64,000 nucleotides of DNA from Candidatus Eisenbacteria bacterium (GCA_018831195.1 JAHJDP010000119.1:1-64000), one strand, 5' to 3'. Positions 1 to 64,000 are shown, counted from the first letter of the stretch. The notes: a model not told the origin generated them from the sequence alone. Numbers and translations: made by a program.

Positions 1-219
1 AACGATGGAATGCCAAGGACGCCCAATTCACGCGCTGACCAATGGCACAGGATGGCGATGCGTGCTAATCCTATTTATTACTCGTTTTCTTCCAGGGGGG
101 AAGATCATGCCGCGCAGAATCCACTATTTTGTTGTACCTGCATCATCATCGTGGCAGGTGCGAGGGGGTGGGCTAGGGCAAAGGGGCGTTGGAATTTCCT
201 ATTGGCGGAGGATAGTTCC

Positions 220-1899
220 ATGATGTTAGAATGTCAAAAGACGAGTCATATGCTTGGAAAGGGCTTTCGATTTCCTTGCCCTAATATGTATCCGTGTTGG
301 CTTTTGGTCATGCTCGTCCCTATTGCAGTGGGCTTGCCTCTCTCCCGATCCTTTTCATTGCGGGCAGAGGTTTGGGATGTACCAGAGGAGATGCAAACTT
401 TATCCGAAGCTCTTCAAATTGCCCAACCCTATGATACCGTTCTAGTTTCTCCCGGCACATATGATAATGTGGGATCACTTTTCATGGATGCTCCCTCTGT
501 GATACTTCTAGGTGAAGATTCACTTCGGGCTAGAATCAACCTAGGAGCTCTATATATCCGGGCAGATTCATGTGTTGTGAGGGGTTTGTCATTTATGAAT
601 TGGATTGATTTCCCCATCACGGTTGGCGCCGTTACTGGAACACAGATCAGGGGAAATGCCTTTTTATGGAGTATGCGAGCAATCGACGATCAGGGTCTAT
701 TCACCTCAATAATTGGCAACTATATTATGGAATGTTGGGAATCGATCATGGTCTATGGTCAAGGTGGCACTTTAATAGCGTCAAACGAATTGATCAATAA
801 TGGGGGGGGGATTCTGCTTTGGGCGCCTGCCACCGTGAAAGACAATGAGATAATCGGAACAACGTCGGGTTCTGATGTCGGAGCTCCACTCTATGGAGGT
901 GGAGTCGGTGCTTTTTCCGTCGGTGGCCAAGTGCTAATTCAAAACAACACCATTGATGAGAATACATGTGATACCTGGGAGCCCCTATGGGTGGGAAAAG
1001 GAGGTGGAATCTACACCTTCGAGTGTGACTCCGTCATTATTGAGCATAATACAATTACTAACAATCAAGCTCTGTTGGGAGGCGGCATTTACGTCAAAGA
1101 TTCCAATGTAGAGATCCGGGAGAACTTCATTCGAAGTAATGTCGACACGGTGTTCTATGAAGAGGACGAACGTGAAGGACTTGGCGGGGGATTTTGGATT
1201 GGCAATTGTGAGGGTGTGATCGAGAACAATACTATTATCGAGAACAATGCGCATATTGATGGAGCTGCTTTCTATCTCGAAGGTAATAGTACACCGGTCA
1301 TTTGCAACAACATCTGGGTATCGAATATCAGCAGGGGTTCAGGTGTCTATTGCACCAATTTGGCATCCTCACCAATTTTCGAGTGCAATAACGCATGGGC
1401 AAACGGCATTGCTGAGTTTGGAGGCTCATGCCCCGATCCAACAGGAACAAACGGAAACTTCAGCGCCGACCCACTCTTCTGTTGGCCCGAGGGCGATGAT
1501 TTCTATCTTCATGCCGACTCCCCCTGCGCTCCTGAAAACAGTCCTGCTGGGTGTGGACTGATTGGGGCCTTTCCCGCTAGTTGTGGCATATCCGGAGTTG
1601 ATGGATGGGTTGCCAATGATGTTAATGGACTGATTCGCTCCTATCCCAATCCAATGAAAACTAGCTCAACCATCATTCTCAGCGGAGACCATTCCTTCCT
1701 TAAGGGAGAGGTCAGAATCCTGGATATATTGGGCCGCTGCATACGGTCTTTTTCAGCGACAGACGTGGGCAGTGGAGACAGAACATTTCACTGGGATGGG
1801 CGATCTAGTTCTGGAGAGCTGGCGACACCAGGATTATATTTTATTCGAGCAAAATCTGGTGATTCTATGTTGACGAGCAAAATAATGGTGGTCAGATAA
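220..1899 (+). CDS. Secreted right-handed beta-helix protein with FlgD/T9SS-like C-terminal module
   Basis: Predicted exported protein of 559 residues with no catalytic motif seen. A hydrophobic N-terminal stretch (WLLVMLVPIAVGLPLS) serves as signal peptide. The middle is made of short strands with NNTI, ENTIT and GGGI-type turns, the pattern of parallel beta-helix (NosD or pectate-lyase-like) folds. The last 90 residues carry SYPNP, RILDILGR, WDGRSSSG and PGLYFIRA, the shared C-terminal module seen in five other genes here. The frame is open back to base 10, but I chose the ATG at 220 because GGAGG lies 7 bases upstream; the upstream part reads as non-coding. The gene is visibly AT-richer than most of the window. 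Role unknown: cell-surface or secreted binding protein is an inference. Confidence 0.8.
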   Translation: MMLECQKTSHMLGKGFRFPCPNMYPCWLLVMLVPIAVGLPLSRSFSLRAEVWDVPEEMQTLSEALQIAQPYDTVLVSPGTYDNVGSLFMDAPSVILLGEDSLRARINLGALYIRADSCVVRGLSFMNWIDFPITVGAVTGTQIRGNAFLWSMRAIDDQGLFTSIIGNYIMECWESIMVYGQGGTLIASNELINNGGGILLWAPATVKDNEIIGTTSGSDVGAPLYGGGVGAFSVGGQVLIQNNTIDENTCDTWEPLWVGKGGGIYTFECDSVIIEHNTITNNQALLGGGIYVKDSNVEIRENFIRSNVDTVFYEEDEREGLGGGFWIGNCEGVIENNTIIENNAHIDGAAFYLEGNSTPVICNNIWVSNISRGSGVYCTNLASSPIFECNNAWANGIAEFGGSCPDPTGTNGNFSADPLFCWPEGDDFYLHADSPCAPENSPAGCGLIGAFPASCGISGVDGWVANDVNGLIRSYPNPMKTSSTIILSGDHSFLKGEVRILDILGRCIRSFSATDVGSGDRTFHWDGRSSSGELATPGLYFIRAKSGDSMLTSKIMVVR

Positions 1900-2328
1900 C
1901 GCGTCCCTTCTATAAGACTTGAGTCCAAAAACAGAGAGTGGTTCGTAAAGGGTTGCACCCGGGGAGCCGCGGATTTGTCATCTCGAAATAGTGTGGTCAT
2001 TTTGGGTGACGCTGGCCCCGGTGGTGATAGCTGCCGGGTTTCGCTATATGTGTAAGTTCTATAGGGTTTTGCGGTTGCGACGGTTTAGGTTGGATTCTCT
2101 GTTTGTATAAGGTCTCATTCGGTTATCGGTCATAATCCTCGGAATTGGCGTGGGATGGCCGAAGTTCTCTGACTCTCTCCTCTCGGCTCAGCACCGTTTA
2201 ACGCTCGCGTTGCACTCGGACCCCGAGTGAGACCGTCTTCTAACTCTCGTTCCGGTCTAAGCACAATTGCATTCGCCTCAAAACGGACGGAGTTTCCAAG
2301 CGCCTAACCACTCGAAAATGGACAACCG
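1900..2328. other. Intergenic stretch with no recognisable gene
   Basis: About 430 bases after the beta-helix gene. I see no open frame of useful length with a ribosome site, no tRNA-like fold and no clear terminator. It leads into two decayed gene remnants, so it may be old coding DNA beyond recognition. Confidence 0.5.
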
Positions 2329-2796
2329 CTATTCCAAGTAAAGAATCCAGATGTCGGATATGTCTTCATTGCTGGTATTGCTATAGCTGATCGCGCGACC
2401 GTCAGGAGACCATGAGGGATATATCTGATCCATGGGATCAAGAGTTAGTTGGGTTGGATTCTCTCCGGTCGCGGAAATAACCCATATATCATAGCTCCCG
2501 GATCGATTGGATGTGAAAGCGATTTGGCTCCCATCAGGTGCCCAGGCAGGATGGACGTCACGAGCGGGATCGGTGGTGAGTTGAAAAGGCGCGCCCCCTG
2601 CAGGGGATATTACCTATAGATCATAGTCGGCGAAACAATGTCTCCAAATATCCCCTCCGGCCATCGAGACAAGCAATTCGTCATCAATTCTGAACGGTTT
2701 CCTGCATGAGCAAAGGACCTGACCCGGTGGATCCGGAATATTTGGCGCATTTATCCCTTCAATTATGAGTGTTAGATTCGATGCCCGTGGCCCTGT
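2329..2796 (-). pseudogene. TolB-like (PD40/WD40) propeller remnant with in-frame TAG
   Basis: Reading the minus strand gives a fragment with two clear PD40 blades: HPAWAPDGSQIAFTSNRSG followed by YDIWVISATGENPTQLT, and YPSWSPDGRAISYSN followed by DIWILYLE and a stop at 2329. These are the SPDG-x-x-I-x-(F/Y) and D-I-W-V motifs of TolB-like propellers. An earlier blade reads YDL then TAG then VISPAGG; the TAG at 2614-2616 replaces an expected Trp codon (TGG). Upstream the frame stays open to about 2796 but has no start codon with a ribosome site and no signal peptide. I read it as the decayed 3' end of a secreted or periplasmic propeller gene. Confidence 0.7.
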
Positions 2797-2826
2797 TCAG
2801 ATCAAGCAGCGTCGCGGTAATAGTAC

Positions 2827-3108
2827 TCATGATTCCGCCGCGCCTCTCGCGGAAGCGCACTCAATGTAAGCGTTCAGGTTGGGAGAGTGTGGCGGGAGCC
2901 GGACGGGTCGAACCTGTGCATCTATGAGCATAGCTCGAAATGGGTCGCAGAACTTGGTATCGCGATCCATGATGAGATAGTTCAGGCTGGGGAGGAATCC
3001 GGCGAAATGGACGCGGCGGGCGGAGATTCCGGTAGCGAAGAGGCGAGGACCCGTCAGGGTAAGAGTCGAGGATCCTGGGTTGGATGACATATGTGGAAGC
3101 GACAGCAA
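2827..3108 (-). pseudogene. DDE integrase-core (rve) transposase remnant
   Basis: The minus-strand translation contains SARRVHFAGF, LIMDRDTKFCDPFR and VRPVRLPPHSPNLNAYIE. This is the end of an integrase core domain: the Asp of MDRD and the Glu after NAY match the second and third acidic residues of the DDE triad. The helix-rich segment normally lying between FAGF and the LIMDRD strand is missing, the first Asp region is absent, and the reading frame diverges right after NAYIE. It is therefore a truncated, internally deleted copy, not an active element. It sits next to the propeller remnant, which suggests an insertion scar. Confidence 0.7.
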
Positions 3109-3150
3109 TCACAGGGAAAGTGATCGTATTTGCTATACTACGATTTCAGT

Positions 3151-5697
3151 TCAAGATTGCGGCAGGATCAGCACAGGCCGGCGTACGCCGACCCGCAGCT
3201 CGGTGCGACCGTCGGCGAGGGCGAAGGCGCCTTCGTGGGCATCCAAAATCCTCTCGATCTCCGGTGCGAGCGGTGTGTTCCCAAACCCTCCTGTGACGAC
3301 CAACGTATAACTTGGGTCGACCGCCAGCACGTCGGCCAGATGAACACTTCCAGTGATCAGTGCTTTTACACCGCCTGCCTCCGCGGACTCCAGATCAGCG
3401 CGGCTGGCCACAGGCCGCACGAGCAGGCAACCCGGCGCAGGATCGCCGTGGCGTAAGGGTCCGGCCGTTTCTCCGCCACAACCCCACATGCCGGCGATCC
3501 GCACCGCTTCACCCTCCACGACAGCCCCGAGTTCATTCACCTCGACCACTCGACCCGGCATCCAAGCGAGCACATCGAGTGTCTCAAGTAACGGCTCGAT
3601 TGAGATCACCCCATAGGCGTGATCAATTGACTTCACGCGTCCCCGGACGGGAGAGATGCTGGTGATGTAATCCGAACTCGAACGCCGGCGTGCGGCAAGC
3701 CACTGGCCGCGCTCGACATCGTCGCCCTCCTTGACGCGGATGTGGGGCTTGATCTGGTCCGGACGCAGCTTCAAATCCCCTGCGATATGCACCGGCGTCA
3801 GGGGGTGGGCCAGCGCGGCGCGCTCACGCACAACGAATGTGCCGTCCGGAAGAAGGCGCTCAATTTTGCCTTCGACTGGCGAAAGAAAATGCTTTTTATG
3901 GATAGGATTGATCTTACGCTCGGCAATGATGTCATCGATTTCGATCTCGTCACCCACGCGCTTGAGAAGATAAGGTTCTACATTGCCGGGTGGGAGGCCC
4001 AAGCGGGATGCTACCTCCAGAAAGAACGGACGGAGAAACAGTCGCTGGCTCCGCGCAATCAATGTGTCGCTTGCAACCTGCTCACCGATTTTAACAAAAA
4101 TCTCGCCCGGTACGGCAAGTTCCCGATTCAGGCGTATAGTGCGGCTTTCAACAGACGGTTGGCGTGGTCCCTCACGCCCATCCGGCGCAGGTGGATCCGC
4201 CTGCAGGTGGATCGCTCTTGTCGCGCCGCACTCTGGAAGAAAGGCGCCCAAACGCACCAGACCCAGCTCATGGAAGATTTCGAGGGCCAGCGGCTTGTCA
4301 ACCTCCGTCAACAGACCAAGGTGGGGGAACATAAAGGCGCGGTCAACAGCCAGCTCCAGCTCCGCTTTCGGTCTCAGCGCCTTCATCAGAATCAATGCCG
4401 CCGCTTCGCGCGATGAATGTGAAAGGATTCCGCCGCTGCCGATGACAAGATCGTAGCCGGAGAGCTGCAGCGGCCCTGTTTCTTTGGTCCGTTGCTTCGG
4501 CCTTGAAAAGAGGTGACGGATCTTGAGTTCCTCCTCACCGCGACTCATCCCGATCCCATGCAGCACGCGGAGGTGATCGCGCACCGCCTCACGGATTGCC
4601 ACAGCGGCGAGGGCCCACTCAATTCGCGTTTGCAACGAGGTCGTCGGCAGGCTGGTCGGGCGGAGGTATTTCCCCCCGATCTCATCCCAGAGTCGAATCT
4701 GCGGATCTCCGCCGGCGAACTCATCATCTGCAATCAATTCCTGTATGACGCCAATTCCGGCCCTCCGGGCGACGTTAAGAGCGCTATAGCTCATGCCGAG
4801 ATTGGCGCTGACCGTACGCACGACTTTCCCCGCGCGCGCCGAGAAGACATCCGTCGTTGCGCCGCCGATATCAATCGCCAGCATGTGCGAATCCATTTCT
4901 TGTGAAGCGGCGGCGAGGATCTGGCTGAAAGCCGCCGGTGTCGGTCTCACGGGAGCGTTGACCCATTGGGTCAGATCGTCATATCCGGGCGCCTGCGACA
5001 TAACATGCTCCATAAAGATTTCATGAATTGCCGCGCGCGCCGGCTCGAGATTCTCGCGAACACTGCTGGGACGGATATTCTCGATCGGATGGAAGAGGAA
5101 GCGGTCGCCGAGCGTGTCGCGGACGAAGTCGCGTGCATGTACATTACCGGCGTAAACGACCGGCAGTTTTGCGTTCGGACTCAACTTGGGACGCAAACCC
5201 GATTCCCGAATCAGCTCCGCCAGAAAGACCGGCGCTGAAATCGCGTCACCATCAAAACCACCGGCGAGCAAAATCATGTCAGGTCGCAGGCGCTTAAGGG
5301 ACTCGATGCGTTCGTAAGGGGCGCGTCCGTCATCCAATGCAATCACATCCAGCAGGATCGCGCCGGCGCCCAGCGCGACCCGCTCCGCGCTGCGGCTCGT
5401 CACCTCTCGTACAAGCCCGGTGACGATCATTGCGAGCCCCCCGCCGGCGGAAGAGGTTGAAAAGTAAGGAAGTTGTGGCCGGCCGCCGCGAGTCAGCTCG
5501 ATGCCCGTCCTATCCGCCAGCCCCCGCAATGCCTCACCGACACCGATCATGACGTCTTCATGTGGCCGTTCCACCGTTGTCGGCGCTTCGTGCCGGTGGT
5601 AGGACCAGCGATCTTGCCGGTCGAAGAGGATTGCCTTGGTCGTGGTGCTGCCGACGTCCGTGACGATGAAGCGGTCAAGATTGGATGGCTGCGACAA
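3151..5697 (-). CDS. MutL-type (glutamate/amino-mutase associated) ATPase with long C-terminal extension
   Basis: 848 residues. The first ~460 match the MutL/GlmL family that accompanies adenosylcobalamin-dependent amino acid mutases (not the mismatch-repair MutL). Actin-like ATPase motifs are visible: VTDVGSTTTK near the N-terminus, LLAGGFDGD, PVVYAGNVHARD and AIDIGGATTDV. The family is thought to act as chaperone or reactivase for the B12 enzyme. The last ~350 residues are an extension with sandwich-barrel-like pieces (SPVEGKIERLLPDG, RVKEGDDVERGQWLA, SPVRGRVKSID), ending in VTGGFGNTPL. The frame is open to a TTG at 5748, but I chose the TTG at 5697 because AGGAG lies 7 bases upstream and MSQPSNLDRFIVTDVG fits the family start. 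No mutase gene is nearby. It is divergent from the nuclease pair. Confidence 0.8.
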   Translation of the reverse strand: MSQPSNLDRFIVTDVGSTTTKAILFDRQDRWSYHRHEAPTTVERPHEDVMIGVGEALRGLADRTGIELTRGGRPQLPYFSTSSAGGGLAMIVTGLVREVTSRSAERVALGAGAILLDVIALDDGRAPYERIESLKRLRPDMILLAGGFDGDAISAPVFLAELIRESGLRPKLSPNAKLPVVYAGNVHARDFVRDTLGDRFLFHPIENIRPSSVRENLEPARAAIHEIFMEHVMSQAPGYDDLTQWVNAPVRPTPAAFSQILAAASQEMDSHMLAIDIGGATTDVFSARAGKVVRTVSANLGMSYSALNVARRAGIGVIQELIADDEFAGGDPQIRLWDEIGGKYLRPTSLPTTSLQTRIEWALAAVAIREAVRDHLRVLHGIGMSRGEEELKIRHLFSRPKQRTKETGPLQLSGYDLVIGSGGILSHSSREAAALILMKALRPKAELELAVDRAFMFPHLGLLTEVDKPLALEIFHELGLVRLGAFLPECGATRAIHLQADPPAPDGREGPRQPSVESRTIRLNRELAVPGEIFVKIGEQVASDTLIARSQRLFLRPFFLEVASRLGLPPGNVEPYLLKRVGDEIEIDDIIAERKINPIHKKHFLSPVEGKIERLLPDGTFVVRERAALAHPLTPVHIAGDLKLRPDQIKPHIRVKEGDDVERGQWLAARRRSSSDYITSISPVRGRVKSIDHAYGVISIEPLLETLDVLAWMPGRVVEVNELGAVVEGEAVRIAGMWGCGGETAGPLRHGDPAPGCLLVRPVASRADLESAEAGGVKALITGSVHLADVLAVDPSYTLVVTGGFGNTPLAPEIERILDAHEGAFALADGRTELRVGVRRPVLILPQS

Positions 5698-5936
5698 TTT
5701 GTGACTCCTTGGGTTTTCAGGAATTTCCAGATTGCACTCCAAGATCAAATGGTAGCGTTTCTAACGCAATCCAAACAGGAAAAGATCACAATGTCTCGCT
5801 TCCAGCGGCGGGGATCGAGTTGAGCCTGGGTCGATTGGCGACAGGGACCTCGTCTGATATGATAAACGACAATGTGGCGGATCAGGAGCGACCCGTGAGT
5901 CCGGTTTGAAAGGCGCATGGCTTGGTGAGTTGTCCT

Positions 5937-6989
5937 ATGCAGTACGCGAAAGAAATCCGAATCCTCTTCTGTGCCGATACGCATCTCGGTTTCGATGAGC
6001 CGGTACGCCCGCGGATTGAGCGACGCCGTCGCGGGACGGACTTCTTCGCCAACTTCCAACGAGTACTCGATAGCGCGCGGGATCGCCGCATTGATCTTGT
6101 CGTTCACGGGGGCGATCTCTTCTTCCGCAGCCGGGTACCCGCGTCGATCATTGACCGGGTCTATCGGATGCTTCTCGAATTCGCTGCGCATGATATTCCG
6201 ATTTTGATCGTACCGGGTAATCACGAGCGCTCGATATTGCCGTCGTCGCTGTTCTTGTCTCACCCCAACATCCACGTCTTCACCCGGCCGGAGACAAAAG
6301 TCTTCGAATTCGCGGGGACAAGAATCGCCTTTTCGGGATTTCCCTGCGCGCGAAGCGAGGTGCGTCAACGGTTTGGATCGCTGATATCCGACACAGGTTG
6401 GGCCGAGGTAAAGGCGAGCGTGCGGTTTCTTTGTCTGCACCAGTCGATTGAAGGGGCCCAGGTAGGGCCTTTGAATTATACATTTCGTCGGGGGAACGAT
6501 GTCATCCCGATGGCCGATCTACCGTCCGCATTCGATGCGGTCCTGGCCGGGCACATACACCGGCGACAGATCCTGAAGCACCGTCGGCCGGATGGGAGTT
6601 CAATGCCGATCGTTTATCCCGGTTCCATAGAGCGCACCTCTTTTGCCGAGAGGTTTGAACCGAAGGGATACTTCGACCTGGGCATTGGAAGACGTATCGC
6701 CGGCGGGCGATGCCGCCTTAAGTTTGATTTTGTACAGCTCCCGGTGCGACCGATGGAAGAAATCGTGCTTGGCGACGACATAGATCAGCACGGGGTGCGG
6801 TTTTTTTTGATATCGCAACTGGCCCGCCTCGACCCCAACTCCATTGTTTGTCTCAAGTGCAACGAGGGGGTCGCGTCCGAGGTCCGGGGCGCCTTGACAA
6901 GCAGACTGCTGCGCGAGGTCTGCCCAGCGACGATGAACATCCAGTTAGGGACCCATCTGTTCGGCCGGCGGAAGGGAAGCGTCGCATGA
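5937..6989 (+). CDS. SbcD/Mre11-like metallophosphoesterase (DNA repair exonuclease family)
   Basis: 350 residues. Calcineurin-like phosphoesterase motifs occur in order: CADTHLGF, VVHGGDLFFRS, VPGNHE and LAGHIHRR, which supply the two-metal site residues. The spacing and the GDLFF and GNHE forms fit the SbcD/Mre11 nuclease group. The ~95-residue C-terminal tail is shorter than in full SbcD, and no SbcC/Rad50 partner is adjacent. Start is either TTG 5922 or ATG 5937; I prefer the ATG, which gives MQYAKEIRILFCADTHLG. The stop overlaps the start of the next gene by 4 bases (ATGA), so the two are almost surely one operon. Likely acts on DNA ends or hairpins in the cytoplasm. Confidence 0.85.
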   Translation: MQYAKEIRILFCADTHLGFDEPVRPRIERRRRGTDFFANFQRVLDSARDRRIDLVVHGGDLFFRSRVPASIIDRVYRMLLEFAAHDIPILIVPGNHERSILPSSLFLSHPNIHVFTRPETKVFEFAGTRIAFSGFPCARSEVRQRFGSLISDTGWAEVKASVRFLCLHQSIEGAQVGPLNYTFRRGNDVIPMADLPSAFDAVLAGHIHRRQILKHRRPDGSSMPIVYPGSIERTSFAERFEPKGYFDLGIGRRIAGGRCRLKFDFVQLPVRPMEEIVLGDDIDQHGVRFFLISQLARLDPNSIVCLKCNEGVASEVRGALTSRLLREVCPATMNIQLGTHLFGRRKGSVA

Positions 6990-7990
6990 TCCGAGGTCCA
7001 CAACACGACAGGCTCATCCAGATGATTTGCGATCAGGTACCGGAAGGGCCGGGAGTCTACACTTTTCATGGCGAACGGGGCGAGATCCTTTACATTGGAA
7101 AAGCGGTCAACCTGCGGCAGCGGATGCTGAGCCACATGAGGCAGGATCCCAAGCCGGATGAGGTGCGCCATTCCCGCCTGGTCTACGAGGTCCGTGATTT
7201 CGATCATCAAACCACCGTATCCGAGTTACCGGCCCTGTTGCTGGAGGATGAACTCATAAAGACGCACCGGCCCCGCTTTAACATTCGCCAGAACGAGTTT
7301 CTGGAATACAAATACCTTGAGCTGTCAGCTGACGAGTATCCCAGGCTGCGCATGATCGATCACGAGGCGGATTTCGGAGATCGTCCTGTGTTCGGGCCGT
7401 ATCGTGATCGGTATCTGGTCGATCGAATCCTGCAGTTGATTCACCAGCACATCGGTCTGCGTTCGTGTCCTGAACCCGACCCGATAACCAGCTGTCTGGA
7501 ATTGGATCTCGGGCACTGTGCGGGACCCTGTCGGAAGGGTGTAACCCCGCTTGACTACCAGCGGGTGGTGGCGCGCACGGTCGCGTTTCTCGACGGCGAT
7601 GAGTCGGATGTCGCCTTGCATTTGCAGCAGGCGATGGCGCACTCGGCGGAGAAATACGAGTTCGAAAAGGCGCAACGACTGAAGGAGCATCTCGAATTCT
7701 GCCGTCGCTTCGGCGAGCGGCAAAGATTTCTACATAAGTTCAAGGAGCGGAAACTGACCGTGGTGGAGAAAGGCGACCACGAACTCACCTATGTGTTCTT
7801 GCGGGGCCGGCTGGCCGCCCACGGAACGGCCATAGAGTTGACAGAATGCCGGTCGGGCGGGAGAACCCACATTCCGTCATGCTCCAGCAACGACGCGCGG
7901 TTCCTCCTCGATCGGGCAACGATCGTCCACAACTGGCTGCGCCGCAATTCCGACCGCTGCGAGCACACCTTCGCGGAGCTCGATCAGTAA
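6986..7990 (+). CDS. UvrC N-half-like GIY-YIG nuclease (Cho-like)
   Basis: 334 residues. The GIY-YIG nuclease domain is at the N-terminus (GVYTFHG, then LYIGKAVNLRQRM, and LLEDELIKTHRPRFN with the catalytic Glu). After it comes CLELDLGHCAGPC, the Cys-rich segment found in UvrC, and a UVR-type helical pair (EKYEFEKAQRLKEHLEFC). The C-terminal RNase H-like endonuclease and helix-hairpin-helix domains of full UvrC (about 600 residues) are absent, so at most one of the two excision cuts could be made, as in Cho. The start ATG at 6986 overlaps the preceding phosphoesterase stop; the purine-rich GAAGGGAAG upstream serves as ribosome site. The frame is open further upstream, but that part is read-through of the earlier gene. 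Possible role: nucleotide excision or processing with its partner. Confidence 0.85.
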   Translation: MIRGPQHDRLIQMICDQVPEGPGVYTFHGERGEILYIGKAVNLRQRMLSHMRQDPKPDEVRHSRLVYEVRDFDHQTTVSELPALLLEDELIKTHRPRFNIRQNEFLEYKYLELSADEYPRLRMIDHEADFGDRPVFGPYRDRYLVDRILQLIHQHIGLRSCPEPDPITSCLELDLGHCAGPCRKGVTPLDYQRVVARTVAFLDGDESDVALHLQQAMAHSAEKYEFEKAQRLKEHLEFCRRFGERQRFLHKFKERKLTVVEKGDHELTYVFLRGRLAAHGTAIELTECRSGGRTHIPSCSSNDARFLLDRATIVHNWLRRNSDRCEHTFAELDQ

Positions 7991-8085
7991 TTGTTCAAAT
8001 AATCGTCCCTTATTTCTATTCCGTCCGCGAGTGGGCGCTGCGAAAAAGAGCTTTATTCTCAGGTCGGATATTATGAATAGAAGGG

Positions 8086-8196
8086 TCAGATTTTTTTCGG
8101 TTGCTTGTCCAGTTTCCGCTTTTCCTCTTTGTCATGCTTACTCGCCTTCTGTTTCTTATCCTTGGCCCTGTCCTTCTTGCCGCCTTTGTCTCCCAT
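8086..8196 (-). CDS. Very small Lys-rich basic protein (36 aa)
   Basis: 36 residues beginning MGDKGGKKDRAKDKKQ and ending LDKQPKKI, with 14 lysines. The start is well supported: AAAGGAG lies 7 bases before the ATG at 8196. I recall near-identical small MGDKG(G/S)KKD proteins from other bacteria, so this is probably a real conserved family of unknown role; a nucleic-acid-binding role is only suggested by charge. It follows the 76-residue gene by 35 bases on the same strand, likely one transcript. Confidence 0.65.
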   Translation of the reverse strand: MGDKGGKKDRAKDKKQKASKHDKEEKRKLDKQPKKI

Positions 8197-8231
8197 TGTG
8201 CATCTCCTTTTGAGGGTTCTCCCGCTCGCAC

Positions 8232-8462
8232 TCAGCCCGGTCCACCCAGGGTCCAGACCTCGCGTCCGCTCTTGAGGTGCTTCTTGTGGATCTTCACGTC
8301 GTCGGCACCCTCGGACTCGGCAATGGAGCAGAGCTCGGCGACGTCCTCGGGGCTGCCGTCGCAGAATCCCATGGGTCGTGGATTGTTCGGCAGGTTGAGC
8401 TGGACCTTGAACTCGCCTCGGTTCCAACGGGTCTGCGTGGTGTTGTCATACGGGTGGATCAT
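8232..8462 (-). CDS. Small hypothetical protein (76 aa)
   Basis: 76 residues, soluble, no signal peptide or membrane segment. The middle (PRPMGFCDGSPEDVAELC) and the tail (KKHLKSGREVWTLGGPG) look like a compact globular domain, and a GGAAGGA purine tract lies upstream of the ATG. I do not recognise the family. It precedes the Lys-rich 36-residue gene in the same direction. Codon usage appears coding-like, but without a search the assignment is tentative. Confidence 0.5.
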   Translation of the reverse strand: MIHPYDNTTQTRWNRGEFKVQLNLPNNPRPMGFCDGSPEDVAELCSIAESEGADDVKIHKKHLKSGREVWTLGGPG

Positions 8463-8746
8463 GGGATGTCCGTCCTTCCCGGAAACTCCGTCTCTGTTGC
8501 CATGCTAGCGGTTGGCCGAGACTCATTGTAGCGTCGTGCTGCCTGCATGTAAACAGAACATTGATGAGTGACAAAATCCGGGCAGCTGGAGAGCTGCGCC
8601 GTGATGGATTTTCTCTACTCAATGGGCCGAATAGCCAGAAGCTCACGCGAAATCAAATCGCTCAGATTGTCCTGATAACCGGAACCCACCATTTTTGATG
8701 AGACATTTAATGTACAATTACCGAACTCTTATATATGGCTCGGAAC

Positions 8747-9934
8747 TTACCGTATCTCGTAGCAGATGACCTCGAGCGGCTCGATCTCCGTCTCCTCGTC
8801 GGCCTCCCGGGGATTGAAAACGCTCCCGGTGCCCCGCACCACCACCATCCGGCGGTTGCCGACCAGGTAGCAAGTGCCCTCGTTCATCTCGTGGCCCAGG
8901 GGGATGGGCACCTGCGTGAGGTACTCGCCGTCAGGCGCGAAGACGTCCCAGGTTTCTAAAATGCCCTCGGGCTGGTCCTCGTGGCCGTGCGGCGTCAGGA
9001 CCCAGATCGTCTCGTCGTCGGGATTCGTCATGATCCGCGCGACGCAGGGGTCGTGGTCTTCGATGGTCCAGTCCGTGTTCGCGGGGGTTCCCGGGTCGAT
9101 GACCGGGGAGACCCTGCCTTTCTCGGCCTGTGTTCTCTTGCGCGGTTCGTATCGGCGCCCGAAGACCCGCACAAGGTTACCCGCCGTGTCGTACTCTGAA
9201 ATCTCGTACGCGTCCCTCTTCATGGGGGCGTAGATGCGGCCGCCGGAACCGAGAACCCAGCTGCGATCGATGTAGTAGTCGTCGGCCTCGACGAAGATGT
9301 ACCCGCTCGGGTCGAACGGCGTGGTGATTTCGAGGATTTTGTGAAACTCGCAGATCGAAGCGTCACCCACGGACACGAAGCGGTCGGTGTAGCTCTCTCC
9401 GCCGGTCACGAAGGCGATTTTGCCGCCGCTGGCCGCCAGCACGCCGTCGACGCAATGCAGGCTGATCATAACGGCGACATTGCCTTCAGCGGGTGCGCCG
9501 ACGGGATAGTGGGTGCCGATGGGCGTCCCGTCCAGCCGGAGGGTGATGAGTTTGGCGGGGAAACCCGTCCCGATGCCGAGAACGTCATCCGCCAAAAAGA
9601 CCAGCCCCATCGGCTGGCGTACCTCGCCGGGGCCGTCGCCTTCGCGGCTGATATCCCGCAAGTGTTCGCCGTCGGCAGAGATTACCACTACCTGGCATAG
9701 CTGGTTATCCAGCACAAAGAGGCTGCCATCGGGATGCATTTTCAGGTCTGTAATGCGTCCAAACATAATGTCCTCGTTCTCGCCTCCGACCCGCCACAGT
9801 TCGTGGAGGGCCAGCGGCTGGACGCCGTGAGTGGGGCCGTCGTCATCAAGGCTGCGAGGGACGTCGGCGGCATCGGCCGGGCCGAACGCCGAGCCAAGGA
9901 ACAGAACGATCATGGCGAAGGGGAGGCATTTCAT
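8747..9934 (-). CDS. Secreted six-bladed beta-propeller protein
   Basis: 395 residues. Signal peptide MKCLPFAMIVLFLGSAFG, cleaved near ADA. The body shows propeller strands such as GRITDLKMHPDGSLFVLDN, VVVISADGEHLR, and SREGDGPGEVRQPMG; the GxGPGE motif is typical of the six-bladed propeller group found in Bacteroidota and relatives. Later strands include RIYAPMKRDAYEISEYD and TWDVFAPDGEYLTQV. The frame is open for 42 codons before this ATG, but those residues read as untranslated leader; GAGGTG just upstream of the ATG supports this start. No enzyme residues recognised; the likely role is ligand binding or scaffolding in the periplasm or outside the cell. Confidence 0.75.
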   Translation of the reverse strand: MKCLPFAMIVLFLGSAFGPADAADVPRSLDDDGPTHGVQPLALHELWRVGGENEDIMFGRITDLKMHPDGSLFVLDNQLCQVVVISADGEHLRDISREGDGPGEVRQPMGLVFLADDVLGIGTGFPAKLITLRLDGTPIGTHYPVGAPAEGNVAVMISLHCVDGVLAASGGKIAFVTGGESYTDRFVSVGDASICEFHKILEITTPFDPSGYIFVEADDYYIDRSWVLGSGGRIYAPMKRDAYEISEYDTAGNLVRVFGRRYEPRKRTQAEKGRVSPVIDPGTPANTDWTIEDHDPCVARIMTNPDDETIWVLTPHGHEDQPEGILETWDVFAPDGEYLTQVPIPLGHEMNEGTCYLVGNRRMVVVRGTGSVFNPREADEETEIEPLEVICYEIR

Positions 9935-10095
9935 AGCGCACCTCTGGTTGGGCTCGCGCCCGGGGACGTGGCGCTGGTCGGGGGGCGGAAGGGGACACTC
10001 TCGCCAGTGAATACGTGTGAAGGGCGGGATGGGTTGCGGCATTCGAATCAAAGCTGGCATTGATCCCGCGGAAAGAAGTCATCGGCCGGGCCGTT

Positions 10096-12249
10096 TCAGC
10101 CCCTCTTCAATCCCTCCAATACTCTCTCCGGCGTCATGGGCATCTGGTGCAATCGAGTTCCGGTCGCATCAAAGAGGGCGTTGGCCATGACGGCCCCCAT
10201 GCAGATGATGGCGGGCTCGCCGCCCCCCTGGGGGCTCAATTGATCATTCTCGATCAGGATCGTCTCGATCTCCGGCAGCGACGAGAACCGAGGCAACTCA
10301 TAGGTATCGAAGTTTTCATCCAGGATCCGTCCGCCCTTGAAGCGGATATCCTCCGAGAGCGCGTACCCCAAGCCCATCGTCAGGCAGCCCTCCATCTGGA
10401 TCGTGGCCCCCTCGGGATTCACGACAATCCCCATGTCCTGGGCGCAGACGATCCGCCGGGCGCGGATCTTTCCGCTCTCCTTGTTTACCTCCACCTCGCC
10501 GATCACGGCGACATACGTGCCGGCGTCGATCCCGCAGGCGATGCCCCATCCGCGCCCGCTGGGGGAGGTGATCTTTTCCCACCTGAAACGCTCCGCCGCC
10601 GCTTTGAGAACCCTCACCATTCGGGCGTCGCTGATATTGTTCAAGCGGAACTCCAAAGGATCAACCCCCGCGCGTGCGGCCATGATATCGATCTGCGATT
10701 CCTTGGCAAAAGTGTTCGTGTTGGCTCCGGGAGCCCGCCATGGGCCCACGGCGAAAGGATGCGCGCCGGTCGATCCTCCCATCCAATCGCCATGCACTTT
10801 GATAAGGTTGTTGGGGACGTCGTAGTACTGGTCGGAGCCGCGGACTCCTGCGAAGTAGACCGTATAATCCCACAGACAGATCTTCCCCGCAGCATCGACG
10901 CCCGAGCGGATATCGACGACGGCGGCGGGCCGGAAGGTATCGTAAAAGAATTCCTCTGCTCGATCCCACATCACTTGAACGGGCCGCCCGGTGATCAAAG
11001 CCAGCCGCGCCGCTTCCTCGGCCTGCCGGCCCGCGCTCTTTCCACCGAATCCTCCGCCCACGAAGGGTGTGATCACGCGAACATTTTCCGGCGGCATGCC
11101 GAGCGCATCCGCGATCCGCTCCTGAGTCGGGAAGGGCGTCTGCGTCGACGGCCAGATCGTCATCCTGCCGTTCTCCGGCTTGGCCAATGCCGTATGGGTC
11201 TCCATGGGGGCATGGGCGACGTAACCATCAAGGTAGCGTACTTGTACAATTGATGCCGCCGCCCGTTCTCCCGCGGCCAGATCGCCCCGGGGATCGCGTT
11301 CCGCCGCAGGGGGAGCGGCCTTGATCAAATAATCGAAGATCGTCTTGTCGTCGACTTCCGGCTCCGGGATGTCGTATACGGCCTTGATGCTGTGAAGGGC
11401 CTTGGCGGCCTCTTCCGGATCCGCATGCAGCACGGCGATCAGGTCTCCATCCGTCACCAGGCGCGCGCCCGGCCAGCGCTCCGCCGCCGATGTATCGACG
11501 CTTTTCAAGACGGCATCATGCGCCGGCGGCCGCAGGAGCTTCGCGTAGAGCATCTCCGGGACGCGGATATCGCCGGCGTAGAGCGCCTTCCCCGTCACCT
11601 TATCCCGCGCATCCCCGCGCAATGCCGACGTCCCCATCACCTTGAAGTTTTGGACGGATGTGAGCCGGGCCGCGCCGTCCGTCGTGCGAACGATTTGCCG
11701 GCCCTGCGCCAGCTGCCCGAAACTCACCTTCTTCTTCGGATCCGCGACGCTGAAGATGAATCCATTCTCCGCCGTCAGCTCCTGTTGCGGGACCTGCAGA
11801 TGGTCGGCGGCGAGGCTCATGAGAATGTCTCTCGCCTCGGCCGCGGCTGCCCTTAAGGCCGGACCGAAGAAGCGTGTCGTCATCGAACCGAACGTCCCCA
11901 TATCCCATGGACAGAGATCCGTATCCCCCATGACCATCTGGATCGACTCGAGGGAGACGCGGAGTTCCTCGGCGGCCATCTGTGCCAGGGAGGTCACCAC
12001 CCCCTGGCCCATCTCGATCTTGCCGGTGAAGATGGTGATCCGTCCGTCCTCATCGATGCGGAGATAAGCATTCGGATCGCTTGGGTACGGTCGTCCCCGC
12101 TGAGCTTCCGCCGGCGGTACCGGCCAGTCGCCCACCGTGAAGAGAACGATGATGCCTCCGCCGACGAGTTTTAAAAAATCCCGCCGCTTGAGAGACAATC
12201 CGGCATCCGCCGCGGCGGATTCGGGATGGCGTTCGCTTTCATTTTCCAT
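10096..12249 (-). CDS. Molybdopterin-binding large subunit of xanthine/aldehyde oxidase family (IorB-like)
   Basis: 717 residues. Near the N-terminus is a twin-arginine signal (KRRDFLKLVGGGIIV), so the folded enzyme is exported by Tat. Family motifs include GKIEMGQGV, the PFVGGGFGGK Moco loop, PEGATIQMEG and the late QGGGEPAI segment holding the expected catalytic Glu. Two-subunit arrangement with the upstream 2Fe-2S gene and no FAD subunit matches isoquinoline 1-oxidoreductase-type hydroxylases, which pass electrons to a cytochrome. A GTG at 12261 overlaps the upstream stop; I prefer the ATG at 12249 because GAGG lies 6 bases before it. Substrate cannot be read from sequence. No cytochrome partner is adjacent. 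Confidence 0.85.
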   Translation of the reverse strand: MENESERHPESAAADAGLSLKRRDFLKLVGGGIIVLFTVGDWPVPPAEAQRGRPYPSDPNAYLRIDEDGRITIFTGKIEMGQGVVTSLAQMAAEELRVSLESIQMVMGDTDLCPWDMGTFGSMTTRFFGPALRAAAAEARDILMSLAADHLQVPQQELTAENGFIFSVADPKKKVSFGQLAQGRQIVRTTDGAARLTSVQNFKVMGTSALRGDARDKVTGKALYAGDIRVPEMLYAKLLRPPAHDAVLKSVDTSAAERWPGARLVTDGDLIAVLHADPEEAAKALHSIKAVYDIPEPEVDDKTIFDYLIKAAPPAAERDPRGDLAAGERAAASIVQVRYLDGYVAHAPMETHTALAKPENGRMTIWPSTQTPFPTQERIADALGMPPENVRVITPFVGGGFGGKSAGRQAEEAARLALITGRPVQVMWDRAEEFFYDTFRPAAVVDIRSGVDAAGKICLWDYTVYFAGVRGSDQYYDVPNNLIKVHGDWMGGSTGAHPFAVGPWRAPGANTNTFAKESQIDIMAARAGVDPLEFRLNNISDARMVRVLKAAAERFRWEKITSPSGRGWGIACGIDAGTYVAVIGEVEVNKESGKIRARRIVCAQDMGIVVNPEGATIQMEGCLTMGLGYALSEDIRFKGGRILDENFDTYELPRFSSLPEIETILIENDQLSPQGGGEPAIICMGAVMANALFDATGTRLHQMPMTPERVLEGLKRG

Positions 12250-12257
12250 CGCAGGCC

Positions 12258-12722
12258 TCACCTTTTCTTTGAGGAGCTCTCAATGGCTTCGACGATGCGC
12301 TTATGCGCGCCGCACCGGCAGAGGTTATCGTCCATCCCTTGAATGATCTCCTCGCGACTCGGATGGGGTTTCCTCAACAGCAGGGCATAAGCGGTCAAGA
12401 TCATGCCGGGCGTACAAAAACCGCACTGCAGCGCGTCGTGCTGGATAAACTGTTCTTGAAGCGTGTGGAGCTTGTCCGCTTGCGCCAATCCCTCGATCGT
12501 CAGGACCTCTTTGCCGGCGATGGTTTTCACGGGCACCTGGCAGGACCGCACCGCCTCCTTGTCGACAATCACCGTGCAGGCGCCGCAGAGCCCCTCGCCG
12601 CATCCGAACTTTGTACCGGTCAGTCCTAATTCGGTCCGGAGAACCCAGAGGAGTGTCCGCTCTCCGTCGATGTTCAGGCTGGTGGGCTGACCGTTGAGAG
12701 TGAATGTTATAGTCTCTTTCAT
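12258..12722 (-). CDS. (2Fe-2S) small subunit of molybdenum hydroxylase (IorA-like)
   Basis: 154 residues with two 2Fe-2S domains. The plant-ferredoxin-like N-terminal site is CGEGLCGAC followed by a later Cys (VRSC); the helical second site is CGFCTPG plus CRCGAH. Length and order are those of XdhC/CoxS/IorA small subunits. It relays electrons from the Moco subunit encoded just downstream; the two genes abut or overlap, so translation is probably coupled. The start at 12722 is backed by GGGAGGG 3 bases before the ATG. No Tat signal of its own, so it presumably rides along with the large subunit. Confidence 0.9.
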   Translation of the reverse strand: MKETITFTLNGQPTSLNIDGERTLLWVLRTELGLTGTKFGCGEGLCGACTVIVDKEAVRSCQVPVKTIAGKEVLTIEGLAQADKLHTLQEQFIQHDALQCGFCTPGMILTAYALLLRKPHPSREEIIQGMDDNLCRCGAHKRIVEAIESSSKKR

Positions 12723-12910
12723 GGTCCCTCCCGGCGAGGTTATGGATAGAGGCGGTGTTGTTGGGAATGATCATAGGATTCAGGGTCGGATAGAGCAAGG
12801 GCGATCTGCGGCCGGCGTGATCGGCTTGAGTTAATGAAAGTGACACGGGCGGTTAGAAGTGTATCCTTAAGGCCATCGAACACCGCTGCCAACCACGGGA
12901 GGGAATGATC

Positions 12911-13921
12911 ATGTCACCGTTATACCGATCGGCGGCGCCGTACCTGGCGCTGGTCATCCTCGCTGCCCTTCTCATGCTGACATCGTGTTGCGACGACAAG
13001 GTCTGCGATTGCGAGGACATCCCCGAGGCCACGCCCACGGGGTGGTTCCGGCAGGAATCCAACACCACCGCGTCGCTCCAGGACATTGTGGCCATCGACG
13101 CGCAGACGGCGATTATTGTCGGGGACACGGGCACCATATTGCGAACCGCCAACGGCGGTGAGACGTGGACGCCCGTCGTCAGCGGCACCCCATCAAACCT
13201 TTACGGCATTGAGATGCTCGATGCCGCGTGCGGTTGGATTGTGGGAGCGGATGGCACCTTCTTGAAAACCACGGACGCCGGATTGACGTGGTCGGCGCAC
13301 AATGTCGACGATTCCTACCACTTGCGCAAGATCTCCATCGTTGACGCCGGTATCGGCTGGGTGGGCGGCGGCCCGCGTGGTGCGGGCGAGGAGGGACCCC
13401 ATGTGCTCCTCAAAACGACCGACGGCGGCGACACGTGGGCTTACCAGGATCCTGGCGGCATCCTCAACGAAGTCGCCTTCGCCGACGCGGACACAGGCTG
13501 CTATGTGATCGGTAGCACCCTCTACCGCACCACCGATGGCGGTGACAACTGGACCGAGGAGGTCAGCAACGCCCCCTCGTGGTTCGCCACGCTGTTTTAC
13601 ACTGACGTTAACACCGCGTGGGCCGCGGGGTCGCAGGGCTACGTGGCGCGCAGTGACGACGCAGGTAAAACCTGGGTGGTGCAGGTATCAGCCACCAGCC
13701 GCAACATCCGCGGCCTATTCGTCCTTGATGCCACCCATGCATGGTATGTGGCGCGCATCGGCGTGATCGCGACGACTCGTGACAACGGTGTCATCTGGAC
13801 GTTCCAGTACAGCGGCACGACGGAAGTCTTCACCAGCGTCTCCTTCGCCGACGCCGATGCCGGCTGGGTCGTGGGCGAAAGCGGCGGCATTTACAAAACG
13901 GTCACGGGCGGCGAGGGGTGA
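12911..13921 (+). CDS. Lipoprotein with YCF48/BNR-type beta-propeller
   Basis: 336 residues. Signal peptide with lipobox LTSC at about residues 24-27, so it is probably anchored in a membrane facing the periplasm or surface. The mature part repeats GDTGTILRTANGGETW, GADGTFLKTTDAGLTW, LLKTTDGGDTW, LYRTTDGGDNW and VARSDDAGKTW. These are the (K/R)TTDGGxTW repeats of YCF48/sortilin-like propellers, ~7 blades. The ATG at 12911 is preferred over 12905 because GGAGGG then sits at good spacing. The role in these bacteria is not known; in photosystem assembly the homologous fold is a scaffold. Confidence 0.8.
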   Translation: MSPLYRSAAPYLALVILAALLMLTSCCDDKVCDCEDIPEATPTGWFRQESNTTASLQDIVAIDAQTAIIVGDTGTILRTANGGETWTPVVSGTPSNLYGIEMLDAACGWIVGADGTFLKTTDAGLTWSAHNVDDSYHLRKISIVDAGIGWVGGGPRGAGEEGPHVLLKTTDGGDTWAYQDPGGILNEVAFADADTGCYVIGSTLYRTTDGGDNWTEEVSNAPSWFATLFYTDVNTAWAAGSQGYVARSDDAGKTWVVQVSATSRNIRGLFVLDATHAWYVARIGVIATTRDNGVIWTFQYSGTTEVFTSVSFADADAGWVVGESGGIYKTVTGGEG

Positions 13922-14087
13922 CCTGCCCGGCGTTTCCGCCGTGCGTTTCTGGATTCACCTGCCGGCCGGTGCGGAGGTGATCGATTTCACTTATCCGTTC
14001 GAGCGCGCCGGCGCGGAAGGGGCCTACACCTACCAGGCCCGGAATTTCCTCCCCGACCGGGACATCATCGTCCGGTGGCGGCCTTGA
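13920..14087 (+). pseudogene. Truncated copy of the FPFER/PDRDI module
   Basis: Directly after the propeller lipoprotein stop, in another frame, the DNA encodes YPFERAGAEGAYTYQAR and NFLPDRDIIVRW and then a stop. These align closely with FPFERQGAGDETSYTYEAR and DFFPDRDIVVRW at the end of the 135-residue protein at 18385-18792. There is no start codon with a ribosome site and no signal peptide, so it is a 3' fragment, probably left by duplication or recombination. Confidence 0.6.
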
Positions 14088-14178
14088 TCCCGACTCTATA
14101 TGGACGATAGGTGGGGAATGCGAGATGATGCTCTGCAACCGGCAGACGAATCCAACCCTTGTCTTGAGGAGACACCCT

Positions 14179-16338
14179 ATGCTGAGGATTACCGGCGCAC
14201 CGCGGCGTTCCCTATACCAGATCGCAGCCTTCTGCCTCCTGGGCCTTTGCTTCTGGCTGAGCGGCTGCAGTCGTGAGGTTCTGAAAACGGAGGATGGGGA
14301 GCCAGGGCCGGACAATTGGGAGCTGGGGGAATCCTCAACCTACAACATCCCCGCCGACGAAGATGTCCGCATCATCGATGACGTCACCGGACACATCATC
14401 CGCATTCCCGATACGGGGGGCGGATCCCTCACCGTCACAGCGATTGTTTCAGGCCCGCAGGCCGCCCCCGACGACAGCGCCTTCGCCCTTTCCTATACGG
14501 GAGCGGGGCCGGTGCAGATCATGATTCCCCATGGTCCCGAGGATTTCGACTTCGTCTTCGGCTATTCCTCTTTTCAAGGAGTGATTCTGGAAGGTGACGA
14601 GGGCTCCGACTACGGGTGGCTTCCCTTTCCGGTTACGGAGACCATCGGCGATACGCTGGTGTTTGGTCTTTTAAATTCTGAGGAGTCCAAGAACGTACAA
14701 GCGGCGTTGTGGCAGGGGATCACCAACTTCAAGCGGCTCAAGATCAAACCCGGGACGGAGCACGGCGATCTGATGCGCGTGTTCGAACAGAACGTACGGG
14801 ATGCCCTTAACAATCTCATTCTGGTTGTCCCCGCCGCTCGTCGTGATCAGACCATGCAGGACATCGATGGGCCCTTTAAGCGGACGGTGTTCGTCGACAT
14901 CAATACAGGATCGTGGTGGCCGACCAAGCCGAAGTATGTCGCCTTCTGGACCTTCGTCCCGGCTATCGCCCGCTGCGCCCTCATGATGAAGGACGACTAT
15001 GCGGGCAGCGTTGCGCACGAGGTCGGACACTACCTGCACCATGTCCTGGTCAAAAACAACCTCTATCTCAACTTCGCCATGAACGCCCGGCCTTACGGCC
15101 ACAAGATCGGCTCTGCCGGCGCCCGGAACAATGTCATCGAGGAACCGGCCTACTTCGCGGAGTATGTCCTCAATCGGACGATCAACAACGGAAACCCGGA
15201 GCAGGGGACCTTCTTGTCATCTCTTGATCACGTTTCTGACCCGATGCAGCATGACTACCTCGATCTCGAGGGGATGGGCGTCATGATCCTGGCTTCTCTA
15301 ACGCGTCAAGGCGACACGATCTTCTCCTTCTACGGACCCCGCGTGCCGGTTCCGGTTGTACAAGGCGACCTGAATGAGCGCTACCAGGCGTGCTATGAGG
15401 GGATCGCCCAGGGGGCCAACACCATCCCCTCCTTCCGCTATAAAATGCATGTCTACCTTTCGGAATCGGGGCAGCAGGACAAGATACCGGCCATGCTGCA
15501 ACCCCTGGGCTGGAGTCATTTCGCCGGGTGCCGATTCGTCGACGAGCAAAGCAACCCCCTTGAGAATCATACGGCCCGTTCCGTCTCAATCGCGGGCGGA
15601 GCGACTTACCGGCTCCCGTTGGGGAGGGCCGTTGCTGCGACTCCGGGAGGTTACCTTCTGGAGCGCGTCTATCCGGGGGATAGCATCCTTCGCATCTATC
15701 GACCGAACGGCGACTCGATCGATGTCGCCCGCAACATCGAGTGGGGAACCTCAACGAACCAGAAGCAAGAGTGGGGTGATATTGTGGTGCCTCAGCAGAA
15801 TCTGCTTGCTCTACTCCAGCAGCGGGGAAACATCCACACTTTCGTCTTTGCGTATATCGACGACCCTCTGAGCGAGGATCCCCGTTACCAAGGCTTCTCA
15901 GTCTCTAATACCGTCTCCTGCCTCCCGGGAGCTCCCGCCCTCACCTGGGAAGGAACCGGCTTCTCCTTCACAATGCAGACGACTGAGGAAACCATTTATC
16001 ATACGGCGGTCTACACCGACAGCCTGCAGGGAGAGGTCTCTCCAGACGGGAGATCCATCGAATGGATCCGCCTCTACTCGGATCGCACGACAACATATCC
16101 GCAGGGTGGCCGCTACCAGTGGCAGACCGATATCACTATAAGAGACATTCCCGTGACGGCATATCCCGGAGATGAGTGGCAGAACACCGAATTCCAATAT
16201 TACCTCCTGCCTGAAGAAGCGCCGGACCGGGTCGTGAGTTGCAGGTGGTATCACTACTACAATAATCAGGAGATGGTAAGCACTACCTTCATTTCCCCAG
16301 GCAGCGAATGGTCATTCGCTATATCGACGCGCGAATGA
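14179..16338 (+). CDS. Lipoprotein with HExxH zincin motif, putative metallopeptidase
   Basis: 719 residues. N-terminal signal ends in lipobox LSGC. Around residues 270-300 lies SVAHEVGHYLHHVL, an HExxH zinc-binding motif in a hydrophobic helix, and further on IEEPAYFAEYVLN offers a Glu that could be the third ligand. The rest is beta-rich and not recognised; the C-terminal half may be ligand-binding domains. The ATG at 14179 is selected because GAGGAG lies 7 bases upstream; an earlier in-frame ATG at 14125 lacks a site. Cell-surface or periplasmic peptidase is the likely role; family assignment is open. Confidence 0.65.
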   Translation: MLRITGAPRRSLYQIAAFCLLGLCFWLSGCSREVLKTEDGEPGPDNWELGESSTYNIPADEDVRIIDDVTGHIIRIPDTGGGSLTVTAIVSGPQAAPDDSAFALSYTGAGPVQIMIPHGPEDFDFVFGYSSFQGVILEGDEGSDYGWLPFPVTETIGDTLVFGLLNSEESKNVQAALWQGITNFKRLKIKPGTEHGDLMRVFEQNVRDALNNLILVVPAARRDQTMQDIDGPFKRTVFVDINTGSWWPTKPKYVAFWTFVPAIARCALMMKDDYAGSVAHEVGHYLHHVLVKNNLYLNFAMNARPYGHKIGSAGARNNVIEEPAYFAEYVLNRTINNGNPEQGTFLSSLDHVSDPMQHDYLDLEGMGVMILASLTRQGDTIFSFYGPRVPVPVVQGDLNERYQACYEGIAQGANTIPSFRYKMHVYLSESGQQDKIPAMLQPLGWSHFAGCRFVDEQSNPLENHTARSVSIAGGATYRLPLGRAVAATPGGYLLERVYPGDSILRIYRPNGDSIDVARNIEWGTSTNQKQEWGDIVVPQQNLLALLQQRGNIHTFVFAYIDDPLSEDPRYQGFSVSNTVSCLPGAPALTWEGTGFSFTMQTTEETIYHTAVYTDSLQGEVSPDGRSIEWIRLYSDRTTTYPQGGRYQWQTDITIRDIPVTAYPGDEWQNTEFQYYLLPEEAPDRVVSCRWYHYYNNQEMVSTTFISPGSEWSFAISTRE

Positions 16339-16520
16339 AGCGCTCTAAGCGTTATTGTAGAAGTACCATGCCCGGCCGGCGCCGACGCCTCGACGACATC
16401 TTTTTAGATCCTGTCTGATGATACGGATGAACTTGGGGTGGCGTCCGGACACGAAAAATGTGTTACGATCGACCGTTGCCGCAATGCCGAGGGGCTGTTG
16501 ATCGAACAAAGGAGGTAACG

Positions 16521-17222
16521 ATGAATCTGAAGGGATCGCGGGCACTCGTCACCGGAGGGAGCGAAGGCATCGGGCGGGGGATCGCGGAGGCGCTCATCCG
16601 CAAAGGAGCCCGTGTGGCGATCATGTCCCGGAACAAGGAGAAGGTAGAGAAGGTCGCCGGGGAGATCGGGGCGCTGCCGATTCAAGGGAATGTTGGAATC
16701 GAGGCGGATGCCGTTCGCGCTGTCGAGACGGTGGTTCGGGAGTTCGGGGGGATCGATCTTCTCGTCAACAATGCCGGGTTCGGGCAATTTTTCTCCCTCG
16801 TGGAAGCCGACGTGAGCCGATTCGAGGATGTCTTCCGGACGAATGTGACCGGAGCGATGCTCATGGCGCGGGAAGCGGCTAAACATTTCATTGCAGAGGA
16901 GAGCGGGCATCTCGTGAACATTTCCTCCACCTCGGGCCTTCGAGGAGGGCGGGGAAGCACCGCCTACGCCGGCTCAAAATTCGCGCTGCGCGGGATGACC
17001 GAATGTTGGCGGGATGAGCTGCGCCCGCACAATGTGCGGGTGACGCTGGTGAACCCCAGCGAGGTTCAGACCGGTTTTTTCAAGAAGGTCGGCCGGGAGC
17101 AGGAAGAGTCTCTGAAGAAGCTGCGCCCGAGTGAGATAGCGGACGCCATCGTGGGGGCGCTCGAGATCGACGACCGGGGCTTCATCCCCGAGTTCTCGGT
17201 GTTCGCGACGAACCCGTTCTGA
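16521..17222 (+). CDS. Short-chain dehydrogenase/reductase (SDR)
   Basis: 233 residues, classical SDR length. Cofactor motif TGGSEGIGRG at residues ~12-20, NNAG at ~82, catalytic Ser136 in NISSTSG, Tyr149 and Lys153 in YAGSK. NADP preference is suggested by the Arg in MSRNKEKVEK. Substrate cannot be deduced; FabG-like 3-oxoacyl reductase or a general ketoreductase are options. The ATG at 16521 follows a strong AGGAGGT; the frame upstream is not coding. Stands alone between secreted-protein genes. Confidence 0.9.
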   Translation: MNLKGSRALVTGGSEGIGRGIAEALIRKGARVAIMSRNKEKVEKVAGEIGALPIQGNVGIEADAVRAVETVVREFGGIDLLVNNAGFGQFFSLVEADVSRFEDVFRTNVTGAMLMAREAAKHFIAEESGHLVNISSTSGLRGGRGSTAYAGSKFALRGMTECWRDELRPHNVRVTLVNPSEVQTGFFKKVGREQEESLKKLRPSEIADAIVGALEIDDRGFIPEFSVFATNPF

Positions 17223-17367
17223 ACGATGGACGGGGTTCTGAAGGCGTGTGGGCTCGGATCCAGGACGGCCCTTCGCCAGAGCCAATGGCCGCCCCAGAAG
17301 CAAGACTTCGCTTTACTTTCGCTGATAATGTTCTATCATTATTGTGCGCGGGCCGAAGGAGGTCGCT

Positions 17368-18363
17368 ATGATGATTCTTGTCTGTCGCCGACACGTGCGC
17401 GCATTCTCCGGCGCGAGCGTATTCAGCGGGATCGTGCTCCTCTTTTGTCTCTGCTCGACACCATGTCTCGCCAATGTTGCACCGGAATCGGCCATCCTGA
17501 TCCACGTACAGCCGGTTTCCGGAACCTGTGAGACGACGATCACAAACTGCTCAGAAATGGTCCGGACGACCAATGAGGAGGGACTACTCGAGTTCTTCAT
17601 CTTCTTCTTCAAGAGTTTCAGTTGGTGGGACCAGCAGCTCTGCATTCATTCACTTCAGGCCGATCTCGTGTGGCCGGAGAGCTGGCAGTACATCGACTTT
17701 GATCCATGCAGCGGATCGGGCTGGATTGAACCCACGGGCTCGACCCATTTGCTCGAGATGTCCTGGTGGAACACCATGATCCCGGACGAGCCGGCCGGAG
17801 TCTTTCTGGTCGGACGCATAATCCTGAACGTGCGGGGACCAGGGCGGCTCGATTTTGTGAATCTCATCGCCAACCCGGTCGAACTTGTCGACGCAGCGCA
17901 GTCCGGATGCTGGGGGACCCCATTCGTCACCCAAGCAGTCGGCGTCGATGCTGAGGCCGGAATGGACTGTGAGTACACTACTATGAATTGCGCGGGACAC
18001 GAGGTCTGCGTGGCCGAGTTCTTTGAGCCGGAACTCGTGCTGAGCGCACTGACTGGCGGCGTCGCCCATGGGCAGGTCGAGTTCTGGGCCGAAAACTACA
18101 TGGGAGAACTCTGTGATCTCGCGATCGACACCAGGGCGGATTGGGCCGAGGCTGAAATCGAATACTCCAGCCCGGGGCATGCGTACCTGCAGGTCACAGC
18201 TGATGCTTCCGGGTTATACATGGGCGTGTATCAGACGGAAATCCAGCTATCTGAGGAGCTCTACTTCCATGTTGCCCGTTGCCTGCCGGTTGTGTTCACG
18301 GTCGAGAATCCCACTCCGGGTCGTCGGGCAAGTTGGGGATGGATCAAGTCTATCTATCGTTGA
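17368..18363 (+). CDS. Secreted protein of unknown family (Cys-containing, WGxIK tail)
   Basis: 331 residues. Signal peptide with hydrophobic core SGIVLLFCLCSTPCLA. The mature part has several Cys residues (SGTCETTITNC, DPCSGSGW, GCWGTP) and a beta-sandwich-like second half with a VEFWAENYMGELCD segment. It ends PGRRASWGWIKSIYR; I recall similar short W-G-x-I-K-x-x-Y-R endings in proteins of this bacterial group, unverified. The ATG at 17368 lies just after AAGGAGGT. The next small secreted gene starts 21 bases downstream, so they are probably co-transcribed. Confidence 0.65.
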   Translation: MMILVCRRHVRAFSGASVFSGIVLLFCLCSTPCLANVAPESAILIHVQPVSGTCETTITNCSEMVRTTNEEGLLEFFIFFFKSFSWWDQQLCIHSLQADLVWPESWQYIDFDPCSGSGWIEPTGSTHLLEMSWWNTMIPDEPAGVFLVGRIILNVRGPGRLDFVNLIANPVELVDAAQSGCWGTPFVTQAVGVDAEAGMDCEYTTMNCAGHEVCVAEFFEPELVLSALTGGVAHGQVEFWAENYMGELCDLAIDTRADWAEAEIEYSSPGHAYLQVTADASGLYMGVYQTEIQLSEELYFHVARCLPVVFTVENPTPGRRASWGWIKSIYR

Positions 18364-18384
18364 GATGCAGAAGACGAAGGGCCG

Positions 18385-18792
18385 ATGATTCCATTCAAAG
18401 CGGTTCTGCAGTTCCTCGTGGCCGCCCTGGCGACGATTGCGCGGGCTCTTGGTCTCGTTCTTGGTCTCGGTTTCGGCATGGGGCAAGTTGCCTTGGCCGG
18501 GGACTCCGACCCCATCGCGGAGGCGTTTCCTCTGATCTTCGATTCCGAGCGGATTCGAATCGAGGTTCTGGACGACAGTCTCGAGGTGCGGGGTACGCTG
18601 GTGGCTTTCCGCCGGCCGTGGCGACGTCCCCTGCGACACGCGAGCTTCGAGATCCGGTTGCCCCCGAGCGCCATTCCTCTGGAATTCAGTTTTCCGTTCG
18701 AGCGGCAAGGCGCCGGCGATGAGACCTCTTATACATACGAGGCGCGCGACTTCTTCCCCGATCGTGATATCGTCGTCCGATGGATCTACTAA
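18385..18792 (+). CDS. Small secreted protein carrying the FPFER/PDRDI module
   Basis: 135 residues. The N-terminus has a long hydrophobic stretch (LVLGLGFGMGQVALAG), a probable signal peptide. The mature ~95 residues contain a beta-hairpin region (IRIEVLDDSLEVRGTLVAF) and end in FPFERQGAGDETSYTYEAR plus DFFPDRDIVVRWIY. The same ending recurs as a broken copy at 13920-14087. I do not recognise the family by name. It is 21 bases behind the previous secreted gene and the two likely form an operon; GAAGGG precedes the ATG. Confidence 0.6.
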   Translation: MIPFKAVLQFLVAALATIARALGLVLGLGFGMGQVALAGDSDPIAEAFPLIFDSERIRIEVLDDSLEVRGTLVAFRRPWRRPLRHASFEIRLPPSAIPLEFSFPFERQGAGDETSYTYEARDFFPDRDIVVRWIY

Positions 18793-18873
18793 TCCCGTTC
18801 CATCCTGCATCTGTCCCATCTCAATAACCCCATCTGCGCTTGAGTGAGATCGCGAGGCGGGCAGGGCGTGGCC

Positions 18874-19644
18874 TTATACATTGTACGTGGCGGGATCCTG
18901 ATGGTAAAACGTCTGGAGCTGATCGTACAACTCGGGATGCCGTTTTTGCAGCGCCTGCGGCTTCTCGAAGAAACACTCGGTGGCGACAGCGAAGAATTCG
19001 GCGGGATTGGTGGCGCCGTAGGCGTCGAGAACCGTTTGGTGGCCTTTGGCGATCTCGTCACGCAGTTCCGTGAAGGCATTGCCGAGGACGCGCGCCCACG
19101 CGACGTACAGGCTCGGTCGCTCGAGCACCGGCAGGCCCTGGGCGCGGCCGTCTTCTTGGTCGAGCTGATGGGCGAATTCGTGCAGCACGACGTTGTGTCC
19201 GTCGTGGATGTCGGCGGCGCCGCGGCGCACATCATCCCAGGAGAGGACCACCGCGCCGCTGGACCAGGCCTCGCCGAGCCGGACGGAGGGACCCTCGTGG
19301 ACGATGCCCCCCGGGAGCCGTTCGTTCGACCGCGCCACGTAGGCGCTTGGGTAGACAAGGATCGATTCGAGGCGGGGATAGTCGTCGTTCTCACGATGGA
19401 GGAGCAGGAAGCAGGCCTGGGCCGCGATGGTCACGCGGATCTCGTCGGTGATCTCCAATCCGCCGCACCCCTCGAAGTGCTTTTCGGCGAGGAAGACCTG
19501 GATGTCCCCCTTGAGCTCCCGCTGGTCCTCCGGCGGTAGCTTTGCGTAGAGCGGGTAGTTGCGCTCGAGGATCTGCAGCCATTCAGGCGGGAAGGGCTGC
19601 TCTCGCAGGTGTGAACGGCGGCGCCGCTTTCCAAAATCCAACAT
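18874..19644 (-). CDS. mtfA: MtfA-family zinc peptidase (M90)
   Basis: 256 residues, close to the usual ~265. The zinc motif HEFAHQLD (HExxH) is followed downstream by Glu-rich EFFAVATECFFEKP, which carries the third ligand and is a hallmark of MtfA. The N-terminal region (LQILERNYPLYAKLPPEDQ) and TIAAQACFLLLHR also match. In Enterobacteria MtfA binds Mlc and affects glucose PTS regulation; here no Mlc or ptsG is nearby, so only the peptidase activity is inferred. Start chosen at 19644 (MLDFGKRRRRSH), 6 bases after GGAGG; the longer frame upstream is read-through. Monocistronic, no neighbour on this strand. Confidence 0.9.
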   Translation of the reverse strand: MLDFGKRRRRSHLREQPFPPEWLQILERNYPLYAKLPPEDQRELKGDIQVFLAEKHFEGCGGLEITDEIRVTIAAQACFLLLHRENDDYPRLESILVYPSAYVARSNERLPGGIVHEGPSVRLGEAWSSGAVVLSWDDVRRGAADIHDGHNVVLHEFAHQLDQEDGRAQGLPVLERPSLYVAWARVLGNAFTELRDEIAKGHQTVLDAYGATNPAEFFAVATECFFEKPQALQKRHPELYDQLQTFYHQDPATYNV

Positions 19645-19833
19645 CACGTTCCTCCCCAATAGATTGATCTTAATCCTAACATGTCGCCATGCCTTCATCA
19701 TTGCCATCGGGCGAAATCCCACTATAATATTGTCAACGAATCGGGACCTTCGGTGGGTGCGGGGTTCTGTCCACCGGATGCGAATCGGTGAGCGATCATA
19801 ACTGACGGTGACTCAAGCAGGGGAGGGACGGAA

Positions 19834-22800
19834 ATGAAAAGGAATGGAGTCCTCTATTCTCTAATTTTCATCTTTGTCGTCACCATGAGCGCCTCGGCCG
19901 TCACGCCGCGTGCAGACCTCTTTCTTCCAGCAAACCAAAATCATGTGAAGGGGCCGGTAAATGATCGACCACCGGGGGCGGATCGCCCCTTCGCCAGGGC
20001 CGATACGATCTGTTGGGGCGGCCATGACGGCAATGGCTATGCCGTCGAGGGGGGGATCTGGGATTTCGCCGACGGGACCCTTCAGGGTTGGTACGGCATA
20101 GACCGGACCCAAAATACAGGCGCCACTTGGTGGGCCCGCTATACCATCGCCGATTATGAGGATCACGGAACCGGAGGCATCGATCCTCCGATGACAACCG
20201 GCACCACCGGTCATCTCTGGTGCGGCGGCCAAAAATCCCTCGCGGAGGCCGAGTGTTGGGCGTGTGACGCCGGGGCCGGCGGCAACACCTACGGATACAA
20301 AGCGAACCTCTGCCAGAGAATCACCGGTGAGCGGCTGCCCTATTCCGGCGGTGATATCAGCATCAGCATGATGTACTACACCGACTCCGAGGGGGGGGTG
20401 TTTGATTACTCAAAGGTCCAGCTCGTTTGCTGCCAAGGCGCGACGGAGCTGGAAGTGATCACGGCGGACATTCTCGACGCCGGCATCGATGGATATCCCT
20501 GGGGCGTTGAGACGGGCCCTTCAAGCTATGTCGGATCTGTGCCGGGCGGCGCGATCCCCGGGGACGCCGACGGTGTCAGGATGCGCTTTGAGTTTGTTTC
20601 CGACGGCGGTTGGGATGATGAAGACGGCCGCTACTGCTCCACCTACGGGGCGATCGGACTCGATACGATCGAGCTTTCAGGCGGCGTCAGCGCCCAGTAT
20701 GACTTCGAAAACGATGATGAGGGTTTTCTCCCCGAGCACTGCCCCGGCGTCGGCGAATGGGTCGCGGTGCATGCCCTATCCGACTATACCATTCTCGATC
20801 CCTGCGCCTGCGGGCTGGCGGATTATGTCCTCGCGATGCACGATGAAAACAACGGGCATGGCGATCCATCCAGCGACGTCAATCAATGGGCCATGGCGGT
20901 GAGCCCGATCATCAATCGCACGGCCTATCAGGGGTCCGGATATCATTCCGTCTTCGCCCGATGGGATATGTATGCCTTGATGCCGCTGTCCAACGGCGTT
21001 CTTTTTCGCCCCGGATGGATGTACGCGCCGTGGGAATGTCCCGGGACTGGCGCAACGGGCTGGTCGCCTCGCGTCGGGCAAAGCGCTTGGTTCTATGTCG
21101 GAGACGACCCTGTCTGTTTCCAGACAATGAACAGCGCAACCGAGAACGATATCCCCGGGGACGCCGATTATTACCGGTTCTGCTTTGAGCTGAGCGCTTG
21201 TTGCGAGTGCTTCGGTTTGTTCGGCTCGGACTGCACCGGGAGCAGCAATGCAACGCCCCTCCTCGATAATATTCAGGTTTGTATAACCAGCGGACCATCC
21301 TGGCCGCCGGACTACCAATACTATGTTGACGCCTTCAGCCAAAACATATACCTCGATCCGCACGCAGCAGGGCGTTGCGATTCTTGGGGCGGGGGTTGCG
21401 GCGATACACCCCCCTACATCCTGGCTGATTCCCTGGCCATCTGCGGCCCTCCGGTGTCCGAGCACATGCCATCCTGGGAGGCCAACCTCTGGTTGTACAT
21501 TCCCCGCGTGGGCCCGCGAATCAATCCTGCCGGCTACAGCGCATGGAAGAGCCGTCTCTCCGGTGATCCCGGGCTCGAATTCGTTGCGGTGAAGATGGAC
21601 TCCTGCGAAATCACCGTGGCCGGGAATCACATAGCTTATACCAACAAGTTCTGCTCCTACTTTCACGAGCAGGATCCGGGATTCGATTCCGGCTTCGGCG
21701 ATTTGACGGATGAGAACGAAATTCTCCCCGACGATCTTTTCACTCCCGGCACATTGATTCAGTATTTCGTCACCGCCAACTACGTCGGCAACCCCGAATA
21801 TATGTTTATTGAGGACACCACCGGCGGATTCTTTCGCGAGATCGAGTTTCTGCCGAGCATGCGAGAAGATGTCCCGGGCGGTGATATCGTGTGGCCCTGT
21901 CATCTCTATGTCGATGCTTATAACCGCGGTGCTCAGACGTACATTCAACCCGTATTGGACGCCTTTCTTCCTGAAGTTCCGGGGCCCGGCCCGAATAGCG
22001 ACCGATATGATTATTATGGAACGGCCGGCGGCTGCGGCAAAACCAGCCTTTATCGATGGGGCAATGGCGGAGCGTCGATCTATCAGCTCTTGGGGTATTG
22101 TTTCATTCTCTTGAATACGGGGGATATGTCGGCGGGATCCATGAAAGAGATTGATTTCATCGGACTTGAAGACTGGTTATTGACAGGCATCTGCGACGTG
22201 AGCGGCGTTCGCCAGGGTCTCCTTCTCAATGGAGATGAAATCGCCGGTATCATCCGCGCAAAGCGCCCGTCTCTGCTCACCGGGCTTCTGGGCGCGGATT
22301 TGGATTGCACACCATACTCCGATTCCGATTGCCCCTACGGCGCGCCCATGGATACGTCCTATTGCGTCGAGATCATTCAAGCCGAGTCGCCTGTTATTCC
22401 GCTCTCGTCGGATACGTGGGCCTATGGCAACGGATGCCCGTATAGGTTTAACTTCTCCGTTCTCTATCCTTTGGGCACGGGTTTGGGCAATCGGAGTTGG
22501 TTCGACTATGACTTCAGCGGACCCAAGGGCATCGTTGAATATGCGCAGATTGTAAATGAGGATCTGGGACTCGGCAATTATCGATCCGTGCTCGACGGTT
22601 ACAGCTATCACCACATTACAAACTCGTTCAATGAGGTGACGGGGCAGTGTGTTGCTGACGAGGCCGGCATCGGGGGCGCGATCATGGAGGAAATCAGCGG
22701 CACGCTTCAGTGGATATTCGGTGGTTCGGTTCCCAGTTTCTGCACCGATCCGATGATCGGCTGCGGTGAGGATGTTCCCGAAATCGGCGGTGTTGAGGGT

Positions 22801-23079
22801 CGTATCGACCGTCTTTATCAGAACCGGCCGAACCCGTTCAATCCCCGCACGGTGATTTCCTTCTCCGTGGCGAGGAGGAGCCGCGTCGAGTTGGCGATCT
22901 ATGATGTCAGGGGCCGGCTGGTCCGCAGGTTGCTCGATAAGACGATGGATGCGGGACTTCAAACCGCCGTTTGGGACGGGATGGATGACCGCGGGAATCG
23001 CGTTGGGAGCGGTGTTTACTGGTCACAATTGAAGATCGGCGGTTATCAATCCAACAAGAAGATGATTCTCATAGAGTGA
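19834..23079 (+). CDS. Large secreted protein with FlgD/T9SS-like C-terminal module
   Basis: 1081 residues. Signal peptide SLIFIFVVTMSASA. The body is rich in Cys, Trp, Gly and Asp and contains two jelly-roll-like repeats (GIWDFADGTLQGWYG near residue 75 and QYDFENDDEGFLPEHC near 290). I do not recognise an enzyme. The final 90 residues read RPNPFNPRTVISF, LAIYDVRGRLVRRL, VWDGMDDRGNRVGSGVYW and KKMILIE, the canonical form of the sorting-like module. Ribosome site GGGAGGGA lies just before the ATG. Probably exported to the cell surface or medium. Confidence 0.8.
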   Translation: MKRNGVLYSLIFIFVVTMSASAVTPRADLFLPANQNHVKGPVNDRPPGADRPFARADTICWGGHDGNGYAVEGGIWDFADGTLQGWYGIDRTQNTGATWWARYTIADYEDHGTGGIDPPMTTGTTGHLWCGGQKSLAEAECWACDAGAGGNTYGYKANLCQRITGERLPYSGGDISISMMYYTDSEGGVFDYSKVQLVCCQGATELEVITADILDAGIDGYPWGVETGPSSYVGSVPGGAIPGDADGVRMRFEFVSDGGWDDEDGRYCSTYGAIGLDTIELSGGVSAQYDFENDDEGFLPEHCPGVGEWVAVHALSDYTILDPCACGLADYVLAMHDENNGHGDPSSDVNQWAMAVSPIINRTAYQGSGYHSVFARWDMYALMPLSNGVLFRPGWMYAPWECPGTGATGWSPRVGQSAWFYVGDDPVCFQTMNSATENDIPGDADYYRFCFELSACCECFGLFGSDCTGSSNATPLLDNIQVCITSGPSWPPDYQYYVDAFSQNIYLDPHAAGRCDSWGGGCGDTPPYILADSLAICGPPVSEHMPSWEANLWLYIPRVGPRINPAGYSAWKSRLSGDPGLEFVAVKMDSCEITVAGNHIAYTNKFCSYFHEQDPGFDSGFGDLTDENEILPDDLFTPGTLIQYFVTANYVGNPEYMFIEDTTGGFFREIEFLPSMREDVPGGDIVWPCHLYVDAYNRGAQTYIQPVLDAFLPEVPGPGPNSDRYDYYGTAGGCGKTSLYRWGNGGASIYQLLGYCFILLNTGDMSAGSMKEIDFIGLEDWLLTGICDVSGVRQGLLLNGDEIAGIIRAKRPSLLTGLLGADLDCTPYSDSDCPYGAPMDTSYCVEIIQAESPVIPLSSDTWAYGNGCPYRFNFSVLYPLGTGLGNRSWFDYDFSGPKGIVEYAQIVNEDLGLGNYRSVLDGYSYHHITNSFNEVTGQCVADEAGIGGAIMEEISGTLQWIFGGSVPSFCTDPMIGCGEDVPEIGGVEGRIDRLYQNRPNPFNPRTVISFSVARRSRVELAIYDVRGRLVRRLLDKTMDAGLQTAVWDGMDDRGNRVGSGVYWSQLKIGGYQSNKKMILIE

Positions 23080-23109
23080 CGGCGGCGGAGGAAGGTGTCT
23101 TAACAGACA

Positions 23110-24369
23110 TTACGACTGCGTCTCTTGGCTGGGTGCAACCGTCCCTTGGCTCTTTAAAATGAATGGCACGAGGATCCAGCATAGGGCCGTGAATCCGGCG
23201 CCGACACCCACCAGCAGGCCATAAGCCGTATTCGTCCCAAGCGACACCTTCCAAGCCTCGTAAAAACGACCGCCCAGGATACTCGATAGGGAGACGCTCA
23301 GGTTGCTCAGGGACATGAGGAGGGCGAAGACCGTGCCGGCCGCGGCCGGTGGACAATATCTGCCGGCCAGTTCCAGCTGCGTGAGGCTCGCGCTCATGTA
23401 GATGAAGCCGTAGGCGAGGCTGATCAAGATGGCGGAGGTCCGGGTCCCGAGGCCGATGTAGACAAGGCTCGAGAGCACCATGCAAGCGACCGAGCCGTTG
23501 AGCAGAAAACGCAGCGGTACGCGCTTCGCGAACAACCCGTAAAGGATGCAGGCGACAATCGACGCGAAGCTGCTGAGTGTATAATTAAAACCAATGAACT
23601 GTTCGGGGAATCCCAGCTTCGTGCTCATGTGGACATAGAGCACATCAGCAGAAAACGGATTGAAGTTCAGCAGAAAGTAGAATACGGCGATGAGGAGGAC
23701 GATCCGCGTCCGCATCACCTGTCCGAGAACCTTGACGGCGCGCTTCAACTGCTCGCGTTGCAACTCGGGGCGAGGCTTCTCCTCAATCTGGAAGATCGCA
23801 ATGTATAACGCGACCATGCCCAGCAGGGCGCAGATGATGAAGCCCAAGCGCTGATACCCATGCTGGCTGATCCAGCCGCCGGCCACACCGGTCAGCAATC
23901 CCGCCGTGTACATGGCGCCCCACTGCGCCGATTGCAATCTTCCGGTGAGCCCCAGCGGCTGACCGGTTTCGATCATGATGGCATCCGTCGCCACATCCTT
24001 GAAGGCGATGCCGAAGCTCGGCAGCAATAGCAGGGCCAGCAGCGCCGTGGCGACGGCAGGAGAGAGGGGGAGCAGCGAGGCGGCCACGAAGCCACCGATC
24101 ATCAGCAGACTCGACATGATCAGATAGCTTTTGCGCCGGTACCCCCTGATCGGGATGAAATCGGATATCAGGCCGAAGAGCGGCTTGATGTACCAGGGAA
24201 ATCCCAAAATGAACATGAAGGTCGCGATCCCGGCCGTGTCGCGCCCCCATCCCCTGAGCATCGATCGAAGCGGCTGGGAGAGAAGACCCGCCGAGAGCTC
24301 GCCCGTACCCTGAACGAAGTAGAGCGCCGCGAAAATGATGAACAACTTTCGTGTCGAATTCTTGGTCAT
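23110..24369 (-). CDS. Major facilitator / BT1-type (folate-biopterin) transporter
   Basis: 419 residues with about 12 membrane helices. The segment PWYIKPLFGLISDFIPIRGYRRKSYL is the signature loop of the BT1/FBT family (GY-R-R-K-S-Y after helix 2), and DVATDAIMIETGQP matches its second conserved loop. FBT proteins move folates or pterins in protozoa, plants and cyanobacteria; the bacterial substrate here is unknown. The ATG at 24369 has no strong ribosome site. It is convergent with the preceding secreted-protein gene and stands alone. Confidence 0.75.
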   Translation of the reverse strand: MTKNSTRKLFIIFAALYFVQGTGELSAGLLSQPLRSMLRGWGRDTAGIATFMFILGFPWYIKPLFGLISDFIPIRGYRRKSYLIMSSLLMIGGFVAASLLPLSPAVATALLALLLLPSFGIAFKDVATDAIMIETGQPLGLTGRLQSAQWGAMYTAGLLTGVAGGWISQHGYQRLGFIICALLGMVALYIAIFQIEEKPRPELQREQLKRAVKVLGQVMRTRIVLLIAVFYFLLNFNPFSADVLYVHMSTKLGFPEQFIGFNYTLSSFASIVACILYGLFAKRVPLRFLLNGSVACMVLSSLVYIGLGTRTSAILISLAYGFIYMSASLTQLELAGRYCPPAAAGTVFALLMSLSNLSVSLSSILGGRFYEAWKVSLGTNTAYGLLVGVGAGFTALCWILVPFILKSQGTVAPSQETQS

Positions 24370-24725
24370 TTTTCAGCTACTGTCGCAAGGACTCCATTTT
24401 GCTGGAAAAAACGGGGATGGGTCACCCCATCTTTTTAATCGACGATCGGATCCATCCGAACACGTTTCCAACTATCACATGGGATCATTATCATGCAAAT
24501 CCCTTCGAGCAAGGGAAATTTGCTCTGTGAGATCCAGTATGGATCCACCGTGGGATCCTGAGTGGGATCCAACATGGGATCCAGAATAGTTGTCGAACCC
24601 TGGAGAAAGAAGTACAATCAGATTCGGCAGAAAAGATTCTCCGGAACGCCGTCCGTCGGCCGTGGATCGTCCGGAAGGCGGGCTTTTTAAAAAGGGATTC
24701 GCCCATTTTTGGAAAGGAAACTCCG
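24370..24725. other. Intergenic region between divergent genes, holding a 12-bp tandem repeat
   Basis: About 356 bases with no gene. It must carry promoters for the leftward transporter and the rightward YWTD protein. A small hairpin GATGGG/CCCATC with five T lies at 24416-24436 but serves no nearby rightward gene. The tandem repeat is listed separately. Confidence 0.6.
24526..24585. repeat. Short tandem repeat, five 12-bp units built on GGATCC
   Basis: Units of 12 bases run head to tail: the first is degenerate (GAGATCC core), then units starting at 24538, 24550, 24562 and 24574, each with the core GGATCC and variable flanks. It is in phase with one helix turn (12 vs 10.5 bases only roughly) and lies about 140 bases before the YWTD gene. 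Confidence 0.75.
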
Positions 24726-25928
24726 ATGATTGTTCAACACGATGTCTTTCGCATCCTCCGCGGGGGATCCTTCATCCTTACCCTCCTCTTTGTCGCGCCG
24801 TGGCTCGGTTTCTCCGCGGCTCTGGCTGACGGGACGCTCTTCTTCACGGACATCTTCAATCCCAGCTTCTCCGACGGTTTCATCCGGCGTGTCGAAACCG
24901 ATGGAACCGGGCTGCAAACGGTCCTGTCCGGGGGCGGCGGACTGCGCGGCATCGCCGTCTATCCCGATTCCGAATATGTCTACTACACCGATGTCGACCT
25001 CGATCAGATCCGGCGCTGCAACTTCGATGGCGGCAATGTGCGCACCCTCGTCTACGGACCTGTCTTTCCTATGGAGATCGCCATCGATCCCGCCGCCGAT
25101 CTCCTGGTATGGGGAGATCAAGGCGCCGGCGTTATCGGCGTCGCGCACCTCGATGGCACGGGAGCGCACACCCTTCTCACGACATCCTTTGCCGCCGGGC
25201 TGGCTCTCGACACCGTGAACGGGAAGATCTACTGGAGCACCGCGCTGACGGGGTCCACCGGGGAGATCCTCCGCGCAGATTATGACGGATCGAATAGTCA
25301 AACGGTGGTTTCAGAATCCGACAGGCCCGCCCGCCTCGCCCTCGATATAAGCGGGGGTAAAGTCTACTGGACCGATTACGTCGTCGACGTCGTGCGCCGG
25401 GCCAACCTTGATGGAACCGAAGTGGAAACGATTTTTGATGCGGGCGGAAATCACAACCCCGATGGCATCTGCCTCGACCTCGCCGCGGGAAAAGTCTACT
25501 GGGGGCAGGAGGGCGTACAAGTTAATCGTGAAATGATCAAGTGCATGAACTTCGACGGCACCGCGGTCGAGGATGTCATCGACGGATTCGGTATCGTCGC
25601 GAGCATCGACCTGAAGGCGGCCCCCTTTTCTTCCGTCGGGAGCGGTCCCGCGGCGATGCGCCTGTTGACCGTATCTCCCAATCCCTTCGCCGGGAGCGCC
25701 GCCCTCCGCCTCGATCTGCCGCAGGATGCATCTATCCGCCTCTCCATCTACTCTGTGGACGGGCGCCGTATCACCACGCTCCACAGCGGAATCTTAGCGA
25801 GGGGCCGCCATCAACTCATTTGGGATGGGACCGACCAGGGTGGAGTGATGGCGCCGCCGGGAGTCTATTTCTGCCGGATGGACGCCGGCGCCGCCGTGGA
25901 GAAGATCCCGATGGTGTTGATTCAATGA
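24726..25928 (+). CDS. Secreted YWTD (LDL-receptor class B-like) propeller with FlgD/T9SS-like C-terminus
   Basis: 400 residues. Signal peptide FILTLLFVAPWLGFSAALA. Propeller repeats show YVYYTDVDLDQIRRCNFDGG, KIYWSTALTG, KVYWTDYVVDVVRRANLDGT and KVYWGQEGVQ. These are the Y-W-(T/S)-D and R-x-N-L-D-G motifs of LDLR class B propellers, six blades expected. The C-terminal 85 residues hold VSPNPFAGS, LSIYSVDGRRI, IWDGTDQGG and PPGVYFCRM. AAAGGA precedes the ATG. Likely a surface-exposed binding protein; ligand unknown. A tandem repeat lies in its upstream region. Confidence 0.8.
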   Translation: MIVQHDVFRILRGGSFILTLLFVAPWLGFSAALADGTLFFTDIFNPSFSDGFIRRVETDGTGLQTVLSGGGGLRGIAVYPDSEYVYYTDVDLDQIRRCNFDGGNVRTLVYGPVFPMEIAIDPAADLLVWGDQGAGVIGVAHLDGTGAHTLLTTSFAAGLALDTVNGKIYWSTALTGSTGEILRADYDGSNSQTVVSESDRPARLALDISGGKVYWTDYVVDVVRRANLDGTEVETIFDAGGNHNPDGICLDLAAGKVYWGQEGVQVNREMIKCMNFDGTAVEDVIDGFGIVASIDLKAAPFSSVGSGPAAMRLLTVSPNPFAGSAALRLDLPQDASIRLSIYSVDGRRITTLHSGILARGRHQLIWDGTDQGGVMAPPGVYFCRMDAGAAVEKIPMVLIQ

Positions 25929-25969
25929 CCCTCAGGCAAAGGTAATCCACGAAAGCGGGGCAACTCCAT

Positions 25970-26929
25970 ATGTCCGGTTTATGGGCGGGATTGGTTGAAT
26001 GGGTTCAGGCGCACAGCGGCCTTTCACATGGCCTCTTCGAGCGTCTGGCGGGAAGTTTGGGTCTTGTCATCCTCTTTCTTGGTGTTCGCATTCTGGTGTC
26101 AGCCATTCTTGATCGCCGAGTCCCCGACATTTCCAAGAAATATATTCTGATCAAATCGACCAGCTATGTACTCGGGTTCGCCTTATTCATGGCGATGCTG
26201 ATCGTCTGGTTCGGCAACGCCACGGGATGGGTCTCCTATCTGGGGCTTCTGTCCGCCGGTCTCGCCATCGCTCTGCAGGATCCGGTCACGAATTTCGCGG
26301 GATGGATCTTCCTGACGATTCGGAAGCCGTTCGTGGTGGGGGACCGGATACAAATCGGCGAGCACCGTGGGGACGTGATCGATCTGCGCCTGTTCCAGTT
26401 CAGCATCGTTGAGATCGGAAACTGGGTGGACGCTGATCAAAGCACAGGCCGCATCATTCACATTCCGAACGGCTGGGTGTTCAAGTACAGCGCGGCGAAT
26501 TACACGCAGGGATTCAAGTTCATCTGGAACGAGCTTCCCGTCACCGTGACTTTTGAAAGCAATTGGGAGAGGGCGAAAGAAATCCTCTCAGAGGTGGCGG
26601 AACGGCATTCGCTTCTCAGAAGCCATGAGGCCCAGGAGCAGGTGCAGCGGGCCGCCCGAAAGTACCTCATCAAGTTCACACATCTCACTCCCATCGTCTG
26701 GACCTCCGTTATCGACAACGGCATCACATTGACGGTGCGCTACATCTGCGATCCCAGGAAGCGAAGGTCGTCGGCCGCCGCCATATGGGAGGATGTGTTG
26801 AAGGCCTTCGCCGCCAACGACGACATCGATTTCGCCTATCCCACAACCCGTTTCTATCACAATATGTCCGAGGGAAAACCAGGAGCCCGGGCGGGCGTCG
26901 CGGGACCGCCGGTTGAGGCAGGGCGCTGA
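25970..26929 (+). CDS. Mechanosensitive ion channel of the MscS family
   Basis: 319 residues. Three membrane helices are visible (LVILFLGVRILVSAILD, YVLGFALFMAMLIVWF, and the pore helix GLLSAGLAIALQDPVTNFAG). The pore helix has the Gly/Ala-rich pattern and conserved ALQDP-x-x-NF of MscS. The beta domain follows (PFVVGDRIQIGEHRGDVIDL, IHIPNGWVF). A C-terminal alpha/beta domain completes it. Opens on membrane tension to release solutes during osmotic downshock. The ATG at 25970 has only a weak ribosome site (CGGGGCA). It is 41 bases from the previous gene. Confidence 0.9.
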   Translation: MSGLWAGLVEWVQAHSGLSHGLFERLAGSLGLVILFLGVRILVSAILDRRVPDISKKYILIKSTSYVLGFALFMAMLIVWFGNATGWVSYLGLLSAGLAIALQDPVTNFAGWIFLTIRKPFVVGDRIQIGEHRGDVIDLRLFQFSIVEIGNWVDADQSTGRIIHIPNGWVFKYSAANYTQGFKFIWNELPVTVTFESNWERAKEILSEVAERHSLLRSHEAQEQVQRAARKYLIKFTHLTPIVWTSVIDNGITLTVRYICDPRKRRSSAAAIWEDVLKAFAANDDIDFAYPTTRFYHNMSEGKPGARAGVAGPPVEAGR

Positions 26930-26968
26930 GGCCGTCGGGGACCGACAGGGGTTCATTGGAGGTGTAGG

Positions 26969-28588
26969 ATGCGCAAACGTATAACCCATTACGGCACACT
27001 CTTTCAAATCATGGGAGTCATTCTTTTACTCGCCGGATGTTCCTCGGAATCAGTCCCCCCGACCGAATCCACCGCCGGTCTCCTTATCGGGGGGGTAAGA
27101 GTTCCGGAGGTTGTGGTCGAGGGGGAATCCGCCAGCGTGACTGTTTGGGGGACGTCTCCTCAGGGGACGCGGGCGGTCGAGACGCTCCTTATACAAGTCG
27201 TGAATCAGCCGACTGAGGGGCCGGGTGAGGAGCCCGGGGAGATCAGCGTCTCGCTCGCGGCCGACCCATTGAGCCGTCCCATTCGATGCGGAACGACATT
27301 CGAGATCACGGGGGAGCTTCCGGTTCTCGAGCCCGGCGATTACGTCGTTGAGATTGCCGGAACCCATCGCCGACAAATGCTTCACGTCTTCCCTCGAGAG
27401 GGTTGGATCTGGTATCGCGCGATTGGGGACCCCCGGGTTCCCGATGAAGGACTTCGCATTCTCCAAAATGGCCGCACCATGGCCTATCGAGAAGGGGCGG
27501 CCCGCCTGGGGCGCATCCAGCTTGGCGAAGAGCGGCTCGACAGGATCATCACTTGGTTCCGGGAGGCCCGGTTTGGCGAGTTGAACGATTTTTATCTTGA
27601 TGAGGAACCGCCGCATGGGCGCCTGCTGGAAGTGGCGCTGCACGACGGAGAGATGCGCAAGCGAGTCCTCGCCGACGAAGCTCTTGCGCCGGAACCGTTG
27701 AAGGTGCTGGCGGCGCGGCTATCCGATCTTATCAGCTATGTATTGTCGGATATGGCGGACCCGCATGCCGTCGTTGCGTCTCTTAGCGTTGAACCTCCGG
27801 CCGGAGAAATGGGATCCCACCGGCGGCTCAAGCTGAGCCTGGCCAACCACGGGGCGGAATCCGTCACGCTTACATTCCCAACGACTCAGCTCTACGATCT
27901 TATTATTTTGCGGGGCGGACCGCAACCCGCCGATCCGATGCTGCCGGATCCAAGTACGCCGGATCTTCTCATCTGGAACTGGGCCCACGCTATGGAGTTC
28001 AGCCAAGTCATCACGACACTGAGCCTTGAGCCGGGCGCAGTGAGGAGTTTCGAGGAAACCTGGGAAGGGTGCTCCAATGCAGGGGATGTGGCGGATCCAG
28101 GCGGCTATCACTTGGAGGCGCGGATCCCAGCGGACATTCCGGTGCCCGTCCGCCCGGCCAGGCTGGTTGTACAAAGCGAGCATCCCGGGAGTGGATTGCA
28201 GGCGAGGCTTTCAATAGAACCAGTGACTGGTCCCGAGGGATCCGAACGCGAACTGACATTGTACGTAACCAATTCCAGCAGGGAGCCGGTTAGTATAACA
28301 TTTCTCAGCACGAAGCAGTATGACTTCGCCATCGAGGACCCGCGGATGGCCCGCCCCGGCTACCTCTGGCTCTGGTCGCGTGGAAGAGGGTTTGGGGATG
28401 TGGTCTTCACCGCGGAGTGGGCGCCCGGGGAAACAAAATCCTTCACGGAAATCTGGGATGGCGCGATGGAGGATGGAGCCGCAATGCCCGCGGGACGGCG
28501 CTATCTTCTCAATGGGTGGCTGGAGGTAGAAGGGCATCCTCCGCTGGTTGTCGCGCGACCGGTCCCGTTTACGATTGAGCGGGAGTAG
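26969..28588 (+). CDS. Lipoprotein with two BsuPI-like domains
   Basis: 539 residues. Lipobox LAGC after the signal MRKRITHYGTLFQIMGVILL. An Ig-like region follows (residues ~30-130), then an unassigned stretch. The C-terminal ~280 residues hold two copies of a BsuPI-type fold: SLANHGAESVTLTFPTTQLYD with IWNWAHAMEFSQVITTLSLEPG, and YVTNSSREPVSITFLSTKQYD with LWSRGRGF and EWAPGETKSFTEIWDG. BsuPI was named as an intracellular proteinase inhibitor, but most homologues are uncharacterised beta-sandwiches. GGAGGT sits 6 bases before the ATG. Likely periplasmic or surface-anchored. Confidence 0.75.
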   Translation: MRKRITHYGTLFQIMGVILLLAGCSSESVPPTESTAGLLIGGVRVPEVVVEGESASVTVWGTSPQGTRAVETLLIQVVNQPTEGPGEEPGEISVSLAADPLSRPIRCGTTFEITGELPVLEPGDYVVEIAGTHRRQMLHVFPREGWIWYRAIGDPRVPDEGLRILQNGRTMAYREGAARLGRIQLGEERLDRIITWFREARFGELNDFYLDEEPPHGRLLEVALHDGEMRKRVLADEALAPEPLKVLAARLSDLISYVLSDMADPHAVVASLSVEPPAGEMGSHRRLKLSLANHGAESVTLTFPTTQLYDLIILRGGPQPADPMLPDPSTPDLLIWNWAHAMEFSQVITTLSLEPGAVRSFEETWEGCSNAGDVADPGGYHLEARIPADIPVPVRPARLVVQSEHPGSGLQARLSIEPVTGPEGSERELTLYVTNSSREPVSITFLSTKQYDFAIEDPRMARPGYLWLWSRGRGFGDVVFTAEWAPGETKSFTEIWDGAMEDGAAMPAGRRYLLNGWLEVEGHPPLVVARPVPFTIERE

Positions 28589-28599
28589 CCGTTTCTCAC

Positions 28600-28635
28600 A
28601 AAAACAGCAGCGGGCGCCGCATCAGCGCCCGCTGC
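28600..28635 (-). terminator. Intrinsic terminator of the sigma / DUF4097 operon
   Basis: Perfect 11-base-pair stem GCAGCGGGCGC / GCGCCCGCTGC with a 7-base loop (28607-28635), followed on the minus strand by TGTTTTTG. It lies just beyond the stop of the last DUF4097 gene. The stem may also slow the rightward lipoprotein transcript, but that side has no T run. Confidence 0.85.
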
Positions 28636-28662
28636 CGCCGGGGTCGCCGCCCGGTGTTCTCT

Positions 28663-29523
28663 CTATTTTTCCCGGATGTAGATATCACCGTTGTAGTTTG
28701 AGAAATGTAACTCTTGACCACCGCCGTTGATGGTTCCCCAAAAGGAACGATCGATCTCTACTCTATACTTGCCGTCTGAGTCCCTCTTGTTCTTCTGGAT
28801 AACCTGTTCCGGATTTTTAATTTCTTTCACCTCGAAATCCGTGAAGATATCACCTTGCACCGTCTTTATCTTGACCAGCGCTTTCAATGGCGCCGGGAAT
28901 GTAATATCAACATCACCGTTAAACGAGCTGAAGGACATATCCTTTTCAGGATTAATGGCATCGAAAGTCACCGTTAGATCCTTATTATGTGCGCTGGCCA
29001 CCACGCTCCCGCTAATCTTCAGAAGTGTTACAGCGCCATTTATATTGGATGCTTCAATATCTCCCGTTATGTTCTCCACTTTGATATCCCCTGAATTAAT
29101 GCAGCTTAGGTTCAAGAAGGCTTTATTGGGCACCCTGATCATAAGATCGACGGGATGGGCCCATGAGTCGGTGTCGATATCGATTCTGTTATCCTGTTCT
29201 TCGACGGTGAGCGAGCTGCTGCTCACGGGCAAGCGTGTCATACCTTCGTATTTGCCTCCTTTTCTGTCGTGTTTATCCAGCTTGACCATGCCGGCTTTCG
29301 CTTCAACGATAACGTCCTTCCCATCATAACCAACCACCGTGATGCCGCCATTTATCAATCCCGCGGACAGAAAGACCGGTTTTCCGGGGTCGGTCAGCTC
29401 CACGATGACGCGATCCGCCGTTTCTTGCTGTGCGGCTGCGGCACCCGCGAACAAAGAGAGAATCAGTGGGGGAATCAATGAGTTGCACAATGTTGTCCAT
29501 TTGATACTCGTTCGATGGGGCAT
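28663..29523 (-). CDS. Secreted DUF4097 beta-helical protein
   Basis: 286 residues. Signal peptide SLIPPLILSLFAGAAAAQ. The rest is the DUF4097 (adhesin-like) pattern of repeating strands: LINGGITVVGYDGKDVIVEA, CINSGDIKVENITGDIEASN, INGAVTLLKISGSVVAS, SSFNGDVDITFPAPL, VQGDIFTDFEV, SNYNGDIYIREK. Function of the family is unknown; it often sits with ECF sigma and zf-HC2 anti-sigma genes, as here. GGAGGA precedes the ATG at 29523. Last gene of the operon, 43 bases after its paralogue, with an intrinsic terminator behind. Confidence 0.85.
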   Translation of the reverse strand: MPHRTSIKWTTLCNSLIPPLILSLFAGAAAAQQETADRVIVELTDPGKPVFLSAGLINGGITVVGYDGKDVIVEAKAGMVKLDKHDRKGGKYEGMTRLPVSSSSLTVEEQDNRIDIDTDSWAHPVDLMIRVPNKAFLNLSCINSGDIKVENITGDIEASNINGAVTLLKISGSVVASAHNKDLTVTFDAINPEKDMSFSSFNGDVDITFPAPLKALVKIKTVQGDIFTDFEVKEIKNPEQVIQKNKRDSDGKYRVEIDRSFWGTINGGGQELHFSNYNGDIYIREK

Positions 29524-29566
29524 AGGAATCCTCCATTTCTTGAACTTCTTCGGCGCGAACCGCAGC

Positions 29567-30424
29567 CTACTGGCTCAAAATAAACATGTCACCGTTGAGG
29601 GTGTGCAATTCACACTCCGGCCCGCCGGTTCCGGCGCGCACACCCGACATATGCGTGACTTTATAGGCGCTCTTGCCATTCTTCTTCTCGCTCATCTCTG
29701 ATCTACCCGGCAGCGACACGACCTCAAAATCAGTAAAAACCTCGCCATTCATGGTTTTCATATAAAAATCCGCCGATAAATCCGATTGAAAATAGAGGCG
29801 CACATCGCCATTTATAGTCTCGAATTTGCACTTGTTTTTCGGGTTTGAATCGAACGCGATCAGGACTTTTCCATTTATCGCGGAAATCTCTCCCGAGCCG
29901 CGAAGCCCTTTCATCGATATTGCCCCATTGACGTTGCTTGCTTGAAAATCCCCCCTGATGGAGTGGACGTTGATATCCCCCTCATCAACGGTTTTCAAGT
30001 CAATCTGACAATCCTTCGGTATCTCAAGAGTGAAGTCGTAGACGACTTTGTATCCTTCGCGGCGGTATCCCCGCCAATCGATCCCGCGGTCCCCGCCGCG
30101 GCGAAAGGGCCCGTCAACATAGAATTCAATCAGCTCGGCCCCTTCGAAGATGTCGAGGATAACTTCTTCCTGAGCTTCCTTCACCTTTTCGTCCGAGCGC
30201 GCAGTAATGGACTTTCGAATCCTCACCTGAATTTCATCGCCATCGTAACCTTTCACATCAATAGATCCGAACACATTATCTACAATAACAAGCCGCTCTC
30301 CTCTGGGATTTTCAAATCGCAGGACTTTTGAAAAGTCCTCATTGACGACAATATCCGCCGCCAATACCGGCGTGCTGGAGACAATGACGGGAATCATGAA
30401 CAGAACGAAGATATATTGAGTCAT
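29567..30424 (-). CDS. Secreted DUF4097 beta-helical protein (paralogue)
   Basis: 285 residues. Signal peptide FVLFMIPVIVSSTPVLA. Strand repeats are VDNVFGSIDVKGYDGDEIQV, VDEGDINVHSIRGDFQASN, VNGAISMKGLRGSGEISA, INGKVLIAFDS, INGDVRLYFQSDL, MNGEVFTDFEV, LNGDMFILSQ. The two DUF4097 genes share architecture and the phrase FTDFEV, so they are an old tandem duplication. Third gene of the sigma operon, 24 bases after the anti-sigma gene. Probably made under control of the operon's own sigma factor; role unknown. Confidence 0.85.
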   Translation of the reverse strand: MTQYIFVLFMIPVIVSSTPVLAADIVVNEDFSKVLRFENPRGERLVIVDNVFGSIDVKGYDGDEIQVRIRKSITARSDEKVKEAQEEVILDIFEGAELIEFYVDGPFRRGGDRGIDWRGYRREGYKVVYDFTLEIPKDCQIDLKTVDEGDINVHSIRGDFQASNVNGAISMKGLRGSGEISAINGKVLIAFDSNPKNKCKFETINGDVRLYFQSDLSADFYMKTMNGEVFTDFEVVSLPGRSEMSEKKNGKSAYKVTHMSGVRAGTGGPECELHTLNGDMFILSQ

Positions 30425-30448
30425 GATGATTTCCCCATTCTATTTCTT

Positions 30449-31261
30449 TTACAATAATGCATGGATTTTACTTTCCGCGTGTTTTTTTACGGATGGGCTC
30501 ACGTCTGGTTTGGTGATGAAGATTTTCAGCGCTTCCAGGGCCTTCTTCTCCTGAAGGGCTATTAGAAAATCAATGAGGGCCACCTGAACCATCGGGGAGG
30601 ACTCCTGCGAAAGCGCCAATGACAGGGCATCCAAAACGCCTGATTCGTGAGGAAAGAATGTCAATGCGTCGACGGCGGCGAGGCGGACATTTTCATTGGG
30701 ATCGGAGTTGAGGATGCGGGTCAGGTTTGTCAATAGCCGGGTGGAGGGGACATCGACCCTGGTGCTCCAGTTCACCCCTCGCAGGCGCTCACTCGAAGAA
30801 TCTTGCGATAGCAGTGATAATGACACCATTTGGTTCATTTGTTGAATTTCAGAACGCATGTGCGCGAGCTCTTCTTTTGATCCTTCGCCCGCGTTGAAAC
30901 GGGAGCCCGCCGCCATTCCCACCATAAGAACGGCGGCGGTCATCATCAGCTGCACGGCGGGCCGGCGGGGCCACCAGGCTTCAAGCCACAACTCAAGGCG
31001 CCTCCACCAAGATGTATTTGCGGATTCCCCCAACCGCCTCTTTTCCGCTTCCAACATCGGATAAAACCGGCCCCGCAAATCCGGGCTCGGTTCTTCGTCG
31101 GGGAAATCGGCCAGTTCCACCCATGTTTTTTCCATATATTCCAATTCCAACCGGCAGGTTTCGCACTGGCTCAAGTGTGATTCAAACAGGTGAAGTTCAT
31201 CGGAGGGGATTTGCCCCGCCAAATAATCCGGTATCAGCTCTTGAATCCTTTTACAGTTCAT
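30449..31261 (-). CDS. Membrane anti-sigma factor: zf-HC2 plus HEAT-repeat domain
   Basis: 270 residues. N-terminal zinc-binding anti-sigma domain with HLSQCETC (His29, Cys33, Cys36) and an extra Cys at residue 3. One membrane helix (AVQLMMTAAVLMVGMAAGS, residues ~101-119). Outside it, HEAT-like repeats in ~170-265 (NVRLAAVDALTFFPHESGVLDAL, MVQVALIDFLIALQEKKALEAL). It would hold the sigma factor encoded just upstream; their genes overlap by 4 bases. The HEAT part, probably periplasmic, may sense a protein partner such as the DUF4097 products, an inference. Confidence 0.88.
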   Translation of the reverse strand: MNCKRIQELIPDYLAGQIPSDELHLFESHLSQCETCRLELEYMEKTWVELADFPDEEPSPDLRGRFYPMLEAEKRRLGESANTSWWRRLELWLEAWWPRRPAVQLMMTAAVLMVGMAAGSRFNAGEGSKEELAHMRSEIQQMNQMVSLSLLSQDSSSERLRGVNWSTRVDVPSTRLLTNLTRILNSDPNENVRLAAVDALTFFPHESGVLDALSLALSQESSPMVQVALIDFLIALQEKKALEALKIFITKPDVSPSVKKHAESKIHALL

Positions 31262-31815
31262 TCTACGGCCTCATCTCTCTGCTCGTTAAACAGCCATTTC
31301 AAATCCCTGATGGCATAAAAGACTCTGGCTTTAACGGTTCCTACCGGACAGCCCAAAATTTTAGAAATTTCCGAATACCTTTGATTCTGGAATCGACTGA
31401 GAAGCAAAACCGTACGTCTTTCTTCGGATAGCCGGCTCAAGGCATCGTAGAGTTTTTGATGATTAAGAGACTGTTCGGTCAAATGATCCGGGTCGGGATC
31501 AGTGCCGGCTAATTCTTCAATCTCATCTGTAAATGTATATCGATGTCTCGCCTGTCTTAAATGATCTATCTTGATTCGGCAGGCAATTGAATACATCCAC
31601 GTCGTAAACTTGCCTTCACCCCGATATGTCCGGCGGTATTTTAACATTCTAAAAAAGACCTCTTGAACCAAATCCTCACTAAGTTGCCGGTTTCCCATCT
31701 GTCTGAGAAAGAAGTTATAGAGCCGCTTATGATATCTTTCGAAAAGACATCCCAGCTGATCGAGGTCGCCGTCTCGAACCGCCTGCATCAATTGTTCATC
31801 CGATGTCTCACGCAC
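31258..31815 (-). CDS. ECF RNA polymerase sigma factor (RpoE type)
   Basis: 185 residues. Region 2 reads FERYHKRLYNFFLRQMGN, LSEDLVQEVFFRMLKYRRTY and FTTWMYSIACRIKIDHLRQ; region 4 reads ALSRLSEERRTVLLLSRFQ, YSEISKILGCPVGTVKARV. This is a two-domain ECF factor. Start is a GTG at 31815; no better in-frame start lies between it and the promoter at 31850-31880. Overlaps the anti-sigma gene by 4 bases, so the pair is translationally coupled. The upstream -35/-10 pair is of ECF type, which suggests the factor drives its own operon. Confidence 0.92.
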   Translation of the reverse strand: MRETSDEQLMQAVRDGDLDQLGCLFERYHKRLYNFFLRQMGNRQLSEDLVQEVFFRMLKYRRTYRGEGKFTTWMYSIACRIKIDHLRQARHRYTFTDEIEELAGTDPDPDHLTEQSLNHQKLYDALSRLSEERRTVLLLSRFQNQRYSEISKILGCPVGTVKARVFYAIRDLKWLFNEQRDEAVE

Positions 31816-31849
31816 TTCAGGTTCGCTCCATATATCTCATCTCTGTTCA

Positions 31850-31880
31850 TTTAGACTGCGGTTTTCCAAAGAGGTTGTCA
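31850..31880 (-). promoter_or_regulatory. ECF-type autoregulatory promoter of the sigma/DUF4097 operon
   Basis: On the minus strand TGACAACC (31880-31873) and GTCTAAA (31856-31850) are separated by 16 bases. AAC(C) at -35 and GTC at -10 is the usual ECF layout. The -10 lies 34 bases before the GTG of the sigma gene. Inferred by eye. Confidence 0.55.
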
Positions 31881-31967
31881 GAAAAATGCTATCACACGAC
31901 TCGGCCCCTAACATCTTGCGAAATAAGGCAATGCGCGCCGGCAGCGGAGGCGGTGAGGGGTCCATGG

Positions 31968-34316
31968 TTATGCCGGCAGCGTCACCTGGAACGTGACGGC
32001 GGCGAGCTGCTCCGGAGCCTTGCCGGTTTTTTCCAGAAAGGCGTGCCAGCGCGGATCATCATGCAGGTTTCTATAGGATGGTTGCAGAAACTGATCCCCA
32101 AGGGCCTCTCCTTGGGAGACCGCCCTGTCCAAGCAGTTGAAAGCGGCGTCAGCATCGCCGATCCAGGCATACACTTGGGCGATCTCAGAGGGATACGCAT
32201 CTTCACATCGATCGCGAAGCCGGGTGAACGCCGCCTCGAACTCCGCTCGCCGTCCCAATTCGTAGGAGGCCAGTGCGATGCCCTTCAAGCGGTAGTCATC
32301 GTCGAGCTCTTTCTGAAAGGCCGCCAGCGCCGCTTTGCTCTCGCCTTTCAGCAGCAACACCATGCCGATGAAGAACTGGCTGGTGATGTAACCGGGGCTC
32401 AGTGTCAGAGAGGTGCGGAAAGCGCTGATCGCCTCGTCCAGGCGTCCGGCGGAGATATAATCGAGGCCCAGCTTGACGTGGGTGTTGGGGCTCACCGGAT
32501 CGCGGGCGGCGCGGTATTCATCGAGCGCTATGGCGTCGTCTGTCCGGCCGAGGAATGTCGCCAATCCCGAGGCATTACCGATGACGGCGCTATTCGTGGG
32601 TTCCAAGGCGAGGGCGCGTTGCATATGCCGGGCCGCGGTGGCGAGATCTCCATCGTAGCCGCCTGAGATCCAGCCGAGCATGGAATGGGCGCGCGCACAA
32701 TCCGGATCGATCGCCAGCACCTTCTGGGCTGCCTCGCGGGCCAGTCGGAAACCCTCTCCCGGGTCTCGCAGACCTTTGCTCGCCTGATTTGTATACGTTG
32801 CCGCCAGTGTGATGAGCGCTTCCGCATACTGCGGATCAATGGACAGCGCCTTCCGGCAAAGTTCCACGGCCTTTTCATAAGCCTCGACACTGCCCAGGTT
32901 GCGCATATGGCGCGCTTGCATGATGAGGGCATGCGCCTTTGGATCGGGCGCACCTGACTTCGGTGGTTCTCCCAGCAGTGTGATTCTGAGCCGCTCCACC
33001 ACGACGGCGGCGATCTCATCTTGGATCGCGAAGATGTCATCCAGCGTGCGGTCGAACGTCTCCGACCATAAGTGAATGTCCGCTGCCGCCTCGATCAGCT
33101 GCGCGGTGACACGCACACGGTTGCCGGCCTTGCGTACGCTCCCCTCGAGGATGTGAGCGACGTTCAGTCGTCCGGCGATCTCCGGAATCTCCAGATTTTG
33201 GCCCTTGAAGGAGAAGGCCGATGAGCGTGACGTGACTCGCAGCTGTTTAACTTTTGACAGAAGATTGAGCAATTCCTCAGAGATCCCATCAGAGAAGTAT
33301 TCCTGCTCTGCGTCACTACTCATATTGACGAAAGGGAGCACGGCGATGGAGTGAAGCTCAGGCGCCGGCCGCGCGGGAACGGCGGGTTCCGGTGGCGGGA
33401 CGGGGGTCGCATCCGGCTCGAAGGCCCGGCGGTTGTCACCGATGGAGGACTCACCCGAGCGGATCTCATCCCGTAATGCCTCAAGTTCATTGCGAATATC
33501 TTTGGCGCTCTGGTACCGCCGCTCAGGTTCCTTCTCCATACAGTGGGCCAGTATCCGTCCGAGATGCCGGGGAAGATCCGGCCTGTATTGTGTAAGCAGC
33601 GGAGGCGTGTCGCGAAGGATGGAGGCCCCCACATCTGAGAGGGTGGCGCCCTCAAAAGGTTTTTTCCCGGTGGCCAGCTCATAAAGAAGAATGCCCAGTG
33701 AGAAGATGTCGCTGCGGTGATCAGCCTCCAGACCCCGAAACTGCTCGGGAGACATGTACGGCACCGTTCCCATGATGGCGCCCTCACCGGTGAGGGGCAG
33801 AATCTCCGTGGTGGAACTTTCAGGCGGGATTGTATCCTTGGACGGCCCGGCCTGCTTGGCCAACCCGAAATCCAAGACGATCACCCGGCCTCCGCTGGTC
33901 ACCATGACGTTGGCGGGCTTTATATCGCGATGAACAATCCCCTTTTCGTGCGCGGCGGAAAGGGCGTCGCATAAGGCGATGGCGATGTCGAAAACCCGCG
34001 CCGAAGGGAGACCCCCGGGCGGCAGGATCTTATCCAATCCTTCGCCGTCGATGAGCTCCATGGTGAGGAAGTGGCGTCCGCCGGATTCCTCCAGCGAGTA
34101 AATGTGCACGATGTGGGGGTGGCTGAGCCGGGCGACGGTCTCGGCCTCGCGCTGAAGGCGTTCGAGGCGGGCGGCGTCGGTGGACATATCGGCGGGGAGG
34201 AGCTTGAGGGCCACCTCGCGCTTGAGCTTGGTGTCCAAGGCGCGATAGACCTCGCCCATGCCCCCGGCGCCCAACTTGTCGAGTATCTGGTAATGACCTA
34301 GAGTCTTTTCGATCAC
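31968..34316 (-). CDS. Serine/threonine protein kinase with TolB-like and TPR domains
   Basis: 782 residues. Kinase domain residues ~8-280: GAGGMGEVYRA (P-loop), VALKLLP (Lys), VHRDIKPANVM (catalytic loop), LDFGLAK, and MSPEQFRGLEADHRSDIFSLG. After a Pro-rich linker comes a TolB-like/CadC-type domain (SIAVLPFVNMSSDAEQEYFSDGISEEL, LEGSVRKAGNRVRVTAQLI), then TPR repeats to the end (AHSMLGWISGGYDGD, DEAISAFRTSLTLSPG). No membrane helix, so cytosolic. Start is a GTG at 34316; AAGGA lies ~10 bases upstream. Phosphorylation targets unknown. It is divergent from the sigma-CHAT operon, so regulation of that operon is a possibility. Confidence 0.9.
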   Translation of the reverse strand: MIEKTLGHYQILDKLGAGGMGEVYRALDTKLKREVALKLLPADMSTDAARLERLQREAETVARLSHPHIVHIYSLEESGGRHFLTMELIDGEGLDKILPPGGLPSARVFDIAIALCDALSAAHEKGIVHRDIKPANVMVTSGGRVIVLDFGLAKQAGPSKDTIPPESSTTEILPLTGEGAIMGTVPYMSPEQFRGLEADHRSDIFSLGILLYELATGKKPFEGATLSDVGASILRDTPPLLTQYRPDLPRHLGRILAHCMEKEPERRYQSAKDIRNELEALRDEIRSGESSIGDNRRAFEPDATPVPPPEPAVPARPAPELHSIAVLPFVNMSSDAEQEYFSDGISEELLNLLSKVKQLRVTSRSSAFSFKGQNLEIPEIAGRLNVAHILEGSVRKAGNRVRVTAQLIEAAADIHLWSETFDRTLDDIFAIQDEIAAVVVERLRITLLGEPPKSGAPDPKAHALIMQARHMRNLGSVEAYEKAVELCRKALSIDPQYAEALITLAATYTNQASKGLRDPGEGFRLAREAAQKVLAIDPDCARAHSMLGWISGGYDGDLATAARHMQRALALEPTNSAVIGNASGLATFLGRTDDAIALDEYRAARDPVSPNTHVKLGLDYISAGRLDEAISAFRTSLTLSPGYITSQFFIGMVLLLKGESKAALAAFQKELDDDYRLKGIALASYELGRRAEFEAAFTRLRDRCEDAYPSEIAQVYAWIGDADAAFNCLDRAVSQGEALGDQFLQPSYRNLHDDPRWHAFLEKTGKAPEQLAAVTFQVTLPA

Positions 34317-34636
34317 GAGCTGGATATCCTTGTCATTCGGTCCACCTCATCTCTAACCGGGATTGTAATTCTGATTTTCCTGCGATGAAAGCCACTCGGT
34401 GGGATTAGAAAAACGAAGGCGACAAGCCCTCTCGAGGTGGGGCGGATGGTCGTCAAAGGCGATGTTTAACAAATACAATAATTGTGGATGGGGTTATCGT
34501 CGGACCGATGACCATCAGGGGCGCATGGCCGCATGGAAAGTCGCGTTTTCCGACCGGCGGCGAGGCCAATTCTCCATCGGGTTCGGTCCGCAAACGATAG
34601 GTTCTCGGGAAAGAGAGGGTGTGCTATCTTGCGGGC
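34317..34636. other. Divergent intergenic region between kinase and sigma-CHAT operon
   Basis: 320 bases with no gene. It should contain the promoters for both directions. I saw no clear -35/-10 pair; a short palindrome CAATAATTG sits in an AT-rich island near 34475-34485. Confidence 0.5.
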
Positions 34637-35290
34637 ATGGAATCCAAACAGGAGCCTGATCCGACGCATCCGATGAAGCGGCCCCGCGGAGCGGCTCCTC
34701 TTAACATTTGGGAGGAGCGTGATGGGTCACCTGAGACGTTGATCGAGGGTTGCCTGTCGCATGCGCCGGGTGCGTGGCAGGAGTTTCTGCGCCGATACTC
34801 ACGACTGATTTACGCCACGGTGAACCGGGTCGACCTGCCGGTTATCGAGCGGGAAGACGCCTTTCAGGCGGCTATCGCCGCCATCTACGCGAACCTGGCC
34901 ACACTGCGCCGTCCTGCGAAACTCGTTCCCTGGATCGTCGGAATCACCTGGCGCCAGGCCATCAACAGCATTCGCAAGCGCCCGCCTGAAATCAGGCAAC
35001 CCCGCGCTGATGGGGTCTTCGATGGGGAGCTGGCCACATGGCCGGCGACGGAGCCGCCACCCGATGAGGTTCTGGTATCACTGGAACGGGCCCAGCAGAC
35101 TGGCGAGGCGCTCGCGGCCCTGTCGGAGCGCTGCCGTCGCCTCATCCAATATTTCTTCTATGAAGATCCGCAGCCCGGCTACGGCGAGATCGCTCGCCGC
35201 GAGGGGATCCCCATTGGCAGCCTGGGGCCGACCCGTGCGCGCTGCCTGGCCCGGATGCGTCGGTACTTCGAGGAGCGAGGCTGGCTGTAG
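34637..35290 (+). CDS. ECF-like RNA polymerase sigma factor of the CHAT operon
   Basis: 217 residues. Region 2 around residues 30-115 (WQEFLRRYSRLIYATVNRV, EREDAFQAAIAAIYANL, PAKLVPWIVGITWRQAINSIRK) and region 4 around 150-215 (LSERCRRLIQYFFYED, YGEIARREGIPIGSLGPTRARCLARMRR). The acidic linker between them is long. A GTG at 34619 is also in frame, but its purine tract abuts it; the ATG at 34637 gives MESKQEPDPTHP. The next gene follows after 127 bases with a strong ribosome site. It is divergent from the regulatory protein kinase. Likely directs transcription in response to the downstream protease or its regulator. Confidence 0.85.
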   Translation: MESKQEPDPTHPMKRPRGAAPLNIWEERDGSPETLIEGCLSHAPGAWQEFLRRYSRLIYATVNRVDLPVIEREDAFQAAIAAIYANLATLRRPAKLVPWIVGITWRQAINSIRKRPPEIRQPRADGVFDGELATWPATEPPPDEVLVSLERAQQTGEALAALSERCRRLIQYFFYEDPQPGYGEIARREGIPIGSLGPTRARCLARMRRYFEERGWL

Positions 35291-35417
35291 GCGAGGGGCA
35301 GGGCTCCAAAGCCGGGTCATAGATGTATCAGAAGGAAGGGTCGCAACGACCTCTGGGTAGCTGAAGCTGGTGTGCCGCGAAAGGCCGGCACGATGGCAGG
35401 ACCACATAGGAGGAGAG

Positions 35418-36092
35418 ATGCCGGAGCACTTATCCGACGAAGAGATCATCCGGCTGTGTCTGCAAACGAGCGAGGGAGATGCGCCGGGCCGTGAAGAGGC
35501 GCGGCACCTGCAGTCCGGGTGCGTTGATTGTGGCCGCCGGTTCGCGCAAATCCAAACGATCCTCGAGAGTCTCGCGGCGGGACCGCTGGCCGAAGTCCCC
35601 GAGCGGCTGATGGCGCGCGCCAGGGAATGGATCGAAGATCAGGAACGCAGTTTCCACAAACATGCCGCGAGCCATGCGCTCAAGCGGCGTCTGGCCAAGG
35701 AGCTGGAAGTCATTCGGGCCGCGCTGGTGATGGACGGCTCTCCCGGAAGCCTACTGGCCGGTGTGCGGGGGACCTCTTCGACTACCAGTCGGCATCTTCT
35801 ATTTGAATCACCCGCGGGCAGCGTTCACGTCATGATCGAATCGGCGCCGGAGGAGACGAGTCTCATCAGGGGCCAGTTCCTGCCAGCGGGAGCCGCGGCC
35901 CCCGCGGCCGGGGCCCAGGCCGTCCTGGTGGAGGGCCAGGACCAAGACGCGGCGTGCCTTTGCCCACTCTCACCGGCAGGCGAGTTTATTTTCCGCGGCG
36001 TCGGCGGGCCGGATATCCACCTGGCCATCGAGTGGGCGGAGTGTCAGGTCGTGCTCGACCCGATCCATTTCCCCCATCCGGCCGATGACTGA
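35418..36092 (+). CDS. Soluble anti-sigma-like protein with degenerate zf-HC2
   Basis: 224 residues. N-terminal part (HLSDEEIIRLCLQTSEG) leads to HLQSGCVDCGRRF, i.e. His30, Cys35, Cys38: one residue more than the usual H-x3-C-x2-C of zf-HC2 anti-sigma domains. No membrane helix. A middle helix (ALKRRLAKELEVIRAALVMD) is followed by a beta domain (HLLFESPAGSVHVMIESAP, SPAGEFIFRGVGGPDIHLAIEW) that looks like a small carboxypeptidase-regulatory or sensor fold. AGGAGGAG precedes the ATG at 35418. The stop overlaps the CHAT gene start by 8 bases. Likely binds the sigma factor; could be a protease substrate, which is an inference. Confidence 0.65.
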   Translation: MPEHLSDEEIIRLCLQTSEGDAPGREEARHLQSGCVDCGRRFAQIQTILESLAAGPLAEVPERLMARAREWIEDQERSFHKHAASHALKRRLAKELEVIRAALVMDGSPGSLLAGVRGTSSTTSRHLLFESPAGSVHVMIESAPEETSLIRGQFLPAGAAAPAAGAQAVLVEGQDQDAACLCPLSPAGEFIFRGVGGPDIHLAIEWAECQVVLDPIHFPHPADD

Positions 36093-39084
36093 CGGGTCAC
36101 GCACCGCCCGGCGGGCCCGCGAACTCATGGCCCTGACATCGGTCGCTTTACGAGAAGATCTCATCGCGCGGCCCCTGGTGGACTCTGCCGGGGTGGCCGC
36201 CGCGCTGCGCCAGGAAGCCAGCCTGCACTACCTCGTCGATGCCGCCGAGGCGCGCCGCATTGCCGGCGTGGCGCTCCAGGTGGCGGCGCAATCCACCGAT
36301 CCGGTCGCCCGCGGTTGGGCCGAACGCACGCTGGCTGAGGCCCTGCTGTTCTCGGGGCGCATGCGCGAGGCGGATGGCGCATACGCGCGAGCAGTGGTGG
36401 CTTGGAAGGAAGCCGGGACCCATGCCCTTCTCGGTCAGCTTCTGGTGGGGCGCATCCATGTCTTGACATTGCTGGGCCGCATGGATGAGGTCCACGCCAC
36501 GGCCCGCGAGGCGCAGAACCTGCTGGCCGCCGCCGGTGATCGGACCTATCTTGCGAAGCTGGCGATGAATCTGGGTAGTCTCCACTTCCAACGCGATGAG
36601 CCCGCCGAAGCGCTGGCTCAGTATGAGCGGGCGGCGGATCTGTTCGCCCAACTGGGCGTGCGTGATCAATCTGTTATAGGCCTCGAGGTCAACCGGGCTG
36701 TCGCCCTGACGCAAATCGATCGGGACGAGGAGGCCCTGCGCCTCTTCACATCTCTGTCGCGTGAGTGCGGCCGCCGAGGGTTCGGGCTCCTTCAAGCCCA
36801 GGTTTGGATGAACGCCGCTTATGTACATGCGCTGCGCGGGGATTCCGATCTCGCATTGGCGCAGTCAGTGCGGGCCACGGCCTATTTCCGCGAGACCGGC
36901 CACCCCGCATTTCTGGGGAACTGCTTGATCAATCACGCAGAAATGTACCAGCAGCTCAATCTGCATCGCGATGCGTTGCCGCTTGTACAAGAAGCGGCTG
37001 GGCTGTTCGATAGCGAGGATCTTCGCTACGACCGGGCGCTGGCACTGGCGCAGAGCGCCTGGATTCACCTGGAGATGGGAGAGCTATCGGCTGCTCTGCA
37101 GGCGGGCCGCGAGGCCATGCGTCTCTTCAGGGGGGAGAAGAATTTATCGCGGGCGGCGGTCATGCGGCTGCTCCAGGCCGAAGTCCTCTTGTGCCAGGGA
37201 GAGCGATCCCGCGGCCGGCGCCAGGCGCGGACAGCATTGCAGGCCTTCCGTCATCTCGGTCTGCTGCGTTGGGAAGCGGCCGCGTCGGTCTTTCTCGCTC
37301 AGATCCCGTCGAAGCGCTCCCCACGGGCGAGGATCGCCGCGATGGAGGAACTCCTGGCCCGCATTCCCAAGAGACTTTATCCGATTCAGACCAGTGCGGC
37401 GCTGGAACAGCTGGGGCGCGGGTACGAGGAGGCCGATGCCCCGCGCGAGGCTGGCCGGGCCTATGCGCGCGCCGTGAATCGTCTCGAGGGTATGCGCCTG
37501 CGCGCTCCAACCGAGGATTCCAAGATCGCCTTTCTGAGTGACAAGACGCACCTGTACGATCACCTCCTCAGGCTCGAACTCGCGCGCCCGCGTCCCTCAG
37601 TCCAACGGCTCTTTGCCTGGATGGAGCGGGCTCGAGCCCAGAGCCTGTGGGATCGCATCCGTCATCCCGCCTCCGAACCCCTTGATGGAGAAGAGGGCCC
37701 ATTCGCGGCACGGCCTTCGCCCGCCGCGCAGAAGGGGGTCGCCCTCCGGCGGCGGCTTTCCTGGCTGCACGCCCGCGTCTCTCGGTTGGAGCTTGGCACG
37801 CCCGCGGATCGTCAGCGGGCGGATGATCTGCGCCGCGATCTGCGCCGCGCGGAAGAGGAGTGGACGTGTCTGCGCCGCACATTGCGCGAGGGGCAACAAG
37901 GGGGCGCTTCACGAAGGCGCCCAGGGGGGCGAGCGGCAGCCTCTTCGCCAACAGATTCAGCGGCCGGGCCCGGTCCGGCAAGGGGCATGCCGGATCTCGC
38001 CCCCTCGTTACGTTCCTTGATAGGCGCCCTTGACGACCAGCAAGGCTTTCTCAGTTACCACATAGCTGAGGGCTTCTCTCTTGCGATTGCGGTCACGGCG
38101 GCGGGTGCGCAGTCGTACCGACTCGCCGATGATCTTTCCCAGCGGCTGAGCGAGCTTCGCCGCGGCCTGGATTTCCAGTGGGCGGCCATGGCGGTAGCCA
38201 GCACCCGGGAGCGGGAAGGGCAGCGCCGGCCGGCCTCCGGCGCCGGAGCGGGCCGGGGGTATCCGGGACCCGCGGCCCCGCATGAGCTCTTCCAGACCGC
38301 CACCACATCGATCCTGCATCAGATGTACGAACTGCTCTGGCAGCCGCTCGTCGACGCCGGATTACCCGACTGCCGGCGCTGGGTCATCTCGCCGCACGGC
38401 GTCCTTCATCAGGTGCCTGTGGGGGCGCTCCTCGGTCCCGCGGGGTATCTATCAGAGCGCTGCGAGCTCGGGATCTGTCCCAGCGCGCGGGTCTGGTGCC
38501 GCACCCACGGCCGGAGGGCGCCCAAGCGGGCCTTTCTGGCGGGAGTCCCAACGCCCGATCTGCCGGCGATTGAGGCGGAGATCGAGATGACCCGCGAGCT
38601 TCTGTCGGGGTGGTCCGTCACCACCGATATGGCCCCCACGCGTGCGACCTTGCGCCGTGAGGCGGCCCGGGCGGGCCTCGTGCATCTGGCGGCTCACGGC
38701 GCACTGCGAACGGACAATCCGGCCTTCTCATCTATTCAACTGCAGGATGGCCCGCTCTATGTGCACGACCTCTCAGACTTCCGGTTGCCGGGGTCGACGG
38801 TCGTGCTGACCGCCTGTTCATCCGGCCGGGGTGTTGCGCCCGGCGGCGATGAGTGGATCGGCCTTGCCCGGGGGTTTTTATCCGCTGGAGCGCGTCATGT
38901 GGTGGCCAGCTTGTGGCCGATCCATGACGCCGCCACGCAGGAACTCATGGGGCGGTTCTATGCCGAGTTCGCCGGCCACGCGGACCCGACGCGGGCGCTC
39001 ACGGAGGCCATGCGGGGCACGCGCGCCAGCAGGCCGCACCCCTGGCATTGGGCCTCCTTCGCCGTTCTCAGCACGGCGGGGTAG
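36085..39084 (+). CDS. TPR-CHAT caspase-like protease
   Basis: 999 residues. Residues ~40-470 are helical TPR-like repeats (RGWAERTLAEALLFSGRM, KLAMNLGSLHFQRDEPAEALAQYERA, AALEQLGRGYEEADAPREAGRAYAR). A charged linker with Arg-rich coil follows to ~640. The CHAT domain fills ~700-999: WVISPHGVLHQVPVGALL, HLAAHGAL with His871, VLTACSSG with Cys911, ARGFLSAGARHVVASLW, and a final WASFAVLSTAG. His871/Cys911 form the expected dyad, so peptidase activity is likely. No signal peptide: cytosolic. It overlaps the anti-sigma-like gene by 8 bases. The sigma / anti-sigma-like / TPR-CHAT order resembles the CRISPR III-E Csx29-Csx30-RpoE set. Confidence 0.9.
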   Translation: MTDGSRTARRARELMALTSVALREDLIARPLVDSAGVAAALRQEASLHYLVDAAEARRIAGVALQVAAQSTDPVARGWAERTLAEALLFSGRMREADGAYARAVVAWKEAGTHALLGQLLVGRIHVLTLLGRMDEVHATAREAQNLLAAAGDRTYLAKLAMNLGSLHFQRDEPAEALAQYERAADLFAQLGVRDQSVIGLEVNRAVALTQIDRDEEALRLFTSLSRECGRRGFGLLQAQVWMNAAYVHALRGDSDLALAQSVRATAYFRETGHPAFLGNCLINHAEMYQQLNLHRDALPLVQEAAGLFDSEDLRYDRALALAQSAWIHLEMGELSAALQAGREAMRLFRGEKNLSRAAVMRLLQAEVLLCQGERSRGRRQARTALQAFRHLGLLRWEAAASVFLAQIPSKRSPRARIAAMEELLARIPKRLYPIQTSAALEQLGRGYEEADAPREAGRAYARAVNRLEGMRLRAPTEDSKIAFLSDKTHLYDHLLRLELARPRPSVQRLFAWMERARAQSLWDRIRHPASEPLDGEEGPFAARPSPAAQKGVALRRRLSWLHARVSRLELGTPADRQRADDLRRDLRRAEEEWTCLRRTLREGQQGGASRRRPGGRAAASSPTDSAAGPGPARGMPDLAPSLRSLIGALDDQQGFLSYHIAEGFSLAIAVTAAGAQSYRLADDLSQRLSELRRGLDFQWAAMAVASTREREGQRRPASGAGAGRGYPGPAAPHELFQTATTSILHQMYELLWQPLVDAGLPDCRRWVISPHGVLHQVPVGALLGPAGYLSERCELGICPSARVWCRTHGRRAPKRAFLAGVPTPDLPAIEAEIEMTRELLSGWSVTTDMAPTRATLRREAARAGLVHLAAHGALRTDNPAFSSIQLQDGPLYVHDLSDFRLPGSTVVLTACSSGRGVAPGGDEWIGLARGFLSAGARHVVASLWPIHDAATQELMGRFYAEFAGHADPTRALTEAMRGTRASRPHPWHWASFAVLSTAG

Positions 39085-39195
39085 GTCCGTCCACGGGGGG
39101 GCATTGCCGATCCCGAGCGGTGCATGATAGCATCGATGAGGATGGCTCATATAAAGGGACCTATAGCAGGGACACAACAAAGAGGTGGCAGACAG

Positions 39196-40758
39196 ATGCG
39201 CCGATTGATCAACAGCCGGGTTTTTACGCCAGACCGGCGGTTCTGTGGAAACTTCCGAGTCGCCGCCCTCTTCGCGGCCGCACTACTCAGCGCCGCCGTT
39301 ATTGTTAAAGGGGAGTATGACCCCGGCTTCATTCAAGTTCAGCTGGCGGACGGGTACTCCATCGAATCTGTCAATGCATGCTATGGGACCGCCACGCGCG
39401 ACTCCTTGCCGCCGCTATACCTCCTGACGATTCCGGAGGGGTGCGATGAGCAGCTCTTGATCACCGATATGGCGGCCGACTCCGCCCGTTTCGTTTGTGT
39501 GGAACATGCCTATCGCGAGGAAACCCCTGAGGGGGTGCGTCAGATGATCGTGGCGGCCGTGGGTGGAACGATTGATCAATATTGGGATCAGAATGTGGTC
39601 GAGCGACTGCACCTGCCGCTGATTCAGGGAACGGCTCAAGGCGATGGGATTCTGGTGGCGGTGCTGGACACCGGAGTGCTGGCGACCCACGAGGCGCTGG
39701 CCGGTGCGATAGCGCCGGGCGGATATGACTTCATAGATAATGACGCCGAGCCGCTCGACGAGGCTAACGGCATCGACGATGACCTGGATGGACAGATCGA
39801 CGAAGGTTCGGGGCATGGAACACTGGTGGCGGGAGTCATCCACCTGGCGGCCCCTGGGGCGCAGATTCTCCCGGTGCGCGTTCTTGATGATGAAGGTCGA
39901 GGTACGACTTTTGCCCTGGCCAAGGGCATCCGCTATGCCGTCGAACAGGGGGCGGATATCATCAACATGAGTCTCGGGCTTCCCGAGCACTCCGGTGTCG
40001 TGGCCCACGAACTCGCACAGGCCTCGCTGGCCTCGGTCGGAATGGTGTCCGCCGTGGGCAATCTGGGGGTCGACAGCGTGCAGTATTATCCGGCGAGTGA
40101 CTTCCGAGTCCTCATGGTCGCGGCGCTTGATTCGATGGACGTGAAGGCTGACTTCTCAAGCTACCACGCCAAGGTGGCGCTCTCGGCGCCCGGCGTCGGT
40201 ATCATGGGGCCCTATTATGATGGAGCCTATGCCCTGGGGGCCGGCACCTCCTTCTCCGCAGCCTTCATTTCCGGGCAGTGTGCGCTGATCCTCGATTTAC
40301 TTCCCTCAATCAGCGCCGACGAGCTCTACAAGATCGTCGAACAAGGCACGATCGGTATCTACCACATCACCGAAAACCAATTGTACATTAACAGGCTCGG
40401 GACGGGTTGCTTCGACGGGAGGGAGACGCTTCGGGCCATAGGAATTCTGGCGGATGTCGGTCCCTTCGATGCGGAGCCATGGCCCATCATCACACCCAAT
40501 CCGGTGATGGCAGGCGAGACGGTCTATCTGGCCCTCCCCGACGAGGCCGCCGGGCAGGGATGGGTTCCTGCCGTGGCGCTATATGACATCGCGGGGCGTC
40601 GCCTGCACCGGTTCGCGCCGCAACCCCGCCAATCCGTCATTGCGTGGGATGGATCCGATCGCCGCGGTATGCGCCTCGCGCCGGGCGTCTATTACCTCCG
40701 CGTGAGCGGTCCCCGGGGCGCCGCATGGACCAACCGCGTCGTGGTCTTGTCTCGGTAG
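39196..40758 (+). CDS. Secreted subtilisin-like serine protease (S8) with FlgD/T9SS-like C-terminus
   Basis: 520 residues. Signal-like segment VAALFAAALLSAAVIVKG. A propeptide-like region (residues ~40-120) precedes the catalytic domain: Asp in VAVLDTGV, His in GSGHGTLVAGVI, Ser in GTSFSAAFISG, the order Asp-His-Ser of subtilases. GIDDDLDGQIDEGSG is a Ca-binding-like loop common in this family. The tail has TPNPVMAGE, VALYDIAGRRL, AWDGSDRRG, APGVYYLRV. I chose the ATG at 39196 because GAGGTGG is 7 bases upstream; the ATG at 39124 has no site. Secreted peptidase, substrate unknown. Confidence 0.88.
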   Translation: MRRLINSRVFTPDRRFCGNFRVAALFAAALLSAAVIVKGEYDPGFIQVQLADGYSIESVNACYGTATRDSLPPLYLLTIPEGCDEQLLITDMAADSARFVCVEHAYREETPEGVRQMIVAAVGGTIDQYWDQNVVERLHLPLIQGTAQGDGILVAVLDTGVLATHEALAGAIAPGGYDFIDNDAEPLDEANGIDDDLDGQIDEGSGHGTLVAGVIHLAAPGAQILPVRVLDDEGRGTTFALAKGIRYAVEQGADIINMSLGLPEHSGVVAHELAQASLASVGMVSAVGNLGVDSVQYYPASDFRVLMVAALDSMDVKADFSSYHAKVALSAPGVGIMGPYYDGAYALGAGTSFSAAFISGQCALILDLLPSISADELYKIVEQGTIGIYHITENQLYINRLGTGCFDGRETLRAIGILADVGPFDAEPWPIITPNPVMAGETVYLALPDEAAGQGWVPAVALYDIAGRRLHRFAPQPRQSVIAWDGSDRRGMRLAPGVYYLRVSGPRGAAWTNRVVVLSR

Positions 40759-40922
40759 CACCCCGCCCCGCGCTCCGCACCACCGGTCACGATTTTTATC
40801 ATCCGCATGTATCAAATCCCCGCCTCCCGCGACCTCTGATGCGAGGTCTCCCGCAGCCCGTTTCGATCATCGGTTCGGTTGGAGACCCGGTCTCGAGGGA
40901 ACAGGAAGGAGATTTTTGTAAA

Positions 40923-41294
40923 ATGAGGAAGGTACTTTTTGCACTGGGGATGATCGCTCTTCTGGCGGGCGGGGCATGGGCCCAAACAGGCGCTGTGACC
41001 GGCCTGGTTGTCGATGGCAACGGCGATGCGGTTGAGGGTGCGCGTGTGTCTCTCTGGCAGGATGGCGTCTGCGTAGCTTATGTCTTAACCGAAGCATCCG
41101 GTGTGTTCAATCTGATCGACATTCCGGAGGGTATCTACAATCTGAAAGCCGGCATGAAGCGTGTCGGCCAGGCGCTGATCGAAGGCGTCGAGATACTCGA
41201 CGGCCAGATCACGGATGTTGGCACCGTCACCTTGGTCGGGTTGAGCCAGGGTCCCTCGAATGGGGGGAAACTCCAATACCAGCAGGGCCGTTGA
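40923..41294 (+). CDS. Small secreted protein with carboxypeptidase-regulatory-like fold
   Basis: 123 residues. Signal peptide LFALGMIALLAGGAWA. The mature part is one beta-sandwich: GAVTGLVVDGNGDAVEGARV, AYVLTEASGVFNLIDIPEG and IYNLKAGMKRVGQ. This is the CarboxypepD-reg/Cna-B-like pattern (G-x-V-x-D-x-x-G-x-x-(V/I)-x-G-A). It is single-domain, so probably a stalk or binding module. AAGGAGA lies 10 bases before the ATG, slightly long. A strong intrinsic terminator follows about 100 bases after its stop. Confidence 0.8.
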   Translation: MRKVLFALGMIALLAGGAWAQTGAVTGLVVDGNGDAVEGARVSLWQDGVCVAYVLTEASGVFNLIDIPEGIYNLKAGMKRVGQALIEGVEILDGQITDVGTVTLVGLSQGPSNGGKLQYQQGR

Positions 41295-41637
41295 TCCACG
41301 TCCCCTTTCCGACCGGAGATGCTGTCTAAAGCATCTTTGAACGGAAGACCGGAAACAGAGCGTGGATGGCATTGAAGAGTGTCGTTCGGGCAGCAAGACC
41401 CCGCGCGGAGGACGGGCCGCCGCGCGGGGTGTTTTTTTTCGCCGTTGTTCGATCTCTATTGGACCTTCATCATTTTTCTGCCAGGGGCGTTCTCAATCCC
41501 AACCTTCTCGATTCGCCTGCTATCATGGACGTGGTTTCCAAGGGTTCGCCGGCCGGGCGGGAACCCATGCTCTCCGGCCGCTGAGATGAAAACCGGGACA
41601 GGATGATCCCATGAACCTCTGTGGGAGGGGTGTTCAG
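41295..41637. other. Intergenic region with terminator and exporter operon promoter region
   Basis: About 343 bases. It holds the intrinsic terminator at 41398-41439 and, after it, ~200 bases that must carry the promoter of the exporter operon; no clear -35/-10 pair was found by eye. Confidence 0.6.
41398..41439 (+). terminator. Intrinsic terminator
   Basis: Eleven-base-pair perfect stem ACCCCGCGCGG / CCGCGCGGGGT with an 11-base loop, followed by G and eight T. Ends the transcript of the small secreted protein ending at 41294. Confidence 0.9.
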
Positions 41638-42165
41638 GTGAAAAGACTCCCAGTGGCCGCCGCTTTCCTTGTGTGGCTCATCCTGACAGCAGCCGCCGGC
41701 GCAGAGACTAAAAAACCTCCCGACGACGACATTGAAATCCGCCTTGAGTATCCCATCGTTATCAGGGCCGCGCGGCCGCAGGCCGGGAATCCCGGAAGCG
41801 ATTACCTGCGCAACTATCTCCTAAACCATCCGGTAGCGCCACGGGACGATGACACTTCTGAATGGCGCGCCGTCTCACACGCCGCCGGCATGGGCGGCCT
41901 CGAGCCTTATGAGTTGTCCCGTTCCGAGCTGGCCTGGCAAGGAATGGGGATGGGAGCCTCCTTGGGTTTATGCGCCGGCGCTATCGGCAGCTCGTTCGGC
42001 TGGTGGGGGGATGACAAAGCCTTGATGATGATGGGCGCCATGTCGGCGCTGGGGGCGATCTGGAAGACGTCCAAGGCGGATCAACCGGGGGTGCACATTC
42101 AGTTTCGATTGAAAGACGATCCCCCTGAGTACCGAGAGATCCTGCAGAAAGGAGAGGAGCGGTGA
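41638..42165 (+). CDS. Exported protein of unknown function, first gene of the exporter operon
   Basis: 175 residues. Signal peptide MKRLPVAAAFLVWLILTAAAGA. A Gly/Met-rich hydrophobic stretch (WQGMGMGASLGLCAGAIGSS plus MMMGAMSALGAIW) near residues 110-150 could be a membrane hairpin. I do not recognise the family. A GTG at 41638 is chosen because GGGAGGGG sits 7-8 bases upstream and it starts a compact signal peptide; an ATG at 41611 is the alternative. Its stop overlaps the TolC gene start, so it is probably functionally linked to the exporter, perhaps an accessory envelope protein. Confidence 0.6.
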   Translation: MKRLPVAAAFLVWLILTAAAGAETKKPPDDDIEIRLEYPIVIRAARPQAGNPGSDYLRNYLLNHPVAPRDDDTSEWRAVSHAAGMGGLEPYELSRSELAWQGMGMGASLGLCAGAIGSSFGWWGDDKALMMMGAMSALGAIWKTSKADQPGVHIQFRLKDDPPEYREILQKGEER

Positions 42166-43505
42166 TGGGCATCCGCAGTTCTATCCGTCCTTTGCTGGCC
42201 GCGGCCGGGCTATTCCTCCTTACATTCCCAAGTGCTTCCGGCGCCCTCACATTACCCGAGGCTGTCGATGCCGCGCTCGCGACACATCCTTCCATCGCCG
42301 CCCGGCAGGCGCTGCAGGCCGAGGCCTGGGCCGCCGTCGGGGAGGCTCGGGCGGATTGGTTTCCGTCGCTGAGGGTTTCAGGCTCGCTCACGCAGTACGA
42401 AGAGCCCATGGCGGTTTTCCCCATCCACGGCTTCAATCCCCAGTCTTTGCCGCCCTTCGACGAAACACTGGCGCAGGGCGGCGTCTCCCTCTCCTACACA
42501 TTATTCGACGGCGCGGGTCGCATCGGAAGAGTGCGGCAGGCCCGGGCGCGGGCGGGGGCGGCCGATAAGGAGGCGCTGGCCACCGAACAATCCCTGATCG
42601 CCTGGGTCACGAACGCCTATCTGGCCGTCTTGAATGCGCAGGAAACCCTCGCCGCGCACGACCACCACCTCGCGGCCTTGGAGCGGGAGCGCGCCCGGGT
42701 GCAGCAGCTGTTGGCCGTTGGGCGTGCGGCCGAGATTCAGGTCCTGCAGGCTGAGGCGGCGCTGGCCGGCGCGCGGGCCGAGCGGGTGAGGATTGCCGGA
42801 ACGCTCGATCGGGCGGAACAGGAAATGGCGCGCCTGACGGGGCGGGCGCTCGCGACGGTGCGGGCCGCCCCGTTCGCGGCTTTCACATTACCCGGCGAGC
42901 CGGGTGGATCGCTTGCACGGGATGATCTGCTGGCGGCGGCCCTGGCAGAAAATGCCGGACTTCAGGCGGCACGGCAGATTCGTCAGGCCGCCGATGCGGG
43001 GGTGCTCGCCGCTTGCAGCGCGCGCTGGCCCAAACTCATCGCCGCCGGCAGCTATCTGGGCTGGGCCGACGGCGACGGACACGACACCTGGGAGTGGAAT
43101 GCCGGACTTCAGCTCGCGTGGCCGCTCTTCGCAGGAGGCGCCATCCGACACTCGATCGAGCGGGCTCGGGCCGCGCGGCAGGGGGCCGGCGCCGCGCTGG
43201 CCCTCGCGGAGCTGCGCGTCGGGGAGCAGATTGACCGCGCCCTCACGGCCATTGATGAGACCCGCGCCCGCGTGACAAGCCTCGAAGCCGCCGTCGCGGC
43301 CCAGGCGGAAGTGGCCCGCATCCAGCAATTGCTGCTGGAGGCCGGGTCGGGTACTGAGTCCGACTACCTCGATGCCGAGGCCGATCTCTTGACGGGGCGC
43401 GCCGCTCTGGCTGATGCACGCCATGGGGAACTCGCCGCCTGCGTCGAGCTGGCGCGCGTGACCGGCCGGCTCGATCAAAAGTGGATCAGGGAGAGCCTTC
43501 AATGA
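42165..43505 (+). CDS. TolC-family outer-membrane efflux protein
   Basis: 446 residues. Signal peptide LLAAAGLFLLTFPSASGA. Two OEP repeats with long coiled-coil helices are visible: LTLPEAVDAALATHPSIAAR, and GGVSLSYTLFDGAGRIGRVRQARA then NAYLAVLNAQETLAAH; the second repeat has WNAGLQLAWPLFAGGAIRHS and LEAGSGTESDYLDAEADLL. Forms the trimeric outer-membrane channel of a tripartite pump. Start either GTG 42162 or ATG 42165; the ATG has AGGAG at better spacing. It overlaps the genes on both sides, so the whole set is one transcript. Confidence 0.93.
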   Translation: MGIRSSIRPLLAAAGLFLLTFPSASGALTLPEAVDAALATHPSIAARQALQAEAWAAVGEARADWFPSLRVSGSLTQYEEPMAVFPIHGFNPQSLPPFDETLAQGGVSLSYTLFDGAGRIGRVRQARARAGAADKEALATEQSLIAWVTNAYLAVLNAQETLAAHDHHLAALERERARVQQLLAVGRAAEIQVLQAEAALAGARAERVRIAGTLDRAEQEMARLTGRALATVRAAPFAAFTLPGEPGGSLARDDLLAAALAENAGLQAARQIRQAADAGVLAACSARWPKLIAAGSYLGWADGDGHDTWEWNAGLQLAWPLFAGGAIRHSIERARAARQGAGAALALAELRVGEQIDRALTAIDETRARVTSLEAAVAAQAEVARIQQLLLEAGSGTESDYLDAEADLLTGRAALADARHGELAACVELARVTGRLDQKWIRESLQ

Positions 43506-44497
43506 ACCGTAAACCGATCCGGATCCTATTGCCCGTCGTTGTCGTCCTGGCCGCCGCCGTGTGGCTGCTCTTGCTGCGATCCGACAAAAAACCGGCGGCG
43601 CTCTTTCTCTCAGGCACCGTTGAAGCCACCGAGGCGCAACTTGGCTTCCCGGCCGGCGGGCGCGTCACGGAGATTCTTGTCCGCGAGGGGGAACGATCCG
43701 AGGCCGGGGCCGTGCTGGCCCGCCTGGATCCTGCCGAGATGTCGGCGCGTCGCGACCAGGCCCTGGCCCAGGCGGCGGCGGCCCGCGCGCTGCTGCAAGA
43801 GATTGAGGGGGGCTCGCGCCCCGAGGAACTGGCTCAGGCGCGCGCCGCGCGGGAGGCGGCGCGGCAGCGACTCCAGGATGCCGAACGGGACCTCCAGCGC
43901 ACCCGCGATCTGCGGGCGGCCGGCGCGGTCAGCCAAGAGGCGCTCGATAAGGCCGCCCTGGCCCATGATCTGGCGCGCAGCCAGTTCACTCAAGCCGACG
44001 AACAGGCGCGACTGGCGGAGATCGGTCCGCGGATCGAGCGGATCGAGGCCCAGCGCGCCCAACTCGCCCAGGCGGTGGCCGCCGTGGCGGCTCTCGAAGC
44101 CCAACTCGAAAATATGGTCATTCGCGCGCCGTTTTCCGGAGTGGTCACCGTCCGACACCGCGAGCCGGGCGAGATCGTGCCACCCGGTTCGGCTGTCATC
44201 ACCCTCATGAATCCCAATGACCGCTGGGTGCGCGTCTATCTCCCCGAGACACGCATCGGAAAGGTCCGCCTGGGCCAGCAGGCGAAGATCACCACCGATA
44301 CCGATCCCCATCGCAGCACCCCCGGGGAGGTCACCTTCATCGCCAGCGAGGCTGAGTTCACGCCGAAGAGTGTGCAGACCAAAGAAGAGCGCGTGAAACT
44401 GGTCTATGCGGTGAAGGTCCGGGTGACCGGCGATCCGCAGATGGATCTCAAACCCGGCATGCCGGCCGATGTGACCCTTGATATCGACGGATGGTAG
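43502..44497 (+). CDS. HlyD-family periplasmic adaptor (YbhG-like)
   Basis: 331 residues. N-terminal anchor helix ILLPVVVVLAAAVWLLLL. Lipoyl-like half FLSGTVEATEAQLGFPAGGRVTEILVREG, a coiled-coil hairpin in ~75-195 (heptads of Ala, Arg, Leu), then MVIRAPFSGVVTVRHREPGEIV, the return of the lipoyl domain, and a beta-barrel (DRWVRVYLPETRIGKVRLGQ). Links the inner-membrane ABC pump to the TolC channel. The ATG at 43502 overlaps the TolC stop (ATGA). The ATPase gene begins 9 bases after its end. Confidence 0.92.
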   Translation: MNRKPIRILLPVVVVLAAAVWLLLLRSDKKPAALFLSGTVEATEAQLGFPAGGRVTEILVREGERSEAGAVLARLDPAEMSARRDQALAQAAAARALLQEIEGGSRPEELAQARAAREAARQRLQDAERDLQRTRDLRAAGAVSQEALDKAALAHDLARSQFTQADEQARLAEIGPRIERIEAQRAQLAQAVAAVAALEAQLENMVIRAPFSGVVTVRHREPGEIVPPGSAVITLMNPNDRWVRVYLPETRIGKVRLGQQAKITTDTDPHRSTPGEVTFIASEAEFTPKSVQTKEERVKLVYAVKVRVTGDPQMDLKPGMPADVTLDIDGW

Positions 44498-44506
44498 GAG
44501 AGCGCC

Positions 44507-45433
44507 GTGATCGATGTTCGTGATCTCACCCGGCGTTTCGGCGATCTCACCGCCGTGGATGCCCTCAGCTTCCGCGTGGCGCCCGGCGAGCTCTTCGGCG
44601 TCGTCGGCCCCGATGGGGCCGGAAAGACGACGCTGCTGCGCATGCTGGCGGGTGTGCTGAGACCGACCGCGGGGGATGCCTGCTTGCACGGGATGAGTGT
44701 GGCCCGCGATCCCGAAGGGGTGAAGTCCGAGATAGCGTATATGTCGCAGCGCTTTGGGCTGTATGCGGACCTGACCGTTCTCGAAAACATCAGCTTCTAT
44801 GCCGATCTTTATCGTGTGCCGCGACGGAGCCGCGCTGCGCGTATCGAGCGGCTCTTTCACTTTTCCGGATTGGAACCCTTCGCCCATCGTTTGGCCGGCC
44901 GCCTCTCCGGCGGGATGAAGCAGAAGCTGGGACTTTCATGCGCCCTTATTCACGAACCGCAAATCCTTTTGTTGGATGAACCGACCTTCGGCGTCGACCC
45001 GATTTCACGGCGCGATTTGTGGATGATTGTGCACGAGATGGTCGGCCGCGGGATCACCGTCCTCGTGAGCACCTCCTATATGGATGAGGCCGAGCGCTTC
45101 GACCGCCTGGCGTTGATCTCGTCGGGACGCCTGCTGGCGCTGGACACCCCGGCGGCGTTGCAGTCGTCGCTTCCCGGCCAACTTCTCTCTTTACGGATCG
45201 AGCGGGTGCGCGACGCTCAGGCGCTGGCGGCCCGCTTGCCGCTTGTACGCCGCGCCGCCGTGTTTGGGGATCACCTGCATCTGCTGGTCGATGAGGCTCA
45301 AAGCGACCTGCCGGTGATTGCCGCGGCTCTGCAGGAAGCCGGATTTCCAGTGCTCGACTCCGAGGTCATCGAGCCCTCGTTCGAGGATCTCTTCATCGAC
45401 CGCGTCACGGCGGCCGAGGAGGGCGAGCGATGA
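44507..45433 (+). CDS. ABC transporter ATP-binding protein (first of two)
   Basis: 308 residues. Walker A GPDGAGKTT, Q-loop YMSQRFGLYADLTVLEN, signature LSGGMKQKL, Walker B ILLLDEPTFGVDP, and a switch region around TSYMDEAERFDR. The His of the H-loop is replaced in VSTSYMDEAE (Ser-Tyr instead of the usual Thr-His), which is worth noting. The C-terminal ~80 residues form the regulatory domain seen in ABC-2 drug exporters. GTG start with AGGAG 6 bases upstream. Overlaps the second ATPase by 4 bases; the two correspond to the halves of the fused YbhF protein of enterobacteria. Confidence 0.93.
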   Translation: MIDVRDLTRRFGDLTAVDALSFRVAPGELFGVVGPDGAGKTTLLRMLAGVLRPTAGDACLHGMSVARDPEGVKSEIAYMSQRFGLYADLTVLENISFYADLYRVPRRSRAARIERLFHFSGLEPFAHRLAGRLSGGMKQKLGLSCALIHEPQILLLDEPTFGVDPISRRDLWMIVHEMVGRGITVLVSTSYMDEAERFDRLALISSGRLLALDTPAALQSSLPGQLLSLRIERVRDAQALAARLPLVRRAAVFGDHLHLLVDEAQSDLPVIAAALQEAGFPVLDSEVIEPSFEDLFIDRVTAAEEGER

Positions 45434-46395
45434 GCGGCTCTGCTGCGGTGGCGGTGGAAGTGGATCGCTTGAGCAAGCTCTTCGGCCGCTTCGTGGCCGT
45501 CGACCAGGTGAGCTTTGCCGTTCAAACGGGAGAGGTTTTCGGTTTTCTGGGCCCCAACGGGGCCGGCAAGACGACCACCATCAAGATGCTGGCCGGCCTG
45601 TTGGTTCCCTCCAGTGGGACCGGGCGGGTGGCCGGGCTCGATATCATGCGCCAGACGGATGCCATCAAGCGCCAGATCGGTTACATGTCGCAACTCTTCT
45701 CGCTTTACGGCGATCTGACCGTCGAGGAGAATATCGCCTTCTTTTCCGGCCTCTACAGCGTTCCCGCCTCCCGGCGGGCCGGGCGCCGCGACTGGGTGCT
45801 GGAGATGGCGGGCCTTACCGACAGGCGCCGGCGGCTGACCGCGGAACTGTCGCTGGGATGGAAGCAGCGCCTGGCGCTGGGATGCGCCGTGCTACATGAG
45901 CCGCCGATTCTCTTTCTGGATGAGCCGACGTCGGGTGTGGATCCGCTCTCGCGGCGATCGTTCTGGGATCTCATTTATACATTGGCCGCCGGGGGAACGA
46001 CGATTTTTGTCTCCACGCACTACATGGAAGAGGCCGAGTATTGCCACCGTCTGGCCCTCATGAATCGCGGCCGGTTGATCGCGCTCAACACACCCTCGGC
46101 CTTGAAGGCCGGCATGCCCACCCCGCTCCTCGAAATTTTGACGGATAACGGGCCGCGGGCGGCGGAGGTGCTGGCCGGCACCGCCGAGGTGGCCGAGGTG
46201 GGGCTCTTCGGGCGGTCCCTGCATGTGATCTTGACCGAAGCGGCGGGGGCCGATGTGTCGGAGGCGGGTCGCAGGATCAGGAGACAACTCGAGTCTCAGG
46301 GCCTTGCGGTGCGGACGCTGCAACGTATCCCACCGTCCCTGGAGGATGTTTTTGTCGCGCGCGTTCATGCCGAGGGGGGCGCGCCCCGTGACTAG
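45430..46395 (+). CDS. ABC transporter ATP-binding protein (second, with variant signature)
   Basis: 321 residues. Walker A GPNGAGKTT, Q-loop YMSQLFSLYGDLTVEEN, Walker B ILFLDEPTSGVDP, and H-loop in FVSTHYMEEAEYC. The signature is LSLGWKQRLALG instead of LSGGxxQ, as in the C-terminal half of YbhF. Paired with the first ATPase, whose signature is canonical but whose H-loop is altered, this suggests an asymmetric heterodimer with one efficient catalytic site. ATGA overlap with the preceding gene. Confidence 0.93.
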   Translation: MSGSAAVAVEVDRLSKLFGRFVAVDQVSFAVQTGEVFGFLGPNGAGKTTTIKMLAGLLVPSSGTGRVAGLDIMRQTDAIKRQIGYMSQLFSLYGDLTVEENIAFFSGLYSVPASRRAGRRDWVLEMAGLTDRRRRLTAELSLGWKQRLALGCAVLHEPPILFLDEPTSGVDPLSRRSFWDLIYTLAAGGTTIFVSTHYMEEAEYCHRLALMNRGRLIALNTPSALKAGMPTPLLEILTDNGPRAAEVLAGTAEVAEVGLFGRSLHVILTEAAGADVSEAGRRIRRQLESQGLAVRTLQRIPPSLEDVFVARVHAEGGAPRD

Positions 46396-46410
46396 AGGAG
46401 CGAGGCCGAT

Positions 46411-47523
46411 ATGGATCTAGTGCGCACCTGGGCCATCTCACGCAAGGAGATCCTGCAGCTGCGGCGTGACCCCCGCAGCCTGGCGATGGGTTTTCTTTTG
46501 CCGGTGCTGCTCCTGGTCCTGTTCGGTTACGCGATTACCTGGGATGTGCGGGAGATCAAAAGCGTCATCGTCGACCAGGATGCCTCCCGGTCCAGCCGGG
46601 ATCTGGCCGCCGCCTTACGCTCCTCGGGTTATTTCGAGGTGCGCGCTCCGGTGGGGGAGACGAATGAAGCGGTCGCGCTGCTCGACCGCGGAACGGTGCA
46701 GCTCGTCCTGGTCATTCCACCCGGTTTCGCCGCCGATCTGGGGGCCGGCCGCACGGCGCCCCTCCAGGCGTTGGTCGACGGCTCCGACGCCAATACCGCC
46801 ACGATCATTCTAGGATATGTACAAGCGATTGTGCAAAATTTTGCCGGCGGCCGGCCCACGGAGGTGCGCTCCGTCCCCTTCATCTCGGCGGCCAGCCGCG
46901 TGTGGTACAACGAGGAGATGTTGAGCCGCAACATGATCGTCCCGGGGCTCATCGCCGTCATCATGATGATCATTGCGGCCATGCTCACCTCACTGACGAT
47001 AGCGCGCGAGTGGGAGCGCGGCACGATGGAACAGCTGGCCTCAACGCCGGTCTCACGCCTTGAGGTGGTATTGGGCAAAATGCTGCCTTATCTGGCCATT
47101 GGTCTTCTGGATGTGGTCATCACCTCGCTGGTCGGGGTCACACTTTTCGGCGTTCCCTTCCGCGGCAGCGCGGCCATGCTGATGGGCGCCTCTTTCTTCT
47201 TTATCATTGGCGCGCTGGGATTGGGGATCTTTATCTCCGCCGCGACGCGTTCACAGCTGCTGGCCACGCAGATCGCGATGGTGGCGACTTTCCTGCCCGC
47301 GTTTTTGCTCTCGGGATTCATGTTCGCGATCGAGGTCATGCCCCAGACGCTGCAACTGCTGACGAGGCTCATTCCGGCGCGTTACTTCATCGTGGTGACC
47401 CGCGGTCTGTTTCTCAAAGGCGTGGGCCCCTCGGCCCTCTGGGCCCAGGGGCTTTCGATGATCGCGTTTGCCGTCATCGGGATCGCGCTCGCCGTGCGCG
47501 TCTTCCGCAAGGAGTTGTCATGA
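46411..47523 (+). CDS. ABC-2 type permease (YbhS/YbhR-like, first)
   Basis: 370 residues. N-terminal helix near LGFLLPVLLLVLFGYAITWDV (approximate), a large extracytoplasmic domain (residues ~45-165, with VRSVPFISAASRVWYNEE), then five C-terminal helices (IVPGLIAVIMMIIAAMLTSL, LGIFISAATRSQLLATQIAM and others). The cytosolic motif REWERGTMEQLASTPVSRLE is the ABC-2 coupling-type segment. Works as heterodimer with the next permease. It starts 15 bases after the second ATPase. Confidence 0.92.
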   Translation: MDLVRTWAISRKEILQLRRDPRSLAMGFLLPVLLLVLFGYAITWDVREIKSVIVDQDASRSSRDLAAALRSSGYFEVRAPVGETNEAVALLDRGTVQLVLVIPPGFAADLGAGRTAPLQALVDGSDANTATIILGYVQAIVQNFAGGRPTEVRSVPFISAASRVWYNEEMLSRNMIVPGLIAVIMMIIAAMLTSLTIAREWERGTMEQLASTPVSRLEVVLGKMLPYLAIGLLDVVITSLVGVTLFGVPFRGSAAMLMGASFFFIIGALGLGIFISAATRSQLLATQIAMVATFLPAFLLSGFMFAIEVMPQTLQLLTRLIPARYFIVVTRGLFLKGVGPSALWAQGLSMIAFAVIGIALAVRVFRKELS

Positions 47524-48638
47524 GCTTCGGCGCATCCTATGAGCGCGTGCGCGAGATGGTGCGCAAGGAGTTCATCCAGATCCTGCGCGACGCCCGATTA
47601 CGACGGATTGTTTTTATCGCGCCGATCCTTCAGCTGATTGTCTTCGGTTACGCCGTCTCGACCGATGTGCGCGACACGAAGCTCTTTGTCGTCGATCATG
47701 ACCGGTCCTCTGTTTCCCGGGAGTTGATCGATGCGCTCACGCAGCCGGGCTACTTCCGTGTTGTCGGCCGCTCGGACCGGCCGGTCGATCTGGTGCAGGC
47801 CCTCGAACGGGGCAAGGCGGTCGTGGGGATCGAGATTCCACCGAATCTTTCGGAAGCGCTGGGGGACCGTGAATCGGTGGAGGTGCAGGTGCTGGTGGAC
47901 GGCACGAACTCCAACACCGCCATCGTGGCCAAAGGGTACGCCGAGCGGATCATCATGGACTTCGGCCGCCGCGCGGCGGGGAGCCCGGCCGCGCCGAGGA
48001 TCGATCTACGGGTCCGGGCCTGGTACAATCCCGGACTGGTGAGCCGTATCTACAATGTACCGGCCGTGGCGGGTGTCATTATCATGCTGGTCTGCCTGCT
48101 ATTGACATCCCTGGCGGTGGTGCGCGAGCGCGAGATCGGGACGTTGGAGCAGCTTATGGTAAGCCCTCTGCGCCCGCTCGAGCTGATCGCCGGTAAGACG
48201 ATCCCTTTCGCTGTCTTTGGACTGATTGATCTCGCCATCGTGACATCGGTCGCCGTGTTGTGGTTCCGCATCCCCTTTGAGGGGAACCTGGCGCTGCTCC
48301 TCCTGGCGAGCGGGCTTTTCCTGCTTTCCGGATTGGGCGTGGGTCTTTTCGTTTCGACGATCTCCCGCACCCAGCAGGAAGCCTTTATGGCGAGCTTCCT
48401 CTTCTTCATGCCCACGATCCTGCTCTCTGGATTCATGTTCCCGGTCAGCAGCATGCCCAAGCTGTTTCAGTGGCTGACGCTTCTCAATCCCATGCGCCAA
48501 TACCTTGAGATCGTGCGCGCCATCTTTCTCAAGGGCGCCGGGTTGACGGTGCTGTGGCGGCAGCATCTGGCGCTGCTGGTGATGGGGGTGGGGATCCTGG
48601 TCTTCGCCGCGAGCCGGTTCCGCAAGACGATTGAGTGA
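47520..48638 (+). CDS. ABC-2 type permease (YbhS/YbhR-like, second)
   Basis: 372 residues with the same design as the first permease: N-terminal helix (IVFIAPILQLIVFGYAVSTDV), an external domain (DHDRSSVSRELIDALTQPGY, RVRAWYNPGLVSRIYNVPA) and five C-terminal helices. The coupling segment is VREREIGTLEQLMVSPLRPLE. ATGA overlap with the first permease. It closes a seven-gene exporter operon (accessory protein, TolC, adaptor, two ATPases, two permeases). The likely substrates are hydrophobic drugs or lipids, inferred only from family. Confidence 0.92.
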   Translation: MSFGASYERVREMVRKEFIQILRDARLRRIVFIAPILQLIVFGYAVSTDVRDTKLFVVDHDRSSVSRELIDALTQPGYFRVVGRSDRPVDLVQALERGKAVVGIEIPPNLSEALGDRESVEVQVLVDGTNSNTAIVAKGYAERIIMDFGRRAAGSPAAPRIDLRVRAWYNPGLVSRIYNVPAVAGVIIMLVCLLLTSLAVVREREIGTLEQLMVSPLRPLELIAGKTIPFAVFGLIDLAIVTSVAVLWFRIPFEGNLALLLLASGLFLLSGLGVGLFVSTISRTQQEAFMASFLFFMPTILLSGFMFPVSSMPKLFQWLTLLNPMRQYLEIVRAIFLKGAGLTVLWRQHLALLVMGVGILVFAASRFRKTIE

Positions 48639-48774
48639 GGTCTCCAGGCGTTGGACATCATCCGCCGGGGATCCTTCACCTTTGTCATCCTATGCGCCGC
48701 CCTTGGCTGTATCCTCGCTCTTGCCATCAGTTGCCGCTGAACGTCCCGGTTGTCGAATTTGGTCCCGGATCTCT

Positions 48775-50193
48775 TTACCAGCCTATGTCCACCGATGCCT
48801 TAAGATTCAGCCCTCCCCATGCGTGACTCTTTGTGGAGACGGGGGCGGGGGCCGGATCCGGAGTCGGGGAGGCCTGGTGCTTGCGCCATTCCAGCGGGGC
48901 AACGAGGCGCCCATCAAAATGCAGCGTCCAGCTGGATGCCATCTTCCAAGCCAAATCGAGATCGATCTGCAGTCCATTGGTAAACGACCAATCAAGTGAA
49001 TTCTCGTGAGACTGATATCTAAAGAAGAAGGGTGGGATGACGGGAACGCGCTCTTTCCAAAACAGCCGGCCGTCATCCCGCCACCATTCCCATTGGACTC
49101 CCAGGTTGAGATCAAGCGGGGCGAGTGGAGAAACCGTCCAATCCACCTTTGTATAAAATATATCCCAGGTCTTGTCCGCGGCAATGAGCCGGTATCTGGT
49201 CGCAGTGAAGATATCCCAAACTGTGAAAGGCCAAACATCAATGTAACTCGGATAATCACTGTCGAGCCGCCAACGCTCCATACCAAGCGCGACTCTCATC
49301 GTTGGAAGGAGACCCCAGCCCGCTTCCATCTTATACCGTCGCAGGGCCAGATCCCGAATCTCCAGATATCTTGTCTCATCAAGTGTCATCGCGAGATTGA
49401 AATCGCCGCTCTCGTAACGAAAGCGCAGGTCGAGTCGTGGCGTTTTGGTGCGTTTTGCCGATCCTTCGGCATGCCAGCGGTTAATGTAAAGGATGTTGTT
49501 CTGCTCGGGGTGTGTTTCCATTCCCACCAGTTTCCGATTCCCGTATCCGAGATGGACCTCGTGGTCACGATTGATATCCAGATTCATCTCCAAATCGGCG
49601 CCTTCATCCCGGCTGGCAAAGGGGAAGAAAAATGTTGAAGCCTCAAATTTCTGGGAGAGGTCCAATGTGCCATATGTCAACCACACCCGGCCGGCAATGC
49701 TTCGAATGCGCTTGAAATGACACCGTACTTCGATGCCGCCTTCTACGCGATTATTGAACTTGCCGATGAGGGAGCGCCATTCCAGGTTCCGGTGACGCCA
49801 GGCCAAGGCCGCAGCCATGTGTTCATCAGACCTCAATCCATCGAGGGCGTCTTTCTTCTCATAGACTTCCCGCTGCTCAATTTGAAAGTGATTTTTCGAA
49901 TATCGCGCCCCGAACCAGACGGACCGCCAGCGAACAAGCCCTAATCCGCCGCCATCCACAATCCAGTATTCGTGCCGTTGCGGTCCTTTGCGGAAACGAT
50001 AGAAGTCATTGAGTTCATAGTGAGTTTGAAGGGCCGCCGTCGCAGGCAATTTGTCTGGGAAATCAACGAGAGGATTCTCAGTGCCAAGCAAACGATCCAC
50101 GCCGGGCAACTCGAATGAGTTTCCCGGCGTGAGCCATAGCGTTCCAAACAATGTTATCGCCAGTGAGATACTGGGCGCAGGCTTAAATAACAA
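48775..50193 (-). CDS. Putative outer-membrane beta-barrel protein
   Basis: 472 residues. Signal peptide SLAITLFGTLWLTPGNSF. The rest is a run of amphipathic strands ending in aromatic residues (WRSVWFGARYSKNHFQIEQ, GRVWLTYGTLDLSQKF, DLNLGVQWEWWRDD), and the last residues are LNLKASVDIGW, the form of a barrel C-terminal strand. No known family recognised. Start is a TTG at 50193 only 4 bases after the lipoprotein stop, so translation is probably coupled to it; the ribosome site is weak. AT-richer than the exporter operon. Confidence 0.65.
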   Translation of the reverse strand: MLFKPAPSISLAITLFGTLWLTPGNSFELPGVDRLLGTENPLVDFPDKLPATAALQTHYELNDFYRFRKGPQRHEYWIVDGGGLGLVRWRSVWFGARYSKNHFQIEQREVYEKKDALDGLRSDEHMAAALAWRHRNLEWRSLIGKFNNRVEGGIEVRCHFKRIRSIAGRVWLTYGTLDLSQKFEASTFFFPFASRDEGADLEMNLDINRDHEVHLGYGNRKLVGMETHPEQNNILYINRWHAEGSAKRTKTPRLDLRFRYESGDFNLAMTLDETRYLEIRDLALRRYKMEAGWGLLPTMRVALGMERWRLDSDYPSYIDVWPFTVWDIFTATRYRLIAADKTWDIFYTKVDWTVSPLAPLDLNLGVQWEWWRDDGRLFWKERVPVIPPFFFRYQSHENSLDWSFTNGLQIDLDLAWKMASSWTLHFDGRLVAPLEWRKHQASPTPDPAPAPVSTKSHAWGGLNLKASVDIGW

Positions 50194-50197
50194 CGCC

Positions 50198-51799
50198 TTA
50201 CCATCCGGCCGCCTCGGCTATATCCAGCCAGGTATCCCGTGTTGCGCCCGGGAAAAGGCCGCCGAATGAATAATCAGGGACATAAGGAATTATTACCTCA
50301 TTTAAATCAATGGGATCTCCATTTGGGCCATCCAATAGTTCAATGAAATCAAGATCATATTCCCCGTTTAAGTACTCGATACGGGTCACATTGGCAAGGC
50401 AAGAATCCGGGCCTTCGCATGTTGAGAAGCATTCTGTCCTGGGCGACACATCCCACCCATAGGCATACCAATGCCAATCCAGCCAGTCCTGCGGGTCTTT
50501 GAATCGATAGTAGGGAATATATTCTTTCCAATTATTGGGCGCGTTGGTGAAGAGCATTGATAGATTAACATCTATTTCAATATCACCATAATCAGCTTCT
50601 TCATCGATATGGTACGTCCCCGTCAATACTGTTTCGACCCAATTAAGAACATCTTCAATCGTGGTAAAGCTTTCCGCAAATCGCGGCTTGTTTCCCGCAT
50701 CATCGATCTCATCATCCAAGTCCGTCAGATCGACGATCTTGATGATGTCATCATTTTGATTGTCTGTTTCGGCCCGTATGGCAGCGACCGCCTCCTCCAA
50801 TTTGTCGCGCAGCGTTAAGAGATTGTCATAGGCGACACTCATGCGATTGTCCCGCAGGCTTAGGAAGCCGAAACGCTCTTCAAGATTGTATTGCAATACT
50901 GATATAGCCAATGAGTCGCGCGCCGCGTCGTTGCGTTCGCTCCAGACATGCACGACCCTTCTGCTGCCGGCGCCGTAAGGTTCGGAGTATCCAAAGGACT
51001 CACACAAATCTAAATCATTGATCTCATCGATCCACCCATAGCCCCCGGCGCGGTCGAACAAATCCAATTCATATGAAATCGCGATGCATATCCCTGCCCG
51101 GGCGGCATGCAGCGCAGCATCGAACATGAGAATATCACCCAAATCGATTTCGTAAATTTCATCTTCAAGCTGCAGATTGATAACAGGTTCTGCATTTTCT
51201 TCGGCGGCGGCAAGATGTTGGATGGCGCTGTCGAATGCTGGCATGACGAGTTCCTCAAGGATCTCTTGGGCGCGGGCTAGGGTGAGATTGCCGGGGATAC
51301 CGGTTAAGGTGCGCCGGGCCAGTTCACGGGGCGCCGTGGCTAATAGGGTAAACTGGTTTCGAAGAATTGGCGAACCCGGCCTGAAGTAGATTCCCCCGGT
51401 CGAAGCTAGTGCGGATTTATTCTCATCGTCGTAAGCGATTAGACTATCAATGACCTCCCACAACTCGGGATCATAGTTGACCTCGATAATATCCAACAGG
51501 GCGCATCCGATATGCGCTATGGGGGAATCCGAATTGACCTCCAGCGCGGCATCCATCCCGTCTCTTATCTCCGTATAACGGACAGCCCTGTAAGAATCCG
51601 CATCTTCATTATCGGGAATGATTTCCAATGAATCCGCCAATGCTTGCATCCAATGTGTCGCCATGGAGTCGGCTGTTGTCACGTCCCCATGCGGTACTCC
51701 ATTCCCATCCGGTTCGGTGGGGTCGTCGGAGCAACCGATGCAGAGGCCCAGGACGATGAGAGGAATACAAATCCAGATGATTCTTTTATGAGGTGACAT
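50198..51799 (-). CDS. Lipoprotein of unknown family, coupled to the barrel gene
   Basis: 533 residues. Signal peptide with lipobox (LGLCIGC) and a mature N-terminus of acidic, Ser/Thr-poor linker (SDDPTEPDGNG). The body is helical with many Asp and Glu, and shows repeated patterns such as GMDAALEVNSDSPIAHIGCA, RAQEILEELVMPAFDSAIQHL and FDAALHAARAGICIAISYE, which look like TPR-type helical hairpins. The C-terminal part contains a Cys pair region (CFSTCEGPDSC). Strong ribosome site GAAGGAGGGA. Together with the barrel it could form an outer-membrane transport or docking unit, an inference. Confidence 0.65.
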   Translation of the reverse strand: MSPHKRIIWICIPLIVLGLCIGCSDDPTEPDGNGVPHGDVTTADSMATHWMQALADSLEIIPDNEDADSYRAVRYTEIRDGMDAALEVNSDSPIAHIGCALLDIIEVNYDPELWEVIDSLIAYDDENKSALASTGGIYFRPGSPILRNQFTLLATAPRELARRTLTGIPGNLTLARAQEILEELVMPAFDSAIQHLAAAEENAEPVINLQLEDEIYEIDLGDILMFDAALHAARAGICIAISYELDLFDRAGGYGWIDEINDLDLCESFGYSEPYGAGSRRVVHVWSERNDAARDSLAISVLQYNLEERFGFLSLRDNRMSVAYDNLLTLRDKLEEAVAAIRAETDNQNDDIIKIVDLTDLDDEIDDAGNKPRFAESFTTIEDVLNWVETVLTGTYHIDEEADYGDIEIDVNLSMLFTNAPNNWKEYIPYYRFKDPQDWLDWHWYAYGWDVSPRTECFSTCEGPDSCLANVTRIEYLNGEYDLDFIELLDGPNGDPIDLNEVIIPYVPDYSFGGLFPGATRDTWLDIAEAAGW

Positions 51800-51980
51800 T
51801 CTTTGTCCCTCCTTCTGGGGATAGGGAAAAGACTCTCACTCTATTTGGAAGGCCATCGAGAAAGATACCATCAACTATCATCCCGCACAAACATTTCAAA
51901 ATGGATGGTTGAATTCAATAGCAATGTCATGAATATGAAAGTTGACAAGGTAAACCGGAATTCGGTGATCGAGAGGTCAT

Positions 51981-52085
51981 TTAGGGGGCTCGGCCGCCGG
52001 ATTGGTTGTCAGCAATCAGATCTTTGATCTTCCAGTTGACCTGGTAGGATTTCTCCAGACAATCTGCGTACGAATAGCCTGGCAT
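51981..52085 (-). pseudogene. Decapitated gene start, probable diiron/ferritin-like oxygenase N-terminus
   Basis: Minus-strand ATG at 52085 with GAGGGGG 8 bases upstream encodes MPGYSYADCLEKSYQVNWKI, then KDLIADNQSGGRAP and a stop. The Y-x-D-C-L-E-x-S-x-x-V-N-W-x-I-x-D pattern resembles the N-terminus of a diiron/ferritin-like protein family I recall, which normally runs hundreds of residues further. Here only 34 codons remain, so the gene has lost its body. Confidence 0.4.
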
Positions 52086-52156
52086 GATAATGACCCCCTC
52101 GATTCTGCACTTGAACATTACGCGCCAAATCAAGACCATTGGACGAAGTTGAATCG

Positions 52157-52200
52157 GCAAGGAACGGGGCGCAAAACATCGCGACGGCCCCGTCCCTTGC
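52157..52200 (-). repeat. 14-base inverted repeat after the OsmC gene
   Basis: Arms GCAAGGAACGGGGC and GCCCCGTCCCTTGC pair with one mismatch around a 16-base loop. It lies 8 bases beyond the OsmC stop. No T run follows, so it may stabilise the 3' end or be a Rho-dependent stop. Confidence 0.65.
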
Positions 52201-52207
52201 GTGACGA

Positions 52208-52786
52208 TTACCGATGAGCGTGATCCGGCTGATGGGTCACAACCTGAGATTCGATCTTGACCGGATTGCAGATCGTATCCCAAATGGGTGAGTGGTTGTT
52301 CACATAATCATGGAGCTCTTGAAGCTTTTCAGCCGGAGCATCGGACTTGATGAACGCCTTGATCTTCAATTCGCTCAATCCCGCCCGCTGGTTTCTGAGG
52401 TTCATGAAACCTTCAAGACTTCCATTGCCTGTGATCTCCAATGACAATTCATCCAGATCGATTCCGAGCGCGGCTGCATTTGCCGCATAACCCACGGTCA
52501 GACAGGCGGCCAGAGAACTCATGAGAGTTTCAGCAGGGCTGATGCCGGTATCGCTGCCGAGGACCTCATTGGGCTCATCCGTCGTAAGGGTGTGATTCTT
52601 GGCGCGACGTCCCGTTTCCTTGCCAACGGTAAAACCCGAGGTCGTATGTTTGGCTTTGAATCCGCCCGCCCACTTTGAGTTCACGGTAAAACGCAGCTTG
52701 CCGTTACCCGGATCCGTCTTGACGGCTTCAATTGCGGCCATGAGGTCATTCAGATTGACGCCATTGCGAATATTGTTCTGAGACAT
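52208..52786 (-). CDS. OsmC/Ohr-family peroxide reductase-like protein
   Basis: 192 residues. The two redox Cys of the family are present: Cys95 in SLAACLTVGYAANAAA and Cys173 in DTICNPVKI. The N-terminal beta sheet (KWAGGFKAKHTTSG, DEPNEVLGSDTGISPAETLMSSLA) is also typical. OsmC proteins reduce organic hydroperoxides using these Cys with a dithiol partner, in the cytoplasm. The tail is His-rich (THQPDHAHR). A strong AGGAGG precedes the ATG at 52786. Monocistronic, with an inverted repeat just behind it. Confidence 0.9.
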   Translation of the reverse strand: MSQNNIRNGVNLNDLMAAIEAVKTDPGNGKLRFTVNSKWAGGFKAKHTTSGFTVGKETGRRAKNHTLTTDEPNEVLGSDTGISPAETLMSSLAACLTVGYAANAAALGIDLDELSLEITGNGSLEGFMNLRNQRAGLSELKIKAFIKSDAPAEKLQELHDYVNNHSPIWDTICNPVKIESQVVTHQPDHAHR

Positions 52787-53196
52787 TTCAACTCCTCCTT
52801 CTTTTTAGGAAATCGATCATTCTGACCCCTTGCCAGAAGGGTGGATCGCAGAAAAGATCACCATTCGTGACAAGGAGGAGTCGCTTCACGGCCTTTCAGC
52901 GAAACAGCCCAGTAACACATGGAAGGGTTCGCAATGTCAAGTTTAAATCTCGTTTAGGATCGTAACCGTATATTATGTATAGCTTTGAGAGATATCATTA
53001 ATTGAGATTGAGTCTCTGGATCTGAATATTTGCACCGATCCCCTCAGGCTCATTTCATGTTGGAAACAAGTACGCCGTTTAGGCTCATTTCATTTTGGAA
53101 GAAGCTGGGCTGAAAGAGGCTGGCCTCGCTCTCCCGCTTGGATTCTGCTACACTTCCTAGTTGTCTTCCTGAGTCACACGTCCACCGGAGGTTGTT
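52787..53196. other. Intergenic region with a 20-base direct repeat
   Basis: 410 bases with no gene. The centre (about 52960-53030) is AT-rich and may hold promoters for either side. The direct repeats at 53046 and 53081 are listed separately. Confidence 0.55.
53046..53100. repeat. Pair of 20-base direct repeats, 35 bases apart
   Basis: AGGCTCATTTCATGTTGGAA at 53046-53065 and AGGCTCATTTCATTTTGGAA at 53081-53100 differ at one base. Such paired repeats can be protein-binding sites or the multiple terminal repeats of an IS21-like element; no transposase is near. Confidence 0.75.
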
Positions 53197-55422
53197 ATGC
53201 GTCGTCACCCTGTCTCGTTTGGCCTGTTGCTCGTGCTGGCCGGTCTCTTATTCACCCATGTTGCCCTTGCGCGCGATATCAGCCGCCAACTCGCCCTGAT
53301 TCTGGACGAACCCCTCGCGGGTAGGCTTCAAACGGGCATCCTGCGGGACCGGGTGCTGCCGCTCGCCGCGATGGAATCCTACGACGGCGGGCCCCGCTCG
53401 CGACCGGTGACGGTCGAGGCATGGCGGCAGATGTACTCTGAGATTCGAAGGGCCTCCGTCGCCCCACCCAGCCAGCCGGCGCTCGAAGAGGTTCGCCAGC
53501 GCGGCCTGGAGGCCGGCCGCCGGGGGGTTCTGCCGATTGCGATCATGAACTTTCGGTATGAGACGATCCGAAACGACGCGCTGGAGTCGGGAGCCCTCAT
53601 CATTCGGGAGGGAAGGCTGGAGGTTGGGGAGGGCGATCCGCTTGTCCTTCGCCGGCTTTTCGCGGCCACGCCGCTCACCGGCCGCACCTACAGGGGCGGG
53701 CTTGTTGTTTTCCGTCTCAATCGCGAACTCTTCTTCACCAACGATCCGGCCGGATGGCAGGGGCTGGACATCGACTTCGACGACGGCCAGGGCTTCCTTC
53801 CCGCCGTCCTTGATCGGGATTATGCCGTTCGTTACACAAGCACCGGGCTCAAGACCATCCGTCTTCGTCTCACGATGGATTCAGGGGAGATGCTGCTCGC
53901 CGCGTCCCGCTTCGACGTGCGCGCGCTGGAAACGCCGCTGCCGGATGACACCTTGCACATTACGGCGGCGATTCCCTATGCGGGGCAATTCGGAACCGGT
54001 GAAGCCTACGTCTATCTTGCGGATCAGCATGCCGCGATCGCCAATCCGGCCGTGCTTCTCGAGGGTTTTGATCTCGATAACAGCATGAATTGGGATGAAC
54101 TTTATGAGCTGCTGAATCGAGAGCAATTGATTGAAGAGATCCGCAACCGCGGCTTCGACGCCGTGGTGCTTAATTTCACCGATGCGACCGACTATATACA
54201 AAGAAACGCCTTCGTCGCCGTGGAGCTTATACAACAGATCAAGGGGATCATCGATCCGGCGCAGGATATGGCCTTGGCCGGCGCCAGCATGGGCGGGCTG
54301 GTCGGCCGCTATGCCCTGGCCTATATGGAGACGAACGGGCTCGAGCACCGCGTTCGGAATTTCATCGCCTTCGACGCGCCGCAAGGGCCGGCCAACATCC
54401 CTCTTGGACTTCAATATTGGATCTGGTTCTTCGCCGATCAATCGACGGAGGCGGAGGCTTTCCTGGCGGCCTTGAATTCACCCGCCGCCCGGCAGCTGCT
54501 CGGATACCACTTCACCGATCCGCCCGCTTCAACCGGCGCGACGGATCCGCTGCGCGGCGTGCTGCTGGACGAGTTGTCAGGGATGGGGGAGTATCCTTCG
54601 CTGCCGCGCAAGGCCGCGATCATCAACGGCAGCGCCGCTCAGGTGAATCAGGGATTTCAAGCGGGGGATCAACTTATACAATGGGAGTATACGAGTTTCT
54701 TGGTCGATATCACCGGGAACGTCTGGGCCGTGCCGGATGCCGGTAGTCATATCATCTTCGACGGTCTCATTGATATCATCCTGCTGCCCTCGGATGAGGC
54801 GCAGGTGGTCGTGGCCGATACCCGCCCCTACGACAGCGCGCCGGGGGGCTGGCGCTCCAGCCAGGCCGATCTCGACGCCACGCAGGCGCCCTATGGCGAT
54901 ATCGTGGCTTTGCATCCCAATCACTGCTTCATTCCCACGATCAGTTCTCTGGCCTTGCAGACCGAGGATCTCTTCTACAATGTCGCCGGGGATCCGAATA
55001 TCCTCGATATCAGTCCCTTCGACGTTGTCTACTTTCCTATGTCTAACCAGGAGCACGTCGAGATCACCCCTGAGAACAAGGAGTGGATTCTAGCCGAGCT
55101 GGAATATGGGGTCGCGGATGTCGCCATGGAAACTCCGGGTTTTTCACCGGTCGCCGGCATCGGCCCGGCGGTTCCGAATCCCTTCCGCGCGGAGGCGCGC
55201 CTGCGGTTCCTTCTGCCGCGAAACGGTCCCGTACAACTTGGTGTCTGGGATGTCGCGGGAAGGCGTGTGGCCTCTTTAGTAGACGGCGACAGGGAGGCCG
55301 GAGAGCACCAGATGATTTGGGACGGGTTGGGCGCGAACGGACGGCGGCTGCCGCCCGGTCTTTATTTCATGCTCCTGAAGGGCGAGGGTTTTGCGGCGAC
55401 GCGAAAGGTCCAGATCCGATAG
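53197..55422 (+). CDS. Secreted alpha/beta-hydrolase-like protein with FlgD/T9SS-like C-terminus
   Basis: 741 residues. Signal peptide GLLLVLAGLLFTHVALA. A long N-terminal beta-rich region (residues ~25-280) precedes an alpha/beta-hydrolase core: AVLLEGFDLDNS, NRGFDAVVLNFTDATDYI, and the nucleophile elbow GASMGGLVGRYALAYM (G-x-S-x-G). VRNFIAFDAPQGPANIPLG follows, as in lipases. The catalytic Asp/His are not assigned with certainty; HPNHCFIP near residue 570 may hold the His. The tail has VPNPFRAEA, LGVWDVAGRRV, IWDGLGANG, PPGLYFMLL. A GGAGG lies just before the ATG. Likely exported lipase/esterase-type hydrolase. Confidence 0.78.
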   Translation: MRRHPVSFGLLLVLAGLLFTHVALARDISRQLALILDEPLAGRLQTGILRDRVLPLAAMESYDGGPRSRPVTVEAWRQMYSEIRRASVAPPSQPALEEVRQRGLEAGRRGVLPIAIMNFRYETIRNDALESGALIIREGRLEVGEGDPLVLRRLFAATPLTGRTYRGGLVVFRLNRELFFTNDPAGWQGLDIDFDDGQGFLPAVLDRDYAVRYTSTGLKTIRLRLTMDSGEMLLAASRFDVRALETPLPDDTLHITAAIPYAGQFGTGEAYVYLADQHAAIANPAVLLEGFDLDNSMNWDELYELLNREQLIEEIRNRGFDAVVLNFTDATDYIQRNAFVAVELIQQIKGIIDPAQDMALAGASMGGLVGRYALAYMETNGLEHRVRNFIAFDAPQGPANIPLGLQYWIWFFADQSTEAEAFLAALNSPAARQLLGYHFTDPPASTGATDPLRGVLLDELSGMGEYPSLPRKAAIINGSAAQVNQGFQAGDQLIQWEYTSFLVDITGNVWAVPDAGSHIIFDGLIDIILLPSDEAQVVVADTRPYDSAPGGWRSSQADLDATQAPYGDIVALHPNHCFIPTISSLALQTEDLFYNVAGDPNILDISPFDVVYFPMSNQEHVEITPENKEWILAELEYGVADVAMETPGFSPVAGIGPAVPNPFRAEARLRFLLPRNGPVQLGVWDVAGRRVASLVDGDREAGEHQMIWDGLGANGRRLPPGLYFMLLKGEGFAATRKVQIR

Positions 55423-55497
55423 GGTGTTGCTTTCACAAATTCCGCTCGTCTGCTTGACAAGAGCCCCGGCGGATGGCATCTCTATCCACTCATTTCC

Positions 55498-56682
55498 TCA
55501 TGCGTATTCCGACAGTTCGGACCAAGTTGCAATCCGGTTGCCCCCTGCTCTTTTCGCCTTGTACATTGCCTTATCCGCGGAATTGATAATGTGCATGATT
55601 GAATCATCCCCATCGGGATGCTCCCCGGGCGGCGCATGCATCATCTCATTGATGCCGAGGCTGAGCGTGACGGCGGCGACCCCCTTCGGCGTTGAAATAC
55701 GAATCGCCGCGACGCCGGCACGGATGCGTTCCGCGACGGCGTAGGCTTGCCGCGAGGTCGTCATCGGCAAGGCGATGACAAATTCCTCGCCGCCATAACG
55801 CCCGATCATATCCGCTGAGCGGAGCGCGGTGCCCGCGGCCTTCGCAACGTGTTCAAGCATCTGATCGCCCACCTCATGCCCGAACCGGTCATTGACGAGT
55901 TTGAAATGGTCAATGTCGAATAGAATCACTGAGAGGGGATGGCGATAGCGTGTGGCGACCTTATATTGGTGTCCGGCAAGTTCGAACCAGTACCGGCGGT
56001 TGTTCAAGCCGGTGAGCCCGTCAATACGGGCGAAGCGCTGTTCGCGCGAATACATGCGCCTGAGTTTTTGGTTCGCCTCTTCAACCGATTTCTTGGCGCA
56101 GCTCATTTCCTCTTCCAACTGCTTGAGCGCGGTGATGTCGCTCATTCCGACGTGACAGAGCAACGAGCCGCCTGCGGCATCGCTTGCCAGGATCGCGTCA
56201 AACTGCACCCAGAATGGATGGTCGCCCTTTCTTATCATTTTCAGCACGCATGTTTGCGGCGCGCGGGTCTCAAAAAGCTTCTGGCAGTGCAAATAGTAAA
56301 TGTCCTGGTGTTCTCTGGTGATGAAACGTGTTACCCACTTATTGATCAATTGGTCCTTTGCGACGCCCAGCAGGTTGGCGGCGGTGAGATTAGCCTCCAG
56401 AATCCGCCCGTCCTCGCTAAGGGTCAAGAACCCGATCGGCGCACGCTCATAGAGATCGAAATACTTGGCGTGCGATGCTTCGAGTTCATTCTGTACCCGC
56501 TGTAATTCTTCATTCTGCAGCTCCAGTTCGATTTGGTGCACTTCCAATTCTTGAACGAGACGCCGGCTGTCGGTCTTCGTCGCAAGATGAGAGGGGGTCT
56601 TCTTCATGCGCTCCGCCATACTCTTTTCCGCCCGGCGGCGCAATTCGGCATCATACACCGGTCCTTTGCGCTTCTTATTCAT
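55498..56682 (-). CDS. Diguanylate cyclase with PAS domain
   Basis: 394 residues. N-terminal coiled coil (residues ~35-75), PAS domain ~75-190 (FDLYERAPIGFLTLSEDGRIL), second coiled coil, then GGDEF domain with GGEEF at 297-301, FDIDHFKLVNDRFGHEVGD and an intact inhibitory site RSAD at 288-291. The variant GGEEF is active in many cyclases. Makes cyclic di-GMP from GTP; no phosphodiesterase is adjacent. Cytosolic, no membrane helix. It follows the CheB-CheR gene by 15 bases on the same strand, so one signalling operon. Confidence 0.92.
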   Translation of the reverse strand: MNKKRKGPVYDAELRRRAEKSMAERMKKTPSHLATKTDSRRLVQELEVHQIELELQNEELQRVQNELEASHAKYFDLYERAPIGFLTLSEDGRILEANLTAANLLGVAKDQLINKWVTRFITREHQDIYYLHCQKLFETRAPQTCVLKMIRKGDHPFWVQFDAILASDAAGGSLLCHVGMSDITALKQLEEEMSCAKKSVEEANQKLRRMYSREQRFARIDGLTGLNNRRYWFELAGHQYKVATRYRHPLSVILFDIDHFKLVNDRFGHEVGDQMLEHVAKAAGTALRSADMIGRYGGEEFVIALPMTTSRQAYAVAERIRAGVAAIRISTPKGVAAVTLSLGINEMMHAPPGEHPDGDDSIMHIINSADKAMYKAKRAGGNRIATWSELSEYA

Positions 56683-56697
56683 GGCCCGATCCTTTGC

Positions 56698-59316
56698 TTA
56701 CTTCGCCTTCAGCCTTTTGCGCAAACGGGCCTCTGTGGCCTGTAGCCTTGCCTCGAGCTTCTTGGACGCCGTGATATCGATAAATGTAATGACCAGCCCG
56801 TCAATTATATTCTCCATTGTTCGGTACGGCTGGATGCGCGCGGTGTACCAATTCCCGTCTGGGGTGGAAATCTGTTTCTCCACTCTGACCAGCGTCCGCA
56901 GGACCTGGTGGGCATCTTCAGCCAATTCGGGGTAGAATAAGGCTGAGGCGATATCCGTGATAGGCCGCCCCATGTCGCTTGGGATCAACTGGGTGATCTT
57001 GCTCGTCTCGCTGGTGAAGCGCAGCACGCACAGGTTGTTATCCAGAAACAGGGTGGCGATGTCGGTGCTGTCCAGCAGATTCTTTATGTCGCTGCTCGTG
57101 CGTGTAAATTCTTCCAGTCTGGTTCGCAGTTCATGGTTGACGGTGTGCAATTCTTCGTTCATGGACTGCAGTTCTTCCTCTGAAGTGGTCAACTCTTCGT
57201 TGGTGGACTGCAATTCTTCATTGGAAGACTTGAGTTCTTCCTGTGAGGTTTGCATCTCTTCACGCAAAGTATCCAATTCCTGCCGGGCGTTTTGGAGTTC
57301 CTGCTTCATTTCCGCCAGAAGCACGGCGTCCCCTTGTGACGTGGGCGTTGATTTTTGGCTGGGTTTCGCCGCCACACTGCTAAAGATGATCATCACCAAT
57401 CCGTTCAAGTCGTTTTGTTCACTAAGCGGCTGGACGATGATATCCACAACATGCTTTCCACCGTTGGTGTCTACACCTAAGTTCTTGAGTGTGACGGTCT
57501 CATTTTTACGCAGCGCCCTTTTAAAAGCGACCGTCAATTCGTAGCGGATGCTATCGCGCGCCATGGCAAAAATGTTCCAGTTGGCTTTGCCGGCCGCCGC
57601 CTCCAAATGTCTTCCTGTGCGTCCGCTGGTATAGAGAATATCTCCTTGGCTATTGGTCAGCACCGCGGCGGGGGAATATTCTTGCAGGATCAGTTGATCG
57701 GCCAGCGTTTGCAGGTCCACCTTTGATTCCCGCCACCGGGCTGGCGGGTCATATTTGGCGGAAGCAAGGTGTATCGGAAACTGGATTGGATGAGCCGGCA
57801 CGGCGGAATCGATCCGGCGGAACAGCCGCCTGTTTCCGGTCAGTGGTGTGAACAAGTTGCTGGAGCCGCCTATGGTCTCCGCGTTCCCTAGAAACAAGAA
57901 ACCACCTGGGTTCAGGCTATAATGAAAGAGCGGTAAGAGTTTCTCTTGCAATTCAGGCGTCAGATAAATGAGGAGGTTGCGGCAACTCACGAGGTCGAGT
58001 TTTGTGAAGGGGGGATCCATAATAACATTTTGCGGGGCAAAGAGGATCATCTCGCGGATGCCTTTTGCCACCCGATAGCCATGTGTGACTCTATCGAAGT
58101 AGCGGTCCAATCTTTCCTCCGAAACATCGGTGGAAATGTTGGCCGGGAACAGGCCTTCGCGCGCTTTATCCGTGGCCTGTTGATCCAGATCGGTGGCGAA
58201 GATTTTCAGGCTGACGTTGTTTGCCGGTCTTATGTCTTCCAGCATCTCTCTGAAGAGGATCGCCAGGGAATATGCCTCTTCGCCGGTTGAGCAGGCAGGC
58301 ACCCACGCCCGCAGCGTTTGATTCGAGCTGCAATCAGCCAACAGCGCCGGCAGCACATCGGCCTTCAACTGATTCCAAGCCTCCGGATCGCGGAAAAAAC
58401 TCGTCACCCCGATCAACAATTCGCGGAACAGCAATTGCACCTCTTGCGGATTCTCCCGCAGAAGATGCACATAGTCGGCGATCTTGTCGGTTTGATGCAG
58501 CCCCATGCGCCGCTCGATGCGGCGATAGAGCATGTTCTTTTTATACAGTGAAAAATCCTGGCCCGTCTTCTCGCGCAGCATGATCACTACTTTATCAAGG
58601 GAGCCTTGCAGTGCCCCCCGGTGGACGTTTTCGGGTTTGATGATGAGCGACGCATATTTGAGATAGGCGATGATCTTGCTCCCCAATGTCTCCACCGGGG
58701 CGACCACATCGGCGTATCCAGCCTCAATGACGCTGCGCGGCATGCTGTCGAATTTAGCGGAAGCGGGATCTTGCACAAAGGCCGCCCCCGCATTTTCCTT
58801 AATGGCGCGCACACCCAGCGTGCCGTCCGAGCCCATGCCCGAGAGGATGACGCCGATCCCTCTCTCCATCTGGTCATCCGCAAGCGAACGGAAGAAGAAA
58901 TCAATCGGCAGGCGCTGGCCGCGTGCCGCAATCGGGCGCAGCAGGTGCAGCACTCCGCGCAAGATGGACATGTCTTTATTGGGCGGGATGATGTAGATGC
59001 AGTCCGGCTTGACGCGCATCCGATCCTTAACTTGTACAACATGCATGGCGGTCTTGCGTTGGAGCAACTCCACCAAAATGTTTTTGTGCGTCGGGTCAAG
59101 GTGTTGGATGATCACAAATGCCAGCCCGCTGTCATTGGGCATGTTGGCGAAGAACGATTCCATCGCCTCCAAGCCCCCCGCCGAAGCGCCGATGGCGACG
59201 ATGCCGAACGTGCAGCGCGACCAGCGCACTGCCTTCAGTGGGTGGGAGGGTGTTTCATCCCGTACAGGGTCGGCTGCTTTTGATTTGCGGCGGGAGGGTT
59301 TGTTGAGTTGCTTCAT
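56698..59316 (-). CDS. CheB-CheR fusion protein with coiled coil and C-terminal PAS
   Basis: 872 residues. CheB methylesterase at ~35-220 with catalytic Ser45 (IGASAGG), His72 (QHLDP) and Asp164 (GMGSDGT), but no receiver domain. CheR methyltransferase ~235-500 with VPACSTGEEAYSLAILFREM (SAM motif) and MDPPFTKLDLVSCRNLLIYL. Then a PAS-like segment (AVLTNSQGDILYTSGRTGRH), a long coiled coil ~640-710 (repeats of EELKSSNEELQSTNEEL), and a final PAS domain. No chemoreceptor or CheA/CheW/CheY is nearby, so it probably works in an alternative signalling pathway with the downstream diguanylate cyclase. Confidence 0.93.
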   Translation of the reverse strand: MKQLNKPSRRKSKAADPVRDETPSHPLKAVRWSRCTFGIVAIGASAGGLEAMESFFANMPNDSGLAFVIIQHLDPTHKNILVELLQRKTAMHVVQVKDRMRVKPDCIYIIPPNKDMSILRGVLHLLRPIAARGQRLPIDFFFRSLADDQMERGIGVILSGMGSDGTLGVRAIKENAGAAFVQDPASAKFDSMPRSVIEAGYADVVAPVETLGSKIIAYLKYASLIIKPENVHRGALQGSLDKVVIMLREKTGQDFSLYKKNMLYRRIERRMGLHQTDKIADYVHLLRENPQEVQLLFRELLIGVTSFFRDPEAWNQLKADVLPALLADCSSNQTLRAWVPACSTGEEAYSLAILFREMLEDIRPANNVSLKIFATDLDQQATDKAREGLFPANISTDVSEERLDRYFDRVTHGYRVAKGIREMILFAPQNVIMDPPFTKLDLVSCRNLLIYLTPELQEKLLPLFHYSLNPGGFLFLGNAETIGGSSNLFTPLTGNRRLFRRIDSAVPAHPIQFPIHLASAKYDPPARWRESKVDLQTLADQLILQEYSPAAVLTNSQGDILYTSGRTGRHLEAAAGKANWNIFAMARDSIRYELTVAFKRALRKNETVTLKNLGVDTNGGKHVVDIIVQPLSEQNDLNGLVMIIFSSVAAKPSQKSTPTSQGDAVLLAEMKQELQNARQELDTLREEMQTSQEELKSSNEELQSTNEELTTSEEELQSMNEELHTVNHELRTRLEEFTRTSSDIKNLLDSTDIATLFLDNNLCVLRFTSETSKITQLIPSDMGRPITDIASALFYPELAEDAHQVLRTLVRVEKQISTPDGNWYTARIQPYRTMENIIDGLVITFIDITASKKLEARLQATEARLRKRLKAK

Positions 59317-59528
59317 GGCTCAACCTCTCACAGGGGACTTCTATTTCCGCTGAATTGACTAACCTTTTGATTGTTAATGGGATAGGCGGGCTAACATTCG
59401 GTTCATTTGCAATGGCATACGTAGTAACCCTTGCCCACCAGCATCTTTCAATGAACCACGTTCTCACAAAAACGAAAAGGGATCCAAGAAAATCGCGGCG
59501 TAAAGCAAAAATCGGGGCGATGATGGAG

Positions 59529-60047
59529 TTAATCGGCGGTGTTCCCCAGCTGATCCCCTTCCAGCCGCCCGCCCTCGAGTTGAAGCAGCGTTTTCTTGGC
59601 CGGCAGGCCCCCGCCGTACCCTGTCAGACGCCGATTCCGACCGATCACCCGGTGGCACGGTATGATGATGGAGATGGGATTGGCTCCATTCGCCGCGCCC
59701 ACGGCCCGCGCCGCTTTTGCGCGTCCCACACGTCGGGCCAACTCGCCATAGCTGACGGTTTCTCCGAACGGAATCTCGAGCAGGGCGGACCACACCGATA
59801 ACTGAAACGCCGTTCCACTCGGGCTCAGCGGCAGATCGAACGCGCGGCGCCGGCCGCAGAAATACTCCTGCAATTGCTTCTCGGCATCGGCCAGGATCCG
59901 GGCGGCGGCCAAGGTGTCATCACCCATAGGCGCCGGCCGGCGCTGTCGATCGGCGAAGAGCAAATGTGTAAGTTCCCCTTCACGGGCGGCGAGGAGGATT
60001 TTTCCGACAGGGCTATGAATCAGCAGGGTTCCATGGCGGTTGATCAT
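59529..60047 (-). CDS. ogt: Methylated-DNA-protein-cysteine methyltransferase
   Basis: 172 residues. Active-site PCHRV with Cys131, preceded by helix-turn-helix FGETVSYGELARRVG and AVGAANGANPISIIIPCHRV, and followed by LTGYGGGLPAKKTLLQLEG. Transfers O6-methyl groups from guanine to its own Cys; suicidal repair protein. Chosen start ATG 60047 (MINRHGTLL) with AAAGGA 6 bases upstream; the longer frame reads into the neighbour gene. Overlaps the Ada-AlkA gene by 4 bases, so co-regulated with it. Confidence 0.93.
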   Translation of the reverse strand: MINRHGTLLIHSPVGKILLAAREGELTHLLFADRQRRPAPMGDDTLAAARILADAEKQLQEYFCGRRRAFDLPLSPSGTAFQLSVWSALLEIPFGETVSYGELARRVGRAKAARAVGAANGANPISIIIPCHRVIGRNRRLTGYGGGLPAKKTLLQLEGGRLEGDQLGNTAD

Positions 60048-61603
60048 TGGGGGTCCTTTCGCGGAGGTGGTGTTAATGTGCGCCAGAGCAGCATGGCGGC
60101 ATAGGCCCGCCAGGGCCGCCACACTTCGGCGCGTTCTCTCAGGGAGACGATACTCGGCCGTTGTCCAGCGGATCTGTCGCCGGCCCGATCGAAAGCGGAG
60201 GCCAGCGCCTTCTGCAATCCCAGATCGCCGGCGGGAAAAGCATCCGGCTCCCGCAGGGCCCGCATGGCGATGTACTGGGCGGTCCAGTCGCCGATGCCGG
60301 GCAGGGCGGTCAATCGCTCGATCGCCGTGTCCAGGTCCGGCGCCAATTCCAGGATCGGCTCACCGTCGCAGAGGGCTCGGGCCAGGGTCCGGATCGTCCG
60401 CGCCCGAGCGGCCGGCATCCCGATGGCGGCGATGTCGGCGTCGGCGAGGTCCTCGGGGTGGGGGAAGAATCGGCAGGGATAACCGGGCGAGCGAGCGGGC
60501 ACATCCTGACCTTTGTATAACCTGGCATGGGAAAGCCCGAACCGACTTACCAATTTGCCGGCAAGCCGCGTGGCGCCGGCGACGGTGACTTGCTGGCCCA
60601 GGACGGCCCGCACGGCCAGCTCGAACCGGTCCCAGCAACCGGGAACGCGCAGCCCCGGATACCGGTCGGCGGCATCGGCAAGAAGCGGGTCGGCGCTCAA
60701 CTGGGTCATGATGAGGGTGGGATCGGCGCTTAGATCGCAGAGCGCGCGCGCCCGATCGGCCATGGGCAGCAGGATCGGCGCCGCCTCGACCGGCGCGCGC
60801 AGGATGAGCGCCGCCGCCTTGCGCGGAGCCGGCTCCAATTCAATCACCCCGTGAAAGGGATCCATCGACACGCTCCGGCGATAGACCCGGCCCTCCACCT
60901 GCTCAACGCCCGGAATCGCCCGCGGCCTCATCCAGTCCAGCAGGCCGTTCCAATCGAAGGGTTCTCGATACGATAGGCGCAGCGCCACGGTTCCCTTGCG
61001 GGAGGAGGAACTGCCGGATGAGCCGGCGGTGTGGATGCGCCCGCGGATCTCACTCGGTGTGCTGTCGAAGGACTGGCGGATGGCGGCGTTGAAGCGACGT
61101 ACATTTTGATAGCCCGCCGCGAAGGCGATGCGGGTCATCGACAAAGTGGTCTCCTCGATCATCCGTTTGGCGAAGTGGACGCGGCGCGTTTGCGCGATCG
61201 CCAGGGGGGAAGCCCCAAGATGCTCGGCAAAGAGGCGGCGCAGGTGCCGGTCGCCCATGCCGAGACGTCCCACCAGATCCTCCACACCCGCGTCGTCAAG
61301 CGCGCCATCCTCAATCAGACGCAGAGCGCGCGACACGGTCACGGAAGTTCCCCGCCAGGCGGGGGTGCCGGGCGCCGTCTCGGGACGGCAGCGGCGGCAG
61401 GGGCGGAATCCCGCCTCCTCCGCCGCGGCGGCGCAGGCAAAGAATGTGCAATGCGAGGCTTGTGGCGTGCGGGCCGGGCAGATCGGCCGGCAGTAGACGC
61501 CGGTGCTGGTCACGCCGGTGAAGAATCGGCCGTCGAAGCGGGCGTCGCGCGTGCGGAGAGCGCGATAGCAGATGTCGTGACTGAGTTCCATGAAGCACAG
61601 CAT
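60044..61603 (-). CDS. Ada-type transcription activator fused to AlkA glycosylase
   Basis: 519 residues. The N-terminal Ada zinc domain has Cys38, Cys42, Cys69 and Cys72, the exact numbering of E. coli Ada; Cys38 accepts methyl groups from phosphotriesters. An AraC-type HTH follows (~85-190; LRLIEDGALDDAGVEDLVG, ARRVHFAKRMIEETTLS type helices). The C-terminal ~320 residues are AlkA-like: AVLGQQVTVAGA, LPGIGDWTAQYIAM (helix-hairpin-helix) and Asp in FPAGDLGL as catalytic residue. It would sense methyl damage and also excise 3-methylpurines. Start ATG 61603 has GGAG 5 bases upstream. Operon with ogt. Confidence 0.93.
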   Translation of the reverse strand: MLCFMELSHDICYRALRTRDARFDGRFFTGVTSTGVYCRPICPARTPQASHCTFFACAAAAEEAGFRPCRRCRPETAPGTPAWRGTSVTVSRALRLIEDGALDDAGVEDLVGRLGMGDRHLRRLFAEHLGASPLAIAQTRRVHFAKRMIEETTLSMTRIAFAAGYQNVRRFNAAIRQSFDSTPSEIRGRIHTAGSSGSSSSRKGTVALRLSYREPFDWNGLLDWMRPRAIPGVEQVEGRVYRRSVSMDPFHGVIELEPAPRKAAALILRAPVEAAPILLPMADRARALCDLSADPTLIMTQLSADPLLADAADRYPGLRVPGCWDRFELAVRAVLGQQVTVAGATRLAGKLVSRFGLSHARLYKGQDVPARSPGYPCRFFPHPEDLADADIAAIGMPAARARTIRTLARALCDGEPILELAPDLDTAIERLTALPGIGDWTAQYIAMRALREPDAFPAGDLGLQKALASAFDRAGDRSAGQRPSIVSLRERAEVWRPWRAYAAMLLWRTLTPPPRKDPQ

Positions 61604-61701
61604 AGCATCTCCGCCAGGCGGGGCTGGACGTTTTCGGACATGTGGGTGAGCGGGGCGGGAGGCGGCGCATCAAGCCACGGCCTTTCCCCATCCGTCATGG
61701 C

Positions 61702-63183
61702 CTAGCGAATGAGGATGATCTTGCGGGAATCGAGGATGGTGCCATCGCGCAGTTGAACCCAGTAGACGCCGGGGGCGACGCCGCGGCCGGAAGTGTCCAG
61801 GCCGTTCCAAATCAATGTATGCTCACCGGCGTCGAAGCGCCGATGCGACAATGTTCTGATCCTGCGCCCTGACAGATCGAAAATCTCGACGGCGATTTTT
61901 CGCGGGTGATCAAGCGCAAAGGCGATTGCGGTTCGCGGATGGAAGGGGTTGGGCCTGTTCGGCAGCAGGCGGGCGTGGGCGGTCAAGGATGAGCCCGACG
62001 GACCGTTGGACAGAGGCCTTTCCTCGTAAGCGCCGATATCGACGCGTCCGCCGGCGACCCGCGGCCGGCCCGCGCGGTCAAGAGCGGGCAGCAGCAGCCC
62101 CGCCGTATCCGGCGCCGCGGCATTGATGCACGGCGAGCTGGATTGCAGGCTGTAAGGATCGTTCCCCGCCCCCGCAAAATCCGGGTCGAGGTCGATATTC
62201 CCCTCGCCCTTCCAGCCGCCATCGATATCCGACCAGGTTGTGTTGTAGGGCTTAACTTCCCAGAGTTGCGCGGGGATAAAATAATTCGTCGTGTTGTCCC
62301 ACAGGATGCAATCGGTGATCCGGGGTTTTGAGAAGTATGAAAGGACGGCCGCCGCTTCGGTCATCGCCTCGGGATTCAGGTCATGATTATGAGCGATGGT
62401 ACAATTGATGAGGCGGGGATAAGAATCGAGTGTGTAAACGGCCGCACCGCCGAGGAATGCATAATTATCGTAGATGAGGCAACCGGTCAATTGCGGCGAA
62501 GCGCAGTGAAAACAGAACACCGCCGCCCCGTAATCGGCGACATTGCGCCGAATCGTCGCGTTGACGACCCGCAATCCGGAATAATCATCGCAGACCAGCG
62601 GGCCCACGAAGATCGAATCGCGAATGGATTTAGCGTACTCGATCACGCAATACTCCAGCCGCGATGGATTATTGACCGCGCTGGTGCGCTCGAAGCGGAG
62701 TCCGTTCCAGGCGCCGTCGAGAGAGGCATCGATCTTGAAAGCGCCCGGGTCGCCGCTCGTCAGCAAAACGGGGTCTGATGCCGTGCCGAAGGCCAGCAGC
62801 CGGCCGCGCACATCAAGCCGGTAATGCCCCTGAAACTCTACTCGAACGCCGGCCGCTATCGTGAGGGTCACCTGATCGGCGATCTCGACATCGCCGACGA
62901 CCCGTATCGTGTCCGCCTGCCAGCATGTGTCGACGGTGATCGGTCCGCTGACATCGACCCGCGCGCCGGCGGTGATGACGGCGGCCGGCTGTTCATCCTG
63001 TGGATGGCCGGCCCGCGGGTTGTTCTTATCATGGCTCGGGAATGTCTGGCAGCCATAGCCGGCGGCCGGCGATCCCGGTTGGAGGCGGAAGTCGCCGTTG
63101 CCGGGGTCGATCAGCTGCGGGTCGATCCCGATGACATTGTTGTAGGGTGGGTCCTCGGCGCCCGGCCAAGGTTCGGGTTCCGT
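61702..63183 (-). pseudogene. Beta-helix protein, C-terminal portion beyond two in-frame TGA codons
   Basis: Open for 493 codons in the same frame as the upstream N-terminal portion (63196-63870). Only TGA-GAA-TAC-GCC-TGA separates them. It reads TEPEPWPGAEDPPYNNVIG then DPQLIDPGNGDFRLQPGSPA, a typical beta-helix passage, then further strands (NATIRRNVADYGAAVFCF, CLIYDNYAFLGGAAVYT) and the sorting-like module (RPNPFHPRTAIAF, VEIFDLSGRRI, IWNGLDTSG, APGVYWVQL). The first available start codon (GTG 62871) has no ribosome site or signal peptide, so this part is not likely made alone. Confidence 0.65.
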
Positions 63184-63195
63184 TCAGGCGTATTC

Positions 63196-63870
63196 TCACA
63201 AGAAGGAGAAATGCGCGAGCATTTCATCATTGTCCTCTGGGTCGATGTGATAGCTCCAATTGTCTACGATATCCGCCCACCCAGCCGCCCAGCCTGTCGA
63301 TATGTTGGTGCCGGTCGGCAGCCACTCCATCGAGATCCCCGTCGTGTAGATAAAATCGTTGCCGGTATCGACCGCGCTCACCACGAGGTTGCGTTCGATC
63401 GTAATCCCTGCGCCGGCCCGCTGCAGACGGATGCCGTAATCGTGCGGCTTAAACATTGTCACGTGGCGGACCGAACCGGTCGGAAGGATATTGACAATCC
63501 CCGTCAGGCCGCGAAACTTGATTGAACCGTTGATGACGACGCAATCATCGATGTCGAGTCTGTTTTCACAATATGAGATACACAGTTGCCCACCCTGCAG
63601 ATCGATGATCGCCCCGTTGCCGATAATGCGGACATCCCGGCCCGGGCCGCCGGCGAGAATACCCGTGTACGGCACAAGGGAGGGGCCGATCATCAAGCTC
63701 CCGGTGTAGATCCGGCCGCTTTCCAATTCAATATACTTGTCATAGCCGGATGCGGGGCCTGCGGTCTCGTAAGCTTCCTGCAAGGTCGTCGCGCCGCCCA
63801 TGGAGGGAATCAACGCCGCGGCCGCCAGCAGGCCAATCATTGCCCTGTGGATATTGCGTCGAATGAGCAT
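63196..63870 (-). CDS. Beta-helix protein, N-terminal portion ending at in-frame TGA
   Basis: 224 codons from the ATG at 63870, preceded by AAGGAG at good spacing. Signal peptide MIGLLAAAALIPSMGGA. The mature part has beta-helix strands (YIELESGRIYTGSLMIGP, GGPGRDVRIIGNGAIIDL, NILPTGSVRHVTMFKPHDY, ITIERNLVVSAVDTGNDFIY). It stops at TGA 63196-63198 in mid-domain with no C-terminal module. The DNA continues in the same frame after a second TGA at 63184-63186. I read it as one gene broken by two nonsense codons, a sequencing error, or a recoding case. Confidence 0.65.
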   Translation of the reverse strand: MLIRRNIHRAMIGLLAAAALIPSMGGATTLQEAYETAGPASGYDKYIELESGRIYTGSLMIGPSLVPYTGILAGGPGRDVRIIGNGAIIDLQGGQLCISYCENRLDIDDCVVINGSIKFRGLTGIVNILPTGSVRHVTMFKPHDYGIRLQRAGAGITIERNLVVSAVDTGNDFIYTTGISMEWLPTGTNISTGWAAGWADIVDNWSYHIDPEDNDEMLAHFSFL

Positions 63871-64000
63871 CTGGACTCCTTGAATGGATTAAGCTCCCGA
63901 ACGAGTTTCAGTATATCATGCTTTTGCCAGAACCGAAAACATCATCACGACATATCGAACGATTCAACAGGACGCTCCGGGAGGAGGCGCTGAACCACTT
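63871..64000. other. Leader region of the terminal beta-helix gene
   Basis: 130 bases upstream of the last leftward gene. AT-richer than flanking DNA; no second gene is visible before the window ends. Confidence 0.4.

Follow-up and report, generated by a model that had tools for sequence, protein, structure and literature searches.

The closest described system belongs to type III-E CRISPR: CASP/Craspase comprises Cas7-11, Csx29, Csx30 and CASP-sigma, with a TPR-CHAT protease, a sigma inhibitor and an ECF sigma factor encoded together (Strecker et al. 2022, PMC10028731; PMC9729208). In the literature searched, this RNA-guided switch, confined to type III-E CRISPR, is the only sigma switch under CHAT control. 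Full-text searches, mostly without subscription papers, returned no CRISPR-free CHAT/sigma system, only the papers on CASP/Craspase and CalpL; given this limited coverage of subscription papers and of the 2021 ECF classification, an earlier mention of the neighbourhood may exist. Inhibitors of ECF sigma factors are also known from the membrane ZAS pathways of RseA/DegS and RsiW, where an anti-sigma domain holds the sigma factor until proteolysis releases it, and from the soluble zinc anti-sigmas RsrA and ChrR, the latter carrying a C-terminal beta sensor domain.

Here we analyze a locus on the plus strand of a 64,000-nucleotide stretch (the window) from the 5.24-Mb genome of a Candidatus Eisenbacteria bacterium, which looks like a CRISPR-free, stand-alone relative in kind of the type III-E protease-controlled sigma switch. 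As in CASP/Craspase, a TPR-CHAT protein, a sigma inhibitor and an ECF sigma factor share one locus, and Csx29 is the closest match to the CHAT domain among sequences of solved structure. However, the Csx29 model NF041237 gives the CHAT protein 32.2 bits against a cut-off of 300, the predicted inhibitor is a ZAS-type anti-sigma without a Csx30 match, and the module includes a conserved S8 subtilase and a putative promoter of its own, with no Cas7-11 or crRNA seen. The description of the operon in a sequence-only reading as "without CRISPR" holds: no CRISPR-type repeat array was found in the 30-43 kb region of the window, no cas1 or Cas1 in the 5.24-Mb genome and no Cas7-11 among the genes neighbouring the module. 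Since array and cas1 are absent, the Csx29 score lies below its cut-off and Csx30 is unmatched, we do not regard the module as a member of CASP/Craspase.

The likeness to the other pathways is also partial. Release of an ECF sigma factor by proteolysis of its anti-sigma is proposed here as in the RseA/DegS and RsiW pathways, but the window pairs a soluble anti-sigma with a cytosolic CHAT protein as candidate protease, both encoded in one operon. With RsrA and ChrR the middle protein shares the ZAS fold by profile; it differs in that its family has a CarboxypepD_reg-like C-terminus tied to CHAT, and in that the metal site is degenerate or lost in several members.

The four-gene module and its recurrence

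The sequence-only reading described a tight operon of three genes, for an ECF sigma factor, a soluble protein with an H-x4-C-x2-C site and a TPR-CHAT protein. All three genes are indeed side by side (34637-35290, 35418-36092 and 36085-39084), and the 8-base overlap of the last two is exact (36085-36092). The sigma gene, however, is set off by a gap of 127 bp with an internal promoter-like site, and a fourth gene was missed, which encodes an S8 subtilase (39196-40758). Simple hydropathy was the basis for calling start codons, export signals and transmembrane segments.

By its profile matches the first protein is a sigma factor of the ECF type, with regions sigma2 and sigma4 and the other sigma regions absent: TIGR02937 scores 60.9 bits over residues 46-210 (cut-off 42.9), PF04542 scores 29.5 (cut-off 24), and the PDB profile matches are AlgU, SigW and RpoE. 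Region 4 contains the recognition helix GSLGPTRARC, of which G182, S183, G185, P186, R188, R190 and C191 are invariant in a 14-member alignment. We used this helix (GS[IL]GPTRARC) to scan for the sigma subfamily in one genome per species, which yielded 403 confirmed stretches. Among the best 80 of these 403, which were read, sigma, anti-sigma, CHAT and S8 genes recur together in at least six phyla. Hosts are found in Eisenbacteria, Burkholderiales, Planctomycetota, Chloroflexota, Actinomycetota and Krumholzibacteriota, whereas the Gemmatimonadota loci contain part of the module only, as the sequence ends before S8. Many loci in the survey come from metagenome-assembled genomes; cultured hosts are Rubrivivax pictus W35, Ideonella sp. 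A 288 and Rubrobacter marinus.

Linkage was counted in the 48 loci with at least 6 kb of downstream and 4 kb of upstream sequence, 37 of which hold the complete module. A CHAT gene is present at 38 of the 39 loci whose anti-sigma has the C-terminal domain, against none of the nine without it (Fisher p = 6e-9, a value that overstates independence because the loci share ancestry and were ranked by how closely their sigma factor resembles that of the window). Likewise, S8 accompanies 37 of 38 CHAT-bearing loci and none of the 10 CHAT-less ones. As the set is kept across phyla, chance association is excluded. The anti-sigma gene adjoins its sigma gene in nearly all loci, middle-protein and CHAT homologues adjoin in relatives, and in Eisenbacteria all 26 full-length anti-sigma matches lie next to a TPR-CHAT gene (two match lists compared by reading). 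The three genes noticed originally are thus neighbours in relatives. Six CHAT-less sister sigma factors from Chloroflexota have transmembrane anti-sigmas with a ZAS motif in the same slot, and in most Actinomycetota the gene order of the module differs.

The subtilase scores 125.7 bits with PF00082 and has a hydrophobic N-terminal export signal, a propeptide-like region and a FlgD_ig-like tail; its Asp/His/Ser triad is intact here and in all fully covered copies. An export signal is present in most phyla, but most Actinomycetota copies lack a hydrophobic N-terminal stretch; given this and the different gene order, the role of S8 is perhaps not uniform. A Ser/Thr kinase encoded divergently from the operon had been put forward as an input. 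We reject this, as the kinase is not conserved: in 65 modules with enough flank, only four, the window included, have a kinase within 2.5 kb upstream.

Anti-sigma-like protein, CHAT protease and their compartments

A search of Pfam and NCBIfam with the single sequence of the middle protein gave no match. A profile of 68 members does: its N-terminal part matches RsiW (E 0.0013), ChrR (0.0024) and RslA (0.0052), and its C-terminal part matches beta-sandwich proteins. When Pfam is run over the 68 members, CarboxypepD_reg is found in 16 and zf-HC2 in two. AlphaFold2 predicts four helices followed by a beta sandwich (mean pLDDT 85.8), that is, a ZAS-like helical N-terminus and a transthyretin/CarboxypepD_reg-like C-terminus. 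With its position next to an ECF sigma gene, the N-terminal profile makes the protein anti-sigma-like, probably of the ZAS type. The zinc site reads HLQSGCVDC in the window (H-x4-C-x2-C), against the canonical H-x3-C-x2-C in several relatives, and the ligands are gone in others; betaproteobacterial and some eisenbacterial members have lost them or much of the helical domain. Homology to Csx30 was considered and rejected, this family being absent from both the profile matches and the best fold matches. Contact with the sigma factor was modelled with AlphaFold2 on a single chain, obtained by read-through of the stop codons at one locus (L075); the pTM is 0.51, with a structure match to the sigma half only and inter-domain confidence not part of the output.

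A conserved cleavage segment was to be sought between the zinc site and the beta domain. What we find is a loop from Asp106 to Arg117 (35733-35768), conserved as D-(S/G)...G-x-R, which sits between two strands (97-107 and 124-131) at the start of the beta part. Only Arg117 and one other residue are invariant throughout the 68 sequences, and residues 111-120 have a mean pLDDT of 61. This conserved, flexible loop is a candidate segment for recognition or cleavage, though its arginine could also serve in folding or ligand binding.

The CHAT protein has a PF12770 domain (184 bits), a long TPR region, as in the other CHAT proteins of the module, and no export signal. The assignment of His871 (38695-38697) and Cys911 (38815-38817) is right, since adding 14 residues to positions 857 and 897 of the alignment yields these numbers. 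Both residues are intact in 70 of the 70 copies in which both columns are covered, so the loss of the dyad in most homologues, which would speak against the suggested switch, is not seen.

The same genome has five CHAT genes, all five beside an ECF sigma gene. The other four loci combine a membrane-spanning anti-sigma with a CHAT protein that has a hydrophobic N- or C-terminal segment (one just under the threshold). Phylum-wide, an ECF sigma gene lies within 1.1 kb of 38 of the 53 CHAT genes that have 1.5 kb of sequence on both sides. The exported-CHAT loci of this phylum resemble the module in that CHAT, ECF sigma and ZAS anti-sigma are adjacent, and differ in that CHAT is exported, the anti-sigma spans the membrane and the beta domain of the window's family is absent. 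Paired by location, 18 CHAT/anti-sigma pairs are exported/transmembrane, 16 cytosolic/soluble, six cytosolic/transmembrane and none exported/soluble (p = 1.5e-6, phylogeny ignored). Put differently, all 16 soluble anti-sigmas have a CHAT partner without export signal and 18 of the 24 transmembrane ones an exported partner; therefore protease and anti-sigma tend to share a compartment. This is as expected were CHAT to act on the anti-sigma.

A promoter-like motif within the module

Two-block motif discovery 5' of the sigma genes of Eisenbacteria gave a signal of 147.6, well beyond the 120 of Markov controls; in Burkholderiales, Planctomycetota and Actinomycetota, each searched alone, the motif is not clearly above control. 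Early scans with single words, dyads and few-seed searches had yielded nothing over control. Based on position and strand, the natural reading of the motif is GTATCA(G)-N14-16-C[GC]ACNNCT. At the junction of sigma and anti-sigma genes GTATCA occurs 26 times in the sense direction and never in antisense (76 modules; background expectation about 1). An earlier interpretation, in which the motif was the promoter of the sigma gene with additional antisense sites, is overturned by these statistics and by loci where a divergent S8 gene is split off, since there the motif points toward S8.

In the 5.24-Mb genome the strict form GTATCA-N14-17-CGACNNCTG occurs twice, both times in this operon, and control patterns are rare. 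Site B (35325-35355, GTATCA-N16-CGACCTCTG) lies between the sigma and anti-sigma genes, some 63 bp 5' of the anti-sigma ATG. Site C (40809-40838, GTATCA-N15-CGACCTCTG) lies 3' of the S8 stop; its presumed target is the gene of a small CarboxypepD_reg protein (40923-41294; PF13620, 39.4 bits) with a hydrophobic N-terminal stretch. In another genome (G005) the motif is again found at the anti-sigma junction and near a CarboxypepD_reg gene homologous to that of the small protein, and a slightly looser form lies 5' of a second S8 gene. Glycosyltransferases are recurrent neighbours of the module in Eisenbacteria, and in several of these genomes the motif points toward a divergent glycosyltransferase gene. 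Loose AGGT...CTGATAC sites elsewhere in the genome were discarded, since most of them lie within genes and are no more frequent than in controls. We infer that the module's own sigma factor recognizes the motif, on the grounds of co-location, spacing and a recognition helix that is conserved.

A proposed cytosolic switch and its alternatives

The model that we propose is as follows. At rest the soluble ZAS-type anti-sigma would hold the ECF sigma factor in the cytosol. On a signal sensed by the TPR part, the caspase-like CHAT domain would be activated and cut the anti-sigma, thereby freeing the sigma factor; the cut would probably fall within or close to the flexible DS...GxR loop where the beta domain of the anti-sigma begins. 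Free sigma would recognize GTATCA-N15-CGACNNCT and transcribe anti-sigma, CHAT and the exported S8 from the promoter in the gap behind its own gene. Neighbours bearing the motif would join the regulon, here the small secreted CarboxypepD_reg protein and elsewhere glycosyltransferases or a split-off S8, and freshly made anti-sigma would reset the switch. The core of this model, cleavage of the middle protein by CHAT, was already suggested by the sequence-only reading; the conserved neighbourhood, the intact dyad, the anti-sigma-like N-terminus and the conserved loop all favour it and make cleavage a well-motivated inference, whereas the kinase input has dropped out. As a whole, a self-contained cytosolic switch of CHAT, anti-sigma and sigma has in our view an even chance of being correct.

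Its main rival takes CHAT and S8 as outputs only: the beta domain would be the sensor, whose own ligand or partner frees the sigma factor, sigma would turn on CHAT and S8, and CHAT would act on other proteins of the cell as an executioner. Both protease genes do lie 3' of the sigma-type promoter, most phyla export S8 as an effector, and the CarboxypepD_reg/Ig-like beta domain is a common binding fold. Nonetheless, this leaves unexplained why the beta domain is restricted to CHAT loci, why CHAT is located with the anti-sigma even in the exported class, and why an arginine in a flexible loop is invariant; we consider it rather unlikely, though to be taken seriously. The long TPR region might also suggest that CHAT acts by binding, sequestering or presenting the anti-sigma in a form of partner switching with catalysis incidental, but with His and Cys intact in every covered copy from several phyla this seems very improbable.

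An equally slight probability attaches to removal of the anti-sigma by S8 instead of CHAT, or to a cascade in which CHAT activates S8, at least in Actinomycetota. The linkage of S8 is as tight as that of CHAT and most Actinomycetota copies lack the hydrophobic N-terminus; the exported S8 of most other phyla, however, would miss a cytosolic anti-sigma. CHAT and subtilase domains are also found in defence systems, and the module might be an anti-phage or programmed-death unit, with abortive CHAT and subtilase under control of the sigma pair. The S8 protein matches the PADLOC subtilase model and the mechanism would parallel CASP (PMC10028731). Yet PADLOC gives no match for sigma, middle protein or CHAT, and the recurrent neighbours in Eisenbacteria are glycosyltransferases; we hold such a role to be highly improbable.

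Returning to release of the sigma factor through cleavage by CHAT, a broader reading can be offered tentatively, and we lean somewhat against it: CHAT proteases may activate ECF sigma factors generally across bacteria, independently of CRISPR. One class would be cytosolic, with a soluble ZAS/beta anti-sigma, S8 and a GTATCA-N15-CGACNNCT promoter, the other exported, with a transmembrane anti-sigma, and type III-E CRISPR may have captured such a switch. Already a CRISPR-free switch in at least six phyla would assign many CHAT proteases a concrete role in sigma release, point to a possible substrate and the segment where it is cut, and provide a promoter motif that could be used as a reporter. 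The origin of the type III-E CASP module would then become testable.

Sigma factor and CHAT genes beyond the module

Close to the divergently encoded Ser/Thr kinase gene, the window holds a second ECF sigma gene together with genes for a zf-HC2/HEAT anti-sigma factor and a DUF4097 protein (29567-31815, minus strand). This is an ordinary sigma/anti-sigma pair of the membrane type. Elsewhere in the genome (G000), the remaining four CHAT genes (L051-L054, on contigs C117, C26 and C2) are each adjoined by an ECF sigma gene and also by a gene for a transmembrane anti-sigma factor of the ZAS type. Their CHAT proteins carry N- or C-terminal hydrophobic segments and constitute a putative exported class.

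Promoter motif and glycosyltransferase genes

The same genome contains a looser third copy of the promoter-like GTATCA motif, GTATCA-N16-CGACCTC (G000:C42:79525-79553, minus strand), directly behind which a clear gene start was not found. In Eisenbacteria the module is repeatedly adjoined by glycosyltransferase genes (loci L074, L082, L066, L095, L061 and L270), several of which face the motif.

Variation in module composition

Most Actinomycetota modules (L105, L106, L121, L124, L134, L138, L139, L150) have an S8 subtilase lacking the N-terminal hydrophobic stretch, and their gene order differs as well; at L121 it is CHAT, not sigma, that is codirectional with the anti-sigma gene. One frame of an Aquabacterium MAG (L125:3307-5439) joins a TPR region to S8 without a CHAT domain, being either a natural fusion or an assembly artefact. 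In Eisenbacteria RS_16_23 (L075/L061), a single CHAT gene and a single S8 gene are common to two sigma/anti-sigma pairs.
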